Part shown: positions 1 to 33,397 of the stretch, piece by piece
How positions within the stretch are numbered: the first letter of the stretch is position 1
Layout: every line of letters starts with the position of its first letter
Origin: Flavobacteriaceae bacterium
GTDB taxonomy: Bacteria > Bacteroidota > Bacteroidia > Flavobacteriales > Flavobacteriaceae
Length of the DNA: 33,397 nt
Assembly: GCA_029252265.1 (NCBI GenBank)
Contig: JAQXBT010000064.1
Span: forward strand, 1 to 33,397
Direction of reading: 5' to 3'
The notes under the pieces: model-generated
Database searches by the model: none
What the model saw: the letters and a program-made list of their open reading frames with translations, nothing else
What the model was told of the DNA's origin: nothing
Translations under genes and position numbers: made by a program

Positions 1-159
1 GTGGATACATTAGGTGACTTAGTATCTTTCAACAAAAACGATTTAATGAAGTTTAGAAACTTTGGTAAAAAATCATTAACTGAACTTGAAGAGTTAGTCA
101 ATGTAAAAGGCCTTAGCTTTGGAATGGACTTAAGTAAATACAAATTAGATAAAGATTAA
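1..159 (+). CDS. rpoA: RNA polymerase alpha subunit, C-terminal fragment
   Basis: The window opens inside this gene. The last 52 codons are visible, in frame 1, ending in TAA at 157-159. The translated end contains [17 protein letters not shown], the helix-hairpin-helix-like core of the alpha C-terminal domain (alphaCTD), which contacts UP-element DNA and activators. RpoA assembles the RNA polymerase core. The rplQ gene follows after a 62 bp spacer with no terminator, which is the usual rpoA-rplQ end of the alpha operon. The start lies outside the window. Confidence 0.93.
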
Positions 160-221
160 TTACTTTATAATTTGCGCCTCTTAAATGAGTTGATGCAAGA
201 TAAGGTTTAAAAGCAAATGTC

Positions 222-698
222 ATGAGACACGGAAAAAAAATAAATCATTTAGGTAGAAAAACTGCGCATAGAAAGTCAATGTTAGCAAACATGGCTTGTT
301 CTTTAATTGAACATAAGCGTATCAACACAACGGTTGCCAAAGCAAAAGCTTTAAAGCAATTTGTGGAGCCTTTAATTACAAAGTCTAAAGACGACACGAC
401 TCACAACAGACGTATTGTTTTTAGTCGTTTAAGACAAAAAGAATCCATCACTGAATTGTTTGGGGATGTTGCTGCTAAAGTTGGCGATCGCCCAGGTGGA
501 TACACACGTATCATCAAACTCGGTAATCGTCTTGGTGATAACGCGGATATGGCAATGATCGAATTAGTAGATTTCAATGAAATTTACAATGCCGATAAAC
601 AACCTAAGAAAAAGGCCACTCGTAGAAGTCGTAAAGGTAGTGCTGCGAAACCAGTAGCTCCAGCGGTTGAAGCGACAGAAACTCAAGAAGAAGAGTAA
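222..698 (+). CDS. rplQ: 50S ribosomal protein L17
   Basis: L17 is a large-subunit ribosomal protein near the peptide exit tunnel. The start [20 protein letters not shown] is the family signature, and the conserved core runs to about residue 118 and contains [17 protein letters not shown]. The protein is 158 residues, longer than the roughly 120-130 residues of most bacterial L17. The excess is a low-complexity tail (about residues 124-158), first Lys/Arg-rich, then Ala/Pro and Glu-rich, of the kind seen in Bacteroidetes. It is the last gene of the ribosomal operon and is followed by a strong terminator at 723-753. Confidence 0.97.
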
Positions 699-722
699 AT
701 GTCAGTTTTCGATTAAAATATT

Positions 723-753
723 AAAGGTAAACTGAAAAGTTTACCTTTTTTTT
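723..753 (+). terminator. Rho-independent terminator after rplQ
   Basis: GGTAAAC (726-732) and GTTTACC (739-745) form a perfect stem, extended by A/T pairs, around a TGAAAA loop. A run of eight T follows at 746-753. It ends the rpoA-rplQ transcription unit. Confidence 0.9.
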
Positions 754-771
754 AACCCAACTTTTAACCCA
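750..771 (+). repeat. Short direct repeat TTTTAACCCA
   Basis: The 10-mer TTTTAACCCA occurs at 750-759 and again at 762-771 with a 12 bp period, between the rplQ terminator and the ATG at 780. No TAnnTTTG promoter element is visible in this short gap, so the repeat might mark an atypical promoter or operator. It may also be chance in A/T-rich sequence. Confidence 0.35.
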
Positions 772-779
772 TAACTTTT

Positions 780-1457
780 ATGAAATTTTATAAATTAATT
801 TTCGCATTATTTCTATCAACGTTTCTTCATGCACAGTATGATGTTACAACCGTTGGTAATGATCCAGCCGCGTCGAACTCTAGTGGAATGTGGATTGTTA
901 ACAATGCGCCAGCTGCAAAAATTCAAGGCTCTTTTTACTTATCAGAAGACTGGTTTTCTAAAGGATATTTAACAAGAACAGATGGAAAGGTTGTTACCGT
1001 TCTTGGATTAAATTACGATACTAAATCAGATGCGTTTGTAGTTAAAGTTTCTAATGATTCTATTTTCAGGTTTAATAACTCTACAATTAAAGAAGTGAAT
1101 CTCGGAAACATGAAGTTTAGAAGATATACGAATGTGATTAATGCGAAGCCTTCCTATTTAGAAGTCCTTGCAAACACAAACGATATCGAAATTTTAAAGT
1201 ACCACGGTAAACAGATTAAACTAGGAGTCAAAAACCCGATGACTCAGATTTCTACTCCAGATAAATATGTAGATGTCAAGAAAATATTTTTTAAAAAAGG
1301 GAATGAAGTCACTGAGACCAAGCTTTCGAAAAAGCAATTTTGTAATCTTTTTGATGATAAATCAAAGCTTATAAAGGCCTATGTTTCCAAAAACAGGATG
1401 TCTTTGAAAGAAGACAAAAATCTTCAAATGATTCTTAATTACTATAACACACTATAA
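780..1457 (+). CDS. Hypothetical secreted protein
   Basis: I do not recognise the family. The 225-residue product begins with a classical Sec signal peptide (MKFYKLIFALFLSTFLHAQ: Lys, hydrophobic core, A-Q cleavage region near residue 18). The mature part is likely periplasmic or secreted. It is rich in short beta-type stretches, with SFYLSEDWFSKGYLTRTDGKV near residues 51-71 and a basic C-terminal third (SKKQFCNLFDDKSKLIKAYVSK). There are no further membrane segments and no catalytic motif that I can name. The pattern resembles the many small flavobacterial exported proteins of unknown role. It lies alone between two terminators, so it is probably a monocistronic unit unrelated to rplQ or carA. 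No convincing -7 promoter element is seen. Confidence 0.8.
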   Translation: MKFYKLIFALFLSTFLHAQYDVTTVGNDPAASNSSGMWIVNNAPAAKIQGSFYLSEDWFSKGYLTRTDGKVVTVLGLNYDTKSDAFVVKVSNDSIFRFNNSTIKEVNLGNMKFRRYTNVINAKPSYLEVLANTNDIEILKYHGKQIKLGVKNPMTQISTPDKYVDVKKIFFKKGNEVTETKLSKKQFCNLFDDKSKLIKAYVSKNRMSLKEDKNLQMILNYYNTL

Positions 1458-1480
1458 TGTTAATAAGCATTTATAATTTT

Positions 1481-1513
1481 AAGGATAAACTTTTTTAGTT
1501 TATCCTTTTTTTT
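1481..1513 (+). terminator. Rho-independent terminator after the hypothetical secreted protein
   Basis: AAGGATAAAC (1481-1490) pairs perfectly with GTTTATCCTT (1498-1507) around a 7 nt loop, and T continues to 1513. It ends 36 bp before the chosen carA start. Confidence 0.9.
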
Positions 1514-1516
1514 ATG

Positions 1517-1524
1517 CAATTTTG
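1517..1524 (+). promoter_or_regulatory. Candidate carA -7 promoter element
   Basis: CAATTTTG matches the Bacteroidetes -7 consensus TAnnTTTG at five of six defined positions. It lies 25 bp before the carA ATG at 1550, the same spacing as other promoters in this window. No TTG is visible at the -33 region, which would fall inside the preceding terminator hairpin. This is inference from position and motif only. Confidence 0.4.
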
Positions 1525-1549
1525 TAAAACCTTATTAGACTACAATAAA

Positions 1550-2647
1550 ATGAAATATACAACACGAAAAAAAGCCATTTTAATTTTAGCAGATGGTACT
1601 ATTTTTTATGGAAAAGCAATTGGGAATGAAGGCACCGCTTTTGGAGAAGTTTGCTTTAATACTGGAATGACAGGTTATCAAGAAATCTTTACAGATCCTT
1701 CCTATTTTGGACAACTGATGGTCACAACCAATCCACACATTGGAAACTATGGTGTGAACGATTTGGAGATGGAATCGGAGTCTATTAAAATTGCGGGACT
1801 TATTTGTAAAAACTTTAGCTATAATTACTCACGTGTAGATGCTAATGGTTCCCTTGAAGAATTTTTTGACACCCATAATTTATTTGCGATCTCCGATATA
1901 GACACCAGAGCTTTGGTTAGTTATATTCGCGACAATGGTGCAATGAATGCCGTAATCTCAACCGATGTTGATGATGTTGAAGGTCTCAAAAAAAAATTGG
2001 CTGACATCCCTCAAATGGAAGGATTAGAGTTGGCCTCTAAAGTATCTACCAAAGAGCCTTATTACTTTGGTAATGAAAATGCGACCTATAAAATAGCAGC
2101 ACTTGATATTGGCGTTAAAAAGAACATCTTAAGAAATTTTGCCAAACGGGATGTATATATTAAAGTGTTCCCTTACAACTCAACTTTTGAAGAATTGAGT
2201 GCTTGGAACCCCGATGGTTATTTCTTGTCTAATGGTCCCGGAGATCCAGAACCCTTAGTAGAAGCACAAGCCTTGGCCAAAACCATTATCGAAAAAAACT
2301 TACCTCTATTTGGGATTTGTTTAGGACACCAAGTTATAGCACTCGCTAATGGCGTGTCTACTTATAAAATGCACAATGGACACAGAGGGATCAACCATCC
2401 TGTTAAAAACCTTGTGACAGGCAAAGGGGAAATCACATCTCAGAATCATGGGTTTGCAGTTCATAAAGAAGAAGCTGAAGCGCATGCGGATTTAAAAGTC
2501 ACACATTTGCATTTAAACGACCACACCGTGGCCGGGATTGCTATGAAGTCTAAAAACTGTTTTTCGGTACAATACCATCCAGAAGCGAGCCCTGGCCCTC
2601 ACGATTCTTCTTATTTATTTGATCAATTCATTGAAAATTTAAAATAA
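1550..2647 (+). CDS. carA: Carbamoyl-phosphate synthase small (glutaminase) subunit
   Basis: CarA hydrolyses glutamine and channels ammonia to CarB, which makes carbamoyl phosphate for pyrimidines and arginine. The N-terminal CPSase small-chain domain carries TGMTGYQEIFTDPSYFGQ. The C-terminal class I glutamine amidotransferase domain carries the nucleophile Cys257 in FGICLGHQ and the His343/Glu345 pair in QYHPEASPG (numbering from the 1550 start). I chose ATG 1550 (MKYTTRKKAILILADGT, 365 residues). An in-frame ATG at 1514 would add 12 poorly conserved residues, abuts the preceding terminator T-run and lies upstream of the likely transcription start. carB is not in the window, so the subunits are encoded apart. 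A strong terminator follows. Confidence 0.95.
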   Translation: MKYTTRKKAILILADGTIFYGKAIGNEGTAFGEVCFNTGMTGYQEIFTDPSYFGQLMVTTNPHIGNYGVNDLEMESESIKIAGLICKNFSYNYSRVDANGSLEEFFDTHNLFAISDIDTRALVSYIRDNGAMNAVISTDVDDVEGLKKKLADIPQMEGLELASKVSTKEPYYFGNENATYKIAALDIGVKKNILRNFAKRDVYIKVFPYNSTFEELSAWNPDGYFLSNGPGDPEPLVEAQALAKTIIEKNLPLFGICLGHQVIALANGVSTYKMHNGHRGINHPVKNLVTGKGEITSQNHGFAVHKEEAEAHADLKVTHLHLNDHTVAGIAMKSKNCFSVQYHPEASPGPHDSSYLFDQFIENLK

Positions 2648-2653
2648 TTACCT

Positions 2654-2693
2654 AAAAAAAAGAGGGAGTTCATTCGAACATCCTCTTTTTTTT
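2654..2693 (+). terminator. Rho-independent terminator after carA
   Basis: AAAAAAAGAGG (from 2655) pairs with CCTCTTTTTTT (from 2682). An inner GTTC/GAAC hairpin (2668-2671 with 2676-2679) closes the loop. The A-tract before and T-tract after could allow some function on both strands, although the next gene is also on the plus strand. Confidence 0.9.
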
Positions 2694-2766
2694 ATCTTAC
2701 TACAACGTTTTAGCTAATAATTAACATAAATCCACTCGAGGATAATCCTAAAAAAATTCATTTTCG

Positions 2767-2774
2767 TAAATTTG
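2767..2774 (+). promoter_or_regulatory. eno -7 promoter element
   Basis: TAAATTTG is a perfect match to the Bacteroidetes -7 consensus TAnnTTTG and lies 29 bp before the eno ATG. No clear TTG is present 17-23 bp upstream. With terminators on both sides, eno needs its own promoter and this is the best candidate. Confidence 0.6.
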
Positions 2775-2788
2775 TAAACTATAAATAA

Positions 2789-4096
<1,308 letters not shown>

Positions 4097-4113
4097 ATAA
4101 TCTATTTTTCTAT

Positions 4114-4144
4114 AAAAAAAAGTACCTTTTAGGTGCTTTTTTTT
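4114..4144 (+). terminator. Rho-independent terminator after eno
   Basis: AGTACC (4121-4126) pairs with GGTGCT (4132-4137, one T-G pair). The stem is extended by a preceding A-tract and a following run of eight T. Confidence 0.9.
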
Positions 4145-4261
4145 ATATACCTGGTCAGATATTTAGTCAAGTGTAGACTGTGCTATAGGATATAAGTTTT
4201 AAAAACACTAAAACACTTATACATTCTCTGTTAGGCTCTTCGGTAAAACATTTTTTTTTCG

Positions 4262-4269
4262 TAAATTAG
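4262..4269 (+). promoter_or_regulatory. Candidate gltA -7 promoter element
   Basis: TAAATTAG differs from TAnnTTTG at one defined position and lies 36 bp before the gltA ATG. No -33 TTG is seen. gltA must have a promoter in this 161 bp gap because the eno terminator precedes it. Confidence 0.4.
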
Positions 4270-4305
4270 CTCCCTATATATATACAAACAATACATCCCA
4301 ATAAC

Positions 4306-5589
4306 ATGTCAAATAAAGCAATTTTAGAAATTAACGGTCAAAAACATGCGTTCTCAACATTTACAGGTTCTGAAAATGAGGTCGCGATTGATATTAGTTC
4401 GTTACGCGCCGTAACCGGTGGGGTTACGACCATTGACCCAGGGTTTAAAAACACGGGATCATGTGTGAGTGAAATTACATTTCTAGATGGCGAGAAAGGC
4501 ATCCTAAGATATAGAGGGTATTCAATTGAAGAATTGGCCGAAAAAGCAGATTTTTTAGAAGTCGCTTATTTATTGATTTTTGGTGAGTTGCCAACCAAAG
4601 AGGCGTTAGCTAAATTTCATACAGACATCAAATCGGAGTCGATTGTCGATGACGATATTCGAAAAATAATAGATGCATTTCCAAAATCGGCACACCCAAT
4701 GGGCGTATTGTCGTCACTAACCAGTGCTTTGACCGCCTTTAATCCAACCTCGGTTAATGTAGATTCTCCTGAAGACATGTACAATTCTGTGGTTCGTATT
4801 TTAGGAAAATTCCCAGTATTGGTGGCTTGGGCCATGCGAAAAAAACAAGGCTTGCCACTCGATTATGGAGATAACTCTTTAGGCTATGTCGAAAACGTCT
4901 TAAAAATGATGTTTAAGCAGCCCAATGAAGAATACGTTCAAAACGAAATATTGGTGAATGCATTAAATAAATTACTGATTCTTCATGCAGATCATGAGCA
5001 AAACTGTTCGACATCTACTGTTCGGATTGTAGGTTCATCGCATGCAGGTTTGTTTGCCTCCATATCAGCAGGAATATCGGCGCTTTGGGGGCCCCTTCAT
5101 GGCGGTGCAAATCAAGCCGTTTTAGAAATGTTGGAAGCCATTAAAAATGATGGTGGAGACACCAAAAAATACATGGCAAAAGCCAAAGATAAAAGTGATC
5201 CTTTTCGATTGATGGGTTTTGGACATCGAGTTTATAAAAACTTCGATCCGCGTGCTAAAATTATCAAAGTGACTGCCGATGAAGTTTTAAACGATTTAGG
5301 AGTTAAAGATCCTATTTTAGACATCGCAAAAGGGCTCGAACAAGAAGCATTGACTGATGCGTATTTTATCGATAGAAAATTATATCCAAATGTTGATTTT
5401 TATTCAGGAATCATCTACCGTGCCATGGGCATCCCTGTTGAAATGTTCACAGTGATGTTTGCATTAGGGCGTCTTCCAGGTTGGATTGGCCAATGGCGCG
5501 AAATGCGTTTGCGTAAAGAACCGATTGGTCGTCCACGTCAAATTTATACAGGTAGTACTCACCGCCCGTTTAAGTCCGTCGCAAAATAA
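4306..5589 (+). CDS. gltA: Citrate synthase
   Basis: It condenses oxaloacetate with acetyl-CoA to citrate, the entry step of the TCA cycle. The 427 residues have the N-terminal extension of type II (hexameric, Gram-negative) citrate synthases. Active-site residues are visible: His229 in HADHEQN, His265 in GPLHGGANQ, His307 in GFGHRVYKNFDPRA and Asp364 in NVDFYSG. The C-terminal GRLPGWIGQWREM and RPRQIYTG motifs are present. The stop TAA shares its last A with the ATG of the next gene (TAATG), so the downstream amidinohydrolase gene is probably translationally coupled to gltA. Promoter candidates are weak. Confidence 0.97.
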   Translation: MSNKAILEINGQKHAFSTFTGSENEVAIDISSLRAVTGGVTTIDPGFKNTGSCVSEITFLDGEKGILRYRGYSIEELAEKADFLEVAYLLIFGELPTKEALAKFHTDIKSESIVDDDIRKIIDAFPKSAHPMGVLSSLTSALTAFNPTSVNVDSPEDMYNSVVRILGKFPVLVAWAMRKKQGLPLDYGDNSLGYVENVLKMMFKQPNEEYVQNEILVNALNKLLILHADHEQNCSTSTVRIVGSSHAGLFASISAGISALWGPLHGGANQAVLEMLEAIKNDGGDTKKYMAKAKDKSDPFRLMGFGHRVYKNFDPRAKIIKVTADEVLNDLGVKDPILDIAKGLEQEALTDAYFIDRKLYPNVDFYSGIIYRAMGIPVEMFTVMFALGRLPGWIGQWREMRLRKEPIGRPRQIYTGSTHRPFKSVAK

Positions 5590-6530
5590 TGGCCCGCAAC
5601 GCAGGTTTGGAACATCCATTAGCACTAAACGTTCATAACGAATATGCGCGTTTAAGAGCTGTTTTGTTAGGGACAGCAGAAAATAATGGTCCAGTTCCTT
5701 TCGCAGAAAATTGTTATGATCCCAGTAGTTACGCACACGTGTTGGCAGGGACCTATCCAACGGAATCCGACATGCAAATCGAAATGGCAGCCGTTATGGC
5801 TGTATTCCAAAAATACGACGTTAAAGTCTATCGTCCTACTGTGATTGAAAACTGTAACCAAATATTTGCGCGCGATATTGCCTTTGTGATCGATGATAAA
5901 ATAATTCGTTCCAATATTCTTCCAGATCGTGAAAAAGAGTTTGAAGCTTTAGAAACGCTTTTAGGTCAATTTAGCCCAGAACAACTTATCACGCTTCCAG
6001 ACGACTGTCATGTTGAAGGAGGAGATGTGATTTTATGTGATGACTATATATTTATAGGCGTCTATTCTGGACCAGATTATCCAGAATTTATTACCGCCCG
6101 CACCAACCTTCAAGCAGCCAAAGCCCTCCAGAATCTATTTCCAGAAAAAACAGTTAAAACATTTGAGCTTCGGAAATCCAATACAAATCCCCTTGAAAAT
6201 GCGTTGCATCTGGATTGTTGTTTTCAACCCTTAGGCAATGGAAATGCTCTCATTCATGCGCAAGGATTTTTAAATACAGACGATTATAAATGGTTGCTTG
6301 ATTTTTTTGGAACGAACCATGTGTTTCAAGCCACCAAACAAGAAATGTCACAGATGAATTGCAATGTATTTTCAATTTCAGAAAAAGTGGTCATCTCAGA
6401 ACAAAATTTTACCCGCTTAAATAGCTGGCTCGAATCCAAAGGCTATACCGTAGAAAAAGTGCCGTATGCCGAAATATCAAAACAAGGTGGATTACTCCGC
6501 TGTTCAACCCTTCCTTTAAAACGCGATTAA
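5589..6530 (+). CDS. Amidinotransferase-fold hydrolase, DDAH/arginine deiminase-like
   Basis: This 313-residue protein belongs to the guanidino-group modifying superfamily (pentein fold), which includes arginine deiminase, dimethylarginine dimethylaminohydrolase (DDAH) and glycine amidinotransferase. Visible residues are RD at 95-96 in FARDIAFV, the DDCHVEGGDV motif (139-147), the catalytic His207 in ENALHLDCCF, NCNVFSI (257-263) and the C-terminal nucleophile Cys305 in GGLLRCSTLPL. A Cys-His-Glu/Asp apparatus is therefore intact. Substrate specificity cannot be read from sequence: arginine, methylarginine or another guanidine are all possible. It overlaps gltA by 1 nt and is 1 nt from ctlX, so the three form an operon. 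Family confidence is high and substrate confidence low. Confidence 0.88.
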   Translation: MARNAGLEHPLALNVHNEYARLRAVLLGTAENNGPVPFAENCYDPSSYAHVLAGTYPTESDMQIEMAAVMAVFQKYDVKVYRPTVIENCNQIFARDIAFVIDDKIIRSNILPDREKEFEALETLLGQFSPEQLITLPDDCHVEGGDVILCDDYIFIGVYSGPDYPEFITARTNLQAAKALQNLFPEKTVKTFELRKSNTNPLENALHLDCCFQPLGNGNALIHAQGFLNTDDYKWLLDFFGTNHVFQATKQEMSQMNCNVFSISEKVVISEQNFTRLNSWLESKGYTVEKVPYAEISKQGGLLRCSTLPLKRD

Positions 6531-6531
6531 A

Positions 6532-7476
6532 ATGTCACAAATTACCAATACAGTCCTCATGATTCGTCCAGTTCAATTTCGAATGAACGAACAAACAGCG
6601 GTTAATAATTATTACCAAAAAGTAGAAGAAAATACCCTTCCCGAGGCGGTCAATGCAAAAGCAACTCAAGAGTTTGATGCGATGGTTGAAAAGCTCAAAA
6701 AGGCAGGCATTCAAGTGATTGTAGTGTCGGATACCAAAGACTTTGATACCCCCGATTCTCTTTTTCCAAATAATTGGATTTCTTTTCACGAAAATGGCAC
6801 CATTGGATTGTATCCAATGTTTGCCGAAAACAGACGTCTCGAACGCAAGGAATCTATTATAGAAGCTATTGAATCCGAAGGATTTACCATCAATAATGTC
6901 GTTGATTATACAGCCGCAGAAAAAGAAGGCTATTTTTTGGAAGGTACCGGCAGTATTTTGTTGGACCGCAGCAATCAAAAAGCGTATTGTGCGCTATCGG
7001 CCAGAGCTGATGAAGAATTGTTTATTGAGTTTTGTGAGGATTTCGAATATACGCCAATTGTATTTTCAGCCTATCAAACGGTGAACGAACGTCGTGAAAA
7101 AATTTATCACACCAACGTGATGATGTGTTTAGGCGCCACCTTTGCCGTGGTTTGTTTGGCGAGTATTGATGATAAAAAAGAGCGTAAAAACCTTATCAAA
7201 CACCTCCAAGAAGACGGGAAGAAAATTATCGAAATTTCTGAAGATCAAGTTAATAATTTTGCAGGAAATATGCTGCAACTAAAAGGAGCAGACGATCGTA
7301 GTTATTTGGTAATGAGTCAATCGGCCTTGGATTCGTTACGACCAGCGCAAGTCGAATTATTAGAAGTTCACGCTACAATTATTGCAAGCACTTTGGACAC
7401 GATTGAGTCTTGTGGTGGAGGCAGTGCCCGTTGTATGATGGCCGAAGTATTTTTGACTAAAACAGCTTCTAATTAG
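6532..7476 (+). CDS. ctlX: Citrulline utilization hydrolase CtlX-type protein
   Basis: It is a second, distantly related member of the amidinotransferase superfamily, 314 residues long. The N-terminus (TNTVLMIRPVQFRMNEQTAVN) is typical of the CtlX family; Francisella CtlX is known as a citrulline ureidase, giving ornithine. Motifs are LFPNNWISFH (77-86), FLEGTGSILLD (135-145), His193 with Asn195 in IYHTNVMM, NNFAGNML (241-248) and the C-terminal CGGGSARCMMAEVF, in which Cys301 is the expected nucleophile. It follows the DDAH-like gene by a single base, so the two hydrolases are probably made together. No terminator follows before argS. The exact substrate here is inferred only from family naming. 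Confidence 0.85.
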   Translation: MSQITNTVLMIRPVQFRMNEQTAVNNYYQKVEENTLPEAVNAKATQEFDAMVEKLKKAGIQVIVVSDTKDFDTPDSLFPNNWISFHENGTIGLYPMFAENRRLERKESIIEAIESEGFTINNVVDYTAAEKEGYFLEGTGSILLDRSNQKAYCALSARADEELFIEFCEDFEYTPIVFSAYQTVNERREKIYHTNVMMCLGATFAVVCLASIDDKKERKNLIKHLQEDGKKIIEISEDQVNNFAGNMLQLKGADDRSYLVMSQSALDSLRPAQVELLEVHATIIASTLDTIESCGGGSARCMMAEVFLTKTASN

Positions 7477-7490
7477 GATTAAAAAAAATG

Positions 7491-7498
7491 TATCTTTG
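7491..7498 (+). promoter_or_regulatory. argS -7 promoter element
   Basis: TATCTTTG matches the TAnnTTTG consensus perfectly, 20 bp before the argS ATG. No TTG lies at the expected -33 position. It suggests argS starts a new transcription unit despite the lack of a terminator after ctlX. Confidence 0.55.
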
Positions 7499-7518
7499 TG
7501 GCTGAAATCAGATAAATA

Positions 7519-9297
7519 ATGACACTTCAGGAATCCCTTTCACAACATATAAAACAAGCGTTTTTAACACTTTATAACACGCCATTACCTTCAGTTGAGT
7601 TTCAAGCAACTCGAAAAGATTTTGAAGGCGATTTGACAGTCGTTACGTTTTCAATGCTTCGAACAGTTAAAATGAACCCAGCCCAGCTGGGGGAAGATTT
7701 AGGAGCGTATTTGTCTGACAACGTCGAGGAAATCGTTGGTTATAATGTCGTTAAAGGGTTTTTAAACTTAGTGATTTCGGATGCCTATTTTTTAGATGTT
7801 TTTCAAACCATTAATGGCAATTCTAGCTTTGGGTTTGTAACGCCTTCAAGTGACCAAGCGATGATGGTTGAATACTCCTCACCAAACACCAACAAACCCT
7901 TGCATTTAGGACACGTTAGAAACAATCTGTTAGGGTATAGTGTTGCAGAGATTTTGAAAGCTTCAGGCAGAAAGGTGTATAAAACTCAAATTATCAACGA
8001 TCGTGGGATTCATATTTGTAAAAGTATGGTGGCATGGCAGCGATATGGAGCCAATGAAACTCCAGATTCAACTGGACTAAAAGGGGATAAGTTGGTCGGA
8101 AATTACTATGTTAAATTCGATCAAGTTTATAAACAAGAAATTAGCGATTTAGAGGCCAAAGGCTTATCGACGAAAGACGCCAAAGCGCAAGCACCAATTT
8201 TAGTTGAAGCACAAGAAATGCTCCTCAAATGGGAAGCAGGCGATGAAACTGTAGTCACTCTTTGGAAACAAATGAATGCGTGGGTCTACGCCGGTTTTGA
8301 GGTTACCTATAAAGCATTAGGCGTCAATTTTGATAGCTATTATTATGAAAGTCAAACCTATTTACTAGGGAAGTCGTTTATAAGTGAAGGCCTTCAAAGT
8401 GGCGTTTTTATAAAAAAAGAAGATGGATCTGTTTGGTGTGATTTAACAACCGATGGATTGGACGAGAAAATTGTGTTAAGATCCGATGGGACTGCGGTTT
8501 ATATGACCCAAGATATTGGGACGGCCATTCAGCGCTTGAAAGATTTTCCAGATGTCGCTGGGATGGTTTATACCGTAGGAAATGAACAAGATTATCATTT
8601 TAAAGTCTTGTTTTTAATCTTAAAAAAATTAGGATTTCACTGGGCCAAAAACCTCATACATTTAAGTTATGGGATGGTCGATTTGCCTAGTGGAAAAATG
8701 AAAAGTCGCGAAGGAACGGTGGTTGATGCTGATGATTTAATCGTTGAGATGGCGTCTACAGCCAAAGAGATTTCTCAAGACTTAGGAAAACTAGAAGGCT
8801 ATTCTGACAGTGAGAAAGAAAAAACATATGGAACGATTGGGCTCGGGGCTCTGAAATATTTTATTTTAAAAGTCGATCCCAAAAAACGAATTTTGTTTGA
8901 CCCAAAAGCTTCAGTCGATTTTCAAGGAAATACGGGGCCATTTATTCAATATACATACGCTCGAATTCAGGCTATTTTAAGAAAATCAAAGGTGGATCCA
9001 CAGGGTGATATTTCATCAGGGCCTGTGTTGCATGGCAAAGAAAAGGCACTGATCAAACAGCTGCAATTATTTCCGGAAGTCATTCAGCAAGCCGCTACAA
9101 ATTACAGTCCTGCATTGGTGGCAAACTACGCCTATGACTTGGTGAAAGAATTTAACTCGTTTTACCAAAATTTCTCTATTTTAGGTGCCGATACTCTGTC
9201 CGAAATTAGATTTAGAGTTCAGCTTTCCAAAGCGGTGGCAACAACGATAAAAAATGCGTTTAGTTTATTGGGGATTCAGGTTCCTGAGCGCATGTAA
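7519..9297 (+). CDS. argS: Arginine--tRNA ligase
   Basis: ArgRS charges tRNA-Arg. The 592-residue class I synthetase has the N-terminal additional domain (about 1-110), which recognises the tRNA D-loop. The HIGH motif appears as HLGH (129-132) in SPNTNKPLHLGHVRNN, and a KMSKS-like KMKS lies at 393-396 in LPSGKMKSREGTVV. The C-terminal anticodon-binding domain ends in LLGIQVPERM. Length and motifs are normal. The next gene begins 10 bp after the stop, so argS heads a run that continues into the SprT-like, manC and DUF389 genes. A tRNA-Arg lies at the far end of the window, which is probably coincidental. Confidence 0.98.
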   Translation: MTLQESLSQHIKQAFLTLYNTPLPSVEFQATRKDFEGDLTVVTFSMLRTVKMNPAQLGEDLGAYLSDNVEEIVGYNVVKGFLNLVISDAYFLDVFQTINGNSSFGFVTPSSDQAMMVEYSSPNTNKPLHLGHVRNNLLGYSVAEILKASGRKVYKTQIINDRGIHICKSMVAWQRYGANETPDSTGLKGDKLVGNYYVKFDQVYKQEISDLEAKGLSTKDAKAQAPILVEAQEMLLKWEAGDETVVTLWKQMNAWVYAGFEVTYKALGVNFDSYYYESQTYLLGKSFISEGLQSGVFIKKEDGSVWCDLTTDGLDEKIVLRSDGTAVYMTQDIGTAIQRLKDFPDVAGMVYTVGNEQDYHFKVLFLILKKLGFHWAKNLIHLSYGMVDLPSGKMKSREGTVVDADDLIVEMASTAKEISQDLGKLEGYSDSEKEKTYGTIGLGALKYFILKVDPKKRILFDPKASVDFQGNTGPFIQYTYARIQAILRKSKVDPQGDISSGPVLHGKEKALIKQLQLFPEVIQQAATNYSPALVANYAYDLVKEFNSFYQNFSILGADTLSEIRFRVQLSKAVATTIKNAFSLLGIQVPERM

Positions 9298-9307
9298 TTT
9301 TGGGATT

Positions 9308-9907
9308 ATGGTTGATGCTTTACACGATTTTATTCCACCTGCTGCTTTTGATCAAGTGAAAGCTCTTTTGACCCACGATAATTTGGTGGTGAAAATTAAA
9401 AAAGAACGCAAAACACGCCATGGAGATTACCGTCGTTTGCCGGGTAGGAAACATCAAATCACCATCAATTCTAATTTAAATCCCTATCAGTTCTTAATAA
9501 CTTTAGTTCATGAAATCGCTCATTTTGAAGCCTATAAATCATGTGGTAAACAAATCAAACCTCACGGGTTAGAATGGAAATCGGTGTTTCAGCATTTGAT
9601 GTTGCCTTTTTTACGTCCTGAGGTCTTTCCAATGGATGTGTTGCCTTTATTAGCTTCACATTTTAAAAACCCCAAAGCAAGCAGCGATTCAGACCCTGTT
9701 TTAGCATTGAAACTCAAGCAATTTGATGCCCCTAACGGAAAAACATTTATCTTTGAAGTGCCTGAAGGCGCCACGTTTCGATTGGACAATGGAAAAACAT
9801 TTCGGAAAGGCTTAAAAAGACGCACTCGTTTTGAATGTACCGAATTGTCCACAGGTCGGTCCTATGTTTTTAACCCGAATGCAGAAGTTGAACTCGTAAA
9901 TGAATAA
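9308..9907 (+). CDS. SprT-like zinc metallopeptidase
   Basis: A 199-residue protein with the SprT-family core. The zinc-binding HEIAH (68-72) in LITLVHEIAHFEAY is followed by a third His ligand, probably His86, in KPHGLEWKSVF. The C-terminal part (about 130-199) is a small beta-rich region. SprT-type proteins are predicted metallopeptidases, and eukaryotic Spartan relatives degrade DNA-protein crosslinks; the role of bacterial forms is not settled. I chose ATG 9308 (MVDALHDFIPP). An upstream in-frame ATG at 9254 would overlap argS by 44 bp and add 18 unconserved-looking residues. The stop TAA is immediately followed by the manC ATG, indicating one operon. Confidence 0.87.
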   Translation: MVDALHDFIPPAAFDQVKALLTHDNLVVKIKKERKTRHGDYRRLPGRKHQITINSNLNPYQFLITLVHEIAHFEAYKSCGKQIKPHGLEWKSVFQHLMLPFLRPEVFPMDVLPLLASHFKNPKASSDSDPVLALKLKQFDAPNGKTFIFEVPEGATFRLDNGKTFRKGLKRRTRFECTELSTGRSYVFNPNAEVELVNE

Positions 9908-10993
9908 ATGGAAATGAATAAAAATTATTATGCAATTATTATGGCAGGAGGGGTTGGCTCTCGGTTTTGGCCCGTAAGTAAAGAAGCGTTTCCAAAGCAA
10001 TTTCACGATATGTTGGGCACAGGTCAAACGCTTTTACAAAAGACGACATCGCGTTTGGAGTTGTTGATTCCAAAAGAAAATATATTTATTTTAACCAACG
10101 AGCGTTACTGCGATTTGGTGCTGGAGCAATTGCCTCAACTCCAGAAAAATCAAATCATAGCGGAGCCTGCGATGCGTAATACAGCGCCTTGTATTTTAAT
10201 GGCTTCCTTAAAAATTCACAAACAAAATTCAGATGCGGTCATGGTAGTTGCGTCTAGTGATCACTGGATCGAAGATGAATCCGCTTTTATTTCGAACCTT
10301 CAAAATGCATTTAATTTCGCCGAAGCTTCAGATGCCTTGATGACTTTAGGAATTCAGCCCACTTTTGCCAATACGGGTTATGGGTATATCGAATATGATA
10401 AAACGAGTCCTGACGCACAAAAAAAAGTGATTCAGTTCCGTGAAAAACCCAATTATGAAACGGCTAAGGGGTTTTTACACCAAGGAAATTTTTTATGGAA
10501 TGGTGGAATTTTTATCTGGTCTACTTCGAGTGTTTTAAAAGCTTTTGAAACACATCAACCAAAATTATACAACTTGTTTGCTGCTGGACAGGCGGTCTAT
10601 AATACCGATGATGAAGCGCTCTTTGTTTTAGAAAACTATAGTAAATCAGAAAATATATCGGTGGATTATGCAATCATGGAGCCGAGCAAAAATGTTTATG
10701 TGATTCCAGCAACTTTTGACTGGAATGATTTGGGGACTTGGGGTAGTTTGTATGATAAAATTTCGGATAAACCCACCGAAAACGCGGTGGTGAATACACG
10801 ATTATTAGCTGAAAATTCTTCGGGTAACATGATTAAAACCGATACCAATAAAATTGTGGTCTTGGAGGATTTAGATGATTTTATCGTTGTGGAGGAAAAA
10901 GAAATTTTACTTATCTTTCCAAAGAGTAAAGAACAAGACATCAAGCAATTGCGAGAACGTGTTCATAAAAAGTTTGGTGATCAACACATTTAA
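9908..10993 (+). CDS. manC: Mannose-1-phosphate guanylyltransferase
   Basis: It makes GDP-mannose from mannose-1-phosphate and GTP, for surface polysaccharide and glycan synthesis. The 361-residue protein has the nucleotidyltransferase signature MAGGVGSRFWPVSKEAFPKQ at residues 12-31, FREKPN near 179 and NFLWNGGIFIW near 194. SVDYAIMEPSKNV and FDWNDLGTWGSLYD lie in the C-terminal half. It lacks the extra C-terminal cupin (phosphomannose isomerase) domain of bifunctional ManC/AlgA. The start ATG 9908 abuts the preceding stop; ATG 9914 (MNKNYYAII) is an equally plausible start two codons later. No other sugar-nucleotide genes are nearby. Confidence 0.93.
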   Translation: MEMNKNYYAIIMAGGVGSRFWPVSKEAFPKQFHDMLGTGQTLLQKTTSRLELLIPKENIFILTNERYCDLVLEQLPQLQKNQIIAEPAMRNTAPCILMASLKIHKQNSDAVMVVASSDHWIEDESAFISNLQNAFNFAEASDALMTLGIQPTFANTGYGYIEYDKTSPDAQKKVIQFREKPNYETAKGFLHQGNFLWNGGIFIWSTSSVLKAFETHQPKLYNLFAAGQAVYNTDDEALFVLENYSKSENISVDYAIMEPSKNVYVIPATFDWNDLGTWGSLYDKISDKPTENAVVNTRLLAENSSGNMIKTDTNKIVVLEDLDDFIVVEEKEILLIFPKSKEQDIKQLRERVHKKFGDQHI

Positions 10994-10995
10994 AT

Positions 10996-12426
10996 ATGGA
11001 AAACCTAAATCAAGACCTAGAAAACATAAAAGTAGAACAATCTAAGGCTGCAGTAAAAGAAGACGCCAAAGGCCTTTGGGTGTCCTTAAAAATATTTTTA
11101 ATTGAACTCTTAGATTTTCGCCATGACACCGATAGAGATGCGACCGTAGCGGCGATTAAGGCCGATATTCCTTTTAAAGGGGCGACCGCTTGGATTTTGA
11201 TTTGTTCTATTTTTGTGGCTTCGATTGGGTTGAATGCCAATTCCACAGCAGTTGTAATTGGAGCAATGTTAATTTCACCTCTAATGGGTCCCATTCTCGG
11301 AATTGGAATGTCCATTGCAATCAATGATATTGATACCCTTCGGAAGTCACTGATTAACCTAGCAACAATGCTTGTCTTGAGCTTGTTAACTGCTTTTTTA
11401 TTCTTTTATTTTTTCCCATTAAGTGAAGATAATTCCGAATTATTGGGTCGTGTGAAACCCGATATTAGAGATGTGCTCATTGCCTTTTTTGGCGGTTTGG
11501 CGCTCATCATTGCAAGAACCAAAAAGGGAACCGTTGCCTCCGTTATTTTTGGAGTGGCTATTGCAACGGCCTTAATGCCGCCATTATGTACCGCAGGATA
11601 CGGCTTGTCTCAAGGCAATTTTGATTACTTTTTTGGTGCAATGTATCTCTTTGCGATTAATACTATTTTTATTGCTTTAGCAACGTTTTTAGTGCTTAAA
11701 ATTCTGCGTTTTCCAATGTTGAGGTATGCGAACTCTCAACGTCGAAAAAATATTGCTCGTTTTGCAGCCATTCTCGCTTTAGCGGCCATGCTTCCAGCAG
11801 GGTGGACATTTGTAGATGTCCTTAAAGAAACAAGATATAAGTCGGATTATAAAACGTATTTAGAAACTGAAATTACGCATAATGATAATCTTTGGCTTCA
11901 ACGTGAAAAAATAGATACCGATGCGAAAAAAATCACCTTAAATTTTAATGGTGAAATTAATGAAGCGACCAAATCGGATTTAGTTAATGAGTTGAAAGGC
12001 TATGAATACCTTCAAGAATTTAGTTTAGTCATCAATGGTAATAAAAACAGAAGTACTGATAAGATTCTAGAACTCTATGACATTGCAATTGATAAAATAG
12101 AAAAACGCGACAGTATCATTGGAGTTCGTGAACTTGCAATTGATAGCTTAAAACAAGTTCTGAGTTCTAGTAAAACTGAGATGGATTTGAATGGATTTTC
12201 AGATCTCTCTAAAAATGCGAAAATACAATTCTCTAACTTAGAATTTTTTGGCTACGCAAAAATGTTAACGTCCTCAAACTTTAGGTATACGGACACGATT
12301 ACACTTGTTAAAACACGTTGGAATTCTGTTCTTTCAGACAGTCTTGTTACACTTAAAAAAGAAGCTTTAAAATCTTGGGTTGAATTGGAGCTTAATACAG
12401 AAGATGTCGAAGTGATTAGCGACTAA
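10996..12426 (+). CDS. DUF389 family membrane protein
   Basis: A 476-residue integral membrane protein. The hydrophobic region (about 63-272) contains the DUF389 hallmarks: AWILICSIFVASIGLNANST, VVIGAMLISPLMGPILGIGM and GVAIATALMPPLCTAGYG, giving roughly six membrane helices. DUF389 proteins are of unknown biochemical function; a transport role is often supposed. A C-terminal domain of about 200 residues (roughly 275-476) follows, hydrophilic, with a predicted mixed alpha/beta and coiled character, including SIIGVRELAIDSLKQVLSS. It starts 2 bp after manC and belongs to the same run. Its stop lies 3 bp from the stop of the convergent ABC ATPase gene, with no terminator visible between. Confidence 0.88.
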   Translation: MENLNQDLENIKVEQSKAAVKEDAKGLWVSLKIFLIELLDFRHDTDRDATVAAIKADIPFKGATAWILICSIFVASIGLNANSTAVVIGAMLISPLMGPILGIGMSIAINDIDTLRKSLINLATMLVLSLLTAFLFFYFFPLSEDNSELLGRVKPDIRDVLIAFFGGLALIIARTKKGTVASVIFGVAIATALMPPLCTAGYGLSQGNFDYFFGAMYLFAINTIFIALATFLVLKILRFPMLRYANSQRRKNIARFAAILALAAMLPAGWTFVDVLKETRYKSDYKTYLETEITHNDNLWLQREKIDTDAKKITLNFNGEINEATKSDLVNELKGYEYLQEFSLVINGNKNRSTDKILELYDIAIDKIEKRDSIIGVRELAIDSLKQVLSSSKTEMDLNGFSDLSKNAKIQFSNLEFFGYAKMLTSSNFRYTDTITLVKTRWNSVLSDSLVTLKKEALKSWVELELNTEDVEVISD

Positions 12427-12429
12427 GAA

Positions 12430-13194
12430 TTAGAGGTCTTCTAGATACATTTTTCGTACCTTTTTAAATAAATTAGAAGAGTAAACAAAGTCTGTAACAA
12501 CTTCATTGTCCGTTCTAAAAATAGTGTCTTTACTACCTTCCCAAGCCTTATGCCCATCTTTTAGAAATACAATTTTTTCACCAATCTCCATCACTGAATT
12601 CATGTCGTGTGAGTTGATAACAGTGACGATATCAAATTCTTTGGTAATTTCAAGAATCAGATTATCTATGACAATAGCTGTTTTGGGGTCTAAGCCCGAA
12701 TTAGGTTCGTCACAAAACAAATATTTAGGGTTGTTTACAATAGCTCTGGCGATGGCCACCCTTTTTTGCATTCCACCGGAAGCCTCACTGGGCATTTTGT
12801 GATGGGCATCGATAAGATTCACACGTTTTAAGGCCGAGTTTGCGCGATCTTCCATTTCACTACGAGATTGTTTGGTAAACATTTTTAGAGGGAACATGAC
12901 GTTCTCAACAATCGAGAGCGAGTCAAACAGAGCGCCCCCCTGAAATACCATTCCTATTTGTGATCTCAAGTCTCTTTTTTCATTATCCGATAAGCTTAAG
13001 AACATTTTTTCATCATAAGCAATACTGCCTTCTTGGTAATTAAACAATCCAAGTAAACACTTTAAAAGTACTGTTTTCCCAGAACCACTTTGCCCAATAA
13101 TAAGGTTTGTTTTTCCTTTTTCAAACACCGTAGAGATTCCTTTCAATACTTTGGTGTCTCCAAATGATTTATGTAAATTTTTGACTTCAATCAT
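12430..13194 (-). CDS. ABC transporter ATPase, MlaF-like (lipid transport)
   Basis: A 254-residue ATPase of the MlaF/Ttg2A type, which powers phospholipid or hydrophobic-compound transport between the outer and inner membranes with an MlaE permease. Visible features are Walker A GQSGSGKT (34-41), the Q-loop Gln85, the signature SGGMQKR (139-145), Walker B YLFCDEP (158-164) and the switch His196. The start ATG at 13194 (MIEVKNLHKSF) shares its A with the permease stop (TAATG), which indicates translational coupling. A longer in-frame ORF from 13254 would overlap the permease by 61 bp and is rejected. No MlaD-type substrate-binding gene is adjacent. Confidence 0.92.
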   Translation of the reverse strand: MIEVKNLHKSFGDTKVLKGISTVFEKGKTNLIIGQSGSGKTVLLKCLLGLFNYQEGSIAYDEKMFLSLSDNEKRDLRSQIGMVFQGGALFDSLSIVENVMFPLKMFTKQSRSEMEDRANSALKRVNLIDAHHKMPSEASGGMQKRVAIARAIVNNPKYLFCDEPNSGLDPKTAIVIDNLILEITKEFDIVTVINSHDMNSVMEIGEKIVFLKDGHKAWEGSKDTIFRTDNEVVTDFVYSSNLFKKVRKMYLEDL

Positions 13195-13931
13195 TAGCTT
13201 AGTAACATTTGAGTTAAAATATAATTTGACAGAATTATAGACACACTTGTCCAAACAAAAGCAGTGGTACTTGCTTTTCCAACTTCGAGTGCGCCTCCTT
13301 TCATATAATAGCCGTAAAAGGAAGGGATGGTTGCGAGTAAAAACGCAAAAACAAATGTTTTGATAAATGCATACGCCATGTGGAAGGGTTCGAAATCCAA
13401 TTGTACGCCGACAACATAATCTTCATAAGAGGAATAGCCACCATAGACACAAGCCGCCATTCCGCCAATAATTCCTAAAAACATCGCAATAGAAATCACA
13501 AAAGGATACAGTAAAAGTGCGATTGTTTTTGGAAAGACTAAATAATTCACTGAATTGATACCCATAACTTCTAGGGCGTCAATTTGTTCAGTGACTCGCA
13601 TAGTCCCTAAACTAGAAGTGATAAAAGATCCCACTTTTCCAGCCATGATTACCGAAATAAATGTGGGTGCAAATTCTAAAATAATCGATTGCCTTGTGGC
13701 AAATCCGACAAGGTACTTAGGAAGTAATGGACTGTCGGTATTAAGTGCTGTTTGAATGGTAATAACGCCGCCAACAAAAAATGCAATAAAGGCAACAATT
13801 CCTATTGAGCTTACAATCAAATCTTCAATATCCTTAAGGATCAAATGTTTCATAACAGACCATTTGGTCGGTTTGCGAAACATTTCGCCAATCATTAAAA
13901 AATAAGATCCAATATTATGAAGGTATTTCAT
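13194..13931 (-). CDS. MlaE-type ABC transporter permease
   Basis: A 245-residue permease of the MlaE/YrbE family. It has an amphipathic N-terminal region and about five to six hydrophobic segments, beginning with IGIVAFIAFFVGGVITIQTAL. The family motif lies in the central loop: EQIDALEVMGINSVNYLVFPK. It should pair with the downstream MlaF-like ATPase to move lipids between membranes for outer membrane asymmetry. Family systems usually also need an MlaD (MCE-domain) protein, which must be encoded elsewhere. It overlaps the ATPase start by 1 nt. It diverges from the phosphatase gene at 14042 across a 110 bp gap that would hold both promoters. Confidence 0.92.
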   Translation of the reverse strand: MKYLHNIGSYFLMIGEMFRKPTKWSVMKHLILKDIEDLIVSSIGIVAFIAFFVGGVITIQTALNTDSPLLPKYLVGFATRQSIILEFAPTFISVIMAGKVGSFITSSLGTMRVTEQIDALEVMGINSVNYLVFPKTIALLLYPFVISIAMFLGIIGGMAACVYGGYSSYEDYVVGVQLDFEPFHMAYAFIKTFVFAFLLATIPSFYGYYMKGGALEVGKASTTAFVWTSVSIILSNYILTQMLLS

Positions 13932-13947
13932 GAAATTATAATAATGG

Positions 13948-13955
13948 CTAAAGTA
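13948..13955 (-). promoter_or_regulatory. Candidate -7 element for the MlaE/MlaF operon
   Basis: On the minus strand TACTTTAG resembles TAnnTTTG with one mismatch, about 16 bp before the permease ATG. No -33 element is evident. Weak support. Confidence 0.3.
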
Positions 13956-13990
13956 AAAAAAATCTTACCATTAATTTAATTTTATTAAAA

Positions 13991-14018
13991 TTGAATCGTT
14001 AAAAAAAATGTATTTTTG
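13991..14018 (+). promoter_or_regulatory. Promoter of the PafA-like phosphatase gene
   Basis: The -33 TTG (13991-13993) and the perfect -7 TATTTTTG (14011-14018) are separated by 17 bp, the lower end of the flavobacterial range. The -7 element ends 23 bp before the ATG. This is the only promoter in the window where both elements are clear. Confidence 0.65.
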
Positions 14019-14041
14019 AAATTCAATAAAGTTACATTCCT

Positions 14042-15697
14042 ATGATTTCTAAATTCGCATACATATTTTTATTTATAGCTTTTTTTTGCTGTAAACCCTC
14101 TTCAGGTAATTCAGGGTCGAGTAATCTAAAAGATACAACAGGTCAACCCAAACTAGTCGTAGGCGTTGTGGTTGATCAGATGCGGTTTGATTATTTGAAT
14201 CGCTTCAAGAATAAATTTGGATCTGAAGGATTTTTAAGGTTGATGCGTCAAGGATACAGTTGTAATAACCATCACTTTAATTACATTCCAACCTATACAG
14301 GGCCTGGGCATGCTTCCATTTTTACGGGGACAACGCCAAGTGTGCATGGTATTATTGGAAACGATTGGTATGATAAAGTATCTCAAGAAACTATTTACTG
14401 CACTACAGACAAGGCTTATGATCCTGTGGGTGCGGACATGAAATATGGTCATGTGTCTCCTAAAAATTTAAAAGTCACCACCCTTGCCGACCAAAACAGG
14501 TTGTTTACACAAATGAAAGGAAAAACGATCGGCGTTTCTATCAAAGATCGTGGTGCAATATTTCCCTCGGGGCATACGGCTAATGGTGCATATTGGTTTG
14601 AAGGCTTAAATGAAGGGAAGTGGGTTTCAAGTACTTACTATATGGACAAACTTCCAGGTTGGGTTCAAGAATTTAACAGTCCCGCAAACATATCAAACTA
14701 CTTAAAAACGTGGAACCCCCTTTACGACATCAATCTTTATAACGAAAGTGGTCCAGATATTTCTAATTACGAGAAGGGTTTTGAGGGACAATCAGACCCT
14801 GTTTTTCCATATGACTTAAAAGGGCTCATGAGTTTAAATGAGGGCTTTAATATTCTAAAAACAAGTCCTTTTGGAAATGAAATGATTACCGATTTTGCAC
14901 TGGCTGCTCTGGAAGCTGAGGCGTTGGGCAAAGACGAATACACCGATTTTTTAACAGTTAGTTATTCGTCCACGGATTATGTAGGGCACAACTTTGGTTT
15001 AAACTCGGTTGAGCTTCAGGATATGTATTTACGTTTAGATCTAGAAATAGAGCGTTTATTAAATTATTTAGATAAAAATGTCGGTGCAGGAAACTACACC
15101 TTTTTTTTAACCTCCGACCATGGTGCTGCCGAGGTCCCTTCTTATTTGAAAGATGTTCATATGCCTAGTGGGTATGTGCAAAAAGAGATGTTTGCCCCTT
15201 TGTATAAGGCACTTAATACGAAGTATGGCGTTTCAGATTTAATTAAAAACATCAGTAATAATCAGATATTTTTAAATCACGAACAAATTGGATCGATGCA
15301 ACTTAATTTAGAAGCTATTCAGAAGTTTGTGGTGAATGAAATTATACACTATCCAACAATAAATAAGGCTTTTACGGCGACTACAATGCAAACGAGTTAT
15401 TTTGAAACAGGCATCGAAAAAACACTTCAAAATGGCTATAATCAAAAGCTTTCGGGGGATGTGCTGTACACGCTGGAGTCGGGGGTGATTGCATATGGAC
15501 CAAAAGGCACAACGCATGGATCGGGATTCACTTATGACACGCACGTTCCTCTATTGTTTTATGGCAATGGTATTCAACAAGGGAAAACTTTTGAGCGTAC
15601 GAATGTTTCGGATATTGCACCAACAATTTCGGCACTTTTAGGAATTGGACTCCCAAGTGGTGCCACTGGTGAGGTTATTGAAAAGGTAATTTATTAG
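14042..15697 (+). CDS. pafA: PafA-type alkaline phosphatase (exported)
   Basis: A 551-residue alkaline phosphatase superfamily enzyme that releases phosphate from organic phosphomonoesters outside the cytoplasm. The N-terminus (MISKFAYIFLFIAFFCCKP) is an export signal, perhaps a relaxed lipobox with Cys16/17. Residues match the known PafA active site with a constant offset of 6-7: nucleophile Thr86 in YIPTYTGPGH, Asn107 in GND, Lys168 and Arg170 in SIKDR. The metal ligands are Asp45, Asp312/His316 in STDYVGH, Asp359/His360 in TSDHG and His492 in GTTHGSG. It has its own promoter. Its last 23 bp overlap the convergent engB gene. PafA enzymes are calcium-activated and phosphate-insensitive in studied flavobacteria; that is family knowledge. 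Confidence 0.9.
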   Translation: MISKFAYIFLFIAFFCCKPSSGNSGSSNLKDTTGQPKLVVGVVVDQMRFDYLNRFKNKFGSEGFLRLMRQGYSCNNHHFNYIPTYTGPGHASIFTGTTPSVHGIIGNDWYDKVSQETIYCTTDKAYDPVGADMKYGHVSPKNLKVTTLADQNRLFTQMKGKTIGVSIKDRGAIFPSGHTANGAYWFEGLNEGKWVSSTYYMDKLPGWVQEFNSPANISNYLKTWNPLYDINLYNESGPDISNYEKGFEGQSDPVFPYDLKGLMSLNEGFNILKTSPFGNEMITDFALAALEAEALGKDEYTDFLTVSYSSTDYVGHNFGLNSVELQDMYLRLDLEIERLLNYLDKNVGAGNYTFFLTSDHGAAEVPSYLKDVHMPSGYVQKEMFAPLYKALNTKYGVSDLIKNISNNQIFLNHEQIGSMQLNLEAIQKFVVNEIIHYPTINKAFTATTMQTSYFETGIEKTLQNGYNQKLSGDVLYTLESGVIAYGPKGTTHGSGFTYDTHVPLLFYGNGIQQGKTFERTNVSDIAPTISALLGIGLPSGATGEVIEKVIY

Positions 15698-16301
15698 CGG
15701 AACTTTCTAGATCAGTATTGATGCTGTCTATATAATTTAATAAAGCTTCTTTTCCGTCATAATTGGTGGAAGAGGTGACGAAGTAATTCGGAAATTCTTC
15801 CCAAGTTTCTAAAAGAATGTTTTTGTAGCTTTCAATATGATTTTCAATCGCTTTCGGGCGAAGTTTATCGGCTTTGGTAAAAACAATTGAAAACGGAATC
15901 CCGTGTTCACCTAACCATCGCATAAATGCCAAATCAACTGGTTGAGGTTTATGACGAATATCGACCAATACAAACGCTGAAACGAGCTGTTTGCGTTCTC
16001 TAAAATAAGCGGTTATAAATTTTTGAAATGTTTTTTTAGCAGACTTTGAAACGCGAGCATACCCATATCCTGGTAGATCCACTAAGAACCAAATTTTGTT
16101 AATTAAAAAATGATTAATTAGTTGTGTTTTTCCTGGGCGTCCTGAAGTTTTGGCTAAGTTTTTTTGATTGGTTAGCATGTTGATAAGAGACGATTTGCCA
16201 ACATTACTACGTCCAATAAAAGCGTATTCGGGGAGTTGGTTTGTAGGGCATTTGGCAACCTCTTGGTTGCTAATGACAAACTCAGCAGTTTTAATTTGCA
16301 T
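15675..16301 (-). CDS. engB: Ribosome biogenesis GTP-binding protein EngB (YsxC/YihA)
   Basis: A 208-residue TRAFAC-class GTPase involved in large ribosomal subunit assembly. The motifs are in order: G1 GRSNVGKS (30-37), a TQLINH-type G2 at about 59, G3 DLPGYG (75-80), G4 TKAD (142-145) and a G5-like TSS at 176-178. The length is typical. The 3' end overlaps the convergent phosphatase gene by 23 bp, so both stop codons lie inside the other gene. It is 12 bp downstream of the alpha/beta hydrolase on the same strand and is probably cotranscribed with it. Confidence 0.96.
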   Translation of the reverse strand: MQIKTAEFVISNQEVAKCPTNQLPEYAFIGRSNVGKSSLINMLTNQKNLAKTSGRPGKTQLINHFLINKIWFLVDLPGYGYARVSKSAKKTFQKFITAYFRERKQLVSAFVLVDIRHKPQPVDLAFMRWLGEHGIPFSIVFTKADKLRPKAIENHIESYKNILLETWEEFPNYFVTSSTNYDGKEALLNYIDSINTDLESSANKLPFQ

Positions 16302-16313
16302 AATTATGTGGTT

Positions 16314-17078
16314 TTAGAACCCTCTTTTAGTGAGCCATGCAAACACGATTTCATTAAATTGGTCTGGGTGTTCCATCATAGCGGCGTGACCGCACTTGTC
16401 CATCCAAAACAACTCTGAATCAGGGAGTAATTTATTAAATTCGTCCCCAACTTTTGGAGGGGTTACAATATCATTTTTACCCCACACAATACAGGTAGGT
16501 GTGGTCATATTCGGGAGGTCCTTGGCCATATTATGGCGGATCGCACTTTTGGCAATTGCAAGTATTTTGATCAGTTTACTACGATCATTTACGGTTTCAT
16601 AAACTTCATCTATAATTTCTTTACTTGCAACTTCAGGATCATAAAAAACTTCCTGTGCTTTCGCTTTCATCACTTCGTAGTCACTTCGTTTTGTGTAGCC
16701 ACTGCCCATCGCACTTTCGTAGAGTCCTGAGCTCCCTGTAATGACAAGTGCTTTGACTTTTGCTGGAAATAATTTTGTGTGATACAAACCAACATGGCCT
16801 CCTAATGAGTTGCCAACGAGAATGACATCTTCATAGCCTTTATATTCAATAAAATCGTTGAGGTAATTTGAAAAACTTTTAACATTTGTGTTTAGTAATG
16901 ACATTGAATACAAAGGAAGTTCTGGCAGTACCACCATGTAGCCATTTTTGCTAAAAAATTTAGCAACGCCGTCAAAATTACTCAAACCACCCATTAATCC
17001 ATGAAGAATTATAATAGGACGCCCTTCGCCGATTTCAACATAGTTGAATTTGCCTTCTTTTTTTAAATTATAACTCAT
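16314..17078 (-). CDS. Alpha/beta hydrolase
   Basis: A 254-residue alpha/beta-hydrolase fold protein. The oxyanion HGLMGG is at 26-31 and the nucleophile elbow VGNSLGG has Ser91. The acid is Asp203 in WGKNDIVTPP and the base is His231 in DKCGHAAMMEHP, so the full Ser-Asp-His triad is present. There is no signal peptide, so it is cytoplasmic. Substrate is unknown; esterases, C-C hydrolases and lipases all share this outline. It is divergent from mraZ and upstream of engB in one minus-strand unit, with a -7 element at 17104-17111. Confidence 0.88.
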   Translation of the reverse strand: MSYNLKKEGKFNYVEIGEGRPIIILHGLMGGLSNFDGVAKFFSKNGYMVVLPELPLYSMSLLNTNVKSFSNYLNDFIEYKGYEDVILVGNSLGGHVGLYHTKLFPAKVKALVITGSSGLYESAMGSGYTKRSDYEVMKAKAQEVFYDPEVASKEIIDEVYETVNDRSKLIKILAIAKSAIRHNMAKDLPNMTTPTCIVWGKNDIVTPPKVGDEFNKLLPDSELFWMDKCGHAAMMEHPDQFNEIVFAWLTKRGF

Positions 17079-17103
17079 ATGATATTAAAAAATTGGTCTC
17101 AGG

Positions 17104-17111
17104 CAAATCTA
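17104..17111 (-). promoter_or_regulatory. -7 promoter element of the hydrolase-engB unit
   Basis: On the minus strand TAGATTTG matches TAnnTTTG perfectly, 25 bp before the hydrolase ATG. No -33 TTG is evident. Confidence 0.55.
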
Positions 17112-17143
17112 CATAAATTAATTTAAAAGATTATTTAATATTC

Positions 17144-17222
17144 AAACAGATATATCAGCTGTTTTTGACGTTTTGAACCCTGTTTTGTACGTCTGTTTTA
17201 CACCCTTAAAAGTAATGAACAG
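17144..17222. repeat. CTGTTTT word cluster with inverted copy
   Basis: CTGTTTT occurs at 17159, 17180 and 17193. AAACAG (17144-17149) faces the first copy across 9 nt as a perfect 6 bp inverted repeat, and AACAG occurs at 17218. These could be half-sites for an unidentified regulator. They could also be chance in T-rich DNA. Confidence 0.35.
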
Positions 17223-17335
17223 CCCTTTGTTAATAGCGCCTCCCACTTTGTAAGTGATTGGTTTTCTATGTAATAGGCATTAAAATACTGCATTTTATCG
17301 AATTAATTTGCCGTTTATAGAAATTTATTAACAAT

Positions 17336-17365
17336 GTGGTAAATAGTGGTAAAATGTGGTAAATA
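17336..17365 (+). promoter_or_regulatory. MraZ operator: three tandem 10 bp repeats
   Basis: GTGGTAAATA, GTGGTAAAAT and GTGGTAAATA lie head to tail with exact 10 bp period, one helical turn. In E. coli MraZ binds repeats of a TGGG core with the same 10 bp period, and mollicute MraZ boxes contain AAAGTG(T/G); here the core reads AAA-N2-GTGG. They end 5 bp before the -7 element of mraZ and cover the -33 region, where no TTG is present. That is the position expected for autoregulation of the dcw operon. Binding is inferred, not shown. Confidence 0.75.
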
Positions 17366-17370
17366 TTTTT

Positions 17371-17378
17371 TAGCTTTG
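17371..17378 (+). promoter_or_regulatory. mraZ (dcw operon) -7 promoter element
   Basis: TAGCTTTG matches TAnnTTTG perfectly, 34 bp before the GTG start of mraZ and directly after the operator repeats. Confidence 0.65.
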
Positions 17379-17412
17379 AATTCAACAATTTATTAAATCA
17401 GCGCAAAGCAAA

Positions 17413-17880
17413 GTGAATACTCTAATCGGAACATATGAATGTAAGGTGGATGCAAAAGGGAGACTTATGCTTCCTGTTGCATTTAAAAAGCAGCTTGCTT
17501 CAGTGGTGGAAAAAGGGTTTGTATTAAAGCGAGCTGTATTTCAGCCTTGTTTGGAGTTGTATCCAATGCAGGAGTGGGAGTCCATGATGCAGAACGTTAA
17601 TAAGCTCAATCGATTTAAAAAGAAGAATAATGATTTCATCAGGCGTTTTACGGCTGGTGTAAAATCGATTGAATTAGATGTTTCAGGGCGTTTACTAATC
17701 CCCAAGGATCTTGTGAGTTTTGCGGGGATATCTAAGGAAATTGTCGTGACTTCTGCAGTAAATATTATTGAAATCTGGGATAAAGACCAGTATGAAAAAG
17801 CAATTGATGATGCGGCCAATGATTTTGCAGATTTGGCGGAAGATGTAATGGGTCAAGACGATGCAGATGGATTATCATAA
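17413..17880 (+). CDS. mraZ: Transcriptional regulator MraZ
   Basis: MraZ is the DNA-binding regulator that heads most bacterial dcw clusters and represses its own promoter in E. coli. The 155-residue protein has two SpoVT/AbrB-like repeats, each with the conserved D-x-x-G-R core: GTYECKVDAKGRLMLP (6-21) and IELDVSGRLLIPKDL (near 92-106). The start is GTG at 17413, chosen because homology (NTLIGTYECKVDAKGR) begins there and no earlier start fits. Its tail overlaps rsmH by 20 bp. Three operator repeats sit just upstream of its promoter. Confidence 0.96.
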   Translation: MNTLIGTYECKVDAKGRLMLPVAFKKQLASVVEKGFVLKRAVFQPCLELYPMQEWESMMQNVNKLNRFKKKNNDFIRRFTAGVKSIELDVSGRLLIPKDLVSFAGISKEIVVTSAVNIIEIWDKDQYEKAIDDAANDFADLAEDVMGQDDADGLS

Positions 17881-18775
17881 CCCAGTATTACTCGAAGAAA
17901 CCGTCAACGGTTTAAATATAAAAAAAGACGGTGTGTATGTTGATGTCACGTTTGGTGGCGGAGGTCACAGCAGAAGCATCCTCGAATCATTAGGTCCTAA
18001 TGGAAGGTTGATCGCTTTTGATCAGGACAAAGACGCTCTTTTAAATACAATAGATGATTCTCGATTTTTATTAATCAATGAGAATTTTAGATATATCAAA
18101 CGGTTTTTGAGATTTCACGGAGTCAAATCAGTTGATGGGATTTTAGCTGATTTTGGAGTTTCTTCTCATCAATTTGATGAAGCTGAAAGAGGTTTTTCAA
18201 TTCGATTTGACGCTCAATTGGATATGCGGATGAATCAGGAAGATGTGGTATCGGCTCATTCGCTTGTTAACACCTACGATGAAGAAGATTTGAAACGTGT
18301 GTTTTGGCAGTACGGCGAGTTACGGACGTCACCAGCGCTGGCAAAAACTATTGTAGCCGCAAGACAAGAGGCTCCAATTGAAACGACTTTTGAATTAAAG
18401 ACGGTTTTAAAAAAGCATTTACCATTTGGGAGAGAGAATAAAATTTTAGCTCAGATCTATCAAGCGATTAGAATTGAAGTGAACCAAGAAATAGAGGTTC
18501 TAAAAGAATTTTTGTTGCAAACGCCAAGTTTATTAAATGTTGGTGGACGGCTGAGTGTAATCTCCTACCATTCACTCGAAGATCGCCTAGTGAAGCGTTT
18601 TATAAGAAATGGATTGTTTGAAGGGGAGCCTGAAAAAGATGTTTTTGGCAATTTTGAAGTGCCATTGAAAAAAGTAGGGAGTCTGGTTGTTCCGGATGCT
18701 GCAGAAATAAAATTAAATAACAGAGCACGAAGTGCGAAACTACGAATTGCTGAAGCGTTAAATCCAAATATATAA
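17861..18775 (+). CDS. rsmH: 16S rRNA (cytosine(1402)-N(4))-methyltransferase
   Basis: RsmH (MraW) methylates C1402 in the 16S rRNA decoding centre using SAM. The 304-residue length is normal. The N-terminal MDYHNPVLLEE is the family start, SAM-binding VDVTFGGGGHS is at 27-37 and the acidic Asp54 is in AFDQDKDAL. DFGVSSHQFDEAERGFS (97-113) and VISYHSLEDRLVKRF near 234-248 follow. ATG 17861 and ATG 17867 are both possible starts; each overlaps mraZ. The stop abuts the ftsL ATG with no gap. Confidence 0.97.
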   Translation: MQMDYHNPVLLEETVNGLNIKKDGVYVDVTFGGGGHSRSILESLGPNGRLIAFDQDKDALLNTIDDSRFLLINENFRYIKRFLRFHGVKSVDGILADFGVSSHQFDEAERGFSIRFDAQLDMRMNQEDVVSAHSLVNTYDEEDLKRVFWQYGELRTSPALAKTIVAARQEAPIETTFELKTVLKKHLPFGRENKILAQIYQAIRIEVNQEIEVLKEFLLQTPSLLNVGGRLSVISYHSLEDRLVKRFIRNGLFEGEPEKDVFGNFEVPLKKVGSLVVPDAAEIKLNNRARSAKLRIAEALNPNI

Positions 18776-19096
18776 ATGAAAAACAGGATGTATAATATTT
18801 TAAAAGGAACCTTTCTGGTAAGCGATGGTGCCTTTAAAAATTGGCGTCTTATTTTCTTTTTTCTAGCACTTGCAATCATAATGATCGCCAGTTCGCACAG
18901 TGCAGATGGTAAAGTTCATAAGATTGCAAGACTCAGTGAACATGTCAAGGCGCTGCGGTCTTCTTATGTAGAAACTCGGGCTCAGTTAATGGAACTTAAA
19001 ATGGAGTCTGTTATTAGAAAGCGGTTAGCAGATCAAGGAGTAAAACCTTCGTCCAATCCGCCCTTTAAAATTATTATTAAAACTAAATCTAACTAA
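18776..19096 (+). CDS. ftsL: FtsL-like cell division protein
   Basis: A 106-residue bitopic protein. It has a cytoplasmic N-terminus of about 23 residues and one membrane helix (about 25-42, LIFFFLALAIIMIASS). A periplasmic coiled-coil-like helix (about 48-85, HKIARLSEHVKALRSSYVET) follows. This layout, the size and the position between rsmH and ftsI identify it as FtsL, which with FtsQ activates septal wall synthesis by FtsW-FtsI. Primary sequence conservation in FtsL is always low, so the call depends on topology and context. It abuts rsmH directly, and ftsI starts 4 bp after its stop. Confidence 0.87.
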   Translation: MKNRMYNILKGTFLVSDGAFKNWRLIFFFLALAIIMIASSHSADGKVHKIARLSEHVKALRSSYVETRAQLMELKMESVIRKRLADQGVKPSSNPPFKIIIKTKSN

Positions 19097-19100
19097 CAAA

Positions 19101-21110
19101 ATGGAATCCACTAAAAATTCTATAATGAACAAGCTTTACTTCACTTCTGGAGTGATGTTCATTTTTGCGATTTTAGTGGTGTATAAATTAGTGACGATTC
19201 AATTTGTGAAAGGTGCATATTATCGAGGTCTTGCAGAAGATCGGACTACAAAAAATGTTAGAATCCCTGCAAATCGTGGAAATGTATATTCTGTGAATGG
19301 AAACTTATTAGCAACCTCAGTTCCAAAATATGATATTCGGCTTGATTTGGTGGCGTCATCTGACAAGAATTATGAAGCTTTAATTGAGTCTTTATGCGAT
19401 TCGCTTGCAAGTTTTCATGGAACACCGTCTGCAGAATTTAAGCGCAAGTTGCGTTTGGCAAGACAAAATAAAAGTCGTTATTTTTTGTTAGCGCGCAATT
19501 TAGGCTACTCTCAATATTTAAAATTTAGAGAATTCCCTCTATTGAGTTTAGGCGCTTTTAAGGGTGGGCTTATTGTAGAGCAATCCACCAAGCGTGATTA
19601 TCCAATGGGGGCGATTGCACAACGATTAATAGGCTATGAGCGTTTTGACGATCTAGGTAATGTCACTCGTGTTGGGATCGACGGTGCATTTGGTGAAAAA
19701 TATTTAAGAGGTGATGATGGTCAACGGCGCAAACAGAAAATTGGAAAAGGCCAATGGAAGCCAATTGATGATTTTAACCAATTGGAGCCAAAAGATGGTT
19801 ATGATGTGTATACCACTATAGATGTTAATATTCAAGATATTGCGCATCATGCGCTTTTAGAGCAGTTAGAGAAATACAAGGCAGACCATGGCACTGTGGT
19901 AGTAATGGAAACTAAAACAGGCGAAGTCAGAGCTATTTCTAATTTGGGTCGAAATAAAAAAGGGTTGTATTATGAACGGCTCAATTATGCTGTTGGCGAA
20001 TCGCATGAACCTGGATCTACATTTAAGTTGATGGCTTTGGCTGTTGCTTTAGAAGATAAGGTGATTGATACCACAACCATTGTGGATACCAAAAAAGGGG
20101 TTTTGTCTTTTTACGGCAAAAAGGTAAAGGATTCTAAAAAAGGAGGCTATGGAAAAATTTCGATAGCGAAGGCTTTTGAAGTGTCTTCGAATACAGCAAT
20201 TGTCAAAGCAATACATACAGCTTATAAAGGTCAGCCTGAAAAATTTGTAGATGGGTTGTATAGGATGAATCTTCAGGACTCATTGGGACTTCCGTTGATT
20301 GGAGAAGGAAGCTCGATCATTCCAGATCCAAGAATTAAAAACGGTCGCTGGAGTGGAATCGCTTTGCAATGGATGGCGTATGGGTATGGTGTCTCTTTTA
20401 CACCGCTTCAAACCCTCACGTTTTATAATGCCATTGCTAATGATGGGGTTATGGTACGTCCAAAGTTTTTGCGTGAAATAAAAGAAATTGAATCGTCTAT
20501 TGAAACTTTTAACACGGAAATCATCAACCCTCGAATCTGCTCAAAAGAAACCGTCTTAAAATTACAGCAATTGCTCAAGAATGTAGTTGAAAAGAAGCAT
20601 GGAACAGGGCGTAGACTCTATTCTGACGAATTTTCAATGGCAGGCAAAACTGGGACCTGTCAAAAGGATTACGTAAACAAAGATCAACTAAATTATATTT
20701 CTTCGTTTTCTGGGTATTTCCCAGCAGATGATCCAAAATATTCTTGTATTGTCGTGATTCACGAGCCCGATAAAAGTGTAGGATATTATGGTGCTGACGT
20801 GTCAGGGCCAGTCTTTAAAAAAATCGCTCAAAAAATATACACAGATTCTCCAGTTATTGATGAGGTTCAAGACGTAAACCAAAAATCGGAATTCGTAGAG
20901 GCTAGTTATGATCAGTATTATGCTGTGGCACAAAAGTATAAAACCATCATGCCAAATTTGAAAGGGATGTCGGCAATGGATGCGATTTCTATTTTAGAAA
21001 ACATGGGGCTGAAAGTACAAATTGTTGGAAATGGAACGGTTTCAGGGCAATCAATTAAAAGTGGTCAAAAAATAAAACCACAATCGTTAATAACACTTGT
21101 CTTATCGTGA
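19101..21110 (+). CDS. ftsI: Septal peptidoglycan transpeptidase FtsI (PBP3) with PASTA domain
   Basis: Class B penicillin-binding protein that crosslinks septal peptidoglycan. The 669 residues comprise a membrane helix (about 13-33), a pedestal dimerisation domain and the transpeptidase domain with SxxK (Ser306-Thr-Phe-Lys309), SxN (Ser362-Ser-Asn364) and KTG (516-518). A single C-terminal PASTA domain follows (about 617-669, MPNLKGMSAMDAISILENMG). PASTA is usual in Gram-positive PBPs and also found in Bacteroidetes FtsI, but absent in E. coli FtsI. The TGA stop overlaps the murE GTG start (GTGA). Confidence 0.96.
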   Translation: MESTKNSIMNKLYFTSGVMFIFAILVVYKLVTIQFVKGAYYRGLAEDRTTKNVRIPANRGNVYSVNGNLLATSVPKYDIRLDLVASSDKNYEALIESLCDSLASFHGTPSAEFKRKLRLARQNKSRYFLLARNLGYSQYLKFREFPLLSLGAFKGGLIVEQSTKRDYPMGAIAQRLIGYERFDDLGNVTRVGIDGAFGEKYLRGDDGQRRKQKIGKGQWKPIDDFNQLEPKDGYDVYTTIDVNIQDIAHHALLEQLEKYKADHGTVVVMETKTGEVRAISNLGRNKKGLYYERLNYAVGESHEPGSTFKLMALAVALEDKVIDTTTIVDTKKGVLSFYGKKVKDSKKGGYGKISIAKAFEVSSNTAIVKAIHTAYKGQPEKFVDGLYRMNLQDSLGLPLIGEGSSIIPDPRIKNGRWSGIALQWMAYGYGVSFTPLQTLTFYNAIANDGVMVRPKFLREIKEIESSIETFNTEIINPRICSKETVLKLQQLLKNVVEKKHGTGRRLYSDEFSMAGKTGTCQKDYVNKDQLNYISSFSGYFPADDPKYSCIVVIHEPDKSVGYYGADVSGPVFKKIAQKIYTDSPVIDEVQDVNQKSEFVEASYDQYYAVAQKYKTIMPNLKGMSAMDAISILENMGLKVQIVGNGTVSGQSIKSGQKIKPQSLITLVLS

Positions 21111-22570
21111 AAACTTTAAAAAACATACTGTACAAGGTTTCAATTGAATCGGTCATAGGGTCTACCGACCGGTCAATTACGGCGCTTCACTACGATTCTC
21201 GACGTGTGGAAGCAGGTACTATTTTTGTAGCGATCAAAGGCGGGGTTTTTGACGGGCATGCGTTTATCTCAAAGGCTATTGAGTTGGGAGCGACCGTCAT
21301 TGTTTGTCAGGAGTTCCCAGAAAAAATAGTTGGCACCATTACGTATGTAAAAGTTGATGATTCTCAAAGAGCCTTGGCGATCATGGCGTCTAATTATTAT
21401 GAAAATCCATCCGAAAACTTAAAGCTTATCGGAATTACTGGGACCAATGGGAAAACAACCATCGCGACACTGCTTTATGAATTATTTAAAAACGCAGGAT
21501 ATAAGGTAGGGCTCATTTCTACTGTAAAAATTATGGTCGATACGAAAGCGTATCCGACAACCCACACCACTCCAGATTCTCTAATAATTAATAAGTATTT
21601 AAGTCAAATGAATTCCGAAGGTGTGGAGTTTTGTTTTATGGAGGTTAGTTCTCACGGCATTCATCAGTCTAGAACTGAAGGGCTTTTGTTTGCAGGGGGG
21701 GTGTTTACAAATTTATCGCATGACCATTTAGATTACCATGCCACGTTTGCAGAATATAGAGACGTTAAAAAATCATTTTTCGATCAGTTGCCGTCTTCTG
21801 CATTTGCTTTGGTGAATGGCGATGATAAAAACGGGTCTGTGATGGTGCAAAATACTAAGGCAAAACACTACACGTATGCCTTAAAAAGTTATGCCGATTT
21901 CCGAGTTCAGATTTTAGAAAATCAATTTCGAGGCTTGTTGTTGAAAGTAAATGACCATGAAGTGTGGGTCAAATTAATAGGCAATTTTAATGCCTATAAT
22001 CTAACCGCAATTTATGGCACTGCTGAGCTTTTAGGCTTGGAAACTTCTGAAACGCTTCGGCTCATGAGTGCGCTTGATAATGTTAATGGCAGATTTGAAT
22101 ATTTTATATCAAAAACAAATATTACGACGATCATCGATTATGCACACACGCCAGATGCTTTAAAAAATGTACTCGAAACGATCAATACGATTAGAACCAA
22201 AAACGAAACTTTAATTACAGTGGTGGGTTGTGGTGGCGATCGCGATACGACCAAACGTCCAAAAATGGCGCACATTGCTTCTGCATTGAGTACAAAAGTA
22301 ATTTTCACAAGTGATAATCCAAGGTCTGAAAATCCAGATCAAATTATTGCTGAAATGGAAGTGGGGGTTGCTCCTCAAAATTTTAAAAAGACACTGTCTA
22401 TAACAGATCGTAAACAGGCGATCAAAACAGCGTGTCAATTAGCACAACCTAACGATATCATTTTGGTGGCAGGCAAAGGACATGAAACATACCAGGAGAT
22501 TAAGGGCATTAAAAGTACGTTTAATGATTACAAAATAGCTGGAGATTTTTTAACTCAATTACAAAAATAA
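21107..22570 (+). CDS. murE: UDP-MurNAc-tripeptide synthetase MurE (meso-DAP adding)
   Basis: MurE adds the third amino acid to UDP-MurNAc-Ala-Glu in the cytoplasm. The 487-residue Mur ligase has the P-loop GTNGKTT (112-118). [12 protein letters not shown] is near 176 and the C-terminal DNPRSENP begins at 403. The DNPR motif is the known marker for meso-diaminopimelate specificity, so this organism should have DAP-type peptidoglycan. The start is a GTG that overlaps the ftsI stop, which decides the N-terminus ([11 protein letters not shown]). It is one base from mraY. Confidence 0.96.
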
Positions 22571-22571
22571 T

Positions 22572-23804
22572 ATGTTGTACTACTTGTTTAAATATTTAGA
22601 AGAAACCTATCAGTTTACGGGGGCCTCTCTATTTGGGTTTTTGACGTTTAGAGCTGCTGTCGCAATTATTTTGTCTTTGCTAATTTCTACAATTTTCGGA
22701 AAACGGATTATTCGTTTTCTTCAAAATCAACAAGTTGGTGAGACCATTAGAGACCTAGGTTTAGAAGGGCAAAAGGAAAAGGCAGGAACTCCAACGATGG
22801 GCGGAATTATCATCATTTTAGCCACGGTCATACCGGTGCTTTTATTGGCAAAATTAGATAATATATATATTATTTTATTGCTCGTTACAACTATATGGAT
22901 GGGGGCAATTGGGTTTCTTGACGATTATATCAAAAAGTTTAAAAATGATAAAGAAGGTTTAAAAGGCAGGTTCAAGATTTTGGGTCAAGTGGGTTTAGGA
23001 ATTATTGTAGGAACAACTTTGTTTTTTCACAGTGACGTCACAATCAAGGAGAAAATTCCAACGGATTTACAGCTTGAGGTGGTGTCCAATCAACAATCCG
23101 CTATCCAATTTTACCCAGAAACAAAATCGACCAAAACGACCATCCCTTTTGTAAAATCAAATGAGTTTGATTATGCCGATTTAATTACTTGGATTCACCC
23201 TAGTTTAGAGAAATATGCATGGATTGTATTTGTGTTAGCAGTCATTTTTATTATAACAGCAGTTTCCAATGGCGCCAATTTAACAGATGGAATTGATGGT
23301 TTAGCTGCAGGAACTTCTGCGATTATCGTATTAACACTTGGTGTTTTTGCATGGGTGTCAGGTAATATTATTTTCTCCGATTATCTAAATATAATGTACA
23401 TCCCAAGGGTCGAAGAAATTACTATTTATATCGCTGCGTTTGTTGGTGCATTGATCGGGTTTTTGTGGTACAATACCTATCCTGCTCAGGTGTTTATGGG
23501 CGATACAGGAAGCTTAACAATAGGTGGGATTATCGCTGTGATTGCGATTGCGGTTCGAAAGGAATGGTTAATCCCGGTATTGTGCGGAATTTTCTTAGCA
23601 GAAAATTTATCTGTGGTACTTCAAGTGGGTTATTTTAAATATACCCGAAAAAAGTATGGTGCTGGGCGTCGCATATTTAAAATGTCACCGTTGCATCACC
23701 ATTATCAAAAATCAGGATACCACGAGAGTAAAATTGTTACTCGCTTTTGGATTGTGGGTATTCTGTTGGCAATATTAACGATCGTCACTTTGAAAATTCG
23801 ATAG
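22572..23804 (+). CDS. mraY: Phospho-N-acetylmuramoyl-pentapeptide-transferase MraY
   Basis: MraY links UDP-MurNAc-pentapeptide to undecaprenyl phosphate, forming lipid I in the inner membrane. At 410 residues it is about 50 longer than E. coli MraY. Catalytic signatures are Asp117-Asp118 in [20 protein letters not shown] (236-245), Asp311 in FMGDTGSL and the HHH motif at 375-377. The extra length is a hydrophilic stretch at about 155-212, between membrane helices, which looks like the periplasmic insertion of Bacteroidetes forms. It abuts murD with no gap. Confidence 0.97.
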
Positions 23805-25136
23805 ATGAAACGATTGGTGGTTCTTGGTGGGGGTGAAAGTGGCGTAGGTGCTGCCCTGTTAGGGAAAGAAAAAGAGTACAAGGTGTTTCTTTCTGATTCA
23901 GGAAAGATTGCACAAAAATTTATAGACGTTCTTATACATAATGAGATTGAATGGGAAGATGGAGGTCATACGGAGTCCAAAATTTTGAATGCAGATTTGG
24001 TCGTTAAAAGTCCTGGAATTCCAGATGATGTTGCTTTGATTAAAAAATTACATAAAGCAACTATTTCTGTGATTTCTGAAATTGAATTTGCGAGTTTATT
24101 TACAAAGGCAACGATCATTGGGATTACAGGAAGTAATGGGAAAACCACGACCACAATGATGGTTCATTATATTTTGAGTCAAGCGGGGTTGGATGTCGCG
24201 ATTGGTGGAAATATTGGCGATAGCTTTGCGAAGCAAGTTCTAAATAACAATGCCAATTACGTTTTGGAACTGAGTAGTTTTCAATTAGACGGTATTGAGA
24301 AATTCAGACCACATATAGCGATTATCACCAATATTACACCCGATCATTTGGATCGCTATGATTATAAATTTGAGAACTATATCGCTTCAAAATTTAGAAT
24401 CGCAATGAACCAAACATCGGATGATTATTTGATATATGACGCAGATGATGCGGTTATCGTGTCTTATATAAACACCCATCCAATTCAATCAACATTAGTG
24501 CCTTTTTCACTTCGTAAAAAAGTGAAAAATGGAACGTATTTAGAACAAAACAATATATTAATCGAATTTAACAATAAAGATATAATTATGTCAACATCAA
24601 ACTTAGCTTTAGAAGGAAAGCACAACATCAAAAACGCGATGGCGGCATCAACAGTTGCTCATCTTTTGAAAATCAGAAAAGCAACCATAAGAGAAAGTCT
24701 AGAGGGATTTCAAGGGGCAGAGCATCGCTTGGAACAAGTCCTTACCATCAATAAAGTAAAGTACGTAAATGACTCCAAGGCAACGAATGTGAATGCGACT
24801 TATTATGCCTTAGAAAGTATGAATGCCCCAACGGTTTGGATCGTTGGTGGGGTTGATAAAGGAAATGATTACAGTTCTTTATTTCCTTTTATCAATGAAA
24901 AGGTCAAAGCAATTATTTGCTTAGGAAAAGATAACGAGTCTTTATTTGATGCGTTTGGAAATATGGTAGATACCATCATAGAAACACAGTTTATGAGCGA
25001 AGCAGTTAAGATTGCTTATAAAATTGCGACGCCAGGGGAGGCTGTTTTGTTATCGCCTGCTTGTGCAAGTTTTGATTTATTTGAAAATTATGAAGATCGA
25101 GGTCAACAATTTAAAGCCGCTGTAAGACAGTTATAA
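23805..25136 (+). CDS. murD: UDP-N-acetylmuramoylalanine--D-glutamate ligase
   Basis: MurD adds D-glutamate to UDP-MurNAc-L-Ala in the cytoplasm. The 443 residues include the N-terminal nucleotide-binding fold (LVVLGGGESGVGAALL), the P-loop GSNGKTT (109-115), ELSSFQLD in the central domain and HRLEQV followed by VNDSKATN, which binds the nucleotide in the C-terminal domain. The length is normal for the family. The start ATG follows the mraY stop immediately, and the stop shares its last A with the ftsW ATG (TAATG). Confidence 0.97.
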   Translation: MKRLVVLGGGESGVGAALLGKEKEYKVFLSDSGKIAQKFIDVLIHNEIEWEDGGHTESKILNADLVVKSPGIPDDVALIKKLHKATISVISEIEFASLFTKATIIGITGSNGKTTTTMMVHYILSQAGLDVAIGGNIGDSFAKQVLNNNANYVLELSSFQLDGIEKFRPHIAIITNITPDHLDRYDYKFENYIASKFRIAMNQTSDDYLIYDADDAVIVSYINTHPIQSTLVPFSLRKKVKNGTYLEQNNILIEFNNKDIIMSTSNLALEGKHNIKNAMAASTVAHLLKIRKATIRESLEGFQGAEHRLEQVLTINKVKYVNDSKATNVNATYYALESMNAPTVWIVGGVDKGNDYSSLFPFINEKVKAIICLGKDNESLFDAFGNMVDTIIETQFMSEAVKIAYKIATPGEAVLLSPACASFDLFENYEDRGQQFKAAVRQL

Positions 25137-26329
25137 TGAAGACAGTTTTTGATAACATAAAAGGAGATCGAATTATTTGGGCTATTGCGGCCTTGCTAGC
25201 AATATTCTCATTCCTACCCGTGTACAGTGCAGCCAGTAATTTGGCTTACATTGGAGGGGGTAGCACGACTTTTAGTTATTTCATCAAACACTTTGTACAT
25301 TTATTCTTAGGGTTCTCAATTATTTATGGAGTACATAAAATCCCCTATCGTTATTTTAGAGGGTTATCGATGGTGATGATTCCGGTGGTTTTAGTCTTGT
25401 TGTTAATTACAATGCTTCAGGGTTCAACCATTGGAGGTGCGAATGCCAGTCGATGGATTCGAGTTCCAATTGTTGGATTTACGTTTCAGCCATCTACCTT
25501 AGCTGCGCTGGTGTTAATGGTTTTTGTAGCACGGTATTTATCTAAAATAAAAGACGAGATTGTTTCCTTTAAAGATTCTATTCTTCCGTTGTGGTTGCCA
25601 GTGTTTGTGGTGTTAGCGTTGGTGCTTCCTGCTAATTTTTCTACGGCTGCACTCATATTTTCAATGGTTATTTTACTAACATTTTTGGGAGGCTATCCAT
25701 TAAAATATTTAGCAATTATCATCGGTTCTGGCGTTGTCGTTTTGATGTTTTTTGTATTAACTGCCAAAGCGTTTCCAGATTTGATGCCGAATCGAGTGGG
25801 CACTTGGACAAGTCGAATTTCGAGTTTTATGGATACAGATGCGACTCAAGAAGCTTATCAAATTGAGAAAGCTAAAATTGCCATCGCAACTGGCGGAATT
25901 CAAGGACTAGGCCCTGGAAAAAGTGTTCAAAAAAACTTTTTGCCCCAGTCATCATCCGATTTTATTTTTGCTATTATTATTGAAGAATATGGGTTGATTG
26001 GAGGGATTTCATTGCTAGTCCTTTATTTATGGTTAATGTTTAGGATTGTAATTGTGGCGCAAAATTCAGATACGGTCTTTGGAAAATTATTAACCGTGGG
26101 CGTTGGGATTCCCATCGTATTTCAGGCCTTGGTCAATATGAGTGTTGCAGTTGAGTTGTTTCCAGTTACAGGACAAACACTGCCGCTTATAAGTAGCGGA
26201 GGGACCTCTATTTGGGTTACTTGCTTGGCACTTGGTATTGTGTTGAGTGTAAGTACCAAGCGAGATGAAGAAAAAGCACAAAATTATGATGAGAAACACC
26301 CTTTAGAAATATTAAGCGAAGCACTTTAA
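25136..26329 (+). CDS. ftsW: Septal peptidoglycan glycosyltransferase FtsW (SEDS family)
   Basis: FtsW polymerises lipid II into septal glycan strands together with FtsI. The 397 residues have about ten hydrophobic segments, beginning with [20 protein letters not shown]. The SEDS signature region lies near the C-terminus: [19 protein letters not shown]. RodA is the alternative SEDS protein, but the position between murD and murG favours FtsW. It overlaps murD by one base, and its last base overlaps murG. Confidence 0.96.
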
Positions 26330-27423
26330 TGAAGCACTATAAAATCATATTATCAGGTGGAGGAACAGGGGGGCATATATACCCTGCGATTGCCATTGCA
26401 AACGAATTAAAATCTCGGTTCCCAAAATCTGAGTTTTTATTTGTAGGCGCCAAGGATAAAATGGAAATGCAAAAAGTACCTCAAGCTGGGTATCCAATAA
26501 TCGGTTTATGGATTGCTGGACTTCAAAGAAAGTTAACGCTCAAAAATTTATTGTTCCCAGTCAAATTACTACTGAGTTTGTTTAAATCAATGGGTATTAT
26601 TAATTCATTCAAGCCTGATGTTGTCATTGGTACTGGTGGTTTTGCCAGTGGACCTTTATTACAAGTGGCTGCCATGAAAGGGGTGCCGACTTTGATACAA
26701 GAACAAAATTCATTTCCAGGGATTACCAATAAATTATTATCTAAAAAAGCACATAAAGTATGTGTTGCCTATGATGGCTTAGAACGATTTTTTCCTAAAG
26801 AAAAATTAACCCTGACTGGAAACCCCGTGCGACAAGATTTGCTGGATTTAGATCAAAAAAGAGCAGAAGCAATTTCGTTTTTTAAACTAGAGCCCAATAA
26901 AAAAACACTCTTGGTATTAGGCGGAAGTTTAGGGGCGCGCCGAATGAATCAACTTATTGAATCAGAATTAGATTTTTTTAAAGATTTAGGAATTCAATTG
27001 GTGTGGCAATGTGGGACGTTATATCAGAAAGATTATGATCTCTATAATTCGAGCGAACAGGTACAAGTTCATGCGTTTTTAAACCGAATGGATTTGGCGT
27101 ATGCAGCCGCCGATATTGTGATTTCAAGAGCAGGCGCAAGTTCAGTTTCAGAACTTTGTGTTGTTGGAAAGCCGGTAATTTTTATTCCGTCTCCAAATGT
27201 GTCCGAGGACCATCAAACCAAAAATGCGTTGGCTGTTACCGAAAAAAATGCGGCCATCCTAATAAGTGAAAAGGATCTAGAATCAAGTTTTGAAAAGCAG
27301 TTTTCAGAACTTTTAGCATCCGAATCACATCAAGAATTATTGGCAACAAACATTAAAAAACTAGCTTTAAAAAAAGCAACTCAATCCATCGTAGATGAAA
27401 TCGAAAAGCTATTAGTTAAATGA
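26329..27423 (+). CDS. murG: Lipid II synthase MurG
   Basis: MurG transfers GlcNAc to lipid I at the inner face of the cytoplasmic membrane. The 364-residue GT-B glycosyltransferase has the N-terminal glycine loop [11 protein letters not shown] (10-20), GTGGFASGP (about 101-109), [13 protein letters not shown] and the donor-binding [13 protein letters not shown]. It overlaps ftsW by 1 nt and murC by 4 nt (ATGA). Confidence 0.97.
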
Positions 27424-28772
27424 ATTTAAAAACAATCCATAACGTCTATTTTATCGGTATCGGAGGTGTTGGTATGAGTGCGCTTGCGCGGTATTTTGTT
27501 GCTGCTGATAAAGGGGTTGGTGGGTATGATAAAACGCAGACGACTCTTACGGACGCTCTGGTTGATTTGGGAGTTGATGTTCAGTTTGAAACGGCTGTTG
27601 ATCAAATTAACACCCGCTTTATGGATCCATTGAAAACATTGGTTGTCTACACGCCAGCTATTTCTGACTCAAACCCGATATTACACTATTTCAAGACCGC
27701 TAATTTTCAAATTTTAAAACGCTCTGCAGTTTTAGGTCTTATCACAGAACATACAAAATGTTTGGCAGTTGCTGGGACCCATGGCAAAACAACGACGAGT
27801 AGTATTTTGGGTCATTTGATGTATGAATGTGATGAAAAAGTCACCGCTTTTGTTGGGGGTATTTCTGAAAACTATCACTCTAATTTGATTCAAAATGGAA
27901 TTGAAATATCGGTGGTGGAAGCAGACGAGTTTGATCGCTCCTTTTTAACATTGAGTCCCGACTTTGCGTGCATCACATCCATGGACGCAGATCATTTGGA
28001 TGTATATAGTTCAGAGACTGATTTAGTGGATGCGTTTAAGCAGTTTACTCAAAAAATTAAACCATCTGGAAAACTATTTATAAAAAAAGGATTGCCTTTA
28101 CAAGGGATCACTTATGCTGTGAATGAGCCCGCGGATTATAGTGCTCTTAATATTCGTATTGAAAATGGGTCGTATCAATTTGATATACAAACCCCATCTG
28201 GTTTGATGAAAAACCTAAGCTTTCACTTACCAGGAGAACATAATCTCTCAAATGCTTTGGTCGCGATGGCGATGGCCTTGGAATTTGGATGTTCTGAAAC
28301 GGCGTTAAAAGCAGCTTTAGAGTCGTATCAAGGCGTCAAAAGGCGTTTTACGTATCAAATTAAAACAAATGATTTTGTGTTTATAGATGATTATGCACAT
28401 CACCCCACCGAAATTAATGCGGTATACCAAGCGGTACGTGAAATGTATCCGACTCAAAAAGTAGCTGTTGTGTTTCAGCCACACCTGTTTAGTAGAACGA
28501 AAGATTTTGTGGATGAGTTTGCAGAAAGTTTATCTCAGTTTGAGGCCGTTTTCTTATTAGAGATTTACCCAGCAAGAGAGCAGCCAATTGCGGGGGTGTC
28601 CTCGAGTTGGTTGCTAGAAAAAATCACGAGTCCAGTAAAAAAAGTAATATCAAAACCAGATATAGTTCATGAAATTCAGAGTTTAGGCTATCCTATTTTC
28701 ATGACGCTTGGTGCAGGTGATATAGGCGTGGAAGCGTCCGAACTAAAACAAAAATTAAGTCATGCGTATTAA
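27420..28772 (+). CDS. murC: UDP-N-acetylmuramate--L-alanine ligase
   Basis: MurC adds L-alanine to UDP-MurNAc, the first amino acid of the stem peptide. The 450 residues begin with a dinucleotide-fold signature [13 protein letters not shown] (11-23), the P-loop GTHGKTT (119-125), [10 protein letters not shown] and [10 protein letters not shown], the latter a MurC/Mpl marker. Mpl is less likely because of the operon position between murG and ftsQ. The ATG overlaps the murG stop (ATGA). The last 11 bp overlap ftsQ. Confidence 0.96.
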
Positions 28773-29481
28773 TTGGAATATCATAAAAGGGTTGTTTCTG
28801 CTAGGGCTAGTGGTGTTTTTGTATGCCTTTTCATCCTTTAAAAATAATGAGCGTTCTGTGTCTAAAGTAGCGGTTCAATTTACAGGAAACGACAACGTTT
28901 ATATTACGACCGAAATGGTTAATAAATTGTTAATACAAAATCAAGAACAACTGTATATTTTACCAAAAGATAATTTAGATTTGAAGGAGATGGAGTTTTT
29001 ACTTGAGTCAGACGACATGATTAAGTCCGCTCAAGTGTATCTTACTGTAAACGGAGAAGTTAGGGCTAAAGTAGAGCAAAAACGACCCATTGCAAGGGTT
29101 CATGCAGAGACCACATTTTATATTGATGAAGACGGCTTTTGGATGCCATTGTCCCCTCAGCATAGCGCGCGAGTGCCGTTGATTACGGGTGTTGTGGATA
29201 AGGAGGATTTAAATGGCGTCTATACATTGGCGTTAAAGATTTTTAAAGATTCGTTTTTAAAAACCTATATCACAGAAATTCAACAAGATGAAAATAATCA
29301 AATAATCCTAAAAATGAGATTATTAGATTTTGAAGTATTAGTGGGGAGTCTTGAAAATTTAGACCAAAAAATGAAAAATTTAAAAGCATTTTATCAAAAG
29401 GCAAACAAAGATAAAGTGTTAGATGTTTATAAAAGCGTGAATTTACAATTTGATAATCAAGTTGTTTGCACAAAAAAATAA
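28762..29481 (+). CDS. ftsQ: Cell division protein FtsQ
   Basis: A 239-residue bitopic protein with a short cytoplasmic N-terminus and a membrane helix at about 7-25 (IIKGLFLLGLVVFLYAFSS). A periplasmic POTRA-like segment (about 34-108, ending VEQKRPIARV) and a beta domain (YIDEDGFWMPLS onward) follow. Those last motifs are typical of FtsQ/DivIB, and the location between murC and ftsA supports the call. It recruits and regulates FtsL and the FtsWI synthase. Its start lies inside murC (11 bp overlap). Confidence 0.92.
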   Translation: MRINWNIIKGLFLLGLVVFLYAFSSFKNNERSVSKVAVQFTGNDNVYITTEMVNKLLIQNQEQLYILPKDNLDLKEMEFLLESDDMIKSAQVYLTVNGEVRAKVEQKRPIARVHAETTFYIDEDGFWMPLSPQHSARVPLITGVVDKEDLNGVYTLALKIFKDSFLKTYITEIQQDENNQIILKMRLLDFEVLVGSLENLDQKMKNLKAFYQKANKDKVLDVYKSVNLQFDNQVVCTKK

Positions 29482-29485
29482 GTGT

Positions 29486-30796
29486 ATGGAAGCTCAAAAA
29501 ATTTCAGTAGGATTAGATATTGGTACTACCAAAATTGTGGCCATGATTGGTCGTAAAAACGAGTATGATAAATTAGAAATACTTGGCATTGGAAAATCAA
29601 AAAGTCTTGGTGTCCACAGAGGGGTAGTTAATAATATTACTCAAACTATTCAGTCCATTCAACAAGCTGTTTCGGAGTCCGAAGCCAACTCAGGACTAAA
29701 AATCGGAGAAGTAACTGTGGGAATTGCAGGACAACACATTCGCAGTCTTCAACACAGTGATTACATCACGCGTGAAAACTCAGAATTAGTCATCAATGAA
29801 GACGATATTGAACGTCTCATTAATCAAGTGCATAAACTTGTAATGCTTCCTGGAGAAGAAATTATCCATGTGTTGCCACAAGATTATAAAGTAGATGGGC
29901 AGGCAGAAATTAAAGAACCTATTGGGATGTATGGCGAACGATTGGAAGCTAATTTTCATGTCGTCGTTGGGCAGGTATCTTCTATTAGAAATATTGGTCG
30001 TTGTGTGCAAACCGCCGGATTGGATTTAGAAGGAATCACTTTGGAACCTTTGGCTTCTGCCAATGCAGTGTTAAGTCAGGAAGAAAAAGAAGCAGGGGTG
30101 GCTTTAATTGATATTGGGGGTGGAACAACGGATTTAGCCGTTTTTAAAGACGGAATTATTCGCCATACTGCAGTGATCCCTTTTGGAGGAAACGTCATCA
30201 CAGAAGATATTAAAGAAGGCTGCTCGATTATTGAAAAGCAAGCAGAATTATTAAAAATAAAATTTGGATCTGCCTGGCCAGGCGAAAACAAGGACAATGA
30301 GATTGTATCCATCCCTGGTTTGAGAGGAAGAGATCCTAAAGAAATTACGCTTAAAAATCTGTCTAAAATAATTCATGCTCGGGTAGTCGAAATTATTGAG
30401 CAAGTGTATGTCGAAATTAAAAATTATGGACACGAAGAGCAAAAGAAAAAACTGATTGCTGGAATTGTGCTCACAGGCGGCGGAAGTCAATTAAAGCATT
30501 TAAAGCAATTAGTAGAATACATCACTGGAATGGACACTCGAGTCGGGTATCCAAACGAGCATTTGGCGGGCGATAGTGATAGCGATATTACAAGTCCAAT
30601 GTATGCGACAGCTGTTGGCTTGGTGATGGATAGTTTAATGCGACAAGACAAACGAGTTGACGAAATTCCTAAAGAAGAGGAAGTTGTTTTAGAAGATGAA
30701 ATCGCTCCACCTCCAGTAGAATCGCATCGAGATAACCGCAGTTTTTTAGATAAGTTAACCGAAAGAGTTAAAGACTTTTTAGATAACGCAGAATAA
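29486..30796 (+). CDS. ftsA: Cell division protein FtsA
   Basis: FtsA is an actin-like ATPase that anchors FtsZ to the inner membrane and activates septal synthesis. The 436 residues show the phosphate-1 motif DIGTTK (11-16), the phosphate-2 motif DIGGGTTD (209-216), ILTGGGSQLKHLK-type adenosine motif (VLTGGGSQLK) and a C-terminal amphipathic helix SFLDKLTERVKDFLDNAE (419-436) for membrane attachment. I chose ATG 29486 (MEAQKISVGLDIGTTK), 4 bp after ftsQ. An in-frame ATG at 29450 would add 12 residues inside ftsQ and is not supported. Confidence 0.97.
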   Translation: MEAQKISVGLDIGTTKIVAMIGRKNEYDKLEILGIGKSKSLGVHRGVVNNITQTIQSIQQAVSESEANSGLKIGEVTVGIAGQHIRSLQHSDYITRENSELVINEDDIERLINQVHKLVMLPGEEIIHVLPQDYKVDGQAEIKEPIGMYGERLEANFHVVVGQVSSIRNIGRCVQTAGLDLEGITLEPLASANAVLSQEEKEAGVALIDIGGGTTDLAVFKDGIIRHTAVIPFGGNVITEDIKEGCSIIEKQAELLKIKFGSAWPGENKDNEIVSIPGLRGRDPKEITLKNLSKIIHARVVEIIEQVYVEIKNYGHEEQKKKLIAGIVLTGGGSQLKHLKQLVEYITGMDTRVGYPNEHLAGDSDSDITSPMYATAVGLVMDSLMRQDKRVDEIPKEEEVVLEDEIAPPPVESHRDNRSFLDKLTERVKDFLDNAE

Positions 30797-30822
30797 AATT
30801 TATAACCAGTAAAATTAAGTAT

Positions 30823-32748
30823 ATGAGCAGCAGTAACGATTTTGGAATCACCTTCGATTTACCAAAAAACCAATCTAATGTCATCAAGGTCATTGGCGTT
30901 GGTGGGGGTGGAAGTAATGCGATTAACCACATGTTTAAGCAAGGAATTAAAGGGGTCGATTTTGTGATCTGTAATACCGATTCACAAGCGTTGAACAATA
31001 GTGGTGTACCCAATAAAATTCAACTTGGCGTCAACTTAACAGAAGGTTTGGGTGCGGGCGCCAACCCTGAAATAGGAGAGCAATCGGCGGTTGAAAGCCT
31101 GGAAGATATCCGTACCATGTTAACTTCTAATACCAAAATGGTATTTATCACTGCTGGGATGGGTGGCGGTACTGGAACGGGCGCTGCGCCTATCATTGCT
31201 AAAATGGCTAAAGAAATGGACATTCTCACGGTGGGGATTGTCACCATGCCATTTGAATTTGAAGGAAAAGTAAGAAACTCACAAGCCCATCAAGGGATCG
31301 AAAAGTTTCGAAAAACAGTTGATTCGTTGGTCATTATAAACAATAATAAGTTAAGAGAAGTTTATGGAAATTTAGGCTTTAAAGCTGGTTTTTCTAAAGC
31401 GGATGAAGTGCTTTCTACGGCTGCTCGTGGAATTGCAGAAGTCATTACGCACCACTACATGCAAAATATTGATTTACGAGATGCAAAAACAGTATTGAGT
31501 AATAGCGGAACTGCGATTATGGGGTCATCGACATCCTCGGGTCAAAACCGAGCACAAGAAGCCATCACAAGTGCCTTAGATTCTCCGCTTTTGAATGATA
31601 ATAAAATTACAGGTGCCAAAAACGTATTACTGCTCATCGTTTCTGGCGCTCAAGAAATTACGATTGATGAAATCGGTGAAATAAATGATCATATTCAAGC
31701 CGAAGCTGGTTACGGTGCCAATATCATTATGGGTGTTGGTGAAGATGAAACTCTGGGAGAAGCGGTGTCTGTGACGATTATTGCAACGGGTTTTGATGTC
31801 GATCAACAAAATGATATTACCAATACAGAGGTTAAAAAGGTGGTTCATGCACTCGAGGATGAGCAAACCATGCAGCACGACTTGATGCCACTTGCATCGT
31901 CAACAGCGACTGAAGTTATCTCGAATGAGGTGGTTGTTCATACTTTAGAAGAAACGCCAGCGACTGCAGTAACGGAAGAGGTTAGTGTAGCGGATCTTGT
32001 CTCAACTACCGATGCAATTAAAGCCATCGAAGTTGATTTTGAAGAATTAGATCTTGAGGTTGCGGAGGACGCTTTTATTATCAATGAAGTCACCACCATG
32101 CAGGTTGAAGACGATAATTTTGAAGCCATTCCAAAAGATCAAACAATGCTGTCATTTGATTTGCCAATTTCTAACAAGACATCAGTGTCAGAATCAGATA
32201 CCGTTGAAGTTTTTACTCTCGAGGATTCAAATGAAACGACTGTTGAGGCTGCAATTAATGAGATCGAAGTTAATGATTATATCGAATTAATCCCTGTTAC
32301 GGAGGCCAATGAAACCGGTGAAACTCGCTATGCTTTAGATGATCATATTGTGTTGCAACAAACCGATCAAAAATATGAAGGTAAAAAACAAGCGGTAAAC
32401 GTTGATGTAGAAGAAGAAATGGTCCTTTCTAAAGTGACCGTAAAAGAACGTACCGTGACTTCGGTACCAGAAGAGAATGTGGATCCATTTAATAACCCAA
32501 TCTCCAAAACACTTCGAGATCGTGCCGATGAAAGACGTCAAAAAATGAAAGCGTTTAATTATAAATTCAATACGTCTAAAATTGAAGAAATTGAAAAAGA
32601 ACCCGCTTATAAACGACAAGGTGTGAACTTGAATGATGTAGCCCATTCTTCGGATGTACAGTCTTCCAGAACAACGATTGGACTTGATGATAATGATGAG
32701 GTTCAACTGCGTTCAAATAATTCGTATTTACATGACAACGTCGATTAA
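30823..32748 (+). CDS. ftsZ: Cell division protein FtsZ (long C-terminal linker)
   Basis: Tubulin-like GTPase that forms the Z ring. The GTPase core (about 18-325) has GVGGGGSNA (25-33), the tubulin signature GGGTGTG (114-120) and NNNKL followed by the synergy helix. At 641 residues it is much longer than E. coli FtsZ (383). An acidic, low-complexity linker spans about 326-555. A conserved-looking basic region (DPFNNPISKTLRDRADERRQ) is followed by EPAYKRQGVNL (593-603), which resembles the FtsA-binding tail DIPAFLRKQ. A further 38 residues end in NNSYLHDNVD. It lies 26 bp after ftsA and ends the cluster at a terminator. Confidence 0.97.
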   Translation: MSSSNDFGITFDLPKNQSNVIKVIGVGGGGSNAINHMFKQGIKGVDFVICNTDSQALNNSGVPNKIQLGVNLTEGLGAGANPEIGEQSAVESLEDIRTMLTSNTKMVFITAGMGGGTGTGAAPIIAKMAKEMDILTVGIVTMPFEFEGKVRNSQAHQGIEKFRKTVDSLVIINNNKLREVYGNLGFKAGFSKADEVLSTAARGIAEVITHHYMQNIDLRDAKTVLSNSGTAIMGSSTSSGQNRAQEAITSALDSPLLNDNKITGAKNVLLLIVSGAQEITIDEIGEINDHIQAEAGYGANIIMGVGEDETLGEAVSVTIIATGFDVDQQNDITNTEVKKVVHALEDEQTMQHDLMPLASSTATEVISNEVVVHTLEETPATAVTEEVSVADLVSTTDAIKAIEVDFEELDLEVAEDAFIINEVTTMQVEDDNFEAIPKDQTMLSFDLPISNKTSVSESDTVEVFTLEDSNETTVEAAINEIEVNDYIELIPVTEANETGETRYALDDHIVLQQTDQKYEGKKQAVNVDVEEEMVLSKVTVKERTVTSVPEENVDPFNNPISKTLRDRADERRQKMKAFNYKFNTSKIEEIEKEPAYKRQGVNLNDVAHSSDVQSSRTTIGLDDNDEVQLRSNNSYLHDNVD

Positions 32749-32768
32749 TAACAGTCGACATTAAAATT

Positions 32769-32805
32769 AAAACCTGAAAAATCAGTTCATTTCTCAGGTT
32801 TTTTT
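32769..32805 (+). terminator. Rho-independent terminator after ftsZ
   Basis: AAAACCTGA (32769-32777) pairs perfectly with TCAGGTTTT (32794-32802) around a 16 nt loop, followed by T to 32805. It closes the dcw operon. Confidence 0.85.
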
Positions 32806-32837
32806 AATTTATTAAGAATAAAAATCGGTGTTTTTGT

Positions 32838-32845
32838 TATATTCG
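32838..32845 (+). promoter_or_regulatory. Candidate -7 element of the YqeY-like gene
   Basis: TATATTCG resembles TAnnTTTG with one mismatch (C for T) and lies 23 bp before the ATG at 32869. It follows the ftsZ terminator, so a promoter is needed here. Confidence 0.45.
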
Positions 32846-32868
32846 CACCTTAATTAAATGTCAATCGT

Positions 32869-33315
32869 ATGAGCTTACAAGATTCAGTCATGACCGCGCT
32901 TAAAGTCGCTATGAAATCCAAGGATACGGTCGCTCTGACCGCATTAAGGTCTATTAAGTCTGCTATTTTATTAGCACGCACTAGTGGTTCTGATGCGGAG
33001 ATGAATGAAGAAGACGAGTTTAAATTATTACAAAAATTAGTCAAACAACGTCGCGACAGTGCGGCGATATTTACAGATCAAAATCGGTTAGATTTGGCGG
33101 AACCTGAATTGGCAGAAGTCGAAGTGATCAGTCAATTTTTACCGCAAATGCTAGACGTTTCTGAAGTCGAAAAAGTAGTGGTAGACACCATTGCATCTTT
33201 AGGCGCTTCAGGAATGAAAGACATGGGGCGTGTGATGGGTGTGGTGAGTAAAACACTCGCTGGTAAAACCGATGGCAAAACAATATCAACCTTAGTGAAA
33301 GCGAAGTTGTCTTAA
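32869..33315 (+). CDS. GatB/YqeY domain-containing protein
   Basis: A 148-residue YqeY-family protein. YqeY resembles the C-terminal tail domain of GatB, the tRNA-dependent amidotransferase subunit, and is thought to bind tRNA, but its physiological role is not settled. The N-terminal helical part (MSLQDSVMTALKVAMKSKDTV, then LRSIKSAILLART) and the central LVKQRRDSAAIF are followed by EVISQFLPQML, a family signature. The C-terminal MGRVMGVVSKTLAGKTDGK lies in the tail domain. A tRNA gene starts 7 bp after its stop with no terminator between. Confidence 0.92.
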   Translation: MSLQDSVMTALKVAMKSKDTVALTALRSIKSAILLARTSGSDAEMNEEDEFKLLQKLVKQRRDSAAIFTDQNRLDLAEPELAEVEVISQFLPQMLDVSEVEKVVVDTIASLGASGMKDMGRVMGVVSKTLAGKTDGKTISTLVKAKLS

Positions 33316-33322
33316 ATAAAAT

Positions 33323-33396
33323 GGCCCAGTAGTTCAACTGGATAGAATATCAGATTTCGGCTCTGACGGTTGGGGGTTCGAATCCCTTCTGGGTCA
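33323..33396 (+). tRNA. tRNA-Arg (anticodon TCG)
   Basis: A full cloverleaf can be folded. The acceptor GGCCCAG pairs with CTGGGTC (one G-T pair). The D stem is GTTC/GAAT and the anticodon stem is TCAGA/TCTGA around loop TTTCGGC. The T stem is GGGGG/CCCTT around TTCGAAT. The anticodon TCG at 33357-33359 reads CGN arginine codons. The discriminator A is at 33396. One C follows and the window ends, so whether CCA is encoded cannot be seen. Confidence 0.93.
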
Positions 33397-33397
33397 C

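Follow-up and report, generated by a model that had tools for sequence, protein, structure and literature searches.

The window, by which we mean the whole stretch of 33,397 nucleotides of Flavobacteriaceae DNA analyzed here, carries a dcw operon with the gene order mraZ-rsmH-ftsL-ftsI-murE-mraY-murD-ftsW-murG-murC-ftsQ-ftsA-ftsZ, the names being assigned from Pfam matches together with gene order. From mraZ to ftsZ (positions 17413–32748, 15.3 kb) all genes lie on a single strand, and they overlap or are separated by gaps of at most 26 bp. The MraZ protein matches PF02381 in two stretches (99.8 bits in total, with a cut-off of 23), and the DxxxR motifs of its two halves, DAKGR and DVSGR, read DSKGR and DGAGR in E. 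coli MraZ. The DxxxR motif of MraZ has a role in DNA binding, and the protein assembles into a ring of subunits; MraZ structures in the PDB include 9qlg, 9r4j, 9sx6, 9sz7, 9qlr, 1n0e, 1n0f, and 1n0g. An Rfam scan of the window returned nothing besides a tRNA gene at the window end (33323–33396).

Table 1. Features of the mraZ promoter region and of the division operon, in window coordinates
Feature	Position	Strand	Description
Accessory element TTAT[CT]AACA	17325..17333	+	TTATTAACA; 2 bp upstream of box 1, about -58 to -50
Candidate MraZ box 1	17336..17345	+	GTGGTAAATA; read directly
Candidate MraZ box 2	17346..17355	+	GTGGTAAAAT; read directly
Candidate MraZ box 3	17356..17365	+	GTGGTAAATA; read directly
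-7 promoter element	17371..17378	+	TAGCTTTG (TAnnTTTG); read directly
Predicted 5' leader	17383..17412	+	about 30 nt; start site inferred from TAnnTTTG at -12 to -5
mraZ	17413..17880	+	155 aa from a GTG start; DAKGR and DVSGR in its two MraZ repeats
Rest of dcw operon, rsmH to ftsZ	17861..32748	+	12 genes

Immediately upstream of mraZ, three direct repeats of GTGGTAAAWW follow one another with an exact period of 10 bp (17336–17365; hereafter the comb) and leave 5 bp up to TAGCTTTG and 47 bp up to mraZ, the interval between box 3 and TAGCTTTG reading TTTTT (17366–17370). The repeats, the 5-bp gap, TAGCTTTG, and the mraZ start had been described in an initial annotation and are all borne out by direct reading; its span of 17336–17378 is correct as far as it goes, but the conserved unit begins earlier, at 17325, with TTATTAACA. 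Exact GTGGTAAAWW occurs in the window in the three boxes only. With up to one mismatch allowed, the window contains 20 matches versus 16.2 ± 3.9 in shuffled sequences, which is not above chance, so that the tandem arrangement is the significant part. The pattern GTGGN6GTGGN6GTGG has one match, and its reversed control none, in the 1.89 Mb searched of the genome from which the window derives (88.9% complete).

The element TAGCTTTG fits the -7 consensus of Bacteroidota sigma-A promoters, given as TAnnTTTG in passages of PMC7366714 and PMC9723704, the second of which places it at -12 to -5. Relative to the start site predicted on this basis, the comb covers approximately -47 to -18. No stable fold was found for the leader, the segment 17384–17470 folding more weakly than most of its shuffles (z = +1.2). 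The TTTG or TTG that marks the -33 region of a Bacteroidota sigma-A promoter is absent, and its register is occupied by the TGG of box 2 (17347–17349), which lies 24 bp upstream of the TA of the -7 element. In 400 kb of one genome of the same genus together with the window, TTG shows a weak peak 22–24 bp upstream of TAnnTTTG (13 occurrences over 67 sites, with 27 spread over the other 15 distances). The TGG of box 2 falls within this peak, and the claim that the repeats overlie the -33 region is thus positionally right. In F. johnsoniae, according to a passage of PMC7366714, no -33 motif could be identified, so that any block exerted from the comb would consist in occupying the place rather than in masking a strong element.

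Conservation of the comb and its occurrence with mraZ

Lack of conservation among relatives, which would speak against the function proposed in the initial annotation, was not observed: the repeats are kept across related genomes. The family was sampled with 119 genomes, 118 of which have mraZ; with the second genome of the window's own genus left out, this gives 117 mraZ upstream regions, one per genus. Three GTGG cores at 10 bp, with at least 11 of the 12 letters, are present in 116 of these (12/12 letters in 104 and 11 in 12), the remaining genus, G343, having 9. Shuffled versions of the family regions reach 11 letters in 1 of 5850 cases, and the regions contain no exact GTGG triple at any other period between 5 and 16 bp. 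Among near relatives the comb is found at all 110 loci (107 distinct upstream sequences), with 12 letters in 103 and 11 letters in 7, and variable bases separate the fixed GTGG cores. No second GTGG triple was seen elsewhere in 358 kb of their flanking sequence, of which one strand was examined. Exact TAnnTTTG begins 34–36 bp after box 1 in 114 of the 116 genera. The near identity of the three units in the window could by itself suggest a neutral 10-bp tandem repeat, produced by chance or by replication slippage; retention in 116 of 117 genera, with fixed cores and variable bases between them, and the rarity of such scores in shuffled regions rule this origin out and leave it a negligible probability.

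In the genus of the window, 16 of 18 genomes contain exactly one exact triple, in each case directly upstream of mraZ, and the two genomes without a triple (G001 and G016, 74% and 76% complete) have no mraZ match either. With the exact three-box site occurring once per genome of the genus where it is found, a statement that covers exact triples and not weaker or two-box sites, MraZ function could be studied there at one promoter.

The initial annotation further held that the core of the repeat had shifted in this lineage to GTGGTAAA, a view that the comparison overturns. Upstream of mraZ in E. coli K-12 (L265) the sequence reads GTGGGAAATT GTGGGGCAAA GTGGGAATAA, that is, GTGGG three times with a period of 10 bp. 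The M. gallisepticum mraZ promoter oligonucleotide is given in PMC5282649, in the part available, as GTGTTAAAAA GTGTGAGAAA GTGGGAAAAA, and the Mollicutes MraZ site as (AAAGTGKN3)3, where K is G or T (Fisunov et al. 2016; passages of PMC5282649 and PMC8475190). Among near relatives of the window, 75% of the loci have T and 21% have G as the fifth base of box 1, and of the flanks of the three boxes the TAAAA of box 2 is conserved best. A GTG/GTGG core is therefore common to E. coli, Mollicutes, and these relatives, and the supposed shift amounts to one degenerate base on a shared core.

Genomes that lack mraZ provide a further comparison. G256, the only one of the 119 family genomes without a match, has only 6 of the 12 comb letters before rsmH, which is still followed, in our reading, by reading frames resembling ftsL and ftsI. 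Among seventeen other genomes without an mraZ match, rsmH was located in 14; a contig end truncates the region in G016, and in the 13 readable upstream regions the best comb has 10 of 12 letters (G158, a GC-rich genome; p = 0.035 before correction for multiple tests) and the rest at most 9. The absence of mraZ was assessed with the MraZ protein of the window in G001, G016, G047, G048, G051, and G256 and with PF02381 in the other 12 genomes. The comb thus accompanies mraZ and is missing where the gene is missing, in keeping with MraZ as its reader. The entire promoter may have been lost or replaced in the mraZ-less genomes, and this co-loss therefore does not prove which protein binds. In one further genome (G347, L392), the mraZ match contains a single internal TGA and the comb in its upstream region is intact.

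A protein other than MraZ might read the comb, with mraZ merely a neighbor, and the second conserved element, TTAT[CT]AACA, does show that another protein may act at this promoter. We consider this very unlikely, as the core, the period, and the adjoining gene match the MraZ boxes of E. coli and Mollicutes, no convincing comb was seen in genomes without mraZ, and the genus has one exact triple per genome.

TTAT[CT]AACA and additional boxes

TTAT[CT]AACA is found just upstream of box 1 at 105 of 108 near-relative loci, beginning at -11 in 77 and at -12 in 28 (L054 and L067 were left out, as no start was found). In the wider sample it precedes the comb in 106 of 116 genera, at -11 in 94, at -12 in 10, and at -21 in 2, and TTATNAACA is present in 110 of the 116. 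By eye, it could be recognized at 14 of 20 loci from 13 other Flavobacteriales families, moved by one 10-bp slot in family f5 and absent from f6 and f9. Because its spacing from the comb differs by 1 bp between loci, the element is probably read by something other than the reader of the comb. It does not occur within 400 bp of rsmH in four genomes of the order that lack mraZ (G047, G048, G051, and G256). It was also considered as a general promoter element and rejected as such: TTATYAACA-N36-40-TAnnTTTG occurs at mraZ in 9 of 10 genomes, its 7 other hits are not recurrent by eye, and the reversed control gives 10 hits.

The TTAACA within TTATTAACA can be combined, across 16 bp, with the TAAAAT within box 2 into a partly E. 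coli-like promoter, which a pattern scan reports at 17328–17355 with 10 of 12 letters and which would draw on the strong TAAAA of box 2. This arrangement is scarcely credible and was rejected, since the final T of TAAAAT is only 53% conserved (A in 42%), the spacing of the two elements shifts by 1 bp in part of the family (the 28 loci at -12), and the scan finds 3 promoter-like sites in comparison with 2.1 in shuffles. Bacteroidota, moreover, use TAnnTTTG according to passages of PMC9723704 and PMC7366714.

As to what reads TTATYAACA, DnaA is a lead, no more. In the part of PMC4674748 available, domain IV of Cyanothece DnaA footprints the origin region of the linear chromosome, the boxes listed include TTATCAACA, and two DnaA boxes of this origin lie 10 nt apart; the window copy, TTATTAACA, is two mismatches from TTATCCACA. 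Paired TTATCMACA was found at 6 sites in 5 of 12 genomes, with 0 in controls, the sites of G031 and G087 lying inside open frames. Pairs of TTATCAACA with 20-bp spacing lie upstream of dnaB in G191 (L450) and between HU and fmt in G175 and G191 (L448, L453), these gene names being our reading of the translations. The dnaB upstream region of G009 (L312), which was chosen for inspection because of the paired sites in G191, contains TTATTAACA and TTATAAACA at 20 bp, and TTATNAACA is thereby seen as a 20-bp spaced pair upstream of dnaB in two genera (G009 and G191).

The neighborhood of dnaA, compared in 20 relatives, shows no enrichment of TTATYAACA (1.26 vs 1.25 per 10 kb); the wider GTTWTCMACA is enriched (1.26 vs 0.30 per 10 kb, 8 hits), and TTWTCMACA reaches 3.47 vs 1.93 per 10 kb, in counts that include the dnaA coding sequence and hence are not clean. 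TTATCCACA is rare around dnaA (2 hits in 63 kb), and, tried as an origin marker in three genomes, it never had two sites less than 1 kb apart. An intergenic region of G053 (L452) holds a cluster of five sites of the TTATCCACA/TGTGGATAA type, possibly a replication origin.

Additional boxes occur on both sides of the conserved unit. A fourth GTGGK box lies at -21 from box 1, beyond TTATYAACA, in 18 of 116 genera, and the other 22 upstream occurrences of GTGGK are scattered, with at most 2 at any position. Downstream, the start codon reads GTGGT in 8 of 113 genera, and 7 of these 8 are in phase with the comb versus 17 of the 105 others (Fisher p = 6e-5, uncorrected for relatedness and from a test set up after the boxes had been noticed). 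In phase denotes an offset modulo 10 of 9, 0, 1, or 2, the boxes lying 61–62 or 71 bp from box 1. The 113 genera exclude G265, G263, and G191, for which no start was found, and G343 with its comb of 9/12 letters; the start codon was taken 15 bases before a conserved Gly codon, where 6 of the 113 rows have no usual start codon. Among near relatives, 23 of 108 loci carry GTGGKAR within the leader or at the start codon, at 60–62 or 70–71 only. Several genera, for example at L025, L065, and L019, have a GTGGTAAAT box that covers the GTG start codon or lies in the leader and keeps the phase of the comb. The window has neither a start-codon box nor a leader box, and its start codon lies 77 bp from box 1. 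Over 172 loci, the offsets of extra GTGGK modulo 10 show a weak preference, 8, 9, and 0 accounting for 18 of the 32 distinct family-offset pairs; the start-codon comparison by genus is the cleaner of the two. What is new here is the presence of TTAT[CT]AACA beside the comb and of in-phase start-codon boxes in some genera, the window not being one of these.

These elements may be tied together in a compound switch of the Flavobacteriales, in which a putative MraZ operator would be combined with TTAT[CT]AACA, 2–3 bp upstream of box 1 in the family, where a replication-linked regulator (most likely DnaA) would bind, and in which a start-codon box would, in some genera, let the MraZ ring hold both ends of the promoter. 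We regard this reading as possible but doubtful; if it were true, the level of MraZ and replication initiation would jointly set transcription of the division operon.

Promoter layouts and the direction of control

Of 198 genomes sampled across the phylum, 186 have mraZ. An exact triple is present somewhere in 100 of the 198, in many cases not at mraZ, and by our count 38 contain the reversed control pattern, so that outside the family a triple alone proves little. Outside the family the comb is weaker, with 65 of 110 examined regions scoring 11 or 12 of 12 letters; the 110 regions comprise 90 picked by family, not at random, from the 198 genomes and 20 from other Flavobacteriales families, with genome G040 counted twice (L188 and L269). 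Many of the remaining regions have two clear boxes by eye, several families have only two, and in a few regions outside the family no comb was seen, some of these being anchoring errors (for example, G147).

Two arrangements of comb and promoter could be distinguished. In the Flavobacteriales layout the -7 element follows the comb, and box 2 falls in the -33 register. Outside the order, 16 of the 27 sampled families have TTGAC no more than 60 bp upstream of box 1, and in these a -7-like element adjoins box 1 by eye; families f19, f22, and f23, also outside the order, have the Flavobacteriales layout. When rows with at least 10 of 12 letters are compared (20 of 220 rows with fewer being left out), the 69 rows from outside the order divide into 42 with TTGAC upstream, 7 with TAnnTTTG downstream, 20 with neither, and 0 with both. 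The corresponding figures for the 131 rows from inside the order, 110 of them from the family, are 113 with TAnnTTTG downstream only, 10 with both, and 8 with neither. E. coli resembles the TTGAC-type layout in our reading of L265. An old comb that is retained while the promoter moves around it favors steric repression, or occlusion, over a dedicated contact with polymerase.

The three repeats are very probably the autoregulatory operator of MraZ, through which the protein would exert negative feedback on the dcw operon. This assignment draws on the MraZ repeats and DxxxR motifs of the protein, the conservation of the comb in almost every genus sampled from the family and in much of the phylum, the uniqueness of the exact triple, its absence from genomes without mraZ, and the core shared with E. 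coli and Mollicutes, and binding and repression are deduced from these comparisons. Neighboring subunits of the MraZ ring would each read one box, approximately one helical turn apart, over about -47 to -18, and bound MraZ would deny the sigma factor and RNA polymerase access to the -33/-7 region. Accumulating MraZ would in this way turn down mraZ and the 15-kb division and wall operon, as an autoregulatory brake.

Activation deserves consideration as the opposite outcome: in the Flavobacteriales, MraZ at about -47 to -18 might replace a missing -33 contact and recruit polymerase. The distribution of TTGAC fits such a role, since it is found upstream in 16 of 27 families outside the order and in 10 of 131 rows inside it, where the comb takes up the -33 register, and box 2, which occupies that register, has the best-conserved flank. 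MraZ, however, represses the dcw genes in E. coli and M. genitalium (a passage of PMC8475190), and with no identifiable -33 motif reported for F. johnsoniae in the passage of PMC7366714 no substitute would be needed. The comb also overlaps the polymerase site, and it is kept in lineages where it lies on or near +1, a position from which activation is implausible. We therefore hold activation to be unlikely and retain repression by MraZ as the preferred reading.

Relation to known MraZ operators

Through this comparison a large phylum joins E. coli and Mollicutes, in which the MraZ operator has been studied; among the matches listed in the open-access literature, none dealt with MraZ boxes in Bacteroidota. 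It raises the questions of which conserved element sets the expression of the division genes, whether MraZ acts as a repressor where the -33 region is replaced, and what reads TTATYAACA.

In the Mollicutes the boxes are likewise three at 10 bp with an A-rich spacer, and M. genitalium has a single MraZ site in its chromosome, at mraZ (PMC8475190, in the part available), much as the genus of the window has one. The Mollicutes core is GTGT or GTGG in the passages available, whereas here it is GTGG with T as the fifth base, and TTATYAACA, which is present here, does not occur in the 40-base M. gallisepticum oligonucleotide as given in the available part of PMC5282649. Other Bacteroidota families, such as f36, f42, and f47, share with the window GTGG boxes at 10 bp upstream of mraZ, but they have TTGAC upstream of box 1 and a -7-like element by box 1, so that the comb there would cover the start site. 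The E. coli MraZ operator (Eraso et al. 2014, as cited in a passage of PMC8475190) consists, as here, of three GTGG boxes at 10 bp upstream of mraZ, and differs in having G rather than T as the fifth base. Its boxes lie near the gene and downstream of TAAACT, which we read as the -10 element in L265, whereas those of the window lie upstream of the -7 element and beside TTATTAACA; judged from these layouts, the predicted operator of the family sits on its promoter differently from the E. coli version.
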